DNA from: Cyclobacteriaceae bacterium
GTDB taxonomy: Bacteria > Bacteroidota > Bacteroidia > Cytophagales > Cyclobacteriaceae
Direction: 5' to 3'
DNA length: 64,000 bases
NCBI GenBank assembly: GCA_016787725.1
Contig: JAEUTZ010000026.1
Location: 1 to 64,000 of the forward strand
Shown here: piece after piece, positions 1 to 64,000 of the stretch
Layout of the letters: every line of letters starts with the position of its first letter
Numbering within the stretch: the stretch's first letter is position 1
Program-made: the position numbers and the translations under genes
The notes under the pieces: generated by a model
Told to the model about the DNA's origin: nothing
The model's input: only the letters and a program-made list of their open reading frames with translations
Database searches by the model: none

Positions 1-7
1 ATTTAAT

Positions 8-15
8 TACCTTTG
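8..15 (+). promoter_or_regulatory. -7 promoter box of tRNA-Arg
   Basis: TACCTTTG matches the Bacteroidota -7 consensus TAnnTTTG and lies 11 bases before the mature tRNA, so transcription would begin a few bases upstream of the tRNA. The matching -33 element would fall before the start of the window and cannot be checked. Confidence 0.6.
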
Positions 16-26
16 CGAACCTTTTT

Positions 27-100
27 GGGCCCGTAGCTTAACTGAATAGAGCATCTGACTACGGATCAGAAGGTTGGGGGTTTGAATCCCTCCGGGCCCA
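27..100 (+). tRNA. tRNA-Arg (anticodon ACG)
   Basis: A full cloverleaf can be folded. The seven-base acceptor stem GGGCCCG (27-33) pairs with CGGGCCC (93-99). The anticodon stem TCTGA/TCAGA encloses loop CTACGGA with anticodon ACG at 61-63. The T arm (76-92) carries loop TTTGAAT. Base 100 is the discriminator A, and the 3' CCA is not encoded, as is common in Bacteroidota. The ACG anticodon would normally have A34 deaminated to inosine to read CGU, CGC and CGA. Confidence 0.95.
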
Positions 101-195
101 CTTACTATCCTAACTCAAAAATGAATGGGTTAGGTTTTTTATTTCGGAAAGAAATATTGATCACCTTTAACCGTTACCAGAAAAAAATCGGTCGA

Positions 196-939
196 ATGAA
201 AAGAATCAGTGTGTGTGTGTTCTTCTTGTTGGCAGTCGGCTCAGTTTTTGGCCAGGATCCCGCTGCCAAGAAAACTCCGCGACCCAACATCCCCGGATTG
301 TTTATTGTAGACCTGGGCGTAAATCAACCCATCAATAAGCCCGATACGTGGAAAACCGGCTTTTGGGGATCGCGCACTGTTAATTTTTACTATCAGTACT
401 CACAACGGCTGGGTCGCTCCAAATTCAGTTTTAATCCGGGCATTGGGCTAAGCCTGGAGCGTTGGAAGTTTACCGAAGGCACTATGCTGGTGGATACCAT
501 TGAATTAACCGGCAACCAACCTGCCTCCACACAAGTTGAACAATTCAACCTGATAGACACAGAACTGATTTATGGCCAGCCCTCCAATAAATCCATGTTC
601 GTTACCAATTACATTGAGATCCCTATTGAATTCCGGTTCGATACGAAACCGGAAGACATTGCCCGCAGTTTCAACGTGGCCATCGGTGGCCGGGTAGGAT
701 TTTTATACGATGCCTTTACTAAAGTGCGCTACCGCAACAATGGCGAAACAGTAAAAGTGAAGGACAAATATGATCATGGCATGGCACCTTTTCGGTACGG
801 TGTATACTCCCGCATTGGGATTGGAGCATTCAATTTGTTTGGCTTTTACAACATCACTCCCCTATTTGACAAGGGAAAAGGTCCGCTGGGTCAGGACTTC
901 ACATCACTCACCTTTGGGGTTTCGGTAAACGGATTCTAA
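196..939 (+). CDS. PorT-like outer-membrane beta-barrel protein
   Basis: This 247-residue protein begins with a signal peptide (MKRISVCVFFLLAVGSVFGQ, cleavage after about residue 19). The rest alternates short beta strands, with repeated aromatic patterns such as FYYQYSQRL and FGVSVNGF at the C terminus, as expected for a small outer-membrane barrel of the PorT/OmpW-like type seen in Bacteroidota. The frame stays open upstream into the tRNA, with an ATG at 121, but only the ATG at 196 puts the signal peptide at the N terminus. It converges on the next gene with one base between the stops. Substrate or partner is unknown, and the family assignment rests on overall pattern. Confidence 0.7.
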   Translation: MKRISVCVFFLLAVGSVFGQDPAAKKTPRPNIPGLFIVDLGVNQPINKPDTWKTGFWGSRTVNFYYQYSQRLGRSKFSFNPGIGLSLERWKFTEGTMLVDTIELTGNQPASTQVEQFNLIDTELIYGQPSNKSMFVTNYIEIPIEFRFDTKPEDIARSFNVAIGGRVGFLYDAFTKVRYRNNGETVKVKDKYDHGMAPFRYGVYSRIGIGAFNLFGFYNITPLFDKGKGPLGQDFTSLTFGVSVNGF

Positions 940-940
940 C

Positions 941-1723
941 TCAGTATCCCTTAAACTCCGGTTTACGCTTTTCAAGGAAAGCGGTAACCCCTTCTTTGTA
1001 GTCAGCGGATGACCCCGCGATTTCCTGGCAATAGGCTTCATACTCAAGCATTTCATCCAGGGTGGCAGTCGTTGCTTTATCCAGCATCTTTTTAATTAGA
1101 CCGATTGATTTCGTTGGGGCTTTGGAAAAGTACTCCGTGTATTCCCGAACCGCAGCATCCAACTGCTCTGCAGGAACCACGCGATTCACCAATCCCAACT
1201 GCAACGCCTCAGCCGCCTTCACCCGGCTGCCCATGGAACATAGTTCAAATGCCTTGGCCATCCCCACCAGGCGTGGTAAAAAATAAGAAGATCCCGAATC
1301 GGGAACTAAGCCAATATTAATAAACACCTCAATTAAAGTTGCCTCCTCAGAGGCTACGATCAGGTCACATGCGAGGGCTAATGAACAACCCGCTCCGGCT
1401 GCCACTCCATTTAAACGACCGATGATCGGTTTCGGCAAAGAACGCATCGCACGGATGATCGGATTATATCGTTTATGAAGCGACTCCAGAAACGACCGCT
1501 TTTCCTGGCCGGAAGCAGCCTTTAAGTCCTGACCAGAACAGTAGGCCTTGCCGGCACCAGTGAGGACTACGACACGCACTGCATCATCTTTCGCTATTGC
1601 TTTAAAAGCGTCCTGCAATTCATAAGTTATTCCATCATTCAACGCATTGTAAACTTCGGGTCGGTTTAATGTGATGGTGGCAACTCCGTTAGCTGCCTGA
1701 TAAGTTAAAAACTCGTACTTCAT
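941..1723 (-). CDS. paaG: Enoyl-CoA hydratase/isomerase, PaaG-like
   Basis: This crotonase-fold enzyme has 260 residues, the usual length. The CoA-binding segment SGQDLKAA (about 63-70) and the oxyanion-hole segment GVAAGAGCSLALACD (about 106-120) are present. The catalytic region reads IGLVPDSGSSYFLPR: the Asp in GLVPDSG is the PaaG position, whereas hydratases have Glu here. That favours 2-(1,2-epoxyphenyl)acetyl-CoA isomerase or a delta-isomerase over a simple hydratase. No other phenylacetate genes are nearby, so the physiological substrate is open. It is the last gene of the rpoN-PAP2-paaG run and starts at ATG 1723. Confidence 0.8.
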   Translation of the reverse strand: MKYEFLTYQAANGVATITLNRPEVYNALNDGITYELQDAFKAIAKDDAVRVVVLTGAGKAYCSGQDLKAASGQEKRSFLESLHKRYNPIIRAMRSLPKPIIGRLNGVAAGAGCSLALACDLIVASEEATLIEVFINIGLVPDSGSSYFLPRLVGMAKAFELCSMGSRVKAAEALQLGLVNRVVPAEQLDAAVREYTEYFSKAPTKSIGLIKKMLDKATTATLDEMLEYEAYCQEIAGSSADYKEGVTAFLEKRKPEFKGY

Positions 1724-1740
1724 AGGTTGGTATTAAGAGA

Positions 1741-2355
1741 TCAAAACAAGAGAATCACTCCAAAAAAACCAATCGCAAAACCGGCCAAACTACCGAACAG
1801 AACTTGCCTTGGACTATGGGCATTCAGATACAACCGGGATGACATCACGAGGCCGGCAATGATGATGGCCATGGCGGTTGGCCATAGCAAATATGATTGC
1901 TCCAACGCTTTGTTCAGCGGCATCAGGATTCCAATGGCACCCCAAATGGCCAGGCTGTGCACGCTCACCTTATAAAAAAAAGTAAGCAGGGTTGCGCTGA
2001 TCACCAATAACGAGACAATCAACATCAGTAAATTCAAACTTCTGGAAATGGGTAATTTATAGAAGAACATAAAGGTCATTACAACGTAAATCAAAGAAAT
2101 GGCCACAAAAGGAATGATCCGCTCTTGCCGGGATACCATTGTATAGGAATTAATAGTTCCAAACATGCGAAACATGATGATGTTCACAACCGGTAGGATG
2201 AACGTAAAACAAAAAATAAATGCCAGAATAATCAAGAGTCGGTTCATGGTGATCATGAACAGGGATGGAAAGTAATACCCCAGCAACAAAACCAGATACG
2301 AAGTCAGCAGCAGGGGATGGAAAATAACAGAAACAATGTTGGCAACAATTCTCAC
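1741..2355 (-). CDS. PAP2-like integral membrane protein
   Basis: This 204-residue protein has about six hydrophobic segments. Its layout resembles PAP2-family membrane phosphatases, but the motifs are degraded. Motif 1 may be SRQERIIPF. The motif 2 position has SVHS instead of PSGH. Motif 3 reads SRLYLNAHSPRQV, which keeps the SR and His but has Gln where the family has Asp. It may be a divergent lipid-phosphate phosphatase or an inactive relative. The start is GTG at 2355, overlapping the rpoN stop by four bases (GTGA), so translation is probably coupled to rpoN. Confidence 0.6.
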   Translation of the reverse strand: MRIVANIVSVIFHPLLLTSYLVLLLGYYFPSLFMITMNRLLIILAFIFCFTFILPVVNIIMFRMFGTINSYTMVSRQERIIPFVAISLIYVVMTFMFFYKLPISRSLNLLMLIVSLLVISATLLTFFYKVSVHSLAIWGAIGILMPLNKALEQSYLLWPTAMAIIIAGLVMSSRLYLNAHSPRQVLFGSLAGFAIGFFGVILLF

Positions 2356-3818
2356 CGCATCTCCTTTCTTAGCCGGGCAACAGGAATATTTAACTGCTCG
2401 CGGTATTTGGCCACCGTGCGTCTCGCAATGTTATAACCCTTTGCATTGAGTAGGTCTTCCAACTTATCATCCGATAAAGGCTTCTTTTTGTCCTCGCCTT
2501 CAATCAAATCCTTGATAATCTGCTTCACCTCGCGACTACTTACTTCTTCACCTGAATCGGTAGCAATACCTTCTGAAAAAAAGTACTTCAATGGAAAGAC
2601 ACCAAAATCGGTTTGAATGGTCTTGCTGCTCGCCACCCGGCTTACGGTGCTAATATCCATGTTGATCATCTGCGCAATATCTTTCAGGATCATAGGACGC
2701 AATTTGGTCTCATCGCCTTCCAGAAAATAGTCGTATTGAAAATCAACAATGGCGCGCATGGTTCGCAACAATGTGTGTTGCCGTTGCTTGATGGCATCAA
2801 TAAACCACTTGGCAGCATCCAGTTTTTGTTTCACAAAAGATACTGCCTCCTTTAACTTTTTATCTTTTTTGTCGCTTTTATCGTACGCCTTAAACATTTC
2901 GGTATACGACCGGCTGATGCGCAACTCCGGAGCATTTCGGGAGTTTAATGCGAGTTCCAGTTTCCCGTTATTGTTAGTGAGTATAAAATCCGGAATGACA
3001 TATTGGTTTTTCGCCATGCCCGTATTCAACTCTCCCCCAGGTTTGGGATTCAGGCGAACGATGAGCTCAATGGCATCCTTGATAAACTCTTCATCATCGA
3101 GGTCGAGCTTCTTCAGAATTTTCGAATAATGCTTTTTTGTGAACTCATCATAACACTCCAGAATAATCCGCTTCCCTACAATCACGTCCACGTCTTGTCC
3201 GTCATCCATCCGGTCCAACTGCAGCAGTAAGCACTCTTGCAGGTTGCGGGCAGCAATGCCTGCGGGATCAAAACTTTGGATGCGCTTTAAAATTTCTTCT
3301 ACCTCCTCCAACGTTGTTTCAATCCCCTGCGAGAAAGCCAGATCATTAACAATGGATTCAAGATCCCTGCGGATATAACCATCGCCCTCAATGCTTCCAA
3401 TCAACTGCTTGCCAATCGCGTGCCTGCGTTCATCCAGGCCCATAAAACCCAATTGCGTCATCAAGGTTTCGTGCAGGGAAGTACCCATTGGGATGGGCAT
3501 CTCCCGATCCTCCTCATCATCGCCATCTCCATCAGAATAGGTCTTATAACTGTTGTAATCATCATCCCGCAGATAGTCCTTGATATCGATGTCCTCACTG
3601 GTGGCCGACTCCGTTGTTTCTGCCTCGGGAGTTTCTTCGGTACGGGTGTCAGTTTCCTCGGGTTCATCAGCTCCCTCTTCCAAAACGGGATTCAACTCCA
3701 GTTCTTCTTCGATCCGATTCTCCAATTCAGCAGTAGGCACCTGCAATAATTTGATAAATTGAATTTGCTGGGGTGACAGCTTTTGTTGCAGACTTTGATT
3801 TAAACTGAGTTTTTGCAT
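2352..3818 (-). CDS. rpoN: RNA polymerase sigma-54 factor
   Basis: This 488-residue protein has the complete sigma-54 plan. The Gln/Leu-rich activator region I is at residues 1-45 (LNQSLQQKLSPQQIQFIKLL), followed by an acidic linker at about 48-110. The core-binding domain follows, then the HTH (STVSRVASSKTIQTDFG) and the C-terminal RpoN box ARRTVAKYRE, which reads the -24 promoter element. It directs transcription of genes that need AAA+ enhancer-binding activators; none is encoded in this window. It is the first gene of a likely operon with the PAP2-like protein and PaaG, and is divergent from asnS. Confidence 0.97.
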   Translation of the reverse strand: MQKLSLNQSLQQKLSPQQIQFIKLLQVPTAELENRIEEELELNPVLEEGADEPEETDTRTEETPEAETTESATSEDIDIKDYLRDDDYNSYKTYSDGDGDDEEDREMPIPMGTSLHETLMTQLGFMGLDERRHAIGKQLIGSIEGDGYIRRDLESIVNDLAFSQGIETTLEEVEEILKRIQSFDPAGIAARNLQECLLLQLDRMDDGQDVDVIVGKRIILECYDEFTKKHYSKILKKLDLDDEEFIKDAIELIVRLNPKPGGELNTGMAKNQYVIPDFILTNNNGKLELALNSRNAPELRISRSYTEMFKAYDKSDKKDKKLKEAVSFVKQKLDAAKWFIDAIKQRQHTLLRTMRAIVDFQYDYFLEGDETKLRPMILKDIAQMINMDISTVSRVASSKTIQTDFGVFPLKYFFSEGIATDSGEEVSSREVKQIIKDLIEGEDKKKPLSDDKLEDLLNAKGYNIARRTVAKYREQLNIPVARLRKEMR

Positions 3819-3983
3819 GACTTCGGGGTAAAATTACCAATTCGGGGTATCAGTAAAAAGCCAATACCAAGCCAACTCGTTGGTTTTTATCCGATCGAAG
3901 CCACAATACTTATCCACACGCATTTAGATTTTGATTAAAAAATCAAAATACCGTTTTTTGCCAACCCAAATCGGGTGAGTACC

Positions 3984-5420
3984 ATGAAACGAACGAAGAT
4001 TAAAACGCTGCTGGCCACCAATCCTGCCGGTCAATCCGTAAAGGCAGAAGGTTGGGTGCGTACGTTTAGAAATAATCAGTTTATTTCCATCAACGATGGA
4101 TCTACGATACAAAACCTGCAAGCGGTTGTAGCCCTGAACTCGATTGACGAACAAACTCTGAAGCGAATCACCACCGGAGCCTGCATTTCCGTAACCGGAG
4201 AGTTGATTGCCTCGTTGGGGAAAGGCCAGGCGGTGGAAGTAAAAGTGAATACGCTGGAGATCCTTGGCGATTGTGATGCCGAAGCGTATCCGTTGCAACT
4301 CAAAAACCGGCCCAGCCTGGAGTACCTACGGGAGATCGCTCATCTTCGATCACGCACCAACACCATGGGTGCGGTGATGCGTGTCCGTCATGCCATGGCC
4401 TACGCCATACATAAGTTCTTTAATGACCGGGGTTTCTTTTATATCCACACTCCGGTTATCACCGGCTCGGATGCCGAAGGTGCAGGTGCCATGTTCCGGG
4501 TGACAACGCTGGATCTTAACAACCCACCCCGTAATGAGCAAGGTCAGGTAAACCATAAGGAAGACTTCTTCGGCAAAGAAACCAATCTTACTGTTTCGGG
4601 CCAATTGGAAGGTGAAACATACGCACTTGCCCTCAGCGAAATTTATACGTTTGGTCCCACCTTCCGTGCCGAAAACTCAAACACCACCCGCCACCTGGCG
4701 GAGTTCTGGATGATTGAACCCGAGATGGCCTTTTATGATTTGCATGACAACATGCAACTGGCCACCGACCTGTTGCAGTTCCTCGTAAAATATGCACTCG
4801 AAAACTGCACCGAGGATCTTGAGTTCCTGAATAAACGAGCTGCCGAGGAGGAGGCGGCCAAACCGCAGGATCAGCGCAGTGAATTAGGTTTGTTGGATCG
4901 ATTGAAGTTTGTGACCGAAAATGACTTTCAAAAGTTGAGTTATACCGAAGCCATCGAGATCCTGAAAAATTCAACCCCCAACAAGAAAAAGAAATTTCAA
5001 TATCTAATCGATCAGTGGGGCGTTGACCTTCAATCGGAACACGAACGGTTTCTGGTGGAGAAGCATTTTAAAAAACCGGTGATCCTTTTCAACTACCCGA
5101 AAGAAATCAAGGCATTTTATATGCGCCAGAATGAAGACAACAAAACCGTAGCAGCTATGGATGTTTTGTTTCCGGGCATTGGTGAAATTATTGGTGGCTC
5201 GCAACGCGAAGAGCGCTACGATCGGTTACTGAAACGGGTGCAAGAATTGAACCTTCCTGAAAAAGATCTGTGGTGGTACCTGGACCTGAGAAAGTTTGGA
5301 TCTGCACCACACAGTGGCTTCGGTCTGGGATTTGAACGACTCATGTTGTTTGTCACCGGAATGACGAACATCCGCGATGTAATCCCTTTTCCGCGCTTCC
5401 CGGGGAACGCAGAATTTTAA
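3984..5420 (+). CDS. asnS: Asparagine--tRNA ligase
   Basis: A class IIb aminoacyl-tRNA synthetase of 478 residues. The N-terminal OB-fold anticodon-binding domain ([20 protein letters not shown], about 18-100) is followed by the catalytic domain. Motif 2 is the segment [21 protein letters not shown], and motif 3 is the C-terminal GFGLGFERL. The absence of the aspartyl-specific insert, and the sequence NTTRHL after FRAE, support Asn over Asp. ATG 3984 is preferred over the in-frame GTG at 3975, which would add only three residues. It charges tRNA-Asn in the cytoplasm. Its stop lies six bases from the convergent usp gene. Confidence 0.95.
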
Positions 5421-5426
5421 GCAACC

Positions 5427-6257
5427 TTACTTTCGCTTGACAGCCAACAAAGGAATGGTTCCCTGGTAGGCCAACCTTCGGGTAACACTTCTGCCAAAGA
5501 TTTTTTCCTCCAAACTTAGTTTGTGTGTAAAAGTCGTCAACAAATCTGCCTTGGTTTGCTTGATGTACCCATCGATGGCAGTGGTAATATCTTCTTCCAG
5601 AATCAGTTTGAAATCAAGTTTGTCGTAATTGGATTTGCTGATAGTCTCATTGACCGTATTAACCGCAGCTTCCAGTTTCTTATCCATCACCGGGGCTACG
5701 TGAATCATGTGAACCGAGGAACCATAAATTTTAGCAAACTCCACAATGATGTCGAGTTCCTTTTGAATATTCTTCAAATCGGATGCATAAACGATGTGTT
5801 GCAGGTTGCGATATTGAGCAAACTGGGGAATTGCCAATACCGGTACGTTGCATTCATCTATTACGGAAACGGTAGTACCGCCTAATCGTGCTTTCTTCAA
5901 CGCAGAAGCTCCCTGCAAACCCATCACCACCATATTGGTTGGATGTTTGGCTACATATTTACGAACCATCTCTGCTACGGTGCGGGCTTTAACAGGTTTA
6001 AACTCAATGGAATAATTTCCCTTGATCTGATTCTTTAATTCCTGAACCAATTTATCGCCCTCTTCCTGCGAAATCTGCGCAATTGATTTTTCAATCTGCC
6101 TGGATTTGAGGTTGGCTTTTGGCACACCATCCAGCCGTACAATGTTAAGGATGGTAAAATGAGCATGTAACGGCCCGGCCATTTTGAGGGCATATTGAAT
6201 GGCCACTTTTGAGAGGGGTGAAAAATCGGTTAGCAACACTAGGTTTGGTCCTTTCAT
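5427..6257 (-). CDS. Universal stress protein, tandem UspA domains
   Basis: This 276-residue protein has two UspA domains, at about 1-145 and 150-276. The first ends with MVVMGLQGASALKKARLGG, close to the ATP-binding G-2x-G-9x-G(S/T) pattern. The second has a degraded version, LEEKIFGRSVTRRLAY. Tandem Usp proteins bind nucleotides and accumulate under energy or redox stress; the exact role is not predictable. A good promoter is present upstream at 6307-6338, giving a short leader. It is convergent with asnS and divergent from the M28 peptidase. Confidence 0.85.
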   Translation of the reverse strand: MKGPNLVLLTDFSPLSKVAIQYALKMAGPLHAHFTILNIVRLDGVPKANLKSRQIEKSIAQISQEEGDKLVQELKNQIKGNYSIEFKPVKARTVAEMVRKYVAKHPTNMVVMGLQGASALKKARLGGTTVSVIDECNVPVLAIPQFAQYRNLQHIVYASDLKNIQKELDIIVEFAKIYGSSVHMIHVAPVMDKKLEAAVNTVNETISKSNYDKLDFKLILEEDITTAIDGYIKQTKADLLTTFTHKLSLEEKIFGRSVTRRLAYQGTIPLLAVKRK

Positions 6258-6306
6258 GTCCGTGGATTTTGGTCTGCTTAAATTCCAGCCTGATTATAAT
6301 GAGGAT

Positions 6307-6338
6307 CAAAATTAAGTGGTTTCTTGTTATTGGAGCAA
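6307..6338 (-). promoter_or_regulatory. Promoter of the universal stress protein gene
   Basis: Read on the minus strand, a TTG at 6338-6336 is followed by 21 bases and then TAATTTTG at 6314-6307, which is the Bacteroidota TTG-N-TAnnTTTG form. Transcription would start near 6300 and give a leader of about 40 bases before ATG 6257. Confidence 0.6.
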
Positions 6339-6379
6339 AAAAACTCCTTTGAAGGGTCATTTTGTTACTAAAATGGAAG

Positions 6380-6387
6380 TTACTTTG
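6380..6387 (+). promoter_or_regulatory. Possible -7 box of the M28 peptidase gene
   Basis: TTACTTTG lies 23 bases before the ATG at 6411 and differs from TAnnTTTG at one position. No well-spaced TTG is seen upstream, so this is a weak call. Confidence 0.3.
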
Positions 6388-6410
6388 CACAATTATTTAC
6401 CTCGAAGTGT

Positions 6411-7637
6411 ATGAAAAGCGCAAAACTCCTTCTGTCATTCTGCTTTTTTGCCGCTGGTTATTCGGTAGGGGCGCAAAAGATTGATGAAAAAAATATTCAG
6501 TCTCACATCAAAATTCTTTCTGCGGATGAAATGCAGGGACGTTTCACCGGTTCGGATGGTGAGCGCATGGCGCTTGAATACATTCAGAAACAGTTCAAGG
6601 GTCTAAAGCTCCAGCCTTTGGGCGTAAACAACTCCTATTCACAGGCCTTCCCATTTAAAAGCGGGGTGCATGGCACTGGAACGGAGGGAACCGCGCACAA
6701 CGCCATTGCATACCTCGACAATGGAGCAGATAAGACCATCATTATCGGAGCACATTACGATCACCTGGGATTGGGAGAGAATGGAAGCTCTCTGGATGCC
6801 AATCCGAAAGGAAAAATTCACAACGGGGCTGATGACAACGCTTCGGGTGTAGCCGGAGTGTTGGAATTGGCTCGCTACTTTTCAAAAAACAAGGTAAAAG
6901 AAAATAACAACTTCCTGTTTATTTGCTTCAGTGGCGAAGAGATGGGATTGTATGGCTCAAAGTACTTCACCGAGAATCCCACACTGGACTTCAGCAAGGT
7001 GAATTACATGATTAATATGGATATGATCGGGCGGTTAAATCCCACCACCAAAGCGATCACCATCAGCGGATCGGGAACCAGCCCGGTTTGGGAGAATACC
7101 ATCAAGGGTATCACGAACACGGATCTGGTTATTAAGACCGATTCCTCCGGCATTGGGCCTTCCGATCATTCATCTTTCTATCTGAAAAACATACCGGCTC
7201 TCCATTTCTTTACCGGCTCGCACAGCGACTACCACAAACCGACCGATGATTGGGATAAAATCAACTATGCCGGTGAAAAAGAAGTGTTGGAGTTAATTAT
7301 TTCTGTCATTGAAAAATTAGATGCCGAACCTAAGCTGGCCTTCCTTACCACCAAAAATAAATCGATGGGCTCGGCCCGTTCCTTTAAAGTAACGATGGGG
7401 GTGATGCCCAGCTATACTTCCGATGTTCCCGGGCTGCTGGTAGACGGAGCTACTGAAGGCAAACCAGCCCACAAAGCTGGTATTCAAACCGGTGATGTGA
7501 TTACAAAAATCGGTGACTACGAAATCAAGGATATTCAAACGTACATGGATGCATTAGGTAAGTTTGAAAAAGGACAAACTGTGCCCGTTAAGGTCATGCG
7601 CAAAAATGAGGAACTAACGTTAAGCGTGACTTTTTAA
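6411..7637 (+). CDS. Secreted M28 family aminopeptidase with PDZ domain
   Basis: This 408-residue protein has a signal peptide (residues 1-21, ending GYSVGAQ). The M28 zinc peptidase domain follows at about 25-310. All expected metal ligands are visible: His and Asp in GAHYDHLG and GADDNASG, the catalytic Glu pair in SGEEMGLYGS, Asp in NMDMIGRL and the last His in HSDYHKPTDDW. A C-terminal PDZ domain (about 315-408) contains the ligand-loop region VPGLLVDGATEGKPAHKAG. M28 enzymes remove N-terminal residues from peptides, and the location is probably periplasm or cell surface. The stop overlaps that of the convergent gnd gene by three bases. Confidence 0.92.
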   Translation: MKSAKLLLSFCFFAAGYSVGAQKIDEKNIQSHIKILSADEMQGRFTGSDGERMALEYIQKQFKGLKLQPLGVNNSYSQAFPFKSGVHGTGTEGTAHNAIAYLDNGADKTIIIGAHYDHLGLGENGSSLDANPKGKIHNGADDNASGVAGVLELARYFSKNKVKENNNFLFICFSGEEMGLYGSKYFTENPTLDFSKVNYMINMDMIGRLNPTTKAITISGSGTSPVWENTIKGITNTDLVIKTDSSGIGPSDHSSFYLKNIPALHFFTGSHSDYHKPTDDWDKINYAGEKEVLELIISVIEKLDAEPKLAFLTTKNKSMGSARSFKVTMGVMPSYTSDVPGLLVDGATEGKPAHKAGIQTGDVITKIGDYEIKDIQTYMDALGKFEKGQTVPVKVMRKNEELTLSVTF

Positions 7638-8533
7638 TCCTTTTTTTCAACCGCATGCCCGCCAAATTCATTACGCAGGGCCGCTACGATTTTTCCGGAG
7701 AATGTATCCTCCACCTGCGAACGATATCGCATTAACAGGGACATTGTGATCACAGGTGTAGGTACGCCCATTTCCAGGGCCGTTTCAACAGTCCACTTCC
7801 CTTCACCAGAAGAGTGCATGACACCTTTTATCGATTCCAGATTTTTATCTTTTTCCAGTGCACGTTGTGTGAGCTCCATGAGCCAACTGCGCACCACAGA
7901 GCCATGGTTCCATACCTTAGCAACTGCCGATAGATCTGCTTCCGGAGAATGCCGGTGGAGCACTTCCATGCCCTCTGCAATCGCCTGCATCATTCCATAT
8001 TCAATTCCATTGTGTACCATTTTGGTAAAATGACCACTTCCGGGTTTGCCAACATACAAATAACCATTCGGCACAGAAATAGACTTGAACAGAGGTTCGC
8101 AATAGTCAAATACTTCTTTCTTCCCTCCAATCATGGTACATACACCCTGTAGAGCTCCGCTGACTCCACCACTGGTACCACAATCCAGGTAATGAATGCC
8201 TAACTTCTCCAGGTCACGGGAACGTGTTAATGTATCTTTATAATGTGAATTGCCGCCATCGATCACAATGTCGTCAGGCGCCAAATGGTACTTTAAGTTG
8301 CTCAACACCACATCAACCACGTTGCCGGCCGGCACCATGATCCAAACTACTCTTCTCCCTTCCAACGCCAACGCGAGATCTCCAATGGTTGGAACCGTAG
8401 TAATTCCTTCGGAGGAGATTTTTTCCATGGCCGCCTTATTCACATCAAAGGCAATCACCGAATGGCCTTTGCTTTTGAAATTCAGGGCAAGATTATAGCC
8501 CATCTTACCTAATCCGATTAAGCCGATTTGCAT
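7634..8533 (-). CDS. gnd: 6-phosphogluconate dehydrogenase, decarboxylating (short form)
   Basis: This 299-residue protein is the short NAD-type 6-phosphogluconate dehydrogenase, compared with about 470 residues for the classical enzyme. It has the N-terminal Rossmann motif GLGKMGYN, the substrate loop YLDCGTSGGVSG, and the catalytic Lys and His-Asn in FTKMVHNGIEYGMM. It converts 6-phosphogluconate to ribulose-5-phosphate and CO2. ATG 8533 begins directly at the Rossmann strand (MQIGLIGLG); the open frame runs 29 codons further upstream but without family similarity. It lies 150 bases downstream of the FGGY kinase, suggesting a gluconate catabolic unit. Confidence 0.93.
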   Translation of the reverse strand: MQIGLIGLGKMGYNLALNFKSKGHSVIAFDVNKAAMEKISSEGITTVPTIGDLALALEGRRVVWIMVPAGNVVDVVLSNLKYHLAPDDIVIDGGNSHYKDTLTRSRDLEKLGIHYLDCGTSGGVSGALQGVCTMIGGKKEVFDYCEPLFKSISVPNGYLYVGKPGSGHFTKMVHNGIEYGMMQAIAEGMEVLHRHSPEADLSAVAKVWNHGSVVRSWLMELTQRALEKDKNLESIKGVMHSSGEGKWTVETALEMGVPTPVITMSLLMRYRSQVEDTFSGKIVAALRNEFGGHAVEKKD

Positions 8534-8683
8534 TCTCTTCAGGAATAAGTGGTAAAAGAGTTTAGATCTTAGTTTAACAAAGTAAAGGATCGGATTACAG
8601 AATGGAAACCAGAGCGGCATTAAATTACCTAAATTGAGATCTGCAATCGATTGATACTGGCTAATTGAGTAGAATTCAGCCTG

Positions 8684-10150
8684 TTAATTCTCCCCAAACT
8701 GTTCTTCCAGGCCTGTATAAAGTCTCTTGAACCGCTCAAACTGGTGGCTGTAAAGCTTAGACAAGGTTTGATTTGGGATGTACGTTTTACCCGCTGGCAC
8801 TATATTCTTAAAGGGAATATGGAGTGCATTAAACGCTAACCTGGCTGCCCCAATGGCAGAGGCATCATGGGCACCGGTAACGATCAGATTCTTACCTAAA
8901 ACATCACTTAAAAGTTGAATCCATTCGGGTGCGTGGGTGATCCCTCCGCTCACCAGAACCCGTTTTGCCGAACCACAAACTTCCTCAACACTTTCAACAA
9001 TCGTCTTGATTTCAAAACAAATCCCTTCCATTAACGCCCGTGCAAAATGATTGCGTGTATGGCGTGGCGAAACATTAAAGAAAACACCCCGGGCCTCAGG
9101 ATTATAAATCGGAGCCCGCTCTCCCAGTAAAAAAGGCAAGGCAATCAGTTCTTCGCACCCGGGTGGTACTTGCAAAGCATTTTTTACGACCTGAGTCAAA
9201 TCGGTATCGGATGATTCAAACTCCCGTGCAAACCAATCGAGCACAACAGTTCCATTGTTGGTGGCTCCTCCGGCAATCATTGTGTCGGCATACAACAAAT
9301 ACCGAAATAACTTTCGATCCCGATCCTTTAACTCCAAGGGAGCCACCCTTCGTACCGCACCACTGGTTCCGAGCGTAATCGTCATGGCGTCTTGGTGCAT
9401 GGCATCGCTTCCCAACTGGGCCAGGCACCCATCGCTTGCACCCAGAAAGAGAGGAGCAGCCTCCTTCCATAAAGGAAAAGAATCCACCACGCCACTTTTT
9501 AAATAGATCCGATGATCGGTGGGTACTGGCCTCGAGAGTTTGTCGCTGCCAATGCCGACCAGGGTCAACGCCTCGTTCGACCAGGAAAGTTGCCGGAAAT
9601 CAAACAGGCCGGTAGCTGAAGCAATCGAGTAATCGACAAGGTATTCTCCGCACAAATGATGCACGACAAATTCCTTGATAGAAATAAACTTAAATGCCCG
9701 CTGAATTACTTCAGGTTGATGCTCCTTATACCACAACAGCTTGCAGAGAGGCGACATGGGATGGATGGCCGTACCTGTCTGGTCATGAAGCTGATGACCC
9801 AGTTCTGTATTTCGAATAAGCCTTGCTTGTTTTGAACTGCGGGTATCAGCCCACAAGAGCAAAGGTGTTATGGGATTGCCCTGTTCATCAATCGCCATAA
9901 AACTGTGCATTGCACTGCTGAGACTTCCAGCGGCAAGCACAAACCCAGACGGGATATCGTGCAGCACCCTATTGATGCTGTGCTTCACAGCATGAAGGAG
10001 TTGCCACGGATCTTGTTCAGCGTGTCCCGGATACGGATACCGGGTTGGATAAAAAGATTGGTCGCTTTTCAGCACCTGACCATCGGGCAGCACCGCCAGT
10101 ACTTTGGTGCTGGTGGTTCCGATATCGATTGCCAAGACAAATGAAGTCAC
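8684..10150 (-). CDS. gntK: FGGY carbohydrate kinase, probable gluconokinase
   Basis: This 488-residue protein has the FGGY-family actin-like fold. The N-terminal phosphate loop IDIGTTSTKV is at 8-17, the catalytic-Asp region is LLLWADTRSS, and the nucleotide-binding loop is ITLGTSGAVR. The family signature region near 390-460 reads VLVSGGITHAPEWIQLLSDVLG. FGGY members phosphorylate different sugars; the neighbouring 6-phosphogluconate dehydrogenase points to gluconate, but xylulose cannot be excluded from sequence alone. The start is GTG at 10150. No gluconate permease is adjacent. Confidence 0.8.
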   Translation of the reverse strand: MTSFVLAIDIGTTSTKVLAVLPDGQVLKSDQSFYPTRYPYPGHAEQDPWQLLHAVKHSINRVLHDIPSGFVLAAGSLSSAMHSFMAIDEQGNPITPLLLWADTRSSKQARLIRNTELGHQLHDQTGTAIHPMSPLCKLLWYKEHQPEVIQRAFKFISIKEFVVHHLCGEYLVDYSIASATGLFDFRQLSWSNEALTLVGIGSDKLSRPVPTDHRIYLKSGVVDSFPLWKEAAPLFLGASDGCLAQLGSDAMHQDAMTITLGTSGAVRRVAPLELKDRDRKLFRYLLYADTMIAGGATNNGTVVLDWFAREFESSDTDLTQVVKNALQVPPGCEELIALPFLLGERAPIYNPEARGVFFNVSPRHTRNHFARALMEGICFEIKTIVESVEEVCGSAKRVLVSGGITHAPEWIQLLSDVLGKNLIVTGAHDASAIGAARLAFNALHIPFKNIVPAGKTYIPNQTLSKLYSHQFERFKRLYTGLEEQFGEN

Positions 10151-10206
10151 CGATTCTAAGAGTAGAATCAGAAAAATAGAGAAATAAGAGGATTAATAAA
10201 ACGCGC

Positions 10207-10566
10207 TTACCGCTTTAGAAATTTATAGGTGCCCCTGAGATTTGCATGATCATCGCGAATGGAAACAAAGTAGTATCCACTTGTTAGATCTTTCACGCGG
10301 ATTCGTACTTCATACTCATCCACCAACTCCGTTTCCAACTCAATCGAGTTTCCAAGAAGATTGTGTACCGAAAGATTAACCTTTCGGGCGATTGGCGCCT
10401 CAAACTTGATGTTAACAACATCCGTGGCGGGGTTGGGGTAAACCTGTATTGATTTGATTGGATCTGGCTTACCTGAAAACGTCCCTTCTTCCCGACTTTG
10501 ACCGAATACAAGCTGGACGGTCAGCATCATTAAGAGCAGTGCAGAAATGATATTCTTCAGGTTCAT
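10207..10566 (-). CDS. Minimal T9SS-sorted secreted protein
   Basis: This protein has only 119 residues. It comprises a signal peptide (1-22, ending VQLVFGQ), a linker of about 15 residues, and then a type A T9SS sorting domain filling the remaining 80 residues. That domain starts at the hallmark IQVYPNPATDVVNIKF and ends with YYFVSIRDD...GTYKFLKR. ATG 10566 is chosen because it begins the signal peptide; an in-frame start 17 codons upstream adds nothing recognisable. Sorting domains normally sit behind a cargo domain, and here there is almost no cargo. It could be a decoy, a processed peptide source or the remains of a larger protein. Confidence 0.8.
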   Translation of the reverse strand: MNLKNIISALLLMMLTVQLVFGQSREEGTFSGKPDPIKSIQVYPNPATDVVNIKFEAPIARKVNLSVHNLLGNSIELETELVDEYEVRIRVKDLTSGYYFVSIRDDHANLRGTYKFLKR

Positions 10567-10659
10567 GTCAGGAGTAATACGAGTATTTGTACCTCTTAGA
10601 TGCATTTGGTAAGTCAAAAGTTTAAATTAATTGAAAATAAAAGCAGTGAAATACCGTTT

Positions 10660-12153
10660 CTATTCAATTTTCTTAAACGCAGCGGGCAAAAATTCAATAA
10701 TATCCCCCGCAATCAGGGAGTTAATACCCTTTTCGTGAGCAGCCAGATCGCCTGCTAACCCATGCATGTAGGTACCTAAAATGGCGGCTTCCATTGCCGG
10801 GTACCCCTGCGCCAGCAATCCGGTAAGGATACCGGTTAATACATCGCCTGTACCACCTGTGGCCATGCCCGGGTTGCCCGTTGCATTAAATGCAACTTTC
10901 CCGGAAGGTGAGGCAATGGCTGTGTAAGCACCTTTTAAAAGAACTACTGATTGTAGCCTCTTTGAAAGTGTTTTCAGTTTCTCGAGCTTTTCAAAATCAT
11001 GTTTCCAGGAACCCACGAGGCGACCAAACTCACCGGGATGAGGTGTAAGAATGGAACCCTTCGGGACGGAGACTAGAAGTTTAGGATTGATTGCCATCAG
11101 ATTTAGCGCATCGGCATCCAACACCAACGGTTTGTCAGTACTTGCCAGAATTTTTTCGAGTGCCTGTCCAGATTCTGTTGCCAGACCGATTCCCGGACCA
11201 ATGCCAATGGCATCATAAAACTCTTCAATCTCACGACCCGTAAAATAATCTGGAGATGTGTCCACCGTGGTCATCGCCTCGGGTACTGCAGTTTGGATGA
11301 TTGAATAACCGCGCTGTGGCACATGTGTTGTCAATAACCCAACTCCCGATCGTAACGCAGCCCGGGCCGCCAGCACACAGGCACCCATTTTTCCGTTTGA
11401 CCCGGCAATCAACAACGCATGGCCATAATTTCCTTTGTGATCAAACTTATTTCGCAGTTTAAGTATTCTTTTTACCGACTTCAGCACGGTCAGTGAATAT
11501 TCCGTATCTGTATCCTTCAAAAACTTTTTACTCAACCCAATATCAACCATGTGCCAGTCGCCAACAAATTCATGGTTCCCGGGCATCAAAAAAGCAAGCT
11601 TAGGATTTTGAAAAGTAACGGTCTGATGGGCCTTGACAATGGTGCCCTCTGAATGTTGATCGATGCGGATGCCGGAGGGGACGTCCACCGAAATTCGAAT
11701 CGCCTTACACCGGTTGATATTTTCAATCACGCTCGCATAAATTCCTTCTACCGGCCTTGTTAATCCGGAACCGAACAATGCATCGATTAGAAGTGAGCAT
11801 TCTGAAAACGGATTGGTTTCTACCAAGGTAGTGATCTCGGTGGGTGTTATCTTGCCCTCCAGTTTCTTAAGGTTACTGTTAAAATCATCCGACTCCTTGC
11901 CCCCACCGCGAACAACCCAGACTTTAACCGGGTAATTCCATTCGTGCAACATGCGGGCAATACCCAATCCATCGCCCCCATTATTGCCGGTTCCGCAAAT
12001 CACACCTATTTTATGGGTTGCATCATAGCGTTCAAAAAGCCAATGGGTAAATGCATGACACGTACGCTCCATCAAATCGTGGGAAGTAACCGGTTCCTCC
12101 CGAATGGTGAATTGATCCCAGGCTTTGATTTGTTCAGCAGAGAGAATCTTCAT
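10660..12153 (-). CDS. nnr: Bifunctional NAD(P)H-hydrate epimerase / dehydratase
   Basis: This 497-residue protein has two fused repair enzymes. The YjeF N-terminal epimerase (about 1-210) has GTGNNGGDGLGIAR and the nearby Asp in IDALFGSGL. The C-terminal ribokinase-like ADP-dependent NAD(P)HX dehydratase (about 225-497) has AGSNGKMGA, GIGPGIG, LTPHPGEFGRL and the anion-hole motif GGTGDVLTG. Together they convert damaged hydrated NAD(P)H of both epimers back to NAD(P)H. The gene starts six bases after nuoD on the same strand, so it is likely co-transcribed with complex I genes, which fits NADH maintenance. Confidence 0.95.
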   Translation of the reverse strand: MKILSAEQIKAWDQFTIREEPVTSHDLMERTCHAFTHWLFERYDATHKIGVICGTGNNGGDGLGIARMLHEWNYPVKVWVVRGGGKESDDFNSNLKKLEGKITPTEITTLVETNPFSECSLLIDALFGSGLTRPVEGIYASVIENINRCKAIRISVDVPSGIRIDQHSEGTIVKAHQTVTFQNPKLAFLMPGNHEFVGDWHMVDIGLSKKFLKDTDTEYSLTVLKSVKRILKLRNKFDHKGNYGHALLIAGSNGKMGACVLAARAALRSGVGLLTTHVPQRGYSIIQTAVPEAMTTVDTSPDYFTGREIEEFYDAIGIGPGIGLATESGQALEKILASTDKPLVLDADALNLMAINPKLLVSVPKGSILTPHPGEFGRLVGSWKHDFEKLEKLKTLSKRLQSVVLLKGAYTAIASPSGKVAFNATGNPGMATGGTGDVLTGILTGLLAQGYPAMEAAILGTYMHGLAGDLAAHEKGINSLIAGDIIEFLPAAFKKIE

Positions 12154-12158
12154 ACTGT

Positions 12159-13397
12159 TTACCGATCTACTTCGCCCAGCACAATGTCAATGGAGCCTAA
12201 GATGGCGATCAGATCGGCAATTAAAACTCCCCGGCTAAGTTCCGGCAATACCGATAGATTTACAAATGAGCAGGCGCGCGCTTTACAACGGAATGGAATA
12301 TCACTTTTGCCATCAGCAATAAAGTAAAATCCCAATTCACCTTTTGGGTTCTCCGCTCGCACATAAAGTTCCTGCGCCTTGGGTCGGATTTTTTTCGGTA
12401 CCACGGACTGTGGATCAAAGTCGCGGGTACGTTTGTGCTCCCCCTCCAGTTTATCCAGGCATTGCCGCATAATCCGCAACGATTCATAGATTTCACGCAC
12501 GCGCACCCAGGTTCGATCCCAACAATCGCCAACGGTACCCATTTTACCCTCTCCGATTGGAATTTCAAACTCCAACTCCGGATAAACCGAATATCCATCA
12601 ACCCTTCGTAAATCAAACCGCAAGCCCGAACCGCGTAACATGGGTCCGGTAATACCAGAATTAATGGCCAGATTCAAAGGCAGCACTCCTACGTTCGCAG
12701 TACGATCAATGAATATTTTATTGTTGACCAGCAACGTCTCCAATTCACCAACTTTCGGTGTAAAGTAGTTTATGAATTCCCGGCATCGCTGCTCAAAGCC
12801 CACCGGCAAATCATAGAATAAACCGCCAATCCAAATGTAGTTGTACAACATCCGGGCACCACTTACCCATTCCAGCAGGCGTAAGATATGCTCGCGGTCG
12901 CGCATGATCCAAAAGAAGGGGGTGAAGGCGCCCAGATCAAGTCCATAGGTTCCAACAGCGATCAAGTGTGAAGCAATCCGGTTCATTTCTGCTACCAACA
13001 CCCGGATGTATTCAACGCGTTTTGGAATCTGGTCGGTAATGCCCATCATCCGCTCAACGCCCATCGCATAGGCATGTTCCGAATTCATTGCCGCTACATA
13101 ATCCATGCGGTCTACAAAGGGAATAACCTGATTGTATGGCAATCGCTCGGCATGCTTTTCAAAGCACCGGTGCAGATAACCAATGTGCGGAACGACATCC
13201 TTGATGATCTCACCATCGGATAATACCTCCAGTCTGAGCACTCCGTGTGTGGAAGGATGCTGCGGACCTAAATTAATGATCATCTCTTCCGACTTCAGTT
13301 CATTATAGTTGAACTTGTTCGGTTCAGAGTCAGTGAGGTTGTCCTCTTTGTAGATATACTGCTGCTCCTTATTCAATTGAAAGTGGACAATGGACAA
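12159..13397 (-). CDS. nuoD: NADH-quinone oxidoreductase subunit D
   Basis: This is the 49-kDa complex I subunit lining the quinone cavity, with 412 residues when read from TTG 13397. The core is intact from [21 protein letters not shown] (the quinone-site His lies in GPQHPSTHG) to the C-terminal [27 protein letters not shown]. The N terminus is odd: no ATG occurs before residue 39, and the only start codons near the expected site are non-ATG. The TTG used here lies inside the terminal inverted repeat of the inserted element at 13382-13799. The original start may have been lost or replaced by that insertion. Confidence 0.93.
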
Positions 13398-13407
13398 TTA
13401 ATAATAA
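13382..13407 (+). repeat. Left terminal inverted repeat of the IVP element
   Basis: This arm begins AGTGGACAATGGACAAT and is the inverted partner of 13767-13799. On the minus strand it provides the TTG codon from which nuoD is read. Confidence 0.7.
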
Positions 13408-13461
13408 CAAAATTCCCTATTTAGATTTTGCAGTTTTGATGGAAAAAGTCTGAATCTTTAT

Positions 13462-13791
13462 TCACTCAACACAATCAGTTAACAATCCTTCATCGTTCTT
13501 TAACTCAATAATCTTGGAATCAATCAGTAGCCTAATCCAATATTTTGATTCGTTGGCTTCCTTATTCGCTATTGATAATTTATGAATGAAATCCGCTCTC
13601 GACTCAGCCTGATTTGCTTCTTCGATTAAAGCCCCAACTGAAGTGCCACTCCTCAAAAGTTGCCTGGATAAAATGTACTCATTCTCAGCTTGAAGTCTCT
13701 GGCATAATGAAATGATCTTTAACGCAAAGTGATAACTCTTATCCTTAAGAACATTTTCTCTTCCCTTTATTATCAATTGCTCATTGTCCAT
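13462..13791 (-). CDS. Four-helix bundle protein, 23S rRNA-IVP family
   Basis: This 109-residue, largely helical protein has typical family features: an N-terminal LKDKSYHFALKIISLC, the segment YILSRQLLRSGTSVGALIEEA and the segment ADFIHKLSIANKEANESKYW. Members were first seen inside intervening sequences of 23S rRNA genes and are also scattered between genes in Bacteroidota; they resemble the Avd accessory protein of diversity-generating retroelements. The function is unknown. Here it is the only gene of an element bounded by inverted repeats and inserted between nuoC and nuoD. No reverse transcriptase or variable repeat is near, so a retroelement role is not supported. Confidence 0.85.
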   Translation of the reverse strand: MDNEQLIIKGRENVLKDKSYHFALKIISLCQRLQAENEYILSRQLLRSGTSVGALIEEANQAESRADFIHKLSIANKEANESKYWIRLLIDSKIIELKNDEGLLTDCVE

Positions 13792-13799
13792 TTTCCACT
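13767..13799 (-). repeat. Right terminal inverted repeat of the IVP element
   Basis: Read inward on the minus strand this arm begins AGTGGAAAATGGACAAT and ends AATTGATAATAA. The ATG of the four-helix protein (13791) is part of it, so its first eight residues or so are encoded by the repeat. Confidence 0.7.
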
Positions 13800-13801
13800 A
13801 A

Positions 13802-14287
13802 TTAGTACTCAATTTTCACGCCCCTATAAGTTTCATCCTGTTGATAATCTTTAAGCAGGGGAAATCCATTCCAATCGGCTGGCATGAGAATTCTTCTCAA
13901 GTCAGGATGATTCTTAAATTGGATTCCAAACATATCATACACTTCCCGCTCCAACCAGTTGGCCGACTTCCACACCGGAACCAGGCTCTCAACCGCTGCT
14001 TGCTCGCGTGATAAAACAACTTTTATAGACAACGAGAAATGGAATGGAATGGAATATAAATGATAGACTACTTCAAGGGTTCCAGCTTCCGGCCCCCGGT
14101 CCACTCCGCTGATATTCGAAAGCATATCAAAATATGTATCCGGATGCGTGCGAAGTTCAGAGCAGACACGAAACAATGTTTCCTTCGGAACAACATAACC
14201 CGCGGGGGTTGAATTCGGGATTTCAGACACTGGTTCTCCAACAACCCGGCTAATCAATTCCTTAATACGTTCTTTATGATCCGACAT
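13802..14287 (-). CDS. nuoC: NADH-quinone oxidoreductase subunit C
   Basis: This 161-residue protein is the 30-kDa peripheral-arm subunit of complex I. The characteristic C-terminal signature is present: [29 protein letters not shown] (about 110-140), ending with a YRGVKIEY tail. It is not fused to nuoD, unlike in some proteobacteria. Its start overlaps the end of nuoB by 14 bases, and its stop lies three bases from the edge of the IVP element that now separates it from nuoD. Confidence 0.93.
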
Positions 14288-14807
14288 GGAGTTTTGTATT
14301 TAACAGTCGTTCAATGGCCACGGGTTTTACGCGACTTTCATTTCGGATTTTTTCATGCAATTTCAAGATTCCACCAATCAATGCTTCCGGCCGGGGCGGA
14401 CAACCCGGAACATAAACGTCAACAGGAATGATCCGATCCACTCCCTTTACCACATGATAGCCATGTTGCCAATAGGGACCACCGCAGTTGGCGCACGAGC
14501 CCATCGAAATCACGTACCGGGGCTCGGCCATTTGTTCATACAGCTGCTTGATGCGGTCGGCCATTTTAAATGTTACCGTACCGGATACAATCATCACATC
14601 GCTTTGACGCGGAGTTGCCCTTGGCACCATGCCGAACCGATCCATGTCGTAAACGGTACTTCCCGTGCTCATGAATTCAATGGCACAGCAAGCCAATCCA
14701 AAGGTCATTGGAAATAAGGAAGACAGCCGCGACCAATTTAATAAATCATCGATCTTGGTGATGATCACCCCGCCTTGTTCAAATTGTTGATCCAATAGCC
14801 CTTTCAT
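14274..14807 (-). CDS. nuoB: NADH-quinone oxidoreductase subunit B
   Basis: This 177-residue subunit carries iron-sulfur cluster N2, the last electron carrier before quinone. The four cluster ligands are visible: the adjacent pair in [11 protein letters not shown], the Cys in GSCANCGG, and the Cys in [11 protein letters not shown]. The length is normal. It overlaps both nuoA (four bases) and nuoC (14 bases), indicating coupled translation within a tight nuoABC block. Confidence 0.95.
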
Positions 14808-15313
14808 AACTGTTTCTCCTCACCCTTGTGTCCGGAATATCTTTTGTTTAATAACTCATACATTTCAGGAGGTACCGGGGATGAAACATCCGTGGTTTGA
14901 GGTTTTGATTTTACCCAATCGAGGTGGCCCATTCGCCACGCATAGGCCAATCCAAACACCAGGACAATTATAAAAATCAACATTTCCACCAAAGCAAACC
15001 ACCCCCAGGCGCCTGCTGTTTGAGTGTTTAATTCTTCATTTGCAAATACAACCGACCATGGAAAAAGGAATACAATCTCCACTTCAAATAAGATGAAAAC
15101 CAGAGCAAGTACATAAAAGCGAATATTGAACTGAACCCAGGCCGGCCCCTGTGCGGTCTCTCCACTTTCATAGGATGCCAGCTTTTGCGAATTGGGACGA
15201 CTTGGGCGAAGAAGACGTGATACAAAAAGGGCAGCTACAACAAAAAGCACACCTCCGATCAGGAACAGGAGAATCTGATAAAACACGGGAACCGAACCGG
15301 AATCAACACTCAT
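14804..15313 (-). CDS. nuoA: NADH-quinone oxidoreductase subunit A
   Basis: This small membrane subunit of complex I has 169 residues and three transmembrane helices. The conserved loop after helix 1 reads [24 protein letters not shown] (about 48-71), typical of NuoA. ATG 15313 is preferred to the in-frame TTG at 15334. The promoter -7 box at 15320-15327 lies only seven bases before this ATG, so the mRNA may be nearly leaderless. It is the first gene of nuoABC-[IVP]-D; nuoE to nuoN are not in the window. Confidence 0.92.
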
Positions 15314-15319
15314 GCTGGC

Positions 15320-15350
15320 CAAAGATACAGGCAAATAACACTACCCCAAA
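15320..15350 (-). promoter_or_regulatory. Promoter of the nuo operon
   Basis: On the minus strand TTTG (15350-15347) is followed by 19 bases and TATCTTTG (15327-15320), an excellent match to TTTG-N-TAnnTTTG. Transcription should start at about 15313-15315, at or beside the nuoA start codon. Confidence 0.6.
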
Positions 15351-15356
15351 GCTGGA

Positions 15357-15680
15357 TTATAGATTACTTGTAGTAAAAGTATCTCCCTGTGATAAATCCC
15401 CGTATCAAATCCTTTTTTGAACCAACGTTGCCGTTGCTCGGAAGTTCCGCGTGTGGATGAATCGGGCACCACAAATCCGCGCGCTTGATTTTGCAGCCGG
15501 TCATCCCCAATCGCGCTGGCAGCATTCATGGCTTCTTCATAGTCGCCTGACTCCATTATATTGTTCTGATTGTTTTGATGGTGAGCCCACACCCCGGCCA
15601 GAAAATCGGCCTGCATTCAAGCCGGTCGGAGAGTTTGTTATAGTCTTCTACTTTGTCTCCGGCCACGCCATTGCATGTAA
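15357..15680 (-). pseudogene. Decayed neutral zinc metallopeptidase (YpfJ-like), C-terminal remnant
   Basis: Recognisable C-terminal parts of the neutral zinc metallopeptidase family are spread over two reading frames. The upstream frame has [14 protein letters not shown]. After one missing base the frame continues with [12 protein letters not shown] and [14 protein letters not shown], then [21 protein letters not shown]. After a second missing base, in a run of G near 15395, the natural ending [13 protein letters not shown] appears and stops at 15357. The HExxH half is absent upstream. Two frameshifts plus 5' truncation indicate a dead gene. Raw-read errors could explain the frameshifts but not the missing N-terminal half. 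Confidence 0.8.
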
Positions 15681-15783
15681 CTGAATTTAGAGGGAAGGTA
15701 CAAGCAGATTTCACACCTTCAACAAAAAAGCGATTCCCTGAAGTTTAACCAACAGGGGAATAGACACTATGACAATAGCCTGG

Positions 15784-16743
15784 TTACTGCGTAGGCAACA
15801 CAAATACAGGAGCCATTTCAGAACGCCAATCGCTTGTGAGCTTTTTCTGCCCTGAGCCATCCCGGTTTCGCAAATAGATGTCAAACATATTCCCTTTCTT
15901 ATTGGAAACATCGAAAGCCAGCCATTCACCATCTGGCGACCACGCATGCCAGCCTTCGCTTAACGTATCGGTTGTAATTTGTTTTACATTCGAACCATCG
16001 GGCGACATAGTAAAGATATTATGTTTTCCTTTTTGTCTGGAGATGTATGAAATAATGTTTTGATTGGGTTCCCAGAAAGGCGGCCCCGCATGGTAACTAT
16101 GCCATTGTGCTGTGGTGTCATCCGGATAGTGAGTCAACTGTTTTAAGTTGCTACCATTTGCATCCATGATCCAGATTTCTGCTTTTTCGTCCTGGTAGTT
16201 TCTTCGGTTTTTACGATGACGGAATACAATCTGATTTCCATCGGGTGAAAAATGAGGATCTGCAAAAGAGGCGGCCGTATCGGTAGTGAGTTGAGTATAC
16301 CTGCCGGTTATTACATCCACCAGGAATAACTGAAACCGAATTTCCTTTCCGATTCGACCGGATACAATCAATTCTTGGCCATCATCACGACTGCTCATCC
16401 AGGAGTCTTCCAACCGAAGGTCTGTAATTTTCCGAACGTTATTTCCATCGGCATCCATCTCATACAAAAAGTACATTCGATGGATGGTATCGCGATCCGA
16501 AATAAAGTAGAGTTTGTCCTTCCATGCATAATAAACCCATTCAACACCCGGTGTATTGGAAACATTTTTTTGCCCGGTACCATCGGCATTCATGACAAAG
16601 ATTTCGTAATTGTCGTTTGCCGTATCATAATTCACATTGTAAGCAATCTTGTACTCCGAAACATCGGCTTTCGGCTTGGTATTTGAACAACTTATCATTG
16701 CTCCGATACTGGCCATTACAACGAATCCCAGTATCTTTTTCAT
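15784..16743 (-). CDS. TolB-like beta-propeller lipoprotein
   Basis: This 319-residue protein has a lipoprotein signal, with the lipobox near residue 19 (GAMISCS). Five or more PD40 propeller blades follow, for example YEIFVMNADGTGQKNVS, YFLYEMDADGNNVRKIT, PHFSPDGNQIVFRHRK, WIMDANGSNLKQLTH and IFTMSPDGSNVKQITT. Such propellers resemble the TolB C-terminal domain and usually bind proteins or act as periplasmic scaffolds. ATG 16743 is used, placing MKKILG at the N terminus. It overlaps the upstream DUF1761 gene by four bases, so the two are probably co-translated. Confidence 0.85.
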   Translation of the reverse strand: MKKILGFVVMASIGAMISCSNTKPKADVSEYKIAYNVNYDTANDNYEIFVMNADGTGQKNVSNTPGVEWVYYAWKDKLYFISDRDTIHRMYFLYEMDADGNNVRKITDLRLEDSWMSSRDDGQELIVSGRIGKEIRFQLFLVDVITGRYTQLTTDTAASFADPHFSPDGNQIVFRHRKNRRNYQDEKAEIWIMDANGSNLKQLTHYPDDTTAQWHSYHAGPPFWEPNQNIISYISRQKGKHNIFTMSPDGSNVKQITTDTLSEGWHAWSPDGEWLAFDVSNKKGNMFDIYLRNRDGSGQKKLTSDWRSEMAPVFVLPTQ

Positions 16744-17141
16744 TTCCAAGCAGCAATAATTACTCCCATAATGGTTAAGGCAACAATACTATAACCCGCA
16801 TTAATCAGGAATAACTTAAACGATTTTCTTTCAAACAAATAATGTGTGCCAACAAAGGTAGCCACCCAGCCGGCTCCGGCCAGAAAGCCCCACAACGCAC
16901 CCATGGTGGGATCACTTTCGGGCCCCATAAACATGGCAAGGTTCACCGCAGCAATTAATCCGAGCACGAAAGCCAGTCCAAAAATCTTCAACATGTTTCC
17001 GCCCTTCAGGCTTTCTTCCGTAAATCCATTTTCCTTCATCCAGGCTTTACCGAATAAGGCAGGTGAATACCACAATCCACCAATCAGAAAGGTAGAAAGT
17101 GCAGCGGCTATAATGGCGAGGTAGTTTAATTGTACGTCCAT
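16740..17141 (-). CDS. DUF1761 family membrane protein
   Basis: This 133-residue protein has four predicted transmembrane helices. The first helix region IIAAALSTFLIGGLWYSPALFGKAW carries the WYSP-x-LFG-x-xW pattern of DUF1761, and AAVNLAMFMGPESDPTMGALWGFLAG is the second conserved block. The function of this family is unknown. It is upstream of and overlaps the TolB-like lipoprotein gene by four bases, the only hint of a functional partner. Confidence 0.82.
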   Translation of the reverse strand: MDVQLNYLAIIAAALSTFLIGGLWYSPALFGKAWMKENGFTEESLKGGNMLKIFGLAFVLGLIAAVNLAMFMGPESDPTMGALWGFLAGAGWVATFVGTHYLFERKSFKLFLINAGYSIVALTIMGVIIAAWK

Positions 17142-17184
17142 ACAGGTAGGGTTTAAGGTGAGGGTTATGTTTGTGTTCTCATAT

Positions 17185-17685
17185 TCATTCTAAGATCCTT
17201 CCGGTATGTAAATAATGATTGATCGCTACCTTCCAGTCTTGTAGATTATCCGCAAACACTTGTTCTAGCATTTCCTTGTTTCGCTGATTCCCCGCAGCAT
17301 TCAATCCTGTATAGGAGTACGTAACGGTTACAATTGTGTCCTGCAGTTCCGCTTCACACTGAACCGTAATAAACCAAACACGGTTTGCTGTTGAGACCGT
17401 GTACTCGATCCGGTGTTTTTCCGGCTGATAGTTCGATACGATCCACAAATACTCCGGCTCATCGGTATGCTTACCGCTGGTCTTGAATACCATCTGCTGC
17501 TCAATCTCAGGATGATTGGAATAGATTATTTCCGGATTCCAACCCGCGGCCCACTCCTTTTCACGAATGGGCCCAAACAATGGAAAGACCGCCTGGATGT
17601 GACTTTGCACATGAAAGGTTGCCGTACGAGCCACTCGTTCATAGGACTGGGTTGATCGCTCGGCTGTTAGTATTTCGGTTAACAC
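17185..17685 (-). CDS. SRPBCC-fold protein
   Basis: This 166-residue protein shows the START/SRPBCC pattern. An early strand (TATFHVQSHIQAVFPLFGPIREKEW) is followed by beta strands such as IEYTVSTANRVWFITVQCEAEL and TIVTVTYSYTGL, then a long C-terminal helix (KEMLEQVFADNLQDWKVAINHYL). These proteins bind hydrophobic ligands in a deep cavity; the ligand here is unknown. The start is GTG at 17685, with no ATG until the middle of the fold. It is divergent from the LytS-type kinase, sharing a 94-base intergenic region. Confidence 0.7.
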   Translation of the reverse strand: MLTEILTAERSTQSYERVARTATFHVQSHIQAVFPLFGPIREKEWAAGWNPEIIYSNHPEIEQQMVFKTSGKHTDEPEYLWIVSNYQPEKHRIEYTVSTANRVWFITVQCEAELQDTIVTVTYSYTGLNAAGNQRNKEMLEQVFADNLQDWKVAINHYLHTGRILE

Positions 17686-17779
17686 AAATAGAATTAATTA
17701 TACCCTTGTAGAATCACACCTTGAAATTGCGAACTTTAACAACACGAAATTTGAATCCGATACCCAACCGGAAAAAAAC

Positions 17780-18841
17780 GTGACTGAACCGGAAACAAAA
17801 CAGGAAATTCACGAGGATGTACAACTCAACGATCGCACCATGCGGCTTGTGGGCATTCCTTTTTTCGGAATTGCCATTCCCAACCTGACAGGATTGTTCG
17901 GTACCCTGACCTGGCAGGATGGCCGCTATTGGCTCGGTTATCTTTACTTTATTCTGCTTGCCTTCCTAATCTGGCAAGGAAACCGGTATCTGCTTTTTCG
18001 CACCCGAAAGCGATTCACCTGGTTTGATAAGCCGATCGAAAAGCTGGTGTTATTATTTATGAACAATATCTTCTATACTACGCCCCTGACAATTGCATGG
18101 TTATGTATGTGGTACAATTTTGCAGGGTTTAGTGCTATTAAATGGGATGTTATACTGATTGTGGCGCTTGTGAATGTGATTTGCGTATTGTTTGTCACGC
18201 ATGTCTATGAAACCGTTTTTATGGTGAAAGAGCAACAAAACGAACAGGTGAAAAACTCAGAGCTGCAGCGGGCGAAAGCAGAAGCGGAGCTGGCGGCACT
18301 TAAAAATCAGATCGACCCGCATTTTATGTTCAATTCGCTCAACACGTTAACGCATTTGATCAAAGTAGACTCCACCAAGGCCCTTGAATTCACCGAAAAC
18401 CTGGCGGAAGTGTACCGGTATATTTTGAGTCAAAAAGATCAAACCCTGGTATTATTGGATGATGAACTGGACTTTACTCATAAATACACCGATTTATTAC
18501 ACCTGCGTTTTGGTAATGCTTTGATCATAAAAAAACAATTCAACGGTTCAGACGGCAAGGATTTTCTAATCCCTCCCACTTCCGTCTTTGTTGCTTTTGA
18601 AAATGCTGTAAAGCACAACGAAATCAGCGAGCACACCCCGATGCAGATTCAGGTGAACGTGGAAGCCGGGAACCTGATCATCAGTAATACGATTCGCGAA
18701 CGCAGCAGCCGGCATTCCTCCAGGATTGGTTTAAAAAATCTGGATGAACGTTTTAAGTTGATTACAGGAAAGGGTATTTCAGCCGGAAAGGAAGGTGGAC
18801 AGTTTGTGGTTAAATTTCCGTTGACACCTATACGTGGATAA
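17780..18841 (+). CDS. LytS/YehU-type sensor histidine kinase
   Basis: This 353-residue protein has four transmembrane helices in the first 150 residues, followed by a coiled-coil linker and the His_kinase domain. The phospho-accepting His lies in NQIDPHFMFNSLNTLTHL (about 175-192), and the ATPase part has FENAVKHNE as the N box and IGLKNLDERF as the G-box region. No extracellular sensor domain is visible, so sensing is probably within the membrane. The start is GTG 17780; ATG 17840 is an alternative. It is followed 14 bases later by its LytTR response regulator. Confidence 0.9.
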   Translation: MTEPETKQEIHEDVQLNDRTMRLVGIPFFGIAIPNLTGLFGTLTWQDGRYWLGYLYFILLAFLIWQGNRYLLFRTRKRFTWFDKPIEKLVLLFMNNIFYTTPLTIAWLCMWYNFAGFSAIKWDVILIVALVNVICVLFVTHVYETVFMVKEQQNEQVKNSELQRAKAEAELAALKNQIDPHFMFNSLNTLTHLIKVDSTKALEFTENLAEVYRYILSQKDQTLVLLDDELDFTHKYTDLLHLRFGNALIIKKQFNGSDGKDFLIPPTSVFVAFENAVKHNEISEHTPMQIQVNVEAGNLIISNTIRERSSRHSSRIGLKNLDERFKLITGKGISAGKEGGQFVVKFPLTPIRG

Positions 18842-18855
18842 ATTCCAACCTTTGC

Positions 18856-19596
18856 ATGACCGTTATCATTATTGAAGATGAACTTCCTGCCCGGGCCAAA
18901 TTACTGAGCATGTTGCTGGAAATCGATCCGGCCATCCGGGTAGTGGCCCAGTTGGGCAGTGTAAAAGATTCGCTTGAATGGCTCCACAAAAACCGGGAGC
19001 CTGACCTGGCCTTTGTCGATATTCAACTGTCGGATGACCACTCCTTCGATATTTTCAGGAAACATCCGGTAAAGTTTCCGGTCATTTTCACTACTGCATA
19101 CGACAGGTACTTGCTCGAGAGTTTTGAATTCAATTCCATCGATTACCTGCTCAAACCAATCACCGAAGAAAAGCTGAAACGTTCACTTGAAAAAATGAAA
19201 ACACTTCAGCAGCATTTCTTGCAGGGAAATATCCTGAAACTAATCCAACAGCAACCCCCTACAAAAGGAAGGCTGGTGGCACGCAAGGGCACCGAGTTTA
19301 TTGCTCTTAATGCCGAAGAAATTGCCTACTTCTTTACGGACCACAAAATTGTGTTCGTGCGCGACTTTCAGGGACGGCAAATGATCGTTGATAAAAACCT
19401 GGGTGCGTTGGAGACCGAACTGGATAAAAACATTTTCTTCCGATTGAACCGGAAATTTATTGCCCATCAAAAAGCCATTGATCGTTTTAAACCCGAGAGC
19501 GGTAAAATCCAGATTTACTTAAAGCCCGAAATGAAAGAAGATGTTTTTGTCAGCAAGGAAACTGCCCCCGAGTTCAGAAAGTGGATCGGAAGTTAA
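18856..19596 (+). CDS. LytTR-family response regulator
   Basis: This 246-residue protein has a receiver domain (1-120): acidic pocket IIEDELPAR, phospho-acceptor Asp55 in LAFVDIQLS, Thr in FTTAYDRY and Lys in DYLLKPI. A LytTR DNA-binding domain follows (about 145-246) with KGTEFIALNAEEIAYFFTDHK and FFRLNRKFIAHQKAI. It forms a two-component system with the preceding kinase. No target genes can be deduced; LytTR proteins usually bind paired direct repeats upstream of their targets. Confidence 0.93.
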   Translation: MTVIIIEDELPARAKLLSMLLEIDPAIRVVAQLGSVKDSLEWLHKNREPDLAFVDIQLSDDHSFDIFRKHPVKFPVIFTTAYDRYLLESFEFNSIDYLLKPITEEKLKRSLEKMKTLQQHFLQGNILKLIQQQPPTKGRLVARKGTEFIALNAEEIAYFFTDHKIVFVRDFQGRQMIVDKNLGALETELDKNIFFRLNRKFIAHQKAIDRFKPESGKIQIYLKPEMKEDVFVSKETAPEFRKWIGS

Positions 19597-19630
19597 CGCT
19601 CTCAATAATCTAAAAATGTCCTATTAACAA

Positions 19631-20002
19631 CTACCGATGTTGATCGATCAGGATCACATTCCCATCGGGATCATGAATGACAAAACTGGCAGGTCCTGTA
19701 GTATTTTCATCAGCTTCTGAATCCAACTTAATTCCATTCTCTTTTAGACTCTTTTGAATTAACCGAATGTCGTCAAACGGATCCACCTTGTTTGCATTTT
19801 CATCCCACCCGGGATTAAATGTTAACATGTTGCCCGTAAACATTCCTTGAAATAATCCCACAAGGGCATTGCCGTTTTTCATGATGAGGTAGCGGTGTTC
19901 CATACTTCCTGCGAAAACATGAAATCCAAGATGTTCATAAAATTGCCTTGATACAGGTAGATCCTTCACACTCAGGCTGATTGAAAATGCTCCTAATTTC
20001 AT
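19631..20002 (-). CDS. VOC-family (glyoxalase/bleomycin-resistance fold) protein
   Basis: This 123-residue protein has two beta-alpha-beta-beta-beta modules. The first starts ISLSVKDLPVSRQFYEHLGFHVF. The second ends SFVIHDPDGNVILIDQHR, a pattern common in metal-binding VOC proteins. Members include glyoxalases, dioxygenases and antibiotic-binding proteins, so the substrate cannot be assigned. It begins at ATG 20002, ten bases downstream of the DUF1801 gene on the same strand. Confidence 0.85.
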   Translation of the reverse strand: MKLGAFSISLSVKDLPVSRQFYEHLGFHVFAGSMEHRYLIMKNGNALVGLFQGMFTGNMLTFNPGWDENANKVDPFDDIRLIQKSLKENGIKLDSEADENTTGPASFVIHDPDGNVILIDQHR

Positions 20003-20012
20003 GGTGCAACGT

Positions 20013-20477
20013 TTATTTTGTGGACTGCTTCTTCAAGGTTTTCTCATAAATGGCAATCCATTCTTTGGGTTTTACCTTTGAGGCCAGTGCTCCGAATAAC
20101 GTTACCGGAACATCCTCCGGCTTTTTAAACCGAATGCACGACTTACCCATATCCAGTTTTTTATCACTGTATTTGCGCCACTCTTTCACAAACCAATCGT
20201 GCAATAAACCCTGGTAAATCGCCATGTGATACACGGCAATGTGATTTTTCTGCGAAGCAATGCTCATAAAAGGCAAGGCATCCTGAGGATTGCAATGATA
20301 GCCAGCCGGGTAAATTGTATGGGGCACGACATAACTGATCATGCCATACTGCATGGTCTCTTCAAAACCTTTCGGAAGATTTGCTTTAATCTCCTTCCGC
20401 AAGGCAGCGATGATTTCTGCGCGCTCATCGGGTAAGGTTTTAAGGTATTCGAAAACTGAAGGTGCCTTTGATTGCAT
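20013..20477 (-). CDS. DUF1801 (YdhG-like) family protein
   Basis: This 154-residue protein is a DUF1801 member, a small fold related to frataxin-like YdhG proteins. The conserved N-terminal segment is VFEYLKTLPDERAEIIAALR, followed by EETMQYGMISY and the later KLDMGKSCIRFKKPEDVP. The function is unresolved; iron-chaperone suggestions exist for the wider family. ATG 20477 is chosen because upstream in-frame codons overlap the next gene and lack similarity. It lies between the DUF4199 and VOC genes, all on the minus strand. Confidence 0.8.
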   Translation of the reverse strand: MQSKAPSVFEYLKTLPDERAEIIAALRKEIKANLPKGFEETMQYGMISYVVPHTIYPAGYHCNPQDALPFMSIASQKNHIAVYHMAIYQGLLHDWFVKEWRKYSDKKLDMGKSCIRFKKPEDVPVTLFGALASKVKPKEWIAIYEKTLKKQSTK

Positions 20478-20487
20478 ACGGGTGGAT

Positions 20488-21027
20488 TTATTGGGTTGAT
20501 GGTGGAAGGAACTCGCGTTTGCGCAACAAACCGGCACTGACCAGGGTAATTACAATACCCACCGGGAAAATTTCCAACAAGGTCATTCCAAAACGAATAA
20601 ACGGATTTTTATACATCAACCAGAGCTGATCCTGCTTTGCTATTTCAGCAGTTAATTCGGCCTCATTTGTAATCTCTTGCTTGAGATTCTGAACATAATA
20701 TTCCTTCATCTTTTCTGTAAAGCCTTGCGAAACGGTGCGGTAGGCGACTTCCCACGAAAGGGCATAGATGATGGATGCCACTGCGGTAATGAGAATACCT
20801 ATTTTAAATGCTTTCCAAAAACCGAGTGAGCCAGAAGCATAGGAATCGCGATAGGATTTGATGCCAAAGAAAATCAGTGAAAGGGCAATAACCATAGAGG
20901 TATAGCCCACCCACATGCCGTTATCGAAGTTGATTGTGCCGTTATCATAAAGCGGGGCCGTAATAAAGAACATAGCCCCCACGATTGCCCCTGCAATTGA
21001 ACCATAAACCAGAATGACTTTTTTCAT
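20488..21027 (-). CDS. DUF4199 family membrane protein
   Basis: This 179-residue protein has four predicted transmembrane helices. The DUF4199 pattern is seen in the N-terminal helix, the paired second helix ending FFGIKSYRDSYASGSLGFWKAFKIG, and a helical extracytoplasmic segment between helices 3 and 4. The family is confined largely to Bacteroidota and has no known function. It lies downstream of a membrane-anchored LuxR-type regulator (131 bases apart, same strand), so the two may form one unit. Confidence 0.85.
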   Translation of the reverse strand: MKKVILVYGSIAGAIVGAMFFITAPLYDNGTINFDNGMWVGYTSMVIALSLIFFGIKSYRDSYASGSLGFWKAFKIGILITAVASIIYALSWEVAYRTVSQGFTEKMKEYYVQNLKQEITNEAELTAEIAKQDQLWLMYKNPFIRFGMTLLEIFPVGIVITLVSAGLLRKREFLPPSTQ

Positions 21028-21157
21028 ATGCGTTTAGTTTTTGCCCAAACCAACACCGGCCTGGCTCAAAATCCCTCACCTGAACGGGTGATTTATGGAA
21101 ATATAATAGAAATAGTAAGAAAGTATGATTGGCTACTGGCAGGCAGAAACCACTATC

Positions 21158-21586
21158 TCAGGGTATCAACCTCAACTCCTTGGCTTTTTGTATTGCCTGT
21201 GTTCTCCGGCTTACTTCCAGTTTCAGGAAAAGATTGGAAGTATGGGTTTTAATGGTGTTTAGAGACACGAAAAGCTTATCCGCTATTTCCTGGTTGCTCA
21301 GCCCGCGGGCCATCCATTCCAACACCTCGTGCTCCCGTTTGCTGATGCCGAGGCGATCCAATGCCGCCTGATTCAGGACAAACGCTGGCCCCACCGTTAC
21401 CGTAATCACCTTTTTTCGGGTAAGTTTTAACCCCGCCCAGATTCCCAGCGCTGTAAAAACCAACGCCACAATCCCTACATAAAATTCGATGGACAGGTCG
21501 CGCACAACCATGCGGTACTCCAGGTATTTGAGCAGGAAAACAATGCCAGCTAATGCGAGGCCATAAATAATAACGGTACGAATCAT
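21158..21586 (-). CDS. Membrane-anchored LuxR-type transcriptional regulator
   Basis: This 142-residue protein has two N-terminal transmembrane helices (about 3-22 and 33-53) and a C-terminal LuxR helix-turn-helix (about 76-138). The HTH has the family residues ISKREHEVLEWMARGLSNQEIADKLFVSLNTIKTHTSNLF. There is no receiver or ligand-binding domain, so the membrane part itself must sense or anchor. ATG 21586 is chosen because it begins the first helix. The upstream promoter at 21617-21647 gives a leader of about 25 bases. It probably regulates its own locus or the adjacent DUF4199 gene; this is inference. Confidence 0.88.
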   Translation of the reverse strand: MIRTVIIYGLALAGIVFLLKYLEYRMVVRDLSIEFYVGIVALVFTALGIWAGLKLTRKKVITVTVGPAFVLNQAALDRLGISKREHEVLEWMARGLSNQEIADKLFVSLNTIKTHTSNLFLKLEVSRRTQAIQKAKELRLIP

Positions 21587-21616
21587 TTGAGGGCTAAACC
21601 CCTTGTTGCTTGACAA

Positions 21617-21647
21617 CAAAAGTAATCGGTGCATTGCGTGTATGCAA
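21617..21647 (-). promoter_or_regulatory. Promoter of the LuxR-type regulator gene
   Basis: On the minus strand a TTG at 21647-21645 is followed by 20 bases and TACTTTTG at 21624-21617, a full match to TTG-N-TAnnTTTG. Predicted transcription starts near 21610. Confidence 0.6.
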
Positions 21648-21653
21648 TCAAGG

Positions 21654-22514
21654 CTACTTTCCCGGCATCCGGTTCAGGGCATAGCTGAAATCGGAGTTTC
21701 CCACGCGCAGTTGCTTTTCATCATTCAGAAAAAGCAAGACATGCTCACCTGCTTTAAAAAAATATACCGTCTGGTTCAGCGTTGGAAGTTTCAGCTCCAA
21801 TACCGGAACCTGGAGGCTGGATGAGATCATGCGCCAGGATCCCTTGAGCGTATTCTGATCCCGGTAGTTAATGGTTAACAATTCGAAGGTGCCTGTCTCA
21901 GGAGTTGTGTTGAACAGTTTGAGCCGCCATTTCATTTTAATACACTCGGGTGTGTAAGCGATGCGAAACACCGGTGCCAATTCATCGCACGGGGTGCGTC
22001 CATCAAAAACTCCGGCTGTCATTCCCATCAAACCGGGCATCGGTTCAATATTGGTTGAAGGTATGACTTTTGGCGTCCGGTTAAGTAGATAACTAAACCC
22101 GCCATTGCCAACTAACAATTGTCCATTCTCATCAGCCAGGTGGAATAAGTTATCATTTAGCACAACCAGGAACAAATCCTGTTGCAACTCGGGGCTTTGC
22201 AAGCGATAAAACGACTCATCGGATTGGAACGTTCCTGTAATCTCCCGTCTGGTGCCCCCTCCTTTAAACCCATTGGTGTTGGGTTGCGACTCCCCAAACG
22301 TAACGGCCATCTGGAACCTCTTGTTTCCGTCATCCAGTTGCAGGCGCCATTTGATAAACTCACAGTTTTCTTTCTCGGGAACCGCAAATGCTTTACGCAT
22401 GTCTGTATCGCAGGGGGTACTGCCCACAAAAATTGCAAGCGCGTCCGGGTCAATATTTGGCACCAACGAAGCCCCGGCCAGAAGCACCAACAAAAAATAC
22501 TTCAGAAATTGCAT
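21654..22514 (-). CDS. Secreted protein with duplicated NlpE-like domain
   Basis: This 286-residue protein has a signal peptide (MQFLKYFLLVLLAGASL) and two homologous halves. Each half begins with a pattern like IFVGSTPCDTDMRKAF or VFDGRTPCDELAPVFR. Each continues with a CEFIKWRLQL- or CIKMKWRLKL-type strand and ends in a segment like FSYLLNRTPK or FSYALNRMPG. The G-TPC...C pattern and beta-rich layout resemble the N-terminal domain of the lipoprotein NlpE, but there is no lipobox, so it is probably periplasmic or surface exposed. ATG 22514 is chosen for the signal peptide. The function is unknown. Confidence 0.65.
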   Translation of the reverse strand: MQFLKYFLLVLLAGASLVPNIDPDALAIFVGSTPCDTDMRKAFAVPEKENCEFIKWRLQLDDGNKRFQMAVTFGESQPNTNGFKGGGTRREITGTFQSDESFYRLQSPELQQDLFLVVLNDNLFHLADENGQLLVGNGGFSYLLNRTPKVIPSTNIEPMPGLMGMTAGVFDGRTPCDELAPVFRIAYTPECIKMKWRLKLFNTTPETGTFELLTINYRDQNTLKGSWRMISSSLQVPVLELKLPTLNQTVYFFKAGEHVLLFLNDEKQLRVGNSDFSYALNRMPGK

Positions 22515-22605
22515 GATTAAAACTAAGCAATTGCCTGATCTCAACACTGCCTATCGGCTGACGTGTCCATTTTTCTTGACCAAGGGATAAAAAGGTCAAA
22601 AAATC

Positions 22606-25104
22606 TTAGCCATCATGTCGTAAAGACTGAACCGGATTAGCTACCGAGGCCTTCAGGGATTCATACCCAACTGTTACCAAAGTAATCAAAGCAATCAAGC
22701 CGACCGCGCTTCCAAAAATAAACACCGACAAATCGATCCGGTAAGCAAAACTTGCCAACCATTGGTTGGAGAGGAAAATGGCTACCGGCACTGCGATTAA
22801 GGACGCAATGATTAGCAACCGGATAAATACCGAGAGCAACAGCATCAGAATCTGACCATTGCTCGCCCCCATACTTTTACGAATTCCGATTTCTTTGGTA
22901 CGCTGCCCGGCCATGAAGGAGGCCAGACCGTATAGGCCTACACACGTGATCAGGATTGCCAACCAGGAAAATTTTTCGGTGAGATTAGCCACCTGCACTT
23001 CATTTTCATACATGCGCCCGAATTCTTCATCCACAAACCAATAGTCGAACCCGAAATTCGGAAACACTTTTTTCCAGGTAGTCTCGAGAAAAGCAATCTT
23101 TGATTGAATTTGACCGGCCGGTAAACGCACATGAATGATCCGATCCACCGAATGCGGCTTGGGTGAGATGGCCAATGGCTCAATTTTCTTCTTCATCGAC
23201 TGGTAGGCGAAATCCTCCACCACACCTATGACAATTCCGGTTATGGGGGCTTTCGTGGAATCGGGCATGGAATAACCCATGACATAGTCTGGACGCACGA
23301 TTGTTTTACCTACGGCCTCTTGCGGAGTGAGGTTCAAAGCCTGCACCGCTGACTCATTTAGTAATACCGCCATTGAATCCGCCAGATTTTCCGGATCAAA
23401 ATCGCGGCCGGCTATTATTTTCAGGTTAAACGTAGATGGAAAATCGTAATCGCCATTCAATTGAAACCACTCATGCTTTTCCTCGCTGATTTCAGGAAAC
23501 TGCATCTCCATTCCGAGAGGTCCGAAGAAATCCAGTCGCGGCAAATGATTGGCAAGGGTTACCTGTTGTATTTCCGGATCGGATAAAACCTGATTTTTAA
23601 AGCTCAGGTATTGCTGATCATTGGCCGGGCCATTGAAGCCCCCATACCTGATGGATAGCACCTGCTTGCCGGCTTCATTTAATTTGGAATTCTTCATCAA
23701 ATCCATTTGCCGCACAACAATGATCGTCTCGGTGAGCAAGGTAACGGCCACGATAAACTGGAGGGTAGTAAGAAACTGACGGAATCGCGTAGATCCCTTG
23801 CCGAAGGCAAACTTCCCTTTCAATACCGAGGCCGGTTGAAATCCGGATACAAAAAGTGCCGGGTAACTGCCGGCCAGCAACGTTACGAAAACGATAACCC
23901 CGATCAGGACCAACATCATGGTGCCATTGAAAAGATGCAGTACAGAAAATGATTTTCCAGTAAGGTTGTTGAACTGTGGGATGAACAAAGCCACCGTCAG
24001 CAAAGCAATCACGGCTGAGATCACTACCAGCACAAACGACTCCATCATAAACTGAAAAAACAATTGGATCCGGAACCCGCCAAACGTCTTGCGCAAGCCG
24101 ATCTCGCGGGCACGACTTGCAGACCTGGCTGTGGCGAGGTTGATGTAATTGATACAGGCCACCAGCAGAATCATAAGCGCAATAGTCACAAACACATACA
24201 TGTATTTGATATCGGCTGTTTTGTGATCAATTGTCCAATCCATTTCCTGGTCGAAATGTATCTCCGTGATCTTCCTGATCACGGGGGTAAACGTGATGTC
24301 CCACTTGTTCTTTTCAATAATTTCATTGGCGCGGGCCTGCAAATCTGCCTTGATGGTTTCAATCTTGGCCGGATCATCGCACACGAAATACGATTGGGTC
24401 CAGAATCCATTGTTACCATCGCCCATGGCGGTATTCAGTACATTTTCCAGGTCGGGTATAAAAGGTTTCAAGGCCAAAATGTTGGCTATGTATTTGGGTT
24501 TTATGTGCGAGTTGGAGGGCAAGTCTTCGATCACCCCGGTAACCATCATCTCCACAGTCTGGCCATTGGTTACCCACGCATGCGAAACGGAGACTATTTT
24601 GTTAATGGGGTCCTCATCGCCAAACAATTCCTGAGCAGCCGATTCGGTTAAAAGCAGGGAATTGAGCTCTTTCAGGGGCTGGGCCCCGCCTTTTACCAGG
24701 GGCAGATAAATTATATCCAATACCGATTGTTCGGCCCAGATGATATCTTCGGTTAGAACGATCCGTTCCTTCGCAACATAGTTGATGCTGGTAGGCATAC
24801 CCCAGGACGTATAGCTGGCAATGCCGCCAATACCCTCATAATTGGATTGAATGAAATTATCCCATCCGGCCGGGGCATAGGGTGCTGCTTCGACATTGCC
24901 ATTGGGGAACTGGACTTTGTACCCCATCCGGTAGGTGTTAGCCGCATACGGATGCATGGTGTCGAAGGTGAGTTCATCCGTAACATACAAAAGGATGAAC
25001 AGGGCGGAAGCCAACCCTACGGCCAGGCCCAGCATATTGACGACCGCATAGCCGCGTTGGCGGAGAATGTTGCGGAGGGCCAGCAAGAAGTAGTTGTAAA
25101 TCAT
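22606..25104 (-). CDS. MacB/FtsX-type ABC transporter permease
   Basis: This 832-residue protein has the two-repeat MacB-like layout common in Bacteroidota. An N-terminal helix (YFLLALRNILRQRGYAVVNMLGLAVGLA) precedes a periplasmic MacB-type domain (about 45-275), then three helices at about 285-405. A second single helix (about 430-450) leads to a second periplasmic domain (about 455-685), and three final helices contain the FtsX segment RTKEIGIRKSMGASNGQIL. Such proteins are mechanotransmitters for efflux or lipoprotein and peptide release. No partner ATPase gene is adjacent, so it must be supplied from elsewhere. Confidence 0.93.
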   Translation of the reverse strand: MIYNYFLLALRNILRQRGYAVVNMLGLAVGLASALFILLYVTDELTFDTMHPYAANTYRMGYKVQFPNGNVEAAPYAPAGWDNFIQSNYEGIGGIASYTSWGMPTSINYVAKERIVLTEDIIWAEQSVLDIIYLPLVKGGAQPLKELNSLLLTESAAQELFGDEDPINKIVSVSHAWVTNGQTVEMMVTGVIEDLPSNSHIKPKYIANILALKPFIPDLENVLNTAMGDGNNGFWTQSYFVCDDPAKIETIKADLQARANEIIEKNKWDITFTPVIRKITEIHFDQEMDWTIDHKTADIKYMYVFVTIALMILLVACINYINLATARSASRAREIGLRKTFGGFRIQLFFQFMMESFVLVVISAVIALLTVALFIPQFNNLTGKSFSVLHLFNGTMMLVLIGVIVFVTLLAGSYPALFVSGFQPASVLKGKFAFGKGSTRFRQFLTTLQFIVAVTLLTETIIVVRQMDLMKNSKLNEAGKQVLSIRYGGFNGPANDQQYLSFKNQVLSDPEIQQVTLANHLPRLDFFGPLGMEMQFPEISEEKHEWFQLNGDYDFPSTFNLKIIAGRDFDPENLADSMAVLLNESAVQALNLTPQEAVGKTIVRPDYVMGYSMPDSTKAPITGIVIGVVEDFAYQSMKKKIEPLAISPKPHSVDRIIHVRLPAGQIQSKIAFLETTWKKVFPNFGFDYWFVDEEFGRMYENEVQVANLTEKFSWLAILITCVGLYGLASFMAGQRTKEIGIRKSMGASNGQILMLLLSVFIRLLIIASLIAVPVAIFLSNQWLASFAYRIDLSVFIFGSAVGLIALITLVTVGYESLKASVANPVQSLRHDG

Positions 25105-25302
25105 AACACAAATTGCGTTAGCGTAACGAATGGGTGATGCTTAGAGTACGGTAACCGTTGGGATCAGGATGAGTGTATGACTGAGAAATTACAACTTGTT
25201 ACAATTGGTGACAGTTGGGGCGAGGGGGTGGGATTGTTTATCTTTCGAGAGTAGCCTTGTGCGAAGTGAATAGAACCTAGTTCCAGAAGTAACCCTGAGC
25301 TA

Positions 25303-25746
25303 ATGGCCCCAAGATTTTACGCATTTCAATTGCTCTTCCTGGTGCCCGGGCTGACTTTGATCATAGTTAGCATATACATTCCGTTTGACTACTTCTACAA
25401 GCAGATTGCCTGGACGCGAACCGAAGCGCTTTTTCTGGAACAAATCGTGCCGGAGAACCTACCGGAAACCGCATACATGGTGTTTGAATTTACTGATCAA
25501 TTGGGCACTGTCTACCGGGTCCACGAAGGCTATGACAATACCGTTATCGAGGGCAGCGATGATCATCATTTTCTGCTGTACTATAATCCATCCAATCCTA
25601 ACCAATTCGTAATGGTAAACCCGGGCCGTTACATGGTACTCCTGTTTGGCCCGTTTGGATTGTTGCTGTGTTATTTTGGTTGGCCTGAAAAGAATCTGAA
25701 AATAAATATTAATTTAATGGGAAGAGAAAATAAATTCGTTTGGTAA
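25303..25746 (+). CDS. DUF3592-like membrane protein
   Basis: This 147-residue protein has one N-terminal helix (about 7-27), a beta-rich middle (residues 35-105) and a second helix (about 110-127). The middle contains FTDQLGTVYRVHEG and LYYNPSNPNQFVMVNPG, which fit DUF3592, whose members have this two-helix layout. The function is unknown. It is divergent from the FtsX-type permease, with 198 bases between, and a -7-like TATCTTTC occurs at 25239-25246. Confidence 0.6.
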   Translation: MAPRFYAFQLLFLVPGLTLIIVSIYIPFDYFYKQIAWTRTEALFLEQIVPENLPETAYMVFEFTDQLGTVYRVHEGYDNTVIEGSDDHHFLLYYNPSNPNQFVMVNPGRYMVLLFGPFGLLLCYFGWPEKNLKININLMGRENKFVW

Positions 25747-25806
25747 CTAAAAGGTCTGGCACAATATAACAACTTAGAGACAGGCATATTAAACTTATAT
25801 ACTGTT

Positions 25807-26061
25807 CTATTTTTTGTTTTCTTTAATTAAATACGCTCCTGCAATTGCCATTATCCCAAAGTAAAGAGGCAAGAGTGAAGTATAGCCTCCTCCTGTACCG
25901 CCAATAAACCCAGTCCAAGCCGACAAAAAGAAAGGAGACGTTATATTAAAAACTTTCAATTCTTGACCAAAATAAATTTGTAATACAAAAAGAGCCACGC
26001 TTAATATGGGCGGGATTAGAAGTATATACCCTATTACTTTCTGTATAATCGAGTCTTTCAT
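25807..26061 (-). CDS. Small membrane protein, unrecognised
   Basis: An 84-residue protein with two or three hydrophobic segments (about 10-32 and 45-76) separated by a Gly-rich turn, WTGFIGGTGGGYTSL. It ends in a charged tail, IKENKK. ATG 26061 is used, with Lys-Asp directly after Met; upstream in-frame codons add a few residues. It lies in an AT-rich stretch. I do not recognise the family. It could be a small channel or accessory protein. Confidence 0.5.
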   Translation of the reverse strand: MKDSIIQKVIGYILLIPPILSVALFVLQIYFGQELKVFNITSPFFLSAWTGFIGGTGGGYTSLLPLYFGIMAIAGAYLIKENKK

Positions 26062-26204
26062 ACGGAAGCATTGAAATATGTACAATTGATTATTGAATCA
26101 ATTTCTTATCTTCAGCCATCAACAAGTTTAGAAATAAATGTTGCATTTGCAATGCAAGAATAAATTCTTCAGGTCTACTTGATCCAATAGAAAATAAAAT
26201 ACCA

Positions 26205-27032
26205 CTAATATGTCAGGTAGAAATACCAGCTGAAAAAATTAAGAAGAATGAAACAAAGAGGAGAGTTTGAGTGAGTTAATCTTTCAGGATATAATTCTTT
26301 GACAAATAAATCGTAATGCTTTCTTATTGCAGTAAATGCAAACGGTTTGAACTCAACTAAGTTTCCATTACTTATTGGAATCAGATACAGGCGATCTGTA
26401 TAGGACATATTATCTATAAAGTAGATATACTTATTAACAACTTCTGTTTTTATAATTAATAAGAAGTGTTCCTTATCGTCCTCCATTAAATCTGATTCTT
26501 TCACTCGCTTTATAAATTCTGCAAGTGGGTCATAGTGATAAATCCCACTTTCAGCAAAAAGCTGGAGAAAAGATGCAATTTTTTTATAAGAACAACCAAT
26601 CTCATAGAAATTATATTTATCAGAATTTCCCATGTGGTGAAATCGAATATCATCCTTATAATGTTTGTCATTGCCTAAGTCAACGTGAAATCGCCAAAAC
26701 ATCTCAGGCAAATCAATGGGTTTGTAGGTTAAAATATTATCGATCTTACCACTTAATGATTTAATTAGTGAATCGTACTCGCGTTGAAAATTTGGTTTGA
26801 GGTTCTGACTATGGATAACTTTATTCTGCTTTATTAAAACAAGTAAAGTCCAAGTATATATTCCTATTGATATAATTGTTGCAATTGGTGTAACTATATT
26901 ATTAAAATTGTCATCATCAAAAACTAGGTGAAGCCCATTTGAAAACCATGACCTAACAACAATATCTCCGATTAATAGTAAACATGCCGCCATTAGAAGA
27001 ATTACAATTAAGTACTTTCTCATCCAAAGCAT
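26205..27032 (-). CDS. Unrecognised membrane protein in AT-rich patch
   Basis: This 275-residue protein has two N-terminal transmembrane helices (about 6-28 and 46-68), then a long soluble, mostly helical cytoplasmic part. The soluble part contains aromatic-rich segments such as MFWRFHVDLGNDKHY and FAESGIYHYDPLAEF. The helix pair followed by a soluble domain resembles generic phage-abortive or stress-type membrane proteins, but no specific family is recognisable. Base composition is clearly more AT-rich than neighbouring genes, suggesting transfer. ATG 27032 or 27023 could be the start. Confidence 0.5.
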   Translation of the reverse strand: MLWMRKYLIVILLMAACLLLIGDIVVRSWFSNGLHLVFDDDNFNNIVTPIATIISIGIYTWTLLVLIKQNKVIHSQNLKPNFQREYDSLIKSLSGKIDNILTYKPIDLPEMFWRFHVDLGNDKHYKDDIRFHHMGNSDKYNFYEIGCSYKKIASFLQLFAESGIYHYDPLAEFIKRVKESDLMEDDKEHFLLIIKTEVVNKYIYFIDNMSYTDRLYLIPISNGNLVEFKPFAFTAIRKHYDLFVKELYPERLTHSNSPLCFILLNFFSWYFYLTY

Positions 27033-27142
27033 AAAGAAGAATAATTTACGAATTCGAATTGGTTATCTAACAAATAACCTCTAGTCAATTTAGGTTGCCT
27101 GACCACCATTTAATCAAATACCCATAACTATTATCCATTGCC

Positions 27143-28681
27143 TCACCCCGCCCACCCCTCTCTGTCCAAGCTCCGGTATTGTATCGCTTCTGCTAAATGT
27201 TCAATCTTTATTTCCTGGGTGCCTGCCAGATCGGCTATGGTACGGGATACTTTTAAAATCCGGTCGTAGGCGCGGGCGCTGAGTCCCAACCGTTCCATGG
27301 CTGTTTTCAACAGGGTGCGGCCGGCATCGTTGATCACACAAATGTCTTTCACCATGTTGCTGGGCATCATGGCATTGCAATAAATGCTTTTCTGATTCTT
27401 GAACCGCTCGCTTTGAATTTCGCGGGCCTTCACCACGCGGGTGCGAATCTCTTCGCTGGTTTCATTCTTGCGCTGCGTAGTCATCTGGTCGAAACTCACC
27501 GGCACCACCTCCACGTGCAGGTCAATGCGGTCGAGCAGCGGACCGCTTACTTTGCTTAGGTACCGTTGCACCACACCCGGTGCGCAAACACATTCCTTCT
27601 CCGGATGATTGTAGTATCCGCACGGGCACGGGTTCATGCTGGCCACCAGCATGAAGTTGGCCGGATAATCAATGGAAACTTTCGCGCGCGAAATGGTGAC
27701 TCGTCTTTCTTCCATGGGCTGTCGCATCACTTCCAACACCGTGCGCTTAAACTCAGGCAACTCATCCAGAAACAATACTCCGTTATGGGAAAGCGAAATC
27801 TCACCGGGCTGCGGATTGCCACCTCCGCCCACCAGGGCTACATCGCTGATCGTGTGGTGCGGGCTGCGGTACGGCCTTGTGGTTAGCAAGGTGGCATCGG
27901 CACCGATCTTACCGGCCACCGAATGGATCTTAGTCGTCTCCAGCGCTTCATTCAGTGTCAGTGGCGGCAAGATTGATGGCAACCGTTTTGCCAGCATGGT
28001 TTTGCCGGCTCCGGGTGGGCCAATCATGATTACATTATGTCCTCCGGCAGCCGCAATCTCCAACGCCCGCTTAATGTTTTCCTGACCTTGCACATCTTTA
28101 AAATCGGCTTCGTAATTGTTGAGTTTGCTTTGAAACACCTCGCGGGTGTCGATCACCAACGGCTCAATCTGCTTTTTCTTTTCAAAGAAGGCGATGGCTT
28201 CCTGCAACGTATCAACCCCGATAATGTCCAGGTTGTTGACGATCGCTGCTTCGCGGGCATTGGCTTTCGGCAAAACAAATCCCTTAAACTCTTCTTTGCG
28301 CGCCTGGATGGCGATGGGCAATACCCCTTTGATGGGCCGAAGAATTCCATCCAACGAAAGCTCGCCCATGATTACATACTGATCCAGGTCTTCGGCCCCG
28401 ATTTGTTCGCTGGCCTTTAATACCGCGAGGGCAATCGGCAAATCATACGCGCTCCCTTCCTTGCGGATGTCAGCCGGGGCCAGGTTAACAACTACTTTGT
28501 TTCGGGGAACGAAATACTTCAGACTCTTAAAGGAGGACTCTACCCGATGTTGACTCTCTTTGACGGCCGTATCTGGCAATCCACTCATGTGAAAATCCTT
28601 GCCCTGCGTAACGTTTACTTCCACGGTAATGGTGCGGGCATCAACACCATGAACAGCGCTGCCAAAAGTCTTTGCAACCAT
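27143..28681 (-). CDS. comM: YifB/ComM-family Mg-chelatase-like AAA+ ATPase
   Basis: This 512-residue protein has three parts. The N-terminal ribosomal-S5/Lon-like domain (1-175) begins FGSAVHGVDARTITVEVNV. The AAA+ core (about 190-400) has Walker A GPPGAGKTMLAKR and the Walker B region GVLFLDELPEF. The C-terminal Mg-chelatase lid contains LGLSARAYDRILKVSRTIADLAG. ComM is a hexameric helicase promoting branch migration during natural transformation; homologues are widespread also in non-competent bacteria. ATG 28681 starts exactly at the family N terminus. It is downstream of gmhA on the same strand with a 92-base gap. Confidence 0.94.
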   Translation of the reverse strand: MVAKTFGSAVHGVDARTITVEVNVTQGKDFHMSGLPDTAVKESQHRVESSFKSLKYFVPRNKVVVNLAPADIRKEGSAYDLPIALAVLKASEQIGAEDLDQYVIMGELSLDGILRPIKGVLPIAIQARKEEFKGFVLPKANAREAAIVNNLDIIGVDTLQEAIAFFEKKKQIEPLVIDTREVFQSKLNNYEADFKDVQGQENIKRALEIAAAGGHNVIMIGPPGAGKTMLAKRLPSILPPLTLNEALETTKIHSVAGKIGADATLLTTRPYRSPHHTISDVALVGGGGNPQPGEISLSHNGVLFLDELPEFKRTVLEVMRQPMEERRVTISRAKVSIDYPANFMLVASMNPCPCGYYNHPEKECVCAPGVVQRYLSKVSGPLLDRIDLHVEVVPVSFDQMTTQRKNETSEEIRTRVVKAREIQSERFKNQKSIYCNAMMPSNMVKDICVINDAGRTLLKTAMERLGLSARAYDRILKVSRTIADLAGTQEIKIEHLAEAIQYRSLDREGWAG

Positions 28682-28773
28682 GAATTGATTTCAGATATCG
28701 AATTTAAAATTTCAACATTCAGCTTGTAAACCGGATTGTCGAATATAAATAATCCGATGGAAAGAATCAGGAA

Positions 28774-29355
28774 TTAGCCAACAACTTCCTTCTCAATAAG
28801 CAGGATCAGGATGTGGATAATCTTGATGTGCACTTCCTGAATGCGATCGGCATAGCCGAAGTGGGGCACCCGCAATTCGATGTCGGCCAGGGGTGCCAGC
28901 TTGCCACCATCTTTTCCGGAAAGGATGATCACCGTCATTCCCTTTTCTTTGGCGACCTGCGCGGCCCTGATGATGTTGGGTGAGTTGCCGCTGGTGCTGA
29001 TGCCCAGCATCACATCACCTTTGTTGCCGAGCGCTTCGATATACCGTGAGAACACAAATTCATATCCATAATCATTGCTTACACAAGACATGTGACTGGG
29101 GTCGCTTACGCAAATGGCTGGAATGGCCTTGCGATTATCCCGGTAACGGCCGGTGAGCTCCTCCGCAAAATGCATGGCATCACAATGAGAGCCTCCGTTT
29201 CCGCATGAGATTATTTTTCCGCCCTGCCTGACCGAAGCGGCAATGGCTTTGGCAGCTGATTCGATCTGCTTCAGGTTTTCTTCGTTGTTGATAAACTGCT
29301 GAAGAACCTCCGCTGCCTGCTTAAGTTCCGTGGCGATGAGTGAAGAATAACTCAT
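28774..29355 (-). CDS. gmhA: Sedoheptulose-7-phosphate isomerase
   Basis: This 193-residue SIS-domain protein matches GmhA. The phosphate and substrate region is [23 protein letters not shown] (about 50-72), the serine-rich loop is [11 protein letters not shown], and the catalytic region near the C terminus is [13 protein letters not shown]. It converts sedoheptulose-7-phosphate to D-glycero-heptose-7-phosphate, the first step of heptose synthesis for LPS or glycoproteins. The other hld genes are not in the window. Its start lies two bases after the upstream membrane coiled-coil gene; together with the MsbA-like exporter this suggests an envelope-glycan unit. Confidence 0.92.
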
Positions 29356-29357
29356 GA

Positions 29358-29681
29358 TTATTTATTGCCAGTGGCTGGAGATTCCTTGGGGGTGCCAGGC
29401 TGTTGCAGGTCATACACCTTTGCCTTGAGGGTGTTGTTCTCGTGGCGCAAGGTGTCATGTTCTTTCTGTGAATTCTTATTATCCAGCCAGGACCAAACAA
29501 AGTCAACCAGAAAGAGAATAATACCCAATACCGCACCGTACTTCATGAGGGAGATCCTGCTGTAAAGTTGAGACAGGATGCCAAAGTCTTCTTTATTCGA
29601 TTCAATGTAGATTACAAAGATCAGAATGATCAGGTGATAGACCCCGAAGATGGCAAAGAAGATGCGTCTGCGTTGATTCAT
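29358..29681 (-). CDS. Small membrane protein with C-terminal coiled coil
   Basis: This 107-residue protein has two transmembrane helices (about 7-28 and 46-66). A charged C-terminal segment follows (about 68-96, [20 protein letters not shown]), which has heptad spacing for a short coiled coil. The tail is Pro- and Lys-rich. ATG 29681 is chosen, so the protein starts MNQRRRIFF; codons further upstream are hydrophobic and less likely. It sits between the MsbA-like exporter and gmhA. The family is not one I can name. Confidence 0.65.
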
Positions 29682-29761
29682 TATTTGCACAATATAAAAA
29701 AACAAACTTATGCTTTTTAGTCAAAAGCAAAAATTGCAATCCGGTCAAAAACCTTGCATGC

Positions 29762-31594
29762 TTACCGGTCGGCAGTTTGAATAGCCACCAATTTGCGATA
29801 GAGGCCATTCTGGCTGTTTAATTGATCATGACTTCCCCGCTCCGAGATTCCGCCATTTTGTATCACTACAATTTCATCAGCATGCTGAATAGTGCTCAAC
29901 CGGTGCGCAATTACGATGGAGGTCCGGTTTTTCATCAAATTAAACAACGCCTCCTGAACCAACTTCTCTGATTCAGAATCGAGGGCGGAGGTGGCCTCAT
30001 CCAATATGAGGATGGGTGGATTTTTTAGCACCGCCCTGGCGATGCTGAGTCGTTGCCGTTGGCCCCCGGAAAGTTTGGATCCACGCTCCCCGATCAGGGT
30101 TTGGTAGCCTTGCTCGGTTTGCATGATAAAATCATGGGCGTTGGCAATCCTGGCAGCTTGCATGACATCTGCTTCGCTTACATGGGGCATACCGAACGCG
30201 ATGTTGTTGAAGATGGTGTCATTGAAAAGAATCGATTCCTGCGTTACCACGCCTATTTGTTGGCGAAGTGATTCAAGTTCATAATCGCGCAAGGAAACAT
30301 CATCGAGCAGAACATCTCCTTCGGTAGGATCATAAAACCGAGGCACCAGATCAGCCAGGGTAGATTTACCGCCACCGGAGGGACCCACCAGCGCCAGTGT
30401 CTTGCCCTTTTCAATGGTTAAATTGATATTCTTCAAAACAAATTCAGTTTCGTAGGCAAACGAAACGTTGTTAAAACGAATCTCTTTTTCAAAGGACTTG
30501 AGAACCGTAGCATTGGGTTTGCTTTTAATGGCCGGCACCTGATCGATGAGTGCAAAAATCCGTTTGGCAGACGCTGTGCCGCGTTGCAGAGAGGTAATCC
30601 CATTGGAAAAGCTTTTTGCCGGTTGCATGATCATGGCGAACACACCCAGAAATCCCAGAAATGACTCAGGCTTCAGTGAAGAGGATTCGGACAGCACGAG
30701 GTTGCCACCAAAATAAATGATCCCGGAAACGATCATCACGCCCAACATTTCAGAAACCGGGGCGGATAGCTCATTTTTATAGGCCATCGATTTCGATGTT
30801 TTCCGATAAAACGCAGTTTCCCGTTCAATTTTATCAACTACAAAATTGCGGGCATTGAAGGCTTTGATCACCCGCATTCCGCTAAAAGTCTCATCCAGAA
30901 TACTAAGAATTCTTCCCAACGACTCCTGGCTTTGAGTGGCTTGCTTTTTCAGTCGCTTGATAATCTCGGCTACCGCCCCGCCTGTTAAGGGCAGTACCAA
31001 TAAGGTGAATAATGTTAACTGCGGTGAAATGGTAAACAACACAAAGAAATACACAATGATGGTGATCGGTTCACGCATTACTGCTTTTAAACTATTCATG
31101 ACGGCATTCTCCACTTCATTAACATCATTCGTAAACCGCGAGATCAAGTCTCCCTTCCGCTCGGTATTGAAATAACCAATGTGTAACTGCGTTACTTTGG
31201 TGAAAATATCCATGCGAATGTTCTTCACCAGATCCACTCGGATTTTAGTGGCAATTACACGCTCTAAAAATTTAAAGGCATTGGAGAGTACCACGGTGGT
31301 AACAATTAGCCCACAAATAAAAAGCAGCGCACTTAGTTGGCCATTATTTTTAATGATGGTTAAAAAATAGTGGTCAAATAACCCTAACAAATACTCAGTC
31401 GAAAAATTGAATTCGGGTATGGGGGGTATCCCAACCTCTTCCTGATCTTGTCTGAAAAGCACGCGCAACATGGGGATGATCAGCACAATGTTAAATGCCC
31501 CAAATACTACCCCTAAAAAAGAATACAGGAAAAAAAAGACCAGCCGGGTGCTTAATTTGTTTGCGTAAGAAAGGATGCGGAAAAAACTTTTCAT
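29762..31594 (-). CDS. MsbA-like ABC exporter (fused permease and ATPase)
   Basis: This 610-residue half-transporter has six transmembrane helices in the first 340 residues, including the coupling region IAFGMPH further on. The ATPase has Walker A GPSGGGKSTLADL, the signature LSGGQRQRLSIARAVL, Walker B ILILDEATSALD and the switch IAHRLST. The length and layout match MsbA/lipid A or multidrug exporters, which form homodimers. ATG 31594 is used instead of the adjacent TTG. It follows the RemB/Wzi-like barrel gene by nine bases. The location next to a barrel and GmhA favours export of lipid-linked glycan. Confidence 0.92.
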   Translation of the reverse strand: MKSFFRILSYANKLSTRLVFFFLYSFLGVVFGAFNIVLIIPMLRVLFRQDQEEVGIPPIPEFNFSTEYLLGLFDHYFLTIIKNNGQLSALLFICGLIVTTVVLSNAFKFLERVIATKIRVDLVKNIRMDIFTKVTQLHIGYFNTERKGDLISRFTNDVNEVENAVMNSLKAVMREPITIIVYFFVLFTISPQLTLFTLLVLPLTGGAVAEIIKRLKKQATQSQESLGRILSILDETFSGMRVIKAFNARNFVVDKIERETAFYRKTSKSMAYKNELSAPVSEMLGVMIVSGIIYFGGNLVLSESSSLKPESFLGFLGVFAMIMQPAKSFSNGITSLQRGTASAKRIFALIDQVPAIKSKPNATVLKSFEKEIRFNNVSFAYETEFVLKNINLTIEKGKTLALVGPSGGGKSTLADLVPRFYDPTEGDVLLDDVSLRDYELESLRQQIGVVTQESILFNDTIFNNIAFGMPHVSEADVMQAARIANAHDFIMQTEQGYQTLIGERGSKLSGGQRQRLSIARAVLKNPPILILDEATSALDSESEKLVQEALFNLMKNRTSIVIAHRLSTIQHADEIVVIQNGGISERGSHDQLNSQNGLYRKLVAIQTADR

Positions 31595-31603
31595 CAATGA
31601 AGT

Positions 31604-33274
31604 TTAAAAATCATACAACCGCTGTGGAATATTCCATCGTAAAGCTAACGAAGTGAGTGTAGTATTTGAATTGTATGCTGGTAAATTGCTCTCACTCTTC
31701 CGCACCACCAGTTTCGCATCAAGGAAGAAGTTGTGCTTTAGCATGTACGATGCGGTAAAATCAAAAAAGAGGATGGTATTGAGATTTCCCTGGCCAATGG
31801 TGTTTCCATACTCCTGTTCACGGGTGTTGCTGTTCTTTAAAATATCAGTGCCCCAGTTTTCACTTACATCATCCCGACCGATATCCGCATAAAAAACTTT
31901 CGCAATCAGATTCAATTTCGGAATAGGCTGGTAGCGCACAATACCCACCCATTCGGTGAAATTAGCTCCTAAACCGTGCCCCATGGGTTGCCGGTAATTG
32001 CTATAACTACCATATTGGGAATAATGCGAAAACGTATACGGTCTGGTAATGTTAAACTCTGCCTGCAGATCAAGATTAGAGACGCCCAGGGCGTCAATAT
32101 ATTTTGCCCCCATTTGCGCAGCATATTTGTTGGCCCACCAACCCTCTCCAGAGGTCACTTCGTCTAACAAGAATTCATCCAACACCAATTGTCCGTAAAA
32201 CGATACTCCTTTAAAGGCATTCCATTTAATATCCAACCCCAGCAAAGCGTTGTCGCTGCTACCGTATTGCTGTTCTATAGCCCGGTAAAAAATAACCGGA
32301 TTCAGATAACTGAGGTCAAAGGTGTTGTCGTTGAGTGAGTCTTTGGGACTAAACACCACCGATTCAAACACACCAATGTTCAACTTCTTGCCGATGTTAA
32401 ATGATGCGTGGTGATGCACCATAAATTTTTCCGGATACCGCTGGTTGCCGGAAGTTCGGGCATCGGCTGCCATCCGATTTAGTTGGTAGCGGTAGTTCAG
32501 TTTCCACACCTTTACATTGGCCCGCAAAAACCAGTTGGGGGGAGCATAGTCCGAAAAGATAAAGGACCGATAGCCATTGCCGGTGAACGTGCGGTCGTTG
32601 CCAACTTGCATGTATATGTGTTTGCTGATGTTAAAATCGATGTAGGCACGGGCCTGAAAATAATCGACTCCATTATCTTTAAATGTTTTCCAGAAACCCT
32701 CGTGGGGAATGGCTTTGTTGCGATTGACTTCTTCCTGCACATATAAAGGCAGCACAGATTGATTTTCGCCAACGAATGTGTAAAAGCCAACCTTCCTGTC
32801 AACCATGCCGCGGATCTCAATACCGCGGGTATTGTTGGTGATGAGGTCATCGCGCCTGGTGTCACTGCCTGCACTTAAATAGAGCACCGGATTGACGTGC
32901 AGGTCAAACTCTGGAATATCCACGTAAACCAGATCGGATTTCTTTTTATAGAGACTCTTCAGAAATGGCTTTTTGCTGGTGTTGGTCTCCGCCTGGCTCC
33001 ACTCCCAACTGTCGTTTCGCAAGAATTCAAGATTGAATTGATCACTGCGGGATGCGAAAATCGCATCGTTGGTAGCCAGCGTATCCAGATACCGGATGAT
33101 GGCATCGCGTTTATAAGGTTTTACCGAGGTGAAGATTTCGGGTATAATTTTACCGGATTTGATTTCGTACCGGTCGATCCAATGATAGTAATCTTCATTG
33201 AGGGTAGCGTTGGTGCTTTGAGCCCACCCAACAACCGATGCAAGAATAAATAGTGCCGTAAAAAAAGGCTTCAT
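31604..33274 (-). CDS. RemB/Wzi-like outer-membrane barrel protein
   Basis: This 556-residue protein has a signal peptide (1-18, ending VVGWAQ). A helical N-terminal part follows (YYHWIDRYEIKSG...RYLDTLA). The remaining two thirds are rich in amphipathic beta strands with aromatic ends, such as WGFYTF-like and GYRSFIFSDYAPPNWFLR segments, ending in Phe. This is the pattern of the capsule assembly protein Wzi and its Bacteroidota relative RemB, implicated in gliding and surface polysaccharide. It heads a likely operon with the MsbA-like exporter. The family call is by overall pattern, not by a diagnostic motif. Confidence 0.6.
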   Translation of the reverse strand: MKPFFTALFILASVVGWAQSTNATLNEDYYHWIDRYEIKSGKIIPEIFTSVKPYKRDAIIRYLDTLATNDAIFASRSDQFNLEFLRNDSWEWSQAETNTSKKPFLKSLYKKKSDLVYVDIPEFDLHVNPVLYLSAGSDTRRDDLITNNTRGIEIRGMVDRKVGFYTFVGENQSVLPLYVQEEVNRNKAIPHEGFWKTFKDNGVDYFQARAYIDFNISKHIYMQVGNDRTFTGNGYRSFIFSDYAPPNWFLRANVKVWKLNYRYQLNRMAADARTSGNQRYPEKFMVHHHASFNIGKKLNIGVFESVVFSPKDSLNDNTFDLSYLNPVIFYRAIEQQYGSSDNALLGLDIKWNAFKGVSFYGQLVLDEFLLDEVTSGEGWWANKYAAQMGAKYIDALGVSNLDLQAEFNITRPYTFSHYSQYGSYSNYRQPMGHGLGANFTEWVGIVRYQPIPKLNLIAKVFYADIGRDDVSENWGTDILKNSNTREQEYGNTIGQGNLNTILFFDFTASYMLKHNFFLDAKLVVRKSESNLPAYNSNTTLTSLALRWNIPQRLYDF

Positions 33275-33492
33275 TAATAGTTAGCTTACCCCATCAACTT
33301 AAATGGTTCCTACAACCAAATGTCTGCGATTTTAGAGCTATTTCCGGGTTTTTACACTTCTTTGTAAGTATCGGAAACCATACAGGTTATTCCGGGTTCT
33401 CCTGCTTTCTGGTTTTTATTTAGCCCTTCTGTTCCAATTTGGCTCCAAAATACAACCTTTGCTTTTTTTGGCCTAATTTGGCCATATAGGCC

Positions 33493-33522
33493 TTGCAAAT
33501 CGGGCTGGTTTTCCTAATTTTG
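33493..33522 (+). promoter_or_regulatory. Promoter of rpmE2
   Basis: TTG (33493-33495), 19 bases, then TAATTTTG (33515-33522) match the Bacteroidota promoter. Transcription is predicted near 33529, leaving about 15 bases before the ATG at 33545. Confidence 0.6.
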
Positions 33523-33544
33523 CAGTCCTTTAAGCAATTAGAAT

Positions 33545-33790
33545 ATGAAAAAAGGCATTCATCCTGAGTATAAAGACGTGATTTTCTGGGATACTTCGAG
33601 CGATTTTAAGTTTTTAAGCCGCTCCACCTCGGTTCCCAAAGAAACATTGAAGTGGACCGATGGCAAAGAATATCCGGTGATAAAAGTCGAGGTTAGCTCT
33701 GCTTCGCACCCTTTCTTTACGGGCAAGAAAATGTTTGTGGATACAGCCGGTCGGGTCGAGAAATTCCAGAAGAAGTACGGAAAAAAATAA
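33545..33790 (+). CDS. rpmE2: 50S ribosomal protein L31 type B
   Basis: This 81-residue protein has the L31 core ([20 protein letters not shown] ... [31 protein letters not shown]). It contains no Cys, so it is the zinc-free type B form, which can substitute for zinc-binding L31 when zinc is scarce. A typical promoter precedes it, and a hairpin terminator follows at 33821-33846, so it is likely monocistronic. Confidence 0.96.
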
Positions 33791-33820
33791 AGAAATTCTT
33801 CTTAGCGCGTTTTGCAGAAA

Positions 33821-33846
33821 AAGGTCCCATCAACGGGGCCTTTTTT
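33821..33846 (+). terminator. Rho-independent terminator after rpmE2
   Basis: The stem AAGGTCCC (33821-33828) pairs with GGGGCCTT (33835-33842), eight pairs including one T-G, with loop ATCAAC. It is followed by a T-run that completes the signal. Confidence 0.8.
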
Positions 33847-33904
33847 ATTTTCCTACCAATGCACCTTATTTGGCCATAGGGTCTGATCAACCTATTTTAG
33901 CGCT

Positions 33905-35095
33905 ATGAACCTGATTCTGTTCGATCCACCCACCATCCGCCAAAATCTCCTGCCCTTTACGTTTACACGTCCGGTAGCTACGATCCGGATCGGCATCCTG
34001 ACCATTGCAGAAAAGTGGGAAAAACAACTGAATCTAAAAGCCTCATTCGCCACGGCACCTTACTTAAGTAAAAAATTTCCATTGCATCATCAATCCGATA
34101 ATTACTGGATTAATGGTGCTGTGTGCCCAACCACAGAGTTTGTGGGGGCGGTAAGACAACTAAAGGAGGGTGACGCGCTGGCACAAGGGAAGATGATCCT
34201 GGCTGTCCGTACACCGGATGATGAAGTGCCCGAGATAATTGCCGGCAAAATCTTTCCCTTTACAGGTTCACTTACACTCATCGATGAGGTTTGGAAAATT
34301 TATCAGAACAACGGAGCCCAGATTCGGGAAGACTTCGCCTTGCTAACCACGGGTCGGAAATCATTAGCCTTGAAGGACCCGCATACCCGCACGTATCGGG
34401 ATCAACAAATCTTTTTGGAAGAAGGAGCTGAAGTACGTGCCGCCATCCTGAATGCAGAAAATGGACCTATCTACTTAGGCAAAAACACCCTGGTGCAGGA
34501 AGGTGCATTGATTCGTGGACCCTTTGCCTTGTGCGAAGGCTCGCATGTAAATATGGGCGCCAAAGTGCGTGGAGACACTACGGTGGGCCCGTTCTCAAAA
34601 ATCGGTGGCGAAGTAAGCAACTCCGTCCTCTTTGGTTATAGCAACAAAGCTCACGATGGCTTTTTAGGAAATTCAGTGATTGGAGAATGGTGCAACATCG
34701 GGGCCGATACCAATACCTCGAACCTGAAGAACAACTACGAAAACATCAAGGTGTGGAATTATAGCAAAGGTGGATTTAAGGATACCGGATTGATGTTTTG
34801 CGGACTCATGTTTGGTGATCACAGCAAGTGCGGAATCAATACCATGTTCAACACCGGAACGGTAGTGGGCGTTAGTTCCAGTATTTTCGGGGATGGATAC
34901 CCCCGCAACTTCATTCCCTCTTTCGCTTGGGGTGGAGCAGCCGGATTCACCACCTATCAACTCAATAAAGCACTGGACACGGCCTCAAAAGCCATGGCTC
35001 GCAGAAACATTGAGTTGACAAAAGTTGATCAAGAGATCCTCCAATTTTTATTTGAAGAATCCGCGGTGCATCGGGTTTGGGAAAAGAAATCATAA
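33905..35095 (+). CDS. GlmU-like protein (degenerate nucleotidyltransferase with hexapeptide domain)
   Basis: This 396-residue protein is the GlmU-family protein of Bacteroidota. The N-terminal third resembles sugar nucleotidyltransferases, but it starts MNLILFDPPTIRQNLLPFTF and lacks the GxGTRM nucleotide-binding loop. The C-terminal two thirds (about 165-340) is a left-handed beta-helix with hexapeptide repeats (GPIYLGKNTLVQEGALIRGPF, GPFSKIGGEVSNSV). Real GlmU makes UDP-GlcNAc; this relative probably has another role. It is followed by holB after six bases. Confidence 0.75.
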   Translation: MNLILFDPPTIRQNLLPFTFTRPVATIRIGILTIAEKWEKQLNLKASFATAPYLSKKFPLHHQSDNYWINGAVCPTTEFVGAVRQLKEGDALAQGKMILAVRTPDDEVPEIIAGKIFPFTGSLTLIDEVWKIYQNNGAQIREDFALLTTGRKSLALKDPHTRTYRDQQIFLEEGAEVRAAILNAENGPIYLGKNTLVQEGALIRGPFALCEGSHVNMGAKVRGDTTVGPFSKIGGEVSNSVLFGYSNKAHDGFLGNSVIGEWCNIGADTNTSNLKNNYENIKVWNYSKGGFKDTGLMFCGLMFGDHSKCGINTMFNTGTVVGVSSSIFGDGYPRNFIPSFAWGGAAGFTTYQLNKALDTASKAMARRNIELTKVDQEILQFLFEESAVHRVWEKKS

Positions 35096-35101
35096 ACGAT
35101 C

Positions 35102-36226
35102 GTGAAGTTCTCCGATATCCCAGGATTAGAAGAAGTAAAGGCCCGGCTGATTGACTCAGTCAGACAAAATCATATTGCTCATGCCCAGTTATTTTTAGGA
35201 ACGGAGGGTGCTTTGAATCTTCCTCTGGCCTTGGCCTATAGTACATACTTGCATTGTCTAAACCGCAATGAACACGATGCCTGCGGTACGTGTGCAGCCT
35301 GTAGTAAAAGCGCCAAGTATATTCATCCCGATACAAGCTTTGTATTTCCACTGGGCAACATCAAAGGCGATAAAGATGAAGAACGATTCAAATCAGAAAT
35401 TCTGAAATCGTGGCGGGCATTTCTACTGGAGCAACCCTTTGGGGATTTAACGGATTGGACCAATTTCTACGGTGGCGAAGACAAGCAAGCGCTGATCAAT
35501 CGCGAAGAAAGCCGCGAAATTATCAAAACCCTTTCCTTGAAGCCTTTTGAAAGCAAGTACAAGGTCATGATTATCTGGCAACCGGAACTCATGCATCCTT
35601 CAGCCGCGAATGGCATTTTAAAAATTCTGGAAGAACCGCCCGCCAACACCTTCTTTCTGCTGGTGAGCAATGCACCGGAGCGTTTGCTGCAAACGGTGCT
35701 ATCCCGTACCCAGGTAGTGCAAGTACCGCTCCAGGCCGATGAAGATCTTGATTCCTACCTCCAGGAAAAACACCCGGTGGAAGCAACCCGCAGACAAGAA
35801 ATCATTCAACTCGCTGAAGGAAATCTCAACCTGGCAATTAAATTAATTACCAGCGAAGAGGATCATTATCAGGATCGGTTTGCGGAATGGATGCGCTCTT
35901 GTTACAAACGGGATTTTGCAACCCTGGTGGGGTTCTCGGAAGAATTTCACGACCTTGACCGGCTCAATCAACGAAACCTGCTTCAATACGGGTTAGGCAT
36001 GATGCGTGAAACGTTGCTTCATCATGCCGGTGCCGATACACTCAGTCGTATTAAAACAGGCGAAGCAAAATTTGTAAAAGACTTCAGTAAAATCATGAAT
36101 GTTGAAAAAGTGGAGAAAATTAATCAACTCATTACCGATGCGCACTACCACCTGGAACGCAATGGCAGTGCCAAAATGATTTTTCTCGACTTATCGCTAC
36201 ATATTTCAAAAACAATTAATCCATAA
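35102..36226 (+). CDS. holB: DNA polymerase III subunit delta'
   Basis: A clamp-loader subunit of 374 residues. The N-terminal AAA+-like part starts IPGLEEVKARLIDSVRQNHIAHAQLF. A zinc finger of Cys residues lies in CLNRNEHDACGTCAACSK (about 48-65). There is no functional Walker A, as usual for delta'. The sensor region shows NGILKILEEPPANTFFLLVS, and SNAPERLLQTVLSRTQV is the conserved block. It helps load the beta clamp on DNA. The start is GTG 35102, six bases after the GlmU-like stop, indicating one operon. Confidence 0.93.
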   Translation: MKFSDIPGLEEVKARLIDSVRQNHIAHAQLFLGTEGALNLPLALAYSTYLHCLNRNEHDACGTCAACSKSAKYIHPDTSFVFPLGNIKGDKDEERFKSEILKSWRAFLLEQPFGDLTDWTNFYGGEDKQALINREESREIIKTLSLKPFESKYKVMIIWQPELMHPSAANGILKILEEPPANTFFLLVSNAPERLLQTVLSRTQVVQVPLQADEDLDSYLQEKHPVEATRRQEIIQLAEGNLNLAIKLITSEEDHYQDRFAEWMRSCYKRDFATLVGFSEEFHDLDRLNQRNLLQYGLGMMRETLLHHAGADTLSRIKTGEAKFVKDFSKIMNVEKVEKINQLITDAHYHLERNGSAKMIFLDLSLHISKTINP

Positions 36227-36240
36227 TTCATTTTCACACT

Positions 36241-37122
36241 ATGAAAAAATTGATTGCAATTGCATGTCTGATCACAAGTGTTTTTACCTTCAATCAGTGC
36301 GGTCAGGAGGTGAGTGGAACCGATTACCTGGTTACTATTAAAACCGATCAGGGCGAGATGATGGCTATCCTGTACGATGAAACGCCAAAGCACAAAGAGA
36401 ATTTCATTAAACTGGCCAAAGAAAAGTACTTCGATAGTTTATTGTTCCACCGGGTAATTGAAGGATTTATGATTCAGGGGGGTGATCCGGACTCAAAGCG
36501 TGCCATGCCGGGTCAACCGTTAGGCATGGGCGGCCCCGGGTATACCGTAGAAGCAGAGTTCAATTCAAAATTTTTTCATGAGAAGGGGGCCCTATCGGCT
36601 GCCCGACTACCCGATGAACAAAATCCATACAAAGCCTCGAGTGGCAGCCAGTTTTACATTGTACAGGGGCGGGTGGTTCCAGCCAGCGATGCCGATGCCA
36701 TCCGAGTGAATCAGGCACAATTGAATGCTGCTTTTCAGCGCATGTTACAGAACACAGCCAATCAACCACTGATCGACACCTTGAACCAGATCTACATGAG
36801 TGGCGATATGCAGGCGTATCAGAAAAAAATCTATAGCCTGGTGCCCCGGTGGGAGAAAGAAATGGGCATGAAGATTTATAAAGAAGTACCGGAGGCGATG
36901 ATTAAAGCATACACAACCGTGGGGGGAGCGCCTCACTTGGATGGAGAATACACTGTGTTTGGTAAAGTTATCAGCGGGCTGGAAGTGATTGATAAAATTG
37001 CGGCCCTGCCACGCGATGGAAACGACCGGCCCCAACAAGATGTTCGCATGACGGTTACCGTAGAAGAAGTGCCGCGCAAAAAAATTACCGAACAGTACGG
37101 CTACCAATACCCTCACAACTAG
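36241..37122 (+). CDS. Cyclophilin-type peptidyl-prolyl isomerase lipoprotein
   Basis: This 293-residue protein has a lipoprotein signal with a lipobox around NQCGQ (Cys20). The cyclophilin core has FHRVIEGFMIQGGDP and the strand SGSQFYIVQG. Between the core strands is a helical insertion (about residues 145-220) not found in standard 165-residue cyclophilins. This insert is typical of some Bacteroidota periplasmic isomerases. It is presumably anchored in the inner or outer membrane and assists folding of exported proteins. It lies 14 bases after holB on the same strand. Confidence 0.9.
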   Translation: MKKLIAIACLITSVFTFNQCGQEVSGTDYLVTIKTDQGEMMAILYDETPKHKENFIKLAKEKYFDSLLFHRVIEGFMIQGGDPDSKRAMPGQPLGMGGPGYTVEAEFNSKFFHEKGALSAARLPDEQNPYKASSGSQFYIVQGRVVPASDADAIRVNQAQLNAAFQRMLQNTANQPLIDTLNQIYMSGDMQAYQKKIYSLVPRWEKEMGMKIYKEVPEAMIKAYTTVGGAPHLDGEYTVFGKVISGLEVIDKIAALPRDGNDRPQQDVRMTVTVEEVPRKKITEQYGYQYPHN

Positions 37123-37125
37123 TGC

Positions 37126-38022
37126 ATGAAAATACTGGTTACCGGATCCAATGGTCTGCTGGGGTACAAACTCATTCAACTTTTAGCTTCATATCCCGAA
37201 ATCACTTCGATAGCTACCGCTCGAAAGTCAATCGGAGGACTGCCGGCAAATGTTCGGTTTATGGAGTTGAACATTACTGACCGCAATCAAACCTTGCAGG
37301 TCATCGCGGAAGCAAAACCCGATGCCGTGATCAACACAGCCGCCATGACGCAGGTGGATCATTGTGAAACGGATCGCGAATTGTGTTGGCTTGCCAATGT
37401 TACCGGTGTAGAAAATGTTCGGCTCGGTTGCGAACAAAATGGTTGTCACTTGATTCACATCTCCACGGACTTCATTTTTGATGGTTCCCGGGGTCCACTC
37501 GATGAGACCGCTGTGCCACATCCAGTTAACTATTATGGTGAAAGTAAACTGGCAGGGGAACAAGTAGCGATGCAGAGCAAGATACCCTGGACCATCCTGC
37601 GCACGGTACTGGTGTACGGAGTAACTCCGGACATGAGTCGTAGCAACATCGTTTTGTGGGTAAAAAATAGTCTGGAAGCTGGTAAAACAATTCAGGTGGT
37701 AAATGATCAATGGCGCACCCCCACGCTGGCCGAAGATCTGGCCATGGGTTGTTATTTGACCGCGATACATAAAGCCACGGGTATCTATCACATATCCGGT
37801 GATGAAATGATGACGCCTTTTGATATTGCCATTCGTACTGCTGAATTTTTTAGATTGGATGCTACGTTGATCAAGCCAGCCGACTCCACAACTTTCAAGC
37901 AACCTGCTAAGCGACCTCTCAAAACCGGATTTGTCATTGCCAAAGCGAAAAAGGAATTGGGCTACCGGCCCCACACTTTCCACCAGGGGCTTGAGATGGT
38001 TGCCGCCCAACTTACACGGTAG
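37126..38022 (+). CDS. RmlD-like NAD(P)-dependent sugar reductase (extended SDR)
   Basis: This 298-residue extended SDR has the N-terminal nucleotide motif VTGSNGLLGYKL (about 4-15), the catalytic Tyr-Lys pair in YYGESKLAGE (about 140-149) and the Ser/Thr site in LIHISTDFIFDG. It most resembles dTDP-4-dehydrorhamnose reductases, but without the rest of the rhamnose pathway nearby the substrate is not established. It starts four bases after the cyclophilin stop. The annotation as a sugar-nucleotide reductase is by family. Confidence 0.8.
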   Translation: MKILVTGSNGLLGYKLIQLLASYPEITSIATARKSIGGLPANVRFMELNITDRNQTLQVIAEAKPDAVINTAAMTQVDHCETDRELCWLANVTGVENVRLGCEQNGCHLIHISTDFIFDGSRGPLDETAVPHPVNYYGESKLAGEQVAMQSKIPWTILRTVLVYGVTPDMSRSNIVLWVKNSLEAGKTIQVVNDQWRTPTLAEDLAMGCYLTAIHKATGIYHISGDEMMTPFDIAIRTAEFFRLDATLIKPADSTTFKQPAKRPLKTGFVIAKAKKELGYRPHTFHQGLEMVAAQLTR

Positions 38023-38111
38023 TTTTGCCAATGTTCAAATCCATGTAAACAAATCAGAGATAATTGCTAAAATTCGCAGCGTTAAACAACCCTTTAATCT
38101 AACCTATAACT

Positions 38112-39479
38112 ATGTCAGCTAACAGAGGTCAATTCGGTTCCAAGTTTGGTTTTATCATGGCCGCTGCCGGCTCAGCCGTAGGGCTGGGTAACATCTGGCG
38201 ATTTCCCTACCTGACGGGTGAAAATGGCGGTGGCGCGTTTGTTTTTGTCTACCTGTGTTGCGTGCTCCTGATTGGTATCCCTTTGCTGTTTAATGAAGTT
38301 GCACTCGGTCGCCTGACTAAGAAAAATCCGATTGGGGCTTTCAAAGATACCGGAGCCAATGCATTTTGGATGATCGGGCCCATACTTGCACTGGCCGTTA
38401 GCTTCTTTGTGCTCAGCTATTACAGTGTGATTGCGGGCTGGACGATTGGATACGTATATACTTCCCTTACCGGGATGGAAATTTCCTTTGCTGATTTTCA
38501 GGCGAATGCCGCAGTCGTGATAGGACTTCTAGTGCTCTTTGTTGGTCTCAATTTATTAATTGTGACAAAAGATATTTCAAAGGGAATTGAGAAGGCTTCA
38601 AAATTGCTGATGCCCATTCTTTTCGTGTTGGTTTTTATCGTAATTCTGCGAAGCATTACCTTAAAAGGAGCAATGGCCGGGATTGAATATTACCTGGTGC
38701 CTGACTTTTCCAAAATCAATGCCAGTACATTTTTGAAGGCACTTAGTCAATGTTTTTTCTCGATGAGTATTGGATGGGGAATCATGATCACCTATGGTTC
38801 CTACTTATCAAAGCAGGAAAGTATTGTGGAGAGTAGCCTTTGGATTGGATTACTCGATACCGGTGTTGCCCTGATGGGTGGCCTCATGATTTTTCCAGCG
38901 GTGTTCGCATTTGGATTGGAACCCAATCAAGGGCCTACCTTGGTATTTCAAATCTTACCTCACATCTTCAACGAAATGCCCGGGGGCAATATCATCGGAG
39001 CGTTTTTCTTTTTACTATTAATGATCGCAGCCTTAACCTCCACCATTTCGATGATTGAGGTACCTGGCTCGTGGTTAGTGGACGAAAAAAAATGGAGTCG
39101 CAAAAAAGCTGCTCTAACGGTTGCTCTGGCAGCTTTTATTGTAGGAATACCCGCAGCGCTGTCAAAAGGTTCGGTGGAGGCCCTTACGAACATGAGCGTG
39201 AATATTTTCGGATTGGAGATCACCAGCTTCATGGATATCATGGACTTTCTATGGGGCACGCTATTCATCATGATTGTAGCCCTGTTCGTTTGCCTGTATA
39301 TCGGCTGGGTTATTAAACCGGCTCGCATCATTGCCGAGATCAATGAAGGCTCTTCGTACTTCACCACAAAGAAAATTGCCGGAGTTACGCCTGCTCAGAT
39401 CTGGTCATTCTTTATTCGATTTGTTTGTCCTATTGTGATTCTGGTGGTGATCCTTAACCAGTTTAACGTGTTCGCTTAA
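38112..39479 (+). CDS. Sodium-dependent NSS/SNF-family symporter
   Basis: This 455-residue transporter has about 11-12 transmembrane helices. The first helix carries the sodium-site motif GSAVGLGNIWRFPYLTGENGGGAF, typical of the neurotransmitter:sodium symporter family (LeuT fold). A second signature is FFSMSIGWGIMITYGSY in helix 6. Bacterial members import amino acids with Na+. It lies 89 bases after the RmlD-like gene and is followed by a strong terminator. NQR elsewhere in the window could maintain its driving gradient. Confidence 0.92.
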   Translation: MSANRGQFGSKFGFIMAAAGSAVGLGNIWRFPYLTGENGGGAFVFVYLCCVLLIGIPLLFNEVALGRLTKKNPIGAFKDTGANAFWMIGPILALAVSFFVLSYYSVIAGWTIGYVYTSLTGMEISFADFQANAAVVIGLLVLFVGLNLLIVTKDISKGIEKASKLLMPILFVLVFIVILRSITLKGAMAGIEYYLVPDFSKINASTFLKALSQCFFSMSIGWGIMITYGSYLSKQESIVESSLWIGLLDTGVALMGGLMIFPAVFAFGLEPNQGPTLVFQILPHIFNEMPGGNIIGAFFFLLLMIAALTSTISMIEVPGSWLVDEKKWSRKKAALTVALAAFIVGIPAALSKGSVEALTNMSVNIFGLEITSFMDIMDFLWGTLFIMIVALFVCLYIGWVIKPARIIAEINEGSSYFTTKKIAGVTPAQIWSFFIRFVCPIVILVVILNQFNVFA

Positions 39480-39495
39480 TTGAATTACCATCAAC

Positions 39496-39531
39496 AAAAA
39501 AAGGACATGCTCCACGGCATGTCCTTTTTTT
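39496..39531. terminator. Bidirectional terminator between NSS and the M28 peptidase
   Basis: A 15-base perfect inverted repeat, AAAAAAAGGACATGC (39496-39510) with GCATGTCCTTTTTTT (39517-39531), encloses a loop of six bases. Runs of A and T make it work in both directions for the convergent genes on either side. Confidence 0.9.
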
Positions 39532-39550
39532 GTTCTTGTCAGGCTTTTGC

Positions 39551-41101
39551 TTAATCAAGCCCACCTTTACGGGTGGCTTTGCGTTGCTCCGGCCATTTCA
39601 TTTGTTCACCCGTTCGGGTATTGAGCGGTAAAACACTCTTATCGCGCGAAGTTTTTTCCGGATCTTCACAGGCCATATAAACTAAGATGGCGGCCATGAT
39701 CGCATTGCTGCGCACATCATCAAACACGATTTTATCATAGGTATCCAGGTTCGTGTGCCAGGTAAAGGTTCCGTAATCCCAACTCAATGAACTTAACGAA
39801 AAACCCGGTGCACCTACCGCTACAAACGAAGCAAAGTCAGAGCCACCGCCTCCAGGTGAACCTGGAAAACGAGTCTCCAAATCTTTCTTAAATTCTTCCG
39901 GTACTTTCGTCAACCAGCGGGTGATGAAATCGTAGGAATGTAAAAATCCCTGACCGGTAATAGTTGCTACTCTTCCTGTACCATTGTCCTGATTGAAGAG
40001 CGCCTGCAGGTTGGCTACAATTTCAGGATGATCTTCCACAAAAGCCCGTGATCCGTTCAATCCCTGTTCTTCGCTACCCCAATGGCCAACTAAAATGGTT
40101 CGTTTAGGATTTGGATACACTTTCTTCAAAATCCGCATCGCCTCCATCATCACCAATGTGCCGGTTCCGTTATCGGTGGCGCCTGTTCCGCCATCCCAGG
40201 AATCGAAGTGGGCGGAAAGCATAACGTACTCATTTGGCTTCGCTGTGCCTTTAATCTCAGCAACCGTATTGTAGGTGGGTACAATACCCGTCTCTTTTGA
40301 GTCGGTCCGCACACTGATTTTCGGTGCCTTGCCCGATTCGGTAAGCCGGTATAACAGTCCATAATCCTCCAACATCAGGTCAATGGTTGGAACTTTCTTG
40401 GTGCGGGCACCAAAAATTTTATTCGCACCCGACCACCGCGACCAGAAACTCATCACGATACCGGCTGCCCCTGCATTTTCCAGGACAACCGGCAGGGTGG
40501 CATTCGTGTTCCCGGTTTTCTTTATGCGCTCTGTCCAGGCATCGGTTTGTTTGGTTCGGTCAGCCTTCATCTTTTCAAATGACTCTTTGGTTCCAAACTC
40601 TTCCCAGTTATCATCATTGCGCCCCGTAGGTTGATTCATGGAAATCATCACAAACTTGCCTTTTACAGTAGGCAACCATTTTTGAAATGCCACGGAATCT
40701 GTAACATCCGGGATAATTACGACCTCACCTGTAACCGTTTTCCCTTTTGTTCCGGGGCTCCAGGCAAGTTGCGTCCCGGCCAGCGATTTAACCCAGGGCG
40801 CCACCATATCGATGTGCGTTACACCCCGCTCCCAGCCACGCCACTCACCCCACTTTTCATTGCGTGCCGGTATGCTCCAATCCGTGTATTTTGCTACCGC
40901 CCAGTCATGAGCCTGCTGCATTTTTGGTGAACCCACCAACCGCGGACCAATCTGATCCATCAACTCATGGGCGAGTCTTTCAAGTTGCGAATTCTCAGTG
41001 GCTTCCTTTACAATGGCTTCCACAATCGGATCTTTTGTCTGGGCGAAGGCTACTCCTGGGGATATCAGGAGGATAAAAATCATTCGGATAGTAAACTTCA
41101 T
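39551..41101 (-). CDS. Secreted M28 peptidase with PA domain
   Basis: This 516-residue protein has a signal peptide (ending GVAFAQ), an inserted PA domain (about 130-255) and an M28 catalytic domain. Metal and catalytic residues are visible: His and Asp in SAHFDSWDGGTGATDNGTGT, the Glu pair in GSEEQGLNGS, Asp in FNQDNGTGR and the final His in WHTNLDTYDK. The layout resembles plasma glutamate carboxypeptidase (carboxypeptidase Q). It probably degrades peptides in the periplasm. It is separate from the M28-PDZ protein at 6.4 kb and differs from it in domain order. Confidence 0.93.
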   Translation of the reverse strand: MKFTIRMIFILLISPGVAFAQTKDPIVEAIVKEATENSQLERLAHELMDQIGPRLVGSPKMQQAHDWAVAKYTDWSIPARNEKWGEWRGWERGVTHIDMVAPWVKSLAGTQLAWSPGTKGKTVTGEVVIIPDVTDSVAFQKWLPTVKGKFVMISMNQPTGRNDDNWEEFGTKESFEKMKADRTKQTDAWTERIKKTGNTNATLPVVLENAGAAGIVMSFWSRWSGANKIFGARTKKVPTIDLMLEDYGLLYRLTESGKAPKISVRTDSKETGIVPTYNTVAEIKGTAKPNEYVMLSAHFDSWDGGTGATDNGTGTLVMMEAMRILKKVYPNPKRTILVGHWGSEEQGLNGSRAFVEDHPEIVANLQALFNQDNGTGRVATITGQGFLHSYDFITRWLTKVPEEFKKDLETRFPGSPGGGGSDFASFVAVGAPGFSLSSLSWDYGTFTWHTNLDTYDKIVFDDVRSNAIMAAILVYMACEDPEKTSRDKSVLPLNTRTGEQMKWPEQRKATRKGGLD

Positions 41102-41193
41102 AGTTCAATGGTTAATGGAATCGAAGATACTGGCAGAAGACCAATCAGGATTTCCTTTTCCAGTGGAGGCAATTTTTCAGGCCCTGCGGTTGA

Positions 41194-42324
41194 TTACTTC
41201 TGGTTCAACCCATCCACAATTTCCCGGGTATGCTCTCCAAAATGCGGAGGCGGCAGCAAGGTACTTGTTGGCCAATCATGATTGATCGTGGCAACAAAAT
41301 TTCTTACTCCTTGCAAAGAATTATGACCAAGCAAAATTTCCCGGGCTGTGGGCATTTCAAAAACCTCTGCCATGTTTTGAATAAGACCGGCAGGAATCTT
41401 CTTTCGATGCAAAGACTGCATCAGCGCAGTTGATTCGATTTGCTCAATTGCCTTTTCAAGAAATTCATTCAATGCAGGGCGGTTATTTACACGTTCCGGA
41501 TTGGCGCTGAATCGAACATCGTTTTCTAACTGTTTCAATCCAAGAACCTGGATCAAATCTAAAAACTGCCGATTGCTGCCGATTGCCAATAAAACCCGCT
41601 TTCCATCTTTGGTCAAAAAAGAATCGCCATACGGTGCAATGTTAGGATGGGCTGATCCTTGGCGTTTTGGAAGATGATGAGCCACCAACCAATTGCTGGC
41701 CTGATTTACCAACGAAGAAATGGCGGATTGGATCAGTGATACCTCCACAAAACTCCCCTGACCCGTCTTTTCTCGTTTCAACAACGCAAGCAACAACCCT
41801 TCCTTCAGGTGATGGGCAGCCAATACATCGATCAGGGCTACCGGCATCTTTGTGGGTGGTCCTTCGGCACTGCCGTTCAACTCCATGAACCCACTCTCGG
41901 CTTGAATAACAGCATCGTATCCAACACGATTCTGATCCGGACCATATCCGGTAATTTGTCCGTAAATGAGGGTAGGATTAAGTGCTTTCAATTGGTGATA
42001 AGCAACTCCCAACTTATCAGCATCTCCAGGCTTATAACTGGCAATTACTACATCACTTTGCCTTGCCAGCTGCAGAACAATACTTCTCTCATTGGCTGTA
42101 TTTAAGTCCAGTGCAATCGATTTCTTCCCCCAATTTACAGAGCAGAAGTAGGCCGATCGATCATCGGTTTGCTCGCCCATTCCTTTCCAGGTGCGCGTTA
42201 CATCGCCTCCGCTGCTCAGGTTCTCCACTTTAATCACCCCTGCGCCAAGCTCGGCAAAAAACTGACCCACACTGGGGCCGGCCAGCACCGATGCTAATTC
42301 CAGAACCTTTATTCCGTGCAACAT
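41194..42324 (-). CDS. CaiB/BaiF-family CoA transferase
   Basis: This 376-residue family III CoA transferase has the N-terminal motif GIKVLELASVLAGPSVGQFFAELGA. The catalytic Asp is probably in PVALIDVLAAHH (about 165). Other blocks are SIALDLNTANERS and YDAVIQAESGFMELNG. Members transfer CoA between acids such as oxalate, carnitine or bile acids, or act as racemases; the substrate is unknown. It is divergent from the TlpA-like lipoprotein, with 91 bases between. Confidence 0.9.
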   Translation of the reverse strand: MLHGIKVLELASVLAGPSVGQFFAELGAGVIKVENLSSGGDVTRTWKGMGEQTDDRSAYFCSVNWGKKSIALDLNTANERSIVLQLARQSDVVIASYKPGDADKLGVAYHQLKALNPTLIYGQITGYGPDQNRVGYDAVIQAESGFMELNGSAEGPPTKMPVALIDVLAAHHLKEGLLLALLKREKTGQGSFVEVSLIQSAISSLVNQASNWLVAHHLPKRQGSAHPNIAPYGDSFLTKDGKRVLLAIGSNRQFLDLIQVLGLKQLENDVRFSANPERVNNRPALNEFLEKAIEQIESTALMQSLHRKKIPAGLIQNMAEVFEMPTAREILLGHNSLQGVRNFVATINHDWPTSTLLPPPHFGEHTREIVDGLNQK

Positions 42325-42415
42325 GAAAAGACGTTTGTTATTAGTCCGTTAAACGACAACGAAAATAGAATCATTTGTCGCATTTTTGTGTTTTGCCTCG
42401 AAGTAAATAAAGACT

Positions 42416-43642
42416 ATGCGATTTATATTATTATCCCTGCTTGGATTTCTATTGATTACCTGTTCCTCAAAGACTGCCGAAATAAAAACCGGAATCTGGC
42501 GCGGTGTACTGGAAATTCAAGGGGAACACCTGCCTTTCAATTTTGAAGTGATCCAGGATGCCACCGGAGGCCTGGACGCTATCCTTCACAATGCTGAAGA
42601 ACGGTTGCTGCTAGACGAGGTGGAATTTCAAGGTGACTCGCTGAATATGGTATTGCATGTCTTCGATGCCTATCTACGGGCAACAGTGAAAGGGGATAGC
42701 CTGATTGGTCTTTTCAATCTCAATTACAACCCCAGTTACAAGGTTCCCTTCAAAGCAAAGTATGGGCAGGATTTCCGGTTCATTCAACCTGCCAATAACA
42801 TTGTGACCAAAAATTTTACCGGGAAATATGAGGTACAATTTTTCAATGAAAAAGACACATCGCGTGCCATTGCACTGATTGAACAAACCGATGGGTATGC
42901 CAGGGGTTCATTTGTCACTTCCACCGGTGATTACCGGTATCTTGAAGGAGCTGTTGTCAATGATACCTTACACCTCAGTGCTTTTGATGGCAATCATGCT
43001 TATCTATTTGAGGTGGTGCAACCAACTGATTCAACATTGGCGGGCGGCCATTGGCTGGGCAAAACCCGATTTCGTAACTGGTCCGGAAAGCTCAATGATA
43101 ACGCTCAACTTCCGGACGCAGAATCATTAACCTTCCTGAAACCAGGATATGAAAAAATAGAATTCAGCTTTCCCGACCTGAATGGAAACGCGGTGACACT
43201 CTCGGACGATCGCTTCAAGAACAAGGTGGTTGTGCTGCAAATCTTTGGCACCTGGTGCCCCAATTGTATGGACGAAACTAAATTTCTTGCCCCCTGGTAT
43301 GAAGCAAATAAAGGTCGTGGTGTTGAAATCATAGGTCTGGCCTACGAACGCAAAGACGATTTTACCTATGCCAGCGAACGTGTTAAGAAAATGAAGGCTA
43401 AATTGAATGTTCCTTATGAATTTTTAATTGCCGGAGTCAACGACAATGCGAAAGCCGCAGAGACGTTACCCATGCTGAACAAGGTGGTTGCTTTTCCAAC
43501 CACGATTTTTATTGGTAAAGATGGAAAAGTGAAACACATTCATACCGGTTTTGAAGGACCGGGTACCGGTATTTATTACGAACAGTTTAAGGAACGGTTT
43601 AATCAAATCATCAATGAACTTTTAGCAGAGAATCCGGCTTAA
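42416..43642 (+). CDS. Thioredoxin-like (TlpA-type) lipoprotein
   Basis: This 408-residue protein has a lipoprotein signal (lipobox LITCSS, Cys16). A beta-rich N-terminal half of about 230 residues is of unknown fold, and a C-terminal thioredoxin domain follows. The active site is CPNC in [11 protein letters not shown]. The cis-Pro loop is near [11 protein letters not shown]. It is probably a periplasmic disulfide reductase or peroxide-type protein, similar to the TlpA/ResA proteins common in Bacteroidota. It is eight bases upstream of mnmA, so co-transcription is likely. Confidence 0.9.
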
Positions 43643-43649
43643 TAAGAAA

Positions 43650-44825
43650 ATGAAAAAACGAGTTGTCGTTGGACTTTCCGGAGGTGTTGATTCCAGCGTA
43701 GCGGCCTACTTATTAAAAGAGCAAGGCTACGAGGTGATCGGCATGTTCATGAAAAACTGGCACGATGACTCGGTTACCATCAGTAACGAATGCCCCTGGC
43801 TGGATGACAGCAACGATGCCATGATTGTAGCCCAACATCTGGGAATTCCCTTTCAGGCAATTGACTTAAGTAAGGAGTACAAAGAGCGGATTGTGGATTA
43901 TATGTTTGCCGAATATCAACGCGGCCGAACGCCAAATCCGGATATATTATGCAATCGTGAAATCAAGTTTGATGTGTTTCTGAATGCCGCCTTGAAAATC
44001 GGAGCGGACTTTGTGGCCACCGGCCACTATTGCCGGAAAGGTGAAATTCAAAAAGATGGTAAAGCCTATTTTCAACTGTTGGCGGGAAAAGATCCGAACA
44101 AAGACCAGAGTTATTTTCTCTGTCAACTTACACAGAGGCAACTTTCAACGGCATTGTTCCCGATTGGAGAATTAGTGAAGCCGGAAGTGCGTGCCATTGC
44201 CAAAAAAGCAGGGTTGGCTACGGCTGATAAAAAAGATTCGCAAGGGCTTTGTTTTGTTGGCAAAGTGCACCTGCCTGACTTTCTGCAACAGCGGTTGGAA
44301 CCTAAAAAGGGGACCGTAATTGAGGTGCCTAATGACTCCCTTGCATTTAATAATGAAGTTGATGAGCCGGATCTGATCACCTTAACGAAGCCTCATGTGC
44401 TGAATCCGGAATTGGGCGAGGTGGTGGGTGAACACAATGGTGCTCATTTCTACACCATTGGGCAACGCAGAGGTCTTAATATTGGTGGATATGAAAGACC
44501 CCTGTTCGTTATTGGTACTGATACGGAGGCAAATGTGATTTACACAGGCAGTGGCGATGATCATCCGGGACTCTACCGGAAAGGCTTGTTCATTCCGAAT
44601 GCAGACGAACATTGGATCCGGGAGGATTTAAAATTGAAGGCAGGGGAATCGAGACCCTATCGGGCCCGGATCCGCTATCGACAACCCCTTGAGCCTTGTA
44701 CCCTTCACAAAAAAGAGGATGGTCTTTATATTGTCTTTGATCGGCCCCAACGAGGTGTAACCCCGGGTCAGTTTGCTGCCTGGTACGAGGATAATGAATT
44801 GATTGGGTCCGGAGTGATTCATTAA
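43650..44825 (+). CDS. mnmA: tRNA 2-thiouridylase
   Basis: This 391-residue protein has the N-type ATP pyrophosphatase loop [15 protein letters not shown] (residues 9-23). The two catalytic Cys are in [13 protein letters not shown] and [10 protein letters not shown]. The central and C-terminal beta-barrel domains follow (YTIGQRRGL). It makes 2-thiouridine at wobble position 34 of Glu, Gln and Lys tRNAs. Its ATG follows the TlpA-like gene closely, and its stop abuts the convergent DUF502 gene. Confidence 0.96.
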
Positions 44826-45389
44826 TTACTGGTCTTTAAATCCTGAAATTCCACCGGACACAATGAACTTCATTGCAGAAGGGCCTGAGATGTTCAATGG
44901 TTTTATACTTGCTCTGGGTACAAGAAAATGATTGCCTGAAAACGCATAGGAGTGAGGAAAATAAACGGCTACCATATCGGTTAATCCCAAATCAGAAAGA
45001 TCTTCCTGCGTGACAAATCCAATCTGGTGCAGGGTATTCTCTTTGTTGATGGTAACGAGCACCGGTTTATTGAACTTTCGTTTATCGCCCACGAAGGCTC
45101 CGATCAAATCCTTTAACGAAGAATAAATCAGTTTGATTAATGGGATGCGGTTGATCACATGGTCAAACCAGTCGGTTACCGTGCGCACCGCAAAGTTGGA
45201 AGTGAGGTACCCAAACAGGGTAATGACTACGAAGATGATGAGAAAGCCTAACCCCGGATAGGGTAAGTTGAGCAGGCCATCGAGTTGAGCAAATGACCAA
45301 AATACAAAATACCCGGTGGCCAGTAAGGGAACGATAAATAACATGCCGCTAAAGAAGTACCGGGCAATGGTTCGCAAGGTGTTTTTCAT
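44826..45389 (-). CDS. DUF502 family membrane protein
   Basis: This 187-residue protein has two N-terminal transmembrane helices (about 12-33 and 44-64) followed by a soluble domain. The soluble domain has the DUF502 blocks RIPLIKLIYSSLKDLIGAF and FVTQEDLSDLGLTDMVAVYFPHSYAFSG. The function is not known. It is separated from nqrE by a terminator (45404-45432), so it is probably a separate transcription unit; it does not stand in for nqrF. Confidence 0.88.
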   Translation of the reverse strand: MKNTLRTIARYFFSGMLFIVPLLATGYFVFWSFAQLDGLLNLPYPGLGFLIIFVVITLFGYLTSNFAVRTVTDWFDHVINRIPLIKLIYSSLKDLIGAFVGDKRKFNKPVLVTINKENTLHQIGFVTQEDLSDLGLTDMVAVYFPHSYAFSGNHFLVPRASIKPLNISGPSAMKFIVSGGISGFKDQ

Positions 45390-45403
45390 GGGTACAAAAT
45401 TAA

Positions 45404-45432
45404 AAAGGCTTCCGCACGATTCGGAAGCCTTT
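45404..45432 (-). terminator. Terminator of the nqr operon
   Basis: AAAGGCTTCCG (45404-45414) pairs perfectly with CGGAAGCCTTT (45422-45432), with loop CACGATT. On the minus strand it is followed by a T-rich tract. It ends transcription after nqrE. Confidence 0.85.
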
Positions 45433-45453
45433 CCATTTCCATTTCGTTACGAT

Positions 45454-46068
45454 TTATAAGGAGAATCCTAAGAAACTCAAAAACCCAAGCGACATCAGGC
45501 CTACGAGGATAAAGGTAATGCCAAGGCCACGCAGGGGAGCCGGTACGTTTGAATACTTCATTTTTTCGCGAACCCCAGCCAATGCAACGATTGCTAACAT
45601 CCAACCAATGCCCGATCCAAATCCAAAAACAGTTGCTTCGGCCAGATTGTAAGGCCGTCCTACCATGAATAGGGATCCTCCAAGGATGGCACAGTTTACT
45701 GCGATCAATGGCAGGAATATTCCAAGCGAACCGTAAAGGGCTGGCGAAAATTTTTCAACGGCCATTTCAGTAAGCTGAACCATCGCTGCAATTACTGCGA
45801 TAAAGACAATAAACTGCAGAAATGTTAAATCAATTGTTGCCAAGTCAGGACTTATCCAACCTAACGCGCCTTGCACTAAAATATAATTTTGAATTAGCCA
45901 ATTGATCGGAATCGTAACGCCTAACACAAAAATAACGGCCAACCCCAAACCGAAGGCTGTCTTTACTTTTTTGGAAACCGCCAGGTACGAGCACATTCCT
46001 AAAAAGTAAGCAAAGATCATGTTATCAATGAAGATTGATCGAACGCCTATGCTGATAAGATTTTCCAT
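45454..46068 (-). CDS. nqrE: Na+-translocating NADH-quinone reductase subunit E
   Basis: This 204-residue integral membrane protein has six helices and matches NqrE. It contains the N-terminal block [21 protein letters not shown], whose half-helix Cys coordinates the iron centre shared with NqrD, and the block [17 protein letters not shown] with a second Cys. It is the last gene of the operon before a strong terminator. nqrF, which normally follows it, is missing here. Confidence 0.95.
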
Positions 46069-46080
46069 ACGTTAATACTG

Positions 46081-46746
46081 TTAGTGAGTTTCGCGATAGC
46101 CGTTGATGGAACGCTGAACCCATATGATGATCCCGACTAAAATACATGCTCCTGCCGGCAACAACATTAAACCGTTGCCTTGATAATGAACGCCCATTGC
46201 TTCAAACACCTTGAACCCAAAAATCGAACCGCCCCCGAGAAGTTCTCTAAAAAACCCAATGATCAATAAGATCATTCCATATCCAAATCCATTGCCAAGA
46301 CCATCCAACATGGAAGGACCCGGCTTATTGCCCATAGCAAAGGCTTCCAGTCGGCCCATCACTATACAATTGGTAATAATCAATCCCACAAAAACGGATA
46401 GTTGCTTCCAAACATCATACACATAAGCTTTTAGCAATTGATCTACCATGATAACCCATAGTGATACAATTCCCAACTGCACGATGATTCGAATTCGACT
46501 TGGGATGGTATTGCGAATCAAAGAAATGATCACATTGGAACTGGCCGTAACCACGGTAAGCGCAATGGCCATTACCATGGCGGGCTTCATTTGCGTAGTA
46601 ACTGCCAAGGCAGAGCAAACTCCCAGAACCTGAACCGTAATCGGATTATCGATATCAAGGGGATTGGTCATCAGTTTCCGGTTCTTTTTTGAGAACAAGG
46701 GCTCCGCTTTCTTTACCGGTGCAACCGCTATCGCTTCTGTGCTCAT
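46081..46746 (-). CDS. nqrD: Na+-translocating NADH-quinone reductase subunit D
   Basis: This 221-residue membrane subunit has the Cys-containing half-helix VQVLGVCSALAVTTQMKPA, the counterpart of the one in NqrE, and ITNCIVMGRLEAFAM, the second conserved Cys site. A charged N-terminal extension of about 30 residues precedes the first helix. The start overlaps nqrC by four bases (ATGA). Confidence 0.95.
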   Translation of the reverse strand: MSTEAIAVAPVKKAEPLFSKKNRKLMTNPLDIDNPITVQVLGVCSALAVTTQMKPAMVMAIALTVVTASSNVIISLIRNTIPSRIRIIVQLGIVSLWVIMVDQLLKAYVYDVWKQLSVFVGLIITNCIVMGRLEAFAMGNKPGPSMLDGLGNGFGYGMILLIIGFFRELLGGGSIFGFKVFEAMGVHYQGNGLMLLPAGACILVGIIIWVQRSINGYRETH

Positions 46747-47471
46747 AAATTCGCTTGTTGGTTTGTTCCTTTATTCTTTTCAAGATACTTCTGATAACAC
46801 CCAAAGTACTCCTTTAACATGTTGTTAACTCCTTTTGCTGTTAATGTTGCTCCAGACATACCATCCACTTTATGAGGGTCTTGCGAATAATCCATTCCTT
46901 CTCCCTTTTGCATTACCACCGAAACCAGGGTTGTTGCCTGAAAAATCTGCTTGCCCTTATACCGATCCTGAATTTCAGCGCTCGCGATGCGGGCCCCCAG
47001 CCCTGGTGTTTCGCCTACATGTGAGTAACTGACTCCCTTGATGGTGTTAAAATCTGATTCAAGAGCCACGTATCCTGCAATCGTATTCCATAATCCAAAA
47101 CCAAATACCGGTATCACTGCACTCTCCACCTTGTTGGGGTCTGTGGCACTCAAAAATTCATAAATTGGCAATAAACGATCTTCCGGGCGCTTCTTATATT
47201 CGGCTCCAACATTTACATCCGCTGCCTTCTTATCAACAGGATTTCCATTAAAATCAATAACCAATTCCCGGATACGGGTTTGATAGAGCGTTGTAATATC
47301 AGTTCCCTTTTCTAACACAACTACAGTGGAAAGTATATTTGACTTTCGCTCCAATTCAATGTTCGCATCTTGCCTTGGCTTCAGCGCCTGAGAGGCAAAT
47401 GCCAGTAAGCCGCCACACACGATGGTGAGTATGGCCGAATACATAATGATGTAAAGATTAGACTGTCGCAC
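46743..47471 (-). CDS. nqrC: Na+-translocating NADH-quinone reductase subunit C
   Basis: This 242-residue subunit has one N-terminal helix and a periplasmic FMN-binding domain. The covalent FMN site is the Thr in MSGATLTAKGV (near 215). The start is taken as GTG 47471. It is preceded on the minus strand by GGAGG seven bases upstream, one of the few clear ribosome binding sites in this window; the open frame extends to 47498 but without that signal. It overlaps nqrB by 14 bases. Confidence 0.92.
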   Translation of the reverse strand: MRQSNLYIIMYSAILTIVCGGLLAFASQALKPRQDANIELERKSNILSTVVVLEKGTDITTLYQTRIRELVIDFNGNPVDKKAADVNVGAEYKKRPEDRLLPIYEFLSATDPNKVESAVIPVFGFGLWNTIAGYVALESDFNTIKGVSYSHVGETPGLGARIASAEIQDRYKGKQIFQATTLVSVVMQKGEGMDYSQDPHKVDGMSGATLTAKGVNNMLKEYFGCYQKYLEKNKGTNQQANL

Positions 47472-48660
47472 GTTGTAACCTCCGTTTTTTGTTAGCACTA
47501 ATTACAAAATAATCAATCAGCGGGGCGAAAACGTTCATTAGTAATATCGCCAGCATGATTCCTTCCGGATAAGCCGGATTAAACACCCGTATTAATACGG
47601 TAAAGACGCCAATTAAAATACCATAGACCCATTTGCCCGATTCTGTTTGAGAAGCGGTTACCGGATCGGTTGCCATAAACACCGCTCCAAAGGCCAAGCC
47701 TCCAATCACCAAATGATAATGAGCCGGCATCTCCATGAAGGCATTGCCACCGATCAAGTTCAGCAATAAGCCCATGGCATAAGCACCACCAAACACACTG
47801 AAAATAATTTTCCAGCTGCCGGTACCGGTGGCGATAAGAATAGCAGCTCCGATCAAACACATAAGAGTTGAGGTCTCCCCGATAGAACCTGGTCTGATGC
47901 CCATGAACAGATTAGAAAGTGTGAAAACTCCTTCATTCCAGCCAGCGCCAAATGAATTTAGTGCGGTAACTACTGACTCACCGGTAGTCACAGACTCAGC
48001 TCCAATTGAAAGAGGAGTTGCGCCCGAATAACCCGCTACTGCCTGGGCATCGCCCAGGTATGTCCAAACACTGCCGGAAATATCGGTAGGGTAAGCAAAA
48101 TACAAGAATGCCCGTGCGGTTAAGGCGATGTTAACTACATTCATTCCCGTTCCGCCAAAAGCTTCCTTTCCAATAATTACTGCAAAGGCGGTAGCCACAG
48201 CCACCTGCCATAGTGGAATATCCGGAGGCATCACCAGGGGAATCAACATTCCAGTAACCAAAAATCCTTCGTTTACCGGGTGCTTCCGCAGAATAGCAAA
48301 AACAAATTCGATTCCTAACCCCACTCCATACGATACAATGACGATGGGGATCACCTGAATTGCCCCGATTAAAAACTTATCACCCATGGTTGCGCCAGCC
48401 TGGCCAATCGCCATAAAGTGCTGATGGCCGACATTCCAGATTCCAAACACCAGACACGGGAGCATGGCCACGATGACGGTCATCATCAAACGCTTCAAGT
48501 CAATGGCATCCCGGATTTGCGCTCCTTTCTGTCCATTGGTGGTATTCGGTGCGAACAGGAAAGTTTCCATGGCTTCGTAAGCATAGAAATACTTCTCCAG
48601 CTTGCCACCTTTCTCAAATTGGTGCTTTACCTTATCCAGCTGATTTCTTAAAAACTTCAT
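47458..48660 (-). CDS. nqrB: Na+-translocating NADH-quinone reductase subunit B
   Basis: This 400-residue membrane subunit binds both riboflavin and covalent FMN. The FMN site is in YSGATPLSIG (near 208). It has about ten helices, consistent with the family. It lies 12 bases after nqrA, and its end overlaps nqrC. NqrB contributes to the Na+ path. Confidence 0.95.
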   Translation of the reverse strand: MKFLRNQLDKVKHQFEKGGKLEKYFYAYEAMETFLFAPNTTNGQKGAQIRDAIDLKRLMMTVIVAMLPCLVFGIWNVGHQHFMAIGQAGATMGDKFLIGAIQVIPIVIVSYGVGLGIEFVFAILRKHPVNEGFLVTGMLIPLVMPPDIPLWQVAVATAFAVIIGKEAFGGTGMNVVNIALTARAFLYFAYPTDISGSVWTYLGDAQAVAGYSGATPLSIGAESVTTGESVVTALNSFGAGWNEGVFTLSNLFMGIRPGSIGETSTLMCLIGAAILIATGTGSWKIIFSVFGGAYAMGLLLNLIGGNAFMEMPAHYHLVIGGLAFGAVFMATDPVTASQTESGKWVYGILIGVFTVLIRVFNPAYPEGIMLAILLMNVFAPLIDYFVISANKKRRLQRATV

Positions 48661-48672
48661 CTACAAACAGAA

Positions 48673-50037
48673 TTAACTATGTTGAACTAACTCCAGTCCT
48701 TCTCTTAAAATCTCCTGCACCTTGTGTTTCGAAACATCCACAAACTCGCACAGTGCCAGATCTTCTTCAATCACTTCGTAAATCCCCAAGGCTTCCATTT
48801 CATCAATATCCTCGGCCAAAATGCTTTTTAGCAAATGGGTAGGCAATACATCCATGGGCGTAACTTGTTCAAAGACTCCACTTTGAACAAAGGCTCGGGG
48901 TTCGCCATGCGTATTGGTGTCCACAACCCGTTCCTTTCCGGGCGACAGAAACGAGAGTAATCCCAAGGCTCTATGAAAACTCACCTTGCGTGCTCCCGGG
49001 GTAATCCAGCCAATGAATTCATAATAATCACCTTCCGGCAAAACGGTAAGCTGATGATCAAAGAATCCCATGTGACCATCCTTACTGATGGCTGTACCGG
49101 TAAGCGGGTTTCCCGAAATAACCCGAACATGATCTTGAGACAAGTTGCCTTCCAGAAATTTCTTTACAGATGCTCCGGTATACGTCTTATAGTACTGAGG
49201 ATTCTTCACCTCAGACCCTACAACGGCCAGTATACGGGAACTATCGTACACTCCGTTTAAAAATAATTTACCGATCTGAATGACGCCCATTGGATTAATC
49301 GTCCAAACAATATCCCCCTTGTTAATTGGGTCGAGATGATGGATCTGGACTCCAACACATCCTGCCGGGTGCGGGCCTGAAAATTTATTTACCTCCGCTC
49401 CTTTTACCTGCGAAAACACAGTAGAAATTTCAGTGGTGGAATGAGTATTCACATGGATTATTCCGGAAGTAAGCTTCTTTAAAATATCCACCCCTATCTG
49501 AAAGAATTGGTCCTGCCCTTTAAACAAAACATTGTAATCCGGGGCGAGCGGGTGGGTATCAAAGGCGGAAATGTGAATGGCTTTGGGCGTGGCAGCCGGA
49601 TCGGCTACTATTCCAAAGGGTCTTTGTACCAGGGTTGGCCAGATACCCGACTTTAGAATTTGTGCTTTAATTTCGGCAGCACCCAGATTAGCAATTTCCG
49701 AAACTGAATATTTCCTGAAAGGTTCGAATTCTATTTTTTTGTCAGTCAGAATTTTTATCTCCAGCAGTTTCCGTTTTTCGCCTCGTTTTACCTCCACCAC
49801 CTCGCCACTTACAGGGGCTGTGTACAAAACGTTCTCATGCTTTTTGTCATGAAACAGGGGCGAACCGGCTTTTACCGTATCCCCAACATTTACTACCGGT
49901 TTAGGCATGTACATGCCATGAAAGTCAGTAGGCTTAATGACAAATGTTTCAGGCTGGTCGATTTCTACAACCTTGGGAGCTGCTTTTCCTTTGAGATTGA
50001 TGGTGAAACCTTTTTTGAGTCGGATGAACTTGCCCAT
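48673..50037 (-). CDS. nqrA: Na+-translocating NADH-quinone reductase subunit A
   Basis: This 454-residue peripheral subunit starts the nqr operon. It has the N-terminal biotinyl/lipoyl-like fold (IKPTDFHGMYMPKPVVNVGDTVKAG), the barrel segment DTHPLAPDYNVLF and NPMGVIQIGKLFLNG. It is soluble and binds the complex at the cytoplasmic side. The promoter at 50072-50100 gives a leader of about 30 bases. Confidence 0.95.
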   Translation of the reverse strand: MGKFIRLKKGFTINLKGKAAPKVVEIDQPETFVIKPTDFHGMYMPKPVVNVGDTVKAGSPLFHDKKHENVLYTAPVSGEVVEVKRGEKRKLLEIKILTDKKIEFEPFRKYSVSEIANLGAAEIKAQILKSGIWPTLVQRPFGIVADPAATPKAIHISAFDTHPLAPDYNVLFKGQDQFFQIGVDILKKLTSGIIHVNTHSTTEISTVFSQVKGAEVNKFSGPHPAGCVGVQIHHLDPINKGDIVWTINPMGVIQIGKLFLNGVYDSSRILAVVGSEVKNPQYYKTYTGASVKKFLEGNLSQDHVRVISGNPLTGTAISKDGHMGFFDHQLTVLPEGDYYEFIGWITPGARKVSFHRALGLLSFLSPGKERVVDTNTHGEPRAFVQSGVFEQVTPMDVLPTHLLKSILAEDIDEMEALGIYEVIEEDLALCEFVDVSKHKVQEILREGLELVQHS

Positions 50038-50071
50038 GAGTTAACGGCAACAATTTTAGTTTAGATCGGGG

Positions 50072-50100
50072 CAAAATTAGTAATTATATGCTACCGACAA
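50072..50100 (-). promoter_or_regulatory. Promoter of the nqr operon
   Basis: On the minus strand TTG (50100-50098) is followed by 18 bases and TAATTTTG (50079-50072). This matches TTG-N-TAnnTTTG; transcription is predicted near 50065. Confidence 0.65.
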
Positions 50101-50152
50101 AGGCTATCAGAAACAAAGAATTTATTAGAAAAAATGGGGTTTTAAGACTTGT

Positions 50153-50848
50153 TTAAGCCTGCGGTTTCAATGGCCTGATCATCTTAGTCAGGGCCATCCG
50201 GATCACTTCATCAACTTGTTCGTCTATGGAGATCTGGGTAGTGTCTATTCCGATGGCATCAGGCGCCTTTCGCAGCGGACTTTCAGTGCGGTTGCTATCC
50301 ATTTCATCGCGTTGTTGAAGGTTGGAAATAATGGTATCGATATCGACTAAATCATCTCGCTCCAACAATTCCTTTTGTCTTCGAAAGGCCCGGACCAGCA
50401 TGTCGGCCGTTAAGAAAATCTTTAATTCGGCATCCGGAAACACTACCGTACCGATATCCCGGCCGTCCATCACTACCCCACGCTCTTTTGCCAACTTCCG
50501 TTGTTGTTCAACCATGGCTAGCCGAACGGTGCGGAGTGCGCTCACCTGGCTTACTTTTTCAGAAACATTCATCTTACGGATTTCCTTCTCTACGTTTATT
50601 CCATTCAAATAGGTCTCTGTTATGCCTTTTGAATTGACCAGAAAGGTGATGCGAATACCTAGCAACGCCCGGTCAACCTCCTTGGGATTTGTTAAAGCCA
50701 CGTGACGTTGAAGAAAAGATAACGTCACCGCGCGGTACATGGCCCCGGAATCGATGTACTTGTAATTCAACTCCTTTGCCACTTCACGAGCGGTGGTACT
50801 TTTTCCACACGCGGAGTATCCATCAATTGCTATGATAATTTTTTTCAT
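50153..50848 (-). CDS. cmk: Cytidylate kinase
   Basis: This 231-residue protein has the P-loop GYSACGKSTTAREVAKEL (residues 10-27), the CMP-binding segment YIDSGAMYRAVTL and the block VMDGRDIGTVVFPDAELKIFLTA. It phosphorylates CMP and dCMP. ATG 50848 is preferred over the TTG at 50857. It lies two bases downstream of a small lipoprotein gene. Confidence 0.95.
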   Translation of the reverse strand: MKKIIIAIDGYSACGKSTTAREVAKELNYKYIDSGAMYRAVTLSFLQRHVALTNPKEVDRALLGIRITFLVNSKGITETYLNGINVEKEIRKMNVSEKVSQVSALRTVRLAMVEQQRKLAKERGVVMDGRDIGTVVFPDAELKIFLTADMLVRAFRRQKELLERDDLVDIDTIISNLQQRDEMDSNRTESPLRKAPDAIGIDTTQISIDEQVDEVIRMALTKMIRPLKPQA

Positions 50849-50850
50849 CC

Positions 50851-50985
50851 TTAGCAATCTTTCAGTGGACAGGGGAGCGGCTTGTTGGGATCAGGCTTTT
50901 TATACTTGGGCTTATAGCCTTGTTGGTTGCTGGCACAGGCCATCAACGTAAACATAAACAACAGAATCAGGATCTTCGATTTCAA
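50851..50985 (-). CDS. Very small lipoprotein
   Basis: This gene is likely, but its start is uncertain. Taken from TTG 50985 it encodes 44 residues: a short hydrophobic signal (KSKILILLFMFTLMAC) with a clear lipobox LMAC, then a Lys/Pro-rich tail that ends PLPCPLKDC. The open frame continues upstream to 51036, but that part is not signal-like. It lies two bases before cmk on the same strand. Similar tiny lipoproteins beside cmk-type genes occur in Bacteroidota. Function is unknown. Confidence 0.55.
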   Translation of the reverse strand: MKSKILILLFMFTLMACASNQQGYKPKYKKPDPNKPLPCPLKDC

Positions 50986-51048
50986 CTTTCTTTCAATTGG
51001 GTCAAAATTATACCACGGGCGGGGCTGACCCAACAACTTTTCGATAAA

Positions 51049-51738
51049 TTAATTTGATGGATTCCCCTGATAACTCATCCGAAATCCGATTTTCTGCCCT
51101 CCTCCCAATTCCTGGGTCTTCTCAATCTTCTGAAATAAAGTAATAAACCGCACCTGTGTAAAAGGGGGTGCCATTAAATCGTTCTCGATGGCTGCCATCA
51201 AACTCAGTTTAACAATGGCATTAAGATCAGTTTCACCAATAGGTTTTTGTGATATCGCACTGTATAAAAATCCCAATTGGCCATCCCCCTCCACCAAAAA
51301 CCGGTTTTCATGATTTATTAGAACCCTCGCAACCAAATATCCCGGATCATTGATGCGATTAAACTTCAGTGAATCGGACATGAAGTTGTAAATCATGATT
51401 TGTCCGAAATACCGGTTTACTTCTTTCTCCTGGATGTATTCCGTCTTCATGGCGGCATGTTCGTCATCAAACGTTACCACGTTTGTATGAAGTACAAAAA
51501 CCAGCAGGTCGCCCGCCAATTTAACGTGGAACTCGTGCTCATTGACCCATGTAAAGTCTACTGTCACATCCTCATCTCCGGGTTTTGATTGTTTGTTTAG
51601 TTCATGGGTAATTCGTTTGGATTCCTTGGCCAGTTGAGAGAACGCTGCAAGCAGGTTTTTATACGTAATCTGCTTGGCCGTTGATTTGCTTTCCAGCAGG
51701 TGTTTGATATGTTCGAGCGGATCTTGTTGGCTGTTCAT
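51049..51738 (-). CDS. Conserved protein of unknown function
   Basis: This 229-residue soluble protein has no signal peptide. It has an N-terminal helical part (about 1-45) followed by a mixed alpha/beta part with VDFTWVNEHEFHVKLAGDLLVFVLHTN and KTEYIQEKEVNRYFGQIMIYNF. I do not recognise a family. It is the first gene upstream of the tiny lipoprotein and cmk and divergent from the small coiled-coil gene at 51782; only 43 bases separate those starts. Confidence 0.6.
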   Translation of the reverse strand: MNSQQDPLEHIKHLLESKSTAKQITYKNLLAAFSQLAKESKRITHELNKQSKPGDEDVTVDFTWVNEHEFHVKLAGDLLVFVLHTNVVTFDDEHAAMKTEYIQEKEVNRYFGQIMIYNFMSDSLKFNRINDPGYLVARVLINHENRFLVEGDGQLGFLYSAISQKPIGETDLNAIVKLSLMAAIENDLMAPPFTQVRFITLFQKIEKTQELGGGQKIGFRMSYQGNPSN

Positions 51739-51781
51739 GTCAAATAGATTAGTTTAGTAAGTTGATTAAATAAACTTGCTT

Positions 51782-52051
51782 ATGGAAGAAAATCAGGAAG
51801 GAAAAGCCGAAAAGTTTTTTAAAGATTTTGGTAAGAAACTGGATCAGTTTCTGGTAGAAGTGAAGGATGCCAGTACACGCGTGGAAGTGGACATGCAGAA
51901 GAAATATGAAGAACTGAAGGTAGCTGCTGAAAAGCTAAAGAAAGAAGCCGAAAACAAAGAACGCTGGAAGGAAGTTGAATCCTCGTTAAAGAAGGCAGGG
52001 GCCGAGATGGAGAATGCGTTTAAGTCCGCTTTTAAGAAAAAAGAAAATTAG
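51782..52051 (+). CDS. Small Lys/Glu-rich coiled-coil protein
   Basis: This 89-residue protein is almost entirely charged helix, with heptad-like spacing through VDMQKKYEELKVAAEKLKKE and SLKKAGAEMENAFKSAFKK. No signal peptide is seen. It may bind nucleic acid, membrane or another helix; there is no specific evidence. ATG 51782 is used instead of the preceding TTG. It is convergent with the MATE gene. Confidence 0.6.
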   Translation: MEENQEGKAEKFFKDFGKKLDQFLVEVKDASTRVEVDMQKKYEELKVAAEKLKKEAENKERWKEVESSLKKAGAEMENAFKSAFKKKEN

Positions 52052-52087
52052 AGTTCCTGGAAATCCAGAATCAAGCATCCAGCACTC

Positions 52088-53497
52088 TTAAATTTTAACT
52101 GTCTTCCACTTGCCTCTCCGGAAGATCACAATAGCCGCAATCGCCATTAAGGTTTCTGCGAGGGCAATGGCAATAAACACACCTTTCGGGCCCCAGCCGA
52201 GTTCGATCGCTACGAGGTAGGCAAACGGAATCTGAAATACCCAGAAGCCAAACACATTTAAAATGGTTGGCGTATAGGTATCACCAGCGCCATTCAGGCC
52301 CTGCACCACCACCATGCCATAGCCGTAAAAAATATAACCAAGACTTACATACCGAAGCGCCTGAACGCCATAGTACAATACCTCCGGCTGGGTGCTAAAA
52401 ATACTGATGATCCAGGGGGATATGGTCAAGAAAAGGATCATCACAAAACCCATAAAAAAAGCATTGTAATAAGCGGCCCGCCAAACCGAAGTCTCTGCCC
52501 GGTCGGGTTGATTCGCGCCCAGGTTTTGCCCCACTAATGTGGCTCCAGCATTCGCCAAGCCCCAGGAAGGAAGCAACGTAAAGATGAACACACGAATTGC
52601 GATGGTGTAACCCGCCACAGCATGATCGCCAAACGTAGACATGACCTTCATTAAAAAGATCCAACTGGCAGAACCGATGATGAATTGTAAGATGCTTCCT
52701 CCCGACACCTTAATAACCGTGGTAATAATTTTTGCTCGTACTACCAGGCTATCCCAATTAACCTTAATGATGCTCTTCCCATTCAACAGAAAATACAATT
52801 GAAAGAGCACACCGATGCCCCGGCCGGTGTTGGTGGCAATGGCAGCACCTTCCACGCCCATGGCAGGTATGGGGCCCCAGCCGAAAATCAAGATGGGATC
52901 CAAAATGATGTTGAGGCCATTCGCAATCAGCAACGCTTTCATGGCAATGGAGGCGTTCCCGGCTCCGCGAAAGACGGCATTGATCAGGAATAACAGGGTT
53001 ACCGTATAGTTCCCGGTAAACATCCAGAATGCATAGGAAGAGCTCGATTCAATCACTTGCGTTGATGCCCCCATGAGCCGGAGGATGTCTTTGTAATAAA
53101 ACATACCCGTCATGCTAATAATAAACGCCACGCCCAACGCCAGATAAATAGCCTGCATGGCGGCATTGCTGGCGCCTTTAAAGTCATGCTCCCCCACTCT
53201 GCGCGCCACGATGGCGGTGGCTCCCATGCCCAACCCCATGGCCAGCGAATACAGTATACTCAATACCGACTCGGTGTAGCCAATGGCGGCTACCGCATCG
53301 CTGTCATTCAGCTTACTTACAAAATAGATATCCACCACTGCGAATATGGATTCCATGCCCATCTCTACAATCATGGGAATGGCCAACAAGAAGATGGCCC
53401 GGTTCATACTCAACAAGGTATAGTCCTGCTCCGAACCTGCGATGGCTTCTTTGAATAAACGAAATAGTAAAGCGGTTTTAGTGATCGCTGCTTTCAT
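52088..53497 (-). CDS. MATE-family efflux transporter
   Basis: This 469-residue transporter has 12 predicted helices in two homologous halves, with the MATE pattern LAIPMIVEMGMESIFAVVDIYFVSKL in helix 1 and VAAIGYTESVL following. The second half has SIFSTQPEVLYYGVQALRYVS. MATE proteins expel cationic drugs or metabolites in exchange for Na+ or H+; the coupling ion and substrate are not visible. Its leader, 53498-53625 on the minus strand, contains a strongly folded structure that may regulate it. Confidence 0.92.
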   Translation of the reverse strand: MKAAITKTALLFRLFKEAIAGSEQDYTLLSMNRAIFLLAIPMIVEMGMESIFAVVDIYFVSKLNDSDAVAAIGYTESVLSILYSLAMGLGMGATAIVARRVGEHDFKGASNAAMQAIYLALGVAFIISMTGMFYYKDILRLMGASTQVIESSSSYAFWMFTGNYTVTLLFLINAVFRGAGNASIAMKALLIANGLNIILDPILIFGWGPIPAMGVEGAAIATNTGRGIGVLFQLYFLLNGKSIIKVNWDSLVVRAKIITTVIKVSGGSILQFIIGSASWIFLMKVMSTFGDHAVAGYTIAIRVFIFTLLPSWGLANAGATLVGQNLGANQPDRAETSVWRAAYYNAFFMGFVMILFLTISPWIISIFSTQPEVLYYGVQALRYVSLGYIFYGYGMVVVQGLNGAGDTYTPTILNVFGFWVFQIPFAYLVAIELGWGPKGVFIAIALAETLMAIAAIVIFRRGKWKTVKI

Positions 53498-53524
53498 GAA
53501 GAAACAATAAAATTAAAAATTGAA

Positions 53525-53625
53525 CTTGTATCTGCCGGATGGCGGACGATTCGGTGCGTAACCAAAGTAATTCAACCACATCCCGCGTGTGCAGGAATGT
53601 CCCGGTGGTTGAATTAGAATACAAG
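53525..53625 (-). promoter_or_regulatory. Candidate structured leader RNA upstream of the MATE gene
   Basis: On the minus strand a closing stem CTTGTAT (53625-53619) pairs with ATACAAG (53531-53525). Inside it, TAATTCAACCAC (53616-53605) pairs perfectly over 12 bases with GTGGTTGAATTA (53579-53568) and is capped by an ATTCC/GGGAT helix and a nine-base loop. A second CG-rich segment (53532-53567) lies between this hairpin and the closing stem. The capping helix has a G-U pair on the minus strand and an A-C mismatch on the plus strand, which favours the minus strand. The layout suggests a three-way junction. I recognise no known riboswitch class. Confidence 0.45.
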
Positions 53626-53973
53626 CTTCATGATTCGTTTTAATTGGAGACGCAAATATCACGGAAAACAGGGAAATAGGTTACATGCATTCGCAAAATA
53701 TTTAATGGCATAACACCCAATAAATCCAAATTATCGGACTCGAACGCCATTCTGCCCATCCTAAGAAAAGAAGAAATAACCCCGGCTACAGGATTGATTA
53801 GGCAGTATTTAGGTCCAAATTAGCTTCCTATTCAGTTGACAATCGGGCCGGCTGTAGGTATCTTTACTAAGTCTATTAACTCGTTGAGTGGTTACTTTTT
53901 TCGCTGATTTGTAATATCTCGTATTAACCACTTTCATTGTCTGGGATGTTTTTATTGTAAATACCGTGTTGTC
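53626..53973. other. Intergenic region without recognised features
   Basis: This is a 348-base region between the structured leader and the start of the secreted-protein gene. I find no open frame, RNA gene or repeat that can be supported. A -7-like TATCTTTA occurs near 53865, with one mismatch to TAnnTTTG. The promoter for 53974 must lie here, but it cannot be assigned. Confidence 0.4.
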
Positions 53974-54369
53974 ATGAGAAAACTATATTTCGCAGTAATT
54001 CTGATCCTGGTTTCCGGGAGCGCATTCGCCCAACCCGAGGAACCCATTTGGAATCTCCTAAATGAAAGTGAGGGGGTGCGGCTATCGTACCAAATCGGCA
54101 CGTGCAATGGCCAGGATTGGCTGTGGCTGTTGGCAGAAAACACTGGCAACACTCGTCAGCGTCTTGAATTTCAATTGGAAGTCCTCGATCAGGGCGATAA
54201 TAACTTACGAAAGTTGCCGGTCACCTCGCTGGTGCTCATGCCCGCGGAAGTTCAACTAATTACTTGCCAGGTTCCGTTACCCCATTTGAGGTACATCAGT
54301 ATTCCTGTTAAGAACAAGGAACTATTCGAAATTGAATTGGCTAGCGTAAAAACCCGTACCGAAAACTAA
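53974..54369 (+). CDS. Secreted protein of unknown function paired with the T9SS adhesin
   Basis: This 131-residue protein has a signal peptide (MRKLYFAVILILVSGSAFAQ). A compact beta-rich domain follows with two Cys (GTCNGQDWLWLLAENTGN and LITCQVPLPHLRY). There is no sorting domain and no lipobox. Its stop lies four bases before the start of the giant T9SS protein, so they are almost surely co-transcribed. A chaperone, partner or periplasmic-delivery role is plausible, but I find no family to support it. Confidence 0.7.
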   Translation: MRKLYFAVILILVSGSAFAQPEEPIWNLLNESEGVRLSYQIGTCNGQDWLWLLAENTGNTRQRLEFQLEVLDQGDNNLRKLPVTSLVLMPAEVQLITCQVPLPHLRYISIPVKNKELFEIELASVKTRTEN

Positions 54370-54373
54370 GCCT

Positions 54374-57300
54374 ATGAAAGCAATCTTTACACTGATTTTT
54401 TCTTTGGTGAGTGTCGTGCTTTGGGCGCAGGCACCAGCGGTAGAGTGGGATAAGTCTTTTGGAACCAGCAACAACGAATTTGGCCGGGCCTTGGTGAAGA
54501 CTCAGGATGGTGGGTACTTGATGGGAGGTGAAGTTTCTGTTGCTTCCAATGATTTTCTTGTGATCAAGGTAAATGCTGCTGGCAACGAAGAGTGGCGCTA
54601 CAGCTATGATAACAATGGTAATTATGATCGGCTTAATTCCATTGCGGAAAACATCGATGGTGGTTTCGTGTTGGGCGGCTATACTTACTCTTCGGTAGGC
54701 AACTACGATTATTGGATTGTGAAAATCAATGCCAATGGGATTACAGAATGGACCGTGCAGTTGGATGGAAACAGCACGGATATGCTGGAGGCTATTAAAG
54801 TTGACCCCTTCGGAGACATTGTGGTGGGCGGTTATTCCGTTTCCGGAATGGGGGGCGATAAAACAGAACCTTCGCGGGGTGGTTACGACATGTGGGTTGT
54901 TAAACTTAATAACAACGGGTATAAAATCTGGGACAAGACAATTGGTGGTTCTTCGGATGATTTACTAATGTCAATCGATATCACCAGCACGGGTGATTAT
55001 TTATTGGGGGGATATTCCTATTCGTCCATTTCCGGAGAAAAAACGGAAACGTCCCGTGGAGGTTCGGATTATTGGCTGGTGAAAACTAACAGTGCCGGAA
55101 ATATTATCTGGAATAAAACGATCGGTGGTTCTTCTGCGGATATTCTTTCAGACGTAAAGGAACTGCCTAATGGAGAAATAGCACTGGCTGGATACTCGCA
55201 ATCACTGGCATCAGGCGACAAAACCCAGAACACCTTTTATTACCCACAAACCTTTTCCTATACAAACTGCTATCAGAGAAGCTATAGATGCGGATGGTCA
55301 ACCTGTTATGAAACCGTTTGTTATCCTGTCTATTATACCAATTATGATACTGATTATTGGATTGTAAAATTAAGCGCATTGGGCGGGAAAATCTGGGACC
55401 GGGATTTTGGTAGCGGGGGCTCTTTCCCATACGATAATGCCACGAATGTATCTGTACTGAATGGCGAAATCCTGATAACAGGATATTCAAACGGCAATGC
55501 CAACAGCATCAAATCAGAAAATAGCCGAGGCGGGAACGATGCCTGGCTTATTAAACTTGATCTCAACGGCAACAAACTCTGGGATAAAACCATTGGCGGA
55601 AACAGCAATGACCAAAGTGATACGAATGAATCAGTTGTTATCAATGGTGGAAAAATTACCTTTTTAGCTTCTTCTTATTCTCCGGTTTCCGGTGATAAGA
55701 CAAGCCCAAATTTTGGGGGAAGTGACTTCTGGCTTGTCTCCCTCGTTACCGAGCCCGGTGATGAAGAACCCCCTGTTATATCCGGAATGCCGATTGATAT
55801 CCTGGCAGAGAATGACCCAGGGTCCTGTTACACCGTAGTGACGTGGATACCCCCCACGGCAACCGATAATAAAGGAGTCGTTAGCTTTACCTCCAACTAC
55901 CAACCGGGAGATCTATTTAGCTATGGGGCGAACCAGGTAATCTATACCGCTACAGATGCCGCTGGTAATTCCACTCAGGCAAGCTTTTATGTGTATGTGC
56001 AGGATAATGAGGCCCCTACTTTCGCTTACATTCCAGAGAATATCATAGCCGAAGCGGTCGCAGAATCCTGTTCCGCCACAGTCGAGTTGCCAGAAATCGT
56101 AGCACTCGATAACTGTGAGGAAATATTTCTATTTGCAACCCGAAGTGATGGTGAAGAAATTCCCTTAACCGATCCATATCCGGTCGGGGTTACCACCATT
56201 ACCTATGAGGCTTACGATATGGCCGAAAACCTGGCTACGCTTAGCTTCACCATTACCGTGGTGGATAATCAACCGCCAACTTTTAATGAAGAAGATGTGC
56301 TGATTGAAATTTCGGCCGATCCAGGCCTTTGTATGGCCACCGTGACAGTACCCGAAATTGAAGCGTACGATGATTGTGGAGTTTCGGTGACCCGCACATT
56401 TGATTTGGACGGAACTGAAATTGATGATCCAGGAACCCTGTTTCAGGTGGGAACAACCACAATTACCTATACGGCTACGGATGCCGGGGGCAATGAAGCC
56501 TTCTTAACAATTACAGTTGTTGTTATTGACAATGAAAGTCCGGTGATTACGCAGCTGGCACCCATTGAAGTGGATACGGAACCGGGAGCTTGTTCGGCAA
56601 CAATAAATTTACCGAGACCGATCACCACAGACAATTGTGCTATTGCTTCGGTAACCAAAGCTTATGAAGGAGATGTTTATCCAGTTGGAGAAACCATCAT
56701 CACCTGGACGGTAGTGGACATACATGGTAATACCACAACGACAACCCAGACCATTGTGGTGAAAGACATAACACCTCCAACAATTGTACAATCTGAGAAC
56801 ATTATACTATCAGGATGCGAACCAATCGCCATTTGGGAAACCCCTGTGGCAGCGGATGCGTGCGGATCAGTAACAATCGATCAAACTGCCGGCCCTGAAT
56901 CAGGCTCTCCATTTGAAGCCGGTAGCACAACCACTATAACGTATACTGCAACCGATGTTGAAGGCAATCAGACCTCCATGTCGTTTACCGTAACGCGCGA
57001 TCCGGAACTGATGGTAAATGCTTCCGTCACGAATGGCACTTGCACGAATGGAAATCTGGGGAGCATCGCCATCGAAGTAACCGGTGGGATGGAACCATAC
57101 ACTTATTCATGGAGTTCAGGAGAGACAACAGCTGACTTATCGGAACTTCCTGCCGGAGAATATTTGCTTACCGTTACCGATTCGCGTGGCTGTTCAAAGG
57201 AGCAAACCATCGTTATTACCACGGTGCCGTGCTGCAATGTAACCGCGGGCGGTCTTATTGAAGGTGATGAAAGCAATTGCGGCCCATTTAACCCAGCACC

Positions 57301-59554
57301 AATTGTCAGCACAGAATTACCTTCAGGCGGCTTGGGCGAAGTTGAATACGTCTGGGTAGCCACAACGAATTCAGATTTAAGTTCAGACATAGAAGTTCTT
57401 AATAATTCAAATAGCCCAACGTATGATCCGGCTCCAATCTCAGTAACCACCTGGTATCGCAGAGGTGCCCGTAGGGCCGGATGTGTTGAATTTGTCGGGG
57501 AGTCTAATTGGATTAAGAAGCAGGTCTTCCAAAATGTAACCAGTGCAGGAACCATTGCTGCCAACCAACAAAACTGCGGTCCCTTTACTCCGACACTTCT
57601 TACCTCGATCACCCCGGCACAAGCAGGTCCGGAACAGGTTATCGAATACCAGTGGATGAGCAGCACGGTGGATGTCCCCAACACAGAAGGTAATCCTTAT
57701 TGGAAACCCATAGCCGGGGCGACTGCAGAAACTTATCAACCCGGAGCATTAGGACAATCTACCTACTTTATCCGCTGTGCACGAGTACAAGGCTGTTCAT
57801 TTGTTGGGGCAACAACCGAAAGTAATAAAGTGAGTATTCACATTTTTGAAAATGTTAAGAATGCAGGTACCATTGCTGCCGATCAACAGAACTGCGGGCC
57901 GTTCACTCCGGCACCGTTAACCAGCGTTTCTCCGGCCGTGGCATTACCCGGACAAATCATCGAATACCAGTGGATGAGCAGCACAGTCAATGTTCCTAAC
58001 ACGTTGGGAAATCCTTATTGGACACCGATCTTTGGTGCAACCGAAGCCACCTATCAATCAGGTCCATTGGATGTAACTACCTATTTCATTCGCTGTGCGC
58101 GGGTTCAGGGCTGCTCTTTTATTGGATCCACCACGGAAAGCAATACAGTATCCATTACCGTACTGCCGATTCCTGTTGCTACGCTCACCGCAGTTAATGG
58201 TACGTGTTTAAATGGAAATCTCGGAAGTGCTACCGTACATGTTACCGGAGGTCAGGAACCCTTTACTTACCTGTGGAATACCGGGGCCACGACAGCCTCG
58301 ATTGACAACCTGGAAGCGGGTGAGTATACCGTTGTTGTTACGGATGCAAATCAATGCAGTACCACGGCTGCTGCTTCTGTTACCACAGAGAATTGTATCC
58401 CCGTTCTGGATCTAAATCTGACATCCGAATGCTATGAGGACCCTGCGGAGCGCAGATGGCGCATTACCAATCCGAATGATTTTGATGTTGAGGTTACCTG
58501 GAGGGTTTATGGTTCTACTCAAACCGGAACCCTTACGGCCGCACCAGGAATAACGTATTTCATAACCATCGCTCAAGCCGGTCCGAACACAACGATCATT
58601 GAATGGTTGAATGAGAAGGGTGAACTGAAACAAGTTACCAAAGCCTCGAGCAACAAACCTTGTTGTCTGCCTTCCGCGATCACAGAGCGGGTGGTTGATT
58701 TTGACCAGGGCCAGCGAAGGGATGGTAAAGACATCATTTGGTATCGAAGCAACCCCGACAAAGCATTGGGTAAAGCCGATGCAAAAGATTCACCGCACGG
58801 TGGAATCCGGTTTGTTTCCCTTGGATTTGGCGGATCCATCACCCTCGAGTTTGACAACCAGTTGTGTGATAAACCCGGAAATGACTTGCGGGTATATGAA
58901 ACCAGCTATGGCAACCCGATTTTTGCCTTGTATCCGGAACAAGCCGAGGTATTCGTTTCGCAGGATGGCAATACCTGGAAATCGTTGGGTCGTACCAACA
59001 CCACAACTCCCAGCGTCAACTGTCGGGTTAAACTGGATACTGATTTTGATATCAGTGGTGCTTATTCCTGGATTAAATTTGTTCGGGTAGTGGATGTCAC
59101 GAATCCAAATGCGAAAATGTTGAATCCAGCCAAGTGCACACCACTCCCGGTAACGGTCTTCAATAAAGCCTCGGATGGTTTTGATCTGGACGCCATTGAA
59201 AGCCTGGAGAATGGCAATCCGAATGGATGGCCGTCTGGTCGCGAAATGGCCGATGCCGAAGAGAAGGAGGAAGTGATTTTCATTTCCAACCCTTCCGCCA
59301 TGATTTACCCTAACCCGGTTGAGCGTGAACTACTCATCGATCTGGAAGAGGAAGAAGAGTTTGTTATAAAGGAAGATGAAGCTGTCCATCTGGAAATTAT
59401 GGATATGAAAGGCGTACGTCATCAATCGTTAAATCACAATCTGGATAATGGCCTGATCATCCGGTGCGATGTAAGTTCCTTGTCACCCGGTCTATACCTG
59501 GCCAGAACACAAACCAACGGCATCATCCGGACATATAAGTTTGTGAAGCAATAA
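54374..59554 (+). CDS. Giant T9SS surface adhesin with HYR and SprB repeats
   Basis: This 1726-residue protein has a signal peptide (1-19). Residues 25-455 are about seven beta repeats with the pattern GGYSYSSISG / WDKTIGGSS. Five HYR-like domains lie at about 466-876, starting NPPxF or NESPV-like with paired Cys. Two SprB repeats (about 880-950 and 1266-1340) contain NGTCTNGNLGS and VTGG.EPYTYSW. Three NCGPF repeats (about 954-1260) lie between them, followed by a jelly-roll-like region (about 1390-1560) and a T9SS sorting domain from MIYPNPVERELLIDL (about 1646) to YKFVKQ. It is exported to the surface and probably adheres to polymers or cells. Function is inferred from domains only. Confidence 0.93.
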   Translation: MKAIFTLIFSLVSVVLWAQAPAVEWDKSFGTSNNEFGRALVKTQDGGYLMGGEVSVASNDFLVIKVNAAGNEEWRYSYDNNGNYDRLNSIAENIDGGFVLGGYTYSSVGNYDYWIVKINANGITEWTVQLDGNSTDMLEAIKVDPFGDIVVGGYSVSGMGGDKTEPSRGGYDMWVVKLNNNGYKIWDKTIGGSSDDLLMSIDITSTGDYLLGGYSYSSISGEKTETSRGGSDYWLVKTNSAGNIIWNKTIGGSSADILSDVKELPNGEIALAGYSQSLASGDKTQNTFYYPQTFSYTNCYQRSYRCGWSTCYETVCYPVYYTNYDTDYWIVKLSALGGKIWDRDFGSGGSFPYDNATNVSVLNGEILITGYSNGNANSIKSENSRGGNDAWLIKLDLNGNKLWDKTIGGNSNDQSDTNESVVINGGKITFLASSYSPVSGDKTSPNFGGSDFWLVSLVTEPGDEEPPVISGMPIDILAENDPGSCYTVVTWIPPTATDNKGVVSFTSNYQPGDLFSYGANQVIYTATDAAGNSTQASFYVYVQDNEAPTFAYIPENIIAEAVAESCSATVELPEIVALDNCEEIFLFATRSDGEEIPLTDPYPVGVTTITYEAYDMAENLATLSFTITVVDNQPPTFNEEDVLIEISADPGLCMATVTVPEIEAYDDCGVSVTRTFDLDGTEIDDPGTLFQVGTTTITYTATDAGGNEAFLTITVVVIDNESPVITQLAPIEVDTEPGACSATINLPRPITTDNCAIASVTKAYEGDVYPVGETIITWTVVDIHGNTTTTTQTIVVKDITPPTIVQSENIILSGCEPIAIWETPVAADACGSVTIDQTAGPESGSPFEAGSTTTITYTATDVEGNQTSMSFTVTRDPELMVNASVTNGTCTNGNLGSIAIEVTGGMEPYTYSWSSGETTADLSELPAGEYLLTVTDSRGCSKEQTIVITTVPCCNVTAGGLIEGDESNCGPFNPAPIVSTELPSGGLGEVEYVWVATTNSDLSSDIEVLNNSNSPTYDPAPISVTTWYRRGARRAGCVEFVGESNWIKKQVFQNVTSAGTIAANQQNCGPFTPTLLTSITPAQAGPEQVIEYQWMSSTVDVPNTEGNPYWKPIAGATAETYQPGALGQSTYFIRCARVQGCSFVGATTESNKVSIHIFENVKNAGTIAADQQNCGPFTPAPLTSVSPAVALPGQIIEYQWMSSTVNVPNTLGNPYWTPIFGATEATYQSGPLDVTTYFIRCARVQGCSFIGSTTESNTVSITVLPIPVATLTAVNGTCLNGNLGSATVHVTGGQEPFTYLWNTGATTASIDNLEAGEYTVVVTDANQCSTTAAASVTTENCIPVLDLNLTSECYEDPAERRWRITNPNDFDVEVTWRVYGSTQTGTLTAAPGITYFITIAQAGPNTTIIEWLNEKGELKQVTKASSNKPCCLPSAITERVVDFDQGQRRDGKDIIWYRSNPDKALGKADAKDSPHGGIRFVSLGFGGSITLEFDNQLCDKPGNDLRVYETSYGNPIFALYPEQAEVFVSQDGNTWKSLGRTNTTTPSVNCRVKLDTDFDISGAYSWIKFVRVVDVTNPNAKMLNPAKCTPLPVTVFNKASDGFDLDAIESLENGNPNGWPSGREMADAEEKEEVIFISNPSAMIYPNPVERELLIDLEEEEEFVIKEDEAVHLEIMDMKGVRHQSLNHNLDNGLIIRCDVSSLSPGLYLARTQTNGIIRTYKFVKQ
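57234..58160 (+). repeat. Three tandem NCGPF repeats in the adhesin
   Basis: Repeats of about 106 residues (318 bases) begin with a Cys block (NCGPFTP) and end in a CxF block (QGCSF). Copies two and three, from 57541 and 57859, are near-identical in several stretches at the DNA level, such as CATTGCTGCC and ATCGAATACCAGTGGATGAG. The first copy, from 57234, is more diverged. The recent duplication is inside the gene and in frame. Confidence 0.85.
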
Positions 59555-59570
59555 ATTCTAATTGATTCCC

Positions 59571-59605
59571 AAAAAAGGAGATCTCAGACTTGGGTCTCCT
59601 TTTTT
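59571..59605 (+). terminator. Terminator after the T9SS adhesin
   Basis: AAAAAAGGAGA (59571-59581) pairs with TCTCCTTTTTT (59595-59605), and the loop is 13 bases long. The T-run follows. It may also act on the convergent antiporter gene. Confidence 0.8.
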
Positions 59606-59639
59606 GTTTCCCACAGGTGTGAAGATAATACCATGCGTG

Positions 59640-60623
59640 CTACTCGAGTGTAAACATCATAAGAATATAGATGATCAGAATAGCTAATGTGTCTAGGCTT
59701 AATCGCCAGACTTTCTTTTGTGGTCGAATGGTTAACCCCAAAGCAACTATTGCGGTCATGAGAATGGAGGCCAAAATAGAAAGCAAATGGGTGCTGGAAA
59801 TGGCTGCGTACAAAGATCCCGTACTATAAAATAAGTCGCTGATAGCCAGAATAAAAATATTAAAAACGTTACTCCCTAATAAATTCCCCATCGCCATATC
59901 CAAAGCACCAATACGCAATGCAGAAAGGGAGATTACAAGTTCGGGCAACGAAGTAGTTATCGCCAGAAATAAGGTTCCGAAAAACGAATCGCTTAAACCA
60001 GTTTGTAGAGCAATGTTCTCTCCAAAATAAGGGAGAAATAAGGCAGCAGCAATTACAATCAATGCATGGATGCTATAAATGGATAATGCCTTTTTGAGTT
60101 CACCCCCATTCCGCGGTGCCGTACCCACAATGGCTTCTCCCGTTGAGTTAGCTTGTTCCTGTATGAAAATACCCCGCACAGCTGCCACGTATAACAGCAC
60201 CAAGAGTGGAGTGAATGGACTAACCCATAATAGGTTGGGCATCTGTGGCGCTATGATAATCGCCACACCGGCTACGGCCAATAACATAATACTAAACGAA
60301 CCGGCAACCAGGTGACTAGTCTTTACAAGAGATGTAATCGGTCGTTTTACCATCACATCCAGAACGGAGAGAATCAATAGGTTAAAGGCACAACTCCCAA
60401 GAATATTTCCGGCTGCCAGGTTTGGTGCCCCTACTACTATTACGGAACTTAACCCGGTAACAAGCTCGGGCAACGAAGTTACTGTAGCCATCAAAATCAA
60501 TCCAATCCAGGCTGCACTTAAGCCGGTTAGTTCGGCCAATCGATTTCCGTACTTTGAAAGTTGGGTACCACTAAAGGTGATTAATGCTGCGCAAAATAGG
60601 AATCCTCCAATATCGATTATCAT
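59640..60623 (-). CDS. CaCA-family sodium/calcium exchanger
   Basis: This 327-residue protein has ten helices in two inverted halves. The alpha-repeats are visible as TSLPELVTGLSS...GNILGSCAFNLLIL (about 49-85) and TSLPELVISLSA...GNLLGSNVFNIFIL (about 222-257). It resembles YrbG-type exchangers, which exchange Na+ or H+ for Ca2+; direction and ions are not proven. It is convergent with the adhesin gene and in the same orientation as ppdK, whose terminator lies upstream of it. Confidence 0.9.
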   Translation of the reverse strand: MIIDIGGFLFCAALITFSGTQLSKYGNRLAELTGLSAAWIGLILMATVTSLPELVTGLSSVIVVGAPNLAAGNILGSCAFNLLILSVLDVMVKRPITSLVKTSHLVAGSFSIMLLAVAGVAIIIAPQMPNLLWVSPFTPLLVLLYVAAVRGIFIQEQANSTGEAIVGTAPRNGGELKKALSIYSIHALIVIAAALFLPYFGENIALQTGLSDSFFGTLFLAITTSLPELVISLSALRIGALDMAMGNLLGSNVFNIFILAISDLFYSTGSLYAAISSTHLLSILASILMTAIVALGLTIRPQKKVWRLSLDTLAILIIYILMMFTLE

Positions 60624-60653
60624 TGCTTCTTTTCAATACAAAGAAAATCCAAA

Positions 60654-60688
60654 TAAAATAAAAAAAGTGCAGGCCCGTGGACCTGCAC
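60654..60688 (-). terminator. Terminator after ppdK
   Basis: On the minus strand GTGCAGG (60688-60682) pairs with CCTGCAC (60673-60667), with loop TCCACGGG, and is followed by a seven-base T-run. It separates ppdK from the antiporter gene. Confidence 0.8.
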
Positions 60689-60712
60689 CTGGACACTGTT
60701 CTTACCTGCCCA

Positions 60713-63523
60713 TTATTTTGACAACAATTTGGCGTGTGCGGCTGCCAGGCGGGCGACCGGTACACGTGGGCCTGAGCAAGAAACGTAGGTTAGGCCAATT
60801 TCATGGCAGAACTGGATGGACTCCGGATGACCACCATGTTCACCGCAGATGCCCACTTTCAATTCCGGGTTCTTCTTGCGGCCTTCATCAACGGCCATCT
60901 TCATCAGTTTGCCCATGGCTTTGCGATCCAGCACTTCAAACGGGTTGTCCTTTAACACGTTTTGCGTGATGTAGAACGGAAGGAATTTATTTTCAGCATC
61001 CTCGCGTGAGAAGGAGAACGTTGCTTGTGTCAAATCATTTGTGCCGAAAGAGAAGAACTCCGCCACATTGGCCAATTCCTCCGCTTGCAAGCAAGCGCGA
61101 ACCACTTCGATCATGGTACCAAACTTAAATTGTAGTTTGATTTTTCGCTGGCTTTCGATTTGATTTCTGATTTCATCCACAAACACTTTCACCTGATCCA
61201 ATTCCTCCGCGGTACAAACCTGAGGCACCATGATTTCGGGCCGTACATCGGTACCAGCAACCTGGCATTCAGCTGTCGCTTCCAGTATGGCCTGCACTTG
61301 CATGCGATAGATTTCGGGGAACGTTAATCCCAACCGCACACCGCGGTGGCCTAGCATCGGGTTCACCTCATGTAACTCGCGCACTTTGCGCAACATTTGG
61401 CCTTTCTTTTCAATGGCTTTTTCAATCAATTCAACACCGGCCAACGTAAACGGCTCGCTAGAACGCTCGGCAATCGTTAAGTCGGCATTCAATAACCGCA
61501 GGCTGCTGAACAAATCGGTAACACCGCTCACGGTTCCTTTCAGCTTCAGAAGATGTTCCACTTCATCCTTTAATACATCTTCCGTAGGTAAGAACTCGTG
61601 GATGGGTGGATCCAATAAGCGCACCGTAACAGGCTTCCCTTTCATGGCCGTAAAAATTTCAATAAAATCTTTACGCTGAATATCTTTCAATCGGTTCAAT
61701 GCGGACTCGCGATCTTCTTTCGTAGCAGCTAAAATCATTTCCACAACAATCGGCAAACGGTCCACATCATTGAACATGCGCTCGGTGCGACACAACCCAA
61801 TGCCCATGGCACCAAAGGTCAACGCCTTTTGAGCTGCGGATGGGGTATCGGCATTGGCCATTACTTTGAGACGCGATACTTCATCGGCCCATCCCAATAC
61901 GGTTTTTAGTTCTTTTGAAAAGGTTGGTTCAACTGTAGGAATCACTCCTTTATATACATACCCCGTTCCCCCATCTATGGTAATGTAGTCGCCTTCGTGT
62001 AAAATCTTGTCGCCAATTTCTGCCTGGCGTAGTTTTACATCTACCTTAATTCCCTCTGCTCCGGCTACGCAAGGTTTGCCCATTCCGCGAGCCACTACCG
62101 CTGCGTGCGAAGTCTTGCCCCCCCGGCTGGTTAGAATTCCCTGCGATGCAAAAAATCCGTGAATGTCTTCCGGCTTGGTTTCTTCGCGAACCAGGATCAC
62201 TTTTTCACCGGAACGACCCAACAACTCAGCCCGGTCAGCATCAAACACAACATGCCCCGAGGCTGCTCCCGGAGAAGCTGGAAGTCCTTGTGCCAGCGGT
62301 TCAATTTTGTGCGTTGAATCCAGGCGCGGGTGTAACAGTTGCTCTAGCATATCGGGTTTAATACGAAGTAATGCTTGCTCTTTGGTGATCAACCCCTCTT
62401 TTACCATTTCCACGGAAGTACGAACCAACGCGGTGGTATTCATCTTCCCATTACGGGTTTGCAGACAATACAATACACCCTTTTCGATGGTGTATTCAAA
62501 GTCCTGTACTTCTTTATAGTGGGATTCGAGTTTGTTGCGAAGCACCTCTAATTGCTTATATAAATCTGGCATTTCCGCTGCCAACATAGTCACCGGCTTG
62601 GGTGTGCGGATGCCCGCCACCACATCTTCTCCCTGTGCGTTCGTCAGGTATTCACCAAACATCACGTTCTCTCCCGTACCAGGATCGCGGGTGAAGCCCA
62701 CACCGGTAGCACAGTCATTGCCCATGTTTCCAAACACCATCGTTACCACATTCACAGCCGTACCGTTGGCCATGGCCGGGGTAATCTTAAATTCTCTGCG
62801 GTAATCGACTGCCCGCTTGCCCATCCATGAGTTGAACACCGCCTTGATTGCGATTTCCAATTGCTCATATACATCTTCCGGAAATGGTTTACCGGTATGA
62901 TCGCGAACAACACCCAGAAAGCGGTCGCTGATTTCTTTCAGATCATTAGTATGTAAGCCAACATCCACTTTCACCCCCGCTTTACGCTTAACTTCTTCAA
63001 AGTGAAGATCAAATTTTTCATCCGGTACGCCCAGCGCTACTTTTCCGAATAATTGAATAAATCTGCGGTAGGCATCATAGCCAAAGCGTTCGTTGTTCGT
63101 CTGATTGATTAAGCCCTTTAAGGTTTTGGAGTTCAGGCCAAGGTTTAGGATCGTATCCATCATACCGGGCATTGACATGGCGGAACCTGAACGCACTGAA
63201 ACGAGGAGTGGATTTTCAGCGTCCCCGAATTTCTTTCCGGTAGCCTTCTCTAATGCCACCATATTTTCGCGTACCTGATCCATCACCCCGGCTGGAAGTT
63301 TGCGGTCGGGCTCTGCGAGATAGGTTAAACAGGTCTCCGTTGTTACAACAAATCCGGAAGGCACATTAAGGCCTATCTGGGTCATTTCGCATAGGTTAGC
63401 ACCTTTGCCACCCAGCAATTGCTTGTTCTTTCCATCCCCTTCATGAAAAGAATAAACAAATTTTTTCGTTTTCATGGTTTCGGGCTTTTTGGAAGTGGGT
63501 TTCTCGAGTATTGCAGTGTCCAT
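60713..63523 (-). CDS. ppdK: Pyruvate, phosphate dikinase
   Basis: This 936-residue enzyme has an N-terminal ATP-grasp domain (GGKGANLCEMTQIGLNVPSGF). The central phosphohistidine domain has the catalytic His in GGKTSHAAVVARGMGKPC. The C-terminal PEP/pyruvate-binding TIM barrel has the catalytic Cys in VGICGEHGGHPE. It interconverts pyruvate plus ATP and Pi with PEP, AMP and PPi. ATG 63523 is used; the in-frame ATG 63475 starts at MKTKKFVYSFHEG and is closer to the family start, so the first 16 residues are uncertain. Confidence 0.96.
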   Translation of the reverse strand: MDTAILEKPTSKKPETMKTKKFVYSFHEGDGKNKQLLGGKGANLCEMTQIGLNVPSGFVVTTETCLTYLAEPDRKLPAGVMDQVRENMVALEKATGKKFGDAENPLLVSVRSGSAMSMPGMMDTILNLGLNSKTLKGLINQTNNERFGYDAYRRFIQLFGKVALGVPDEKFDLHFEEVKRKAGVKVDVGLHTNDLKEISDRFLGVVRDHTGKPFPEDVYEQLEIAIKAVFNSWMGKRAVDYRREFKITPAMANGTAVNVVTMVFGNMGNDCATGVGFTRDPGTGENVMFGEYLTNAQGEDVVAGIRTPKPVTMLAAEMPDLYKQLEVLRNKLESHYKEVQDFEYTIEKGVLYCLQTRNGKMNTTALVRTSVEMVKEGLITKEQALLRIKPDMLEQLLHPRLDSTHKIEPLAQGLPASPGAASGHVVFDADRAELLGRSGEKVILVREETKPEDIHGFFASQGILTSRGGKTSHAAVVARGMGKPCVAGAEGIKVDVKLRQAEIGDKILHEGDYITIDGGTGYVYKGVIPTVEPTFSKELKTVLGWADEVSRLKVMANADTPSAAQKALTFGAMGIGLCRTERMFNDVDRLPIVVEMILAATKEDRESALNRLKDIQRKDFIEIFTAMKGKPVTVRLLDPPIHEFLPTEDVLKDEVEHLLKLKGTVSGVTDLFSSLRLLNADLTIAERSSEPFTLAGVELIEKAIEKKGQMLRKVRELHEVNPMLGHRGVRLGLTFPEIYRMQVQAILEATAECQVAGTDVRPEIMVPQVCTAEELDQVKVFVDEIRNQIESQRKIKLQFKFGTMIEVVRACLQAEELANVAEFFSFGTNDLTQATFSFSREDAENKFLPFYITQNVLKDNPFEVLDRKAMGKLMKMAVDEGRKKNPELKVGICGEHGGHPESIQFCHEIGLTYVSCSGPRVPVARLAAAHAKLLSK

Positions 63524-63578
63524 AACTTCTGTGTTTTAGTATGCCCGAATGTCATATCCTTAAACACCTTAAAGAATG

Positions 63579-63594
63579 ACTTCCATCAGGAAGT
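63579..63594. other. Small hairpin in the ppdK leader region
   Basis: ACTTCC (63579-63584) pairs with GGAAGT (63589-63594) with a four-base loop. A further AATGACT/AGTCATT pair (63575-63581 and 63610-63616) overlaps its left arm, so the two are alternatives. It may be regulatory or chance. Confidence 0.25.
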
Positions 63595-63792
63595 AGCCAG
63601 ATTGTAATCAGTCATTTTTTTGTGAAAAGTGAGATGATTTTATCATCCCTGACAAATACCATAGAATATTCTAAAAAGCTGGCCATAAGCAAATAGAAAT
63701 GGGCCAGTAAGCCTCACTTCCGAATAGCTGGGTGGTGTCCTCGAATCCTGTCAAAAATGTTAACTTGCGTGATCAAAACAAACGATTGAATC

Positions 63793-64000
63793 ATGGCGCT
63801 GGTAGAACTGATCATGCCAAAAATGGGTGAAAGCATAATGGAAGCAACCATCCTTTCCTGGCTAAAAAAACCCGGTGATAAGATTGAACAGGACGAATCG
63901 GTACTGGAAGTGGCCACCGACAAGGTGGATACCGAAGTGCCTTCCACTCATGGAGGCATCCTGAAGGAAATTCTTGCACAAAAGGGTGACGTGGTGAAAG
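63793..64000 (+). CDS. 2-oxo acid dehydrogenase dihydrolipoyl acyltransferase (E2), N-terminal part
   Basis: The first 69 residues of an E2 subunit are visible; the gene continues beyond the window. They form a lipoyl domain: MALVELIMPKMGESIMEATI, then EVATDKVDTEVPS containing the lipoylated Lys. The acyltransferase core is not seen. Family members are the E2 of pyruvate, 2-oxoglutarate or branched-chain dehydrogenases; which one cannot be told from this fragment. It is divergent from ppdK. Confidence 0.85.
   Translation, partial: MALVELIMPKMGESIMEATILSWLKKPGDKIEQDESVLEVATDKVDTEVPSTHGGILKEILAQKGDVVK

Follow-up and report, generated by a model that had tools for sequence, protein, structure and literature searches.

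Why does a small gene framed by inverted repeats separate nuoC from nuoD, two complex I genes that normally abut, in a member of the Cyclobacteriaceae? The locus lies within a 64,000-nucleotide window (the whole stretch of DNA that was analysed) from a bacterium whose nearest named relatives by NuoD comparison are uncultured Cyclobacteriaceae (93%). The first-pass annotation had taken the insert for a mobile, non-transposase element that landed in an essential operon. Our best reading is that it is a minimal selfish element and kin of the 23S rRNA intervening sequences, with arms probably recognised by the protein it encodes, and that such elements decay to heptamer arrays.

Structure of the nuoC-nuoD insert

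The three genes of the locus are encoded on the reverse strand. By comparison with relatives, nuoD (12159..13376) starts at a TTG codon (13376-13374), and nuoC (13802..14287) was assigned by profile matches. With this nuoD start, the insert, also on the reverse strand and delimited from the junctions of relatives, extends from the nuoC stop to the nuoD start (13377..13801) and measures 425 bp. It carries inverted arms, AGTGGACAATGGACAATTAATAATAA at 13382..13407 on the nuoD side and the inverted match at 13767..13799 on the nuoC side. The near-perfect 17-base terminal repeats initially described are real: the outermost 17 bases match with one mismatch, and the score of the inverted arms (19) was reached by none of 20,000 shuffles. 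The matching inner sequence, AATTRATAATAA, is shifted by 7 because the nuoC-side arm is longer by one 7-nt unit (GAGCAAT), and this offset identifies the arms as tandem heptamers, of the ATGGACA type. A scan of the 64-kb window for strict tandem arrays with lags of 5-12 found none, since the arms are degenerate.

The enclosed gene was also recognized correctly at the outset. The sole open reading frame of at least 60 aa wholly within the insert (13462..13791, reverse strand, 109 aa) encodes a 23S rRNA-intervening sequence protein/four helix bundle protein (hereinafter IVP), matched in profile searches by PF05635 (82.5 bits, cut-off 33.8) and TIGR02436 (88.6 bits, cut-off 24); there is no transposase gene inside. 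The ATG of the gene (13791-13789) falls in the nuoC-side arm, and the arm itself encodes the start codon and first residues (MDN-QL-I), as it does in two relatives, G027 and G034. An in-frame TGA truncates the window protein 16 residues short of its 125-aa kin in these two genomes, and the window copy may be decaying. The IVP protein is under purifying selection, with dN/dS below 1 in 17 of 17 usable pairs and below 0.5 in 16 of them, these pairs being partly non-independent (L065, L090, L092); between G027 and G034, the value is 0.04. The profile matches two solved structures, 2rld and 2gsc, with five chains each, and published work describes 2gsc as five four-helix bundles in one assembly.

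The insert is located between nuoC and nuoD, and thus outside 23S rRNA, and Rfam produced no match in 12900-14300. No clear target-site duplication was found: ATTGA is present at both ends of the G034 element, but the heptamer itself contains TTGA. The 17-mer, with at most 2 mismatches, was detected at 14 places in the genome, compared to 0 for the reversed control; of the contexts inspected, several are short arrays at gene ends, and others are inside genes, so that the expectation of many copies of one repeat was not borne out. At a separate locus of the same genome (L017, contig C18), two heptamer words, TTGACAA and then TTGATAC, stand in succession directly ahead of an ATG. A second NuoD-like match (G000:C5:220453-221616; 596-aa frame, 45% identity) is present on contig C5; the genome may hence hold two complex-I-like operons, and the operon in the window need not be essential.

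Inverted heptamer arms around other IVP genes

Multiple copies of the unit, which had been suggested as a sign of mobility, were found for the gene but not for its DNA. IVP matches occur at four other loci of the genome besides nuoC-nuoD, namely, murD-ftsW, sufB-sufC, argC-argD and proline racemase-DAO, whereas the exact DNA of the window element is single-copy, and the repeat AGTGGAMAATGGACAAT is absent from the other IVP copies, the arms of which use other 7-nt words. All five loci are framed by inverted 7-nt arms, of five different words. Four are significant at p = 0.005; the sufB-sufC arms are weaker (p = 0.14) yet scored above all 100 shuffles in a wider test.

Within the genus, 57 of 59 genomes contain IVP matches, 282 in total. 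We took 133 of the 282, selected among the best-scoring, and dropped L083 and L122, which are located at contig ends, leaving 131 loci with both flanks. Inverted arms were detected at p<=0.005 in 71 and at p<=0.05 in 99 of these, compared to 0 and 3, respectively, among 44 other genes of the window. The arms match themselves at lag 7 (0.376) and at lags 14 and 21 (0.33), against 0.25 for coding DNA. Arms were also common in a wider Bacteroidota sample (p<=0.05 in 17 and p<=0.005 in 12 of the 28 testable loci out of 29; L373, at a contig end, was dropped) and on plasmids. In a sample of 16 out of 24 IVP-bearing plasmid records (five phyla; 12 cyanobacteria), 15 had arms at p<=0.05 and 11 at p<=0.005, built of many words, some of them recurring. 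The plasmid locus L187 had no inverted arms (p = 0.56), and at L180 direct repeats were stronger than inverted ones. Arms at p<=0.05 were absent from 32/131 genus loci and 11/28 Bacteroidota loci. Inverted arms are therefore usual, but not universal, around IVP genes.

The arms are tandem 7-nt words that are alike inside one element and different among lineages, and these words track the IVP protein. To compare different sites, we merged them conservatively into 24 (the unmerged count, 38, is inflated by missed flanks). Arm similarity increased with IVP similarity, different merged sites included (r = 0.20, 0 of 1000 permutations). Among different-site pairs, the signal is patchy: it is clear at IVP similarity above 0.7 (mean arm score 11.1, 16 pairs), at background level at 0.6-0.7 (7.5, 55 pairs) and present at 0.5-0.6 (8.8, 170 pairs). 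The IVP of L138 is 0.73-0.77 similar to IVPs of two other sites, with no arms in common. The junction between thiolase and acyl-CoA dehydrogenase genes is occupied by three IVP clades, each with an arm word of its own, and a CGGTAAT-like word is common to related IVPs at two unrelated sites, one between a release-factor gene and an MFS gene and the other upstream of a glutamate synthase gene, where the left neighbour gave only a sub-threshold ThuA match. A derivation of the heptamers from the target site was rejected, given that the words track IVP lineage. A 75% match of L154 to a nuoC-nuoD IVP was also discarded as a short-overlap artefact. Finally, mismatches within arms (112 of 147 elements) comprised 114 G:U-compatible and 131 A:C transitions (p = 0.31). 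Without a G:U excess, there is no sign that the likeness of the arms is maintained by pairing in the sense RNA.

The elements occupy stop-to-start operon junctions and, in the genus, mostly face in the sense direction. Both neighbours were co-directional with IVP at 119 of 123 resolved loci (133 loci minus 10 with an unresolved neighbour) and at 18 of the 22 merged sites, out of 24, that could be resolved, against a background of 20 co-directional triples among 43 in the window. On plasmids, IVP was co-directional with both neighbours in 10/16 cases and antisense to both annotated neighbours in 4/16, two of which lie between cas2 and cas1 (L185 and L186, on plasmids of the cyanobacteria Nostoc and Anabaena). 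Given these antisense copies, we would sooner attribute the sense bias to selection, or to a need for host transcription, than regard it as proof that insertion took an RNA route. Some IVP genes with inverted arms (L193, L194, L192 and L189) are located in likely defence operons; the contexts include a position that follows drmD and precedes an MmeI-type gene, one between hsdS and hsdR, and proximity to methylase or helicase genes.

Filled, decayed and empty junctions among relatives

The annotation of nuoC and nuoD as flanking genes that normally abut holds, and empty sites, which it had suggested looking for in relatives, are common. The nuoC-nuoD gap could be measured in 55 of 80 named genomes, the other 25 nuoD loci being left out for want of a measurable nuoC; it is at most 20 bp in 38 of the 55 and contains IVP in 7. 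Including the window, IVP is present at 8 of 56 junctions and missing from 48, so that the unit is not common to all relatives at this place. (We use this count because at least 8 genomes are duplicated in a larger set of 70 nuoC-nuoD junctions.) Together with the 425-bp window insert, gaps of 418 bp in G027 and 406 bp in G034 contain the element. In the close relative G020, the junction is closed, the nuoC TAA touching the nuoD TTG, and in G009, G008 and G032, the nuoC stop touches or nearly touches the nuoD start. Further states were observed as well: G030 has 22 bp of heptamer array at this junction, and G051, which belongs to another family, has an 89-bp hairpin of inverted heptamers from which the gene is absent.

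The nuoC-nuoD IVPs form one clade, and their hosts fall into three distinct regions of the host tree. On the NuoD tree, presence and absence at this junction require no fewer than 5 changes, of which starred branches force 4, and on the FtsW tree, IVP presence needs 6; these changes may be losses. Host and element trees at nuoC-nuoD did not conflict significantly (AU p = 0.13). In the IVP comparison, most of the proteins cluster according to site, and no transposition event was seen in the junctions compared. Thus, of the proposal that a mobile non-transposase element has landed here, one part stands, namely, a non-transposase insert at a usually closed junction with empty sites in close relatives and IVP copies elsewhere in the genome. 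As for a recent landing, the unit is better described as part of a site-linked lineage that was repeatedly gained and/or lost.

Other junctions behave similarly. At murD-ftsW, IVP is present in 6/22 genus genomes and in 0/7 measured genomes of other families, and the two genes overlap in G020. In hand-picked sets, IVP was found in 9/20 genomes at sufB-sufC and in 5/19 at prdA-DAO; L307, L319 and L331 were counted as IVP-bearing despite gaps of 149, 280 and 233 bp, below the length of a whole element. Pooled, the four junctions range from full elements through hairpins without a gene and short arrays to empty sites. Among IVP-less gaps of 18-300 bp, lag-7 arrays were detected at p<=0.01 in 13/41 (~12/37 without exact duplicates), whereas lags 5, 6, 8, 9 and 10 gave 0, 1, 2, 1 and 0 at the same threshold. 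Gene-less inverted-heptamer hairpins in the L044 nuoC-nuoD gap, the L332 prdA-DAO gap and L019 were equalled by 0, 1 and 0 of 5000 shuffles, respectively, and resemble gene-less derivatives of the elements.

Two further observations concern gaps in which no IVP was detected. The murD-ftsW gap of L209 (G012) is 541 bp long and may reflect a wrongly placed gene end or a different insert. The proline racemase-DAO junction has gaps of ~200 and 520-570 bp in L327, L336, L337, L338 and L341, and seems prone to insertion.

Origin of the insert and comparison with known systems

Our preferred explanation, to which we assign a probability of about 0.55, is that the insert is a minimal selfish element of ~0.4 kb, consisting of a heptamer arm, an IVP gene and an inverted heptamer arm, and nothing more, with the IVP protein putatively recognising its own arms. 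The main rival is old inheritance with many losses, whereby IVP would be an ancient operon gene, immobile now and passed on vertically, its arms arising by slippage and template switching between inverted repeats. The strong purifying selection on IVP and the occurrence of the nuoC-nuoD IVPs as one clade across host groups are in line with this account. The clustering of IVPs by site and the AU test, which did not reject a host-like grouping, also favour it and weigh against a selfish element, because old inheritance plus loss fits them too. The loci at which arms are absent, the patchy arm signal between sites and the lack of a clear target-site duplication also count against the selfish element. 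Conversely, the junctions are closed or overlap in insert-less relatives, as they do in several genomes of other families; one junction type hosts three IVP clades that differ in their arm words; and related IVPs sit at two unrelated sites. Overall, we find this rival unlikely, if still worth serious attention.

The remaining alternatives invoke RNA or enzymes acting in trans. The arms could pair in the polycistronic mRNA and be cleaved by RNase III in the manner of the 23S rRNA intervening sequences, thereby setting downstream expression; the sense bias at genus loci agrees with such a device, as does the Coxiella intervening sequence (IVS), which carries a terminal stem of 28 bp and is itself excised by RNase III (PMC4990558). 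However, selection for RNA pairing is not evident from the arm mismatches, no Rfam family matched the region, and the antisense plasmid copies, including those between cas2 and cas1, speak against it, making this account distinctly improbable. Movement in trans of a non-autonomous element by an ordinary arm-recognising transposase would explain the resemblance of the terminal inverted repeats and gene-less hairpins to MITEs, but five elements of one genome carry five arm words, and these words track the IVP protein, a correspondence not required by a transposase acting in trans; we hold such movement to be very improbable. The least probable possibility is a retroelement in which IVP acts like Avd, the accessory protein of diversity-generating retroelements, with a reverse transcriptase in trans. 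PF05635 resembles Avd (PMC10053308) and the sense bias would be compatible, but the plasmids carry antisense copies, and the reverse transcriptase that marks such a retroelement was not found: the RVT_1 profile had 0 matches in this 99.99% complete genome, the control search being positive in 3/14 known genomes.

Under the selfish-element explanation, the IVP protein would read the 7-nt repeats in the arms of its own element, with DNA a likelier substrate than a paired RNA stem, and such recognition, which we regard as probable, would require arms and protein to match. IVP is not known to be a nuclease; cutting and joining would be performed by host replication or recombination enzymes. Stop/start junctions would be favoured because inserts there disrupt no gene. 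Once the gene is lost, hairpins or arrays of heptamers would remain beside start codons, and the elements would then be one potential origin of the 7-nt repeats known from cyanobacteria, Bacteroidetes, Xanthomonas and Beggiatoaceae. More tentatively, IVP elements may form a separate, widespread class of minimal mobile elements lacking nuclease, transposase and reverse transcriptase, in which the protein reads co-evolving tandem 7-nt words; they would generate the heptanucleotide arrays of many bacterial genomes, and the 23S rRNA intervening sequences would be a special case that landed in rRNA. This proposal connects two puzzles, the IVP ('four helix bundle') proteins of unknown function and the heptanucleotide arrays, and offers a testable source for the latter. 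It also presents a candidate element for which no mobility enzyme is known, and it would explain the occurrence of a stray small gene in core operons, among them nuo, suf, mur/fts and arg, of some relatives but not others.

REPIN/RAYT and MITE elements have paired inverted repeats, are in some cases gene-less and are tied to one protein family; by contrast, the repeat word differs between elements of the window genome. Heptanucleotide arrays, including TAACTGA, have been described in Beggiatoaceae, cyanobacteria and Bacteroidetes, the TAACTGA ones of one genome standing mostly directly before start codons, and for the spread of such arrays 'no mechanism is evident' (PMC4679880). GGGAATC arrays are found in Xanthomonas and Nostoc; two genomes of Xanthomonas contain 70 and 75 inverted pairs, respectively (PMC4692102). 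Such arrays are tandem 7-nt repeats like the arms; in the available parts of these two reports, an IVP gene is not mentioned, whereas here the arrays frame one. Similarly, 18 IVP genes of the same family were noted inside operons, in cas loci, with arms unmentioned in the available part of that account (PMC3936711). Across the mainly open-access literature searched, we found no link between IVP genes and heptamer arms except for the Coxiella rRNA case. The nearest known system is the 23S rRNA IVS. That of Coxiella is 428 nt long and, in some strains, has three tandem heptamers ahead of an ORF of the S23p/IVP type (PMC4990558). Like it, the window element is ~0.4 kb long and has a single IVP-family ORF between terminal inverted repeats, with tandem heptamers beside the ORF start; it differs in residing in a protein operon, with arms that vary by lineage and in which selection for RNA pairing is not evident.
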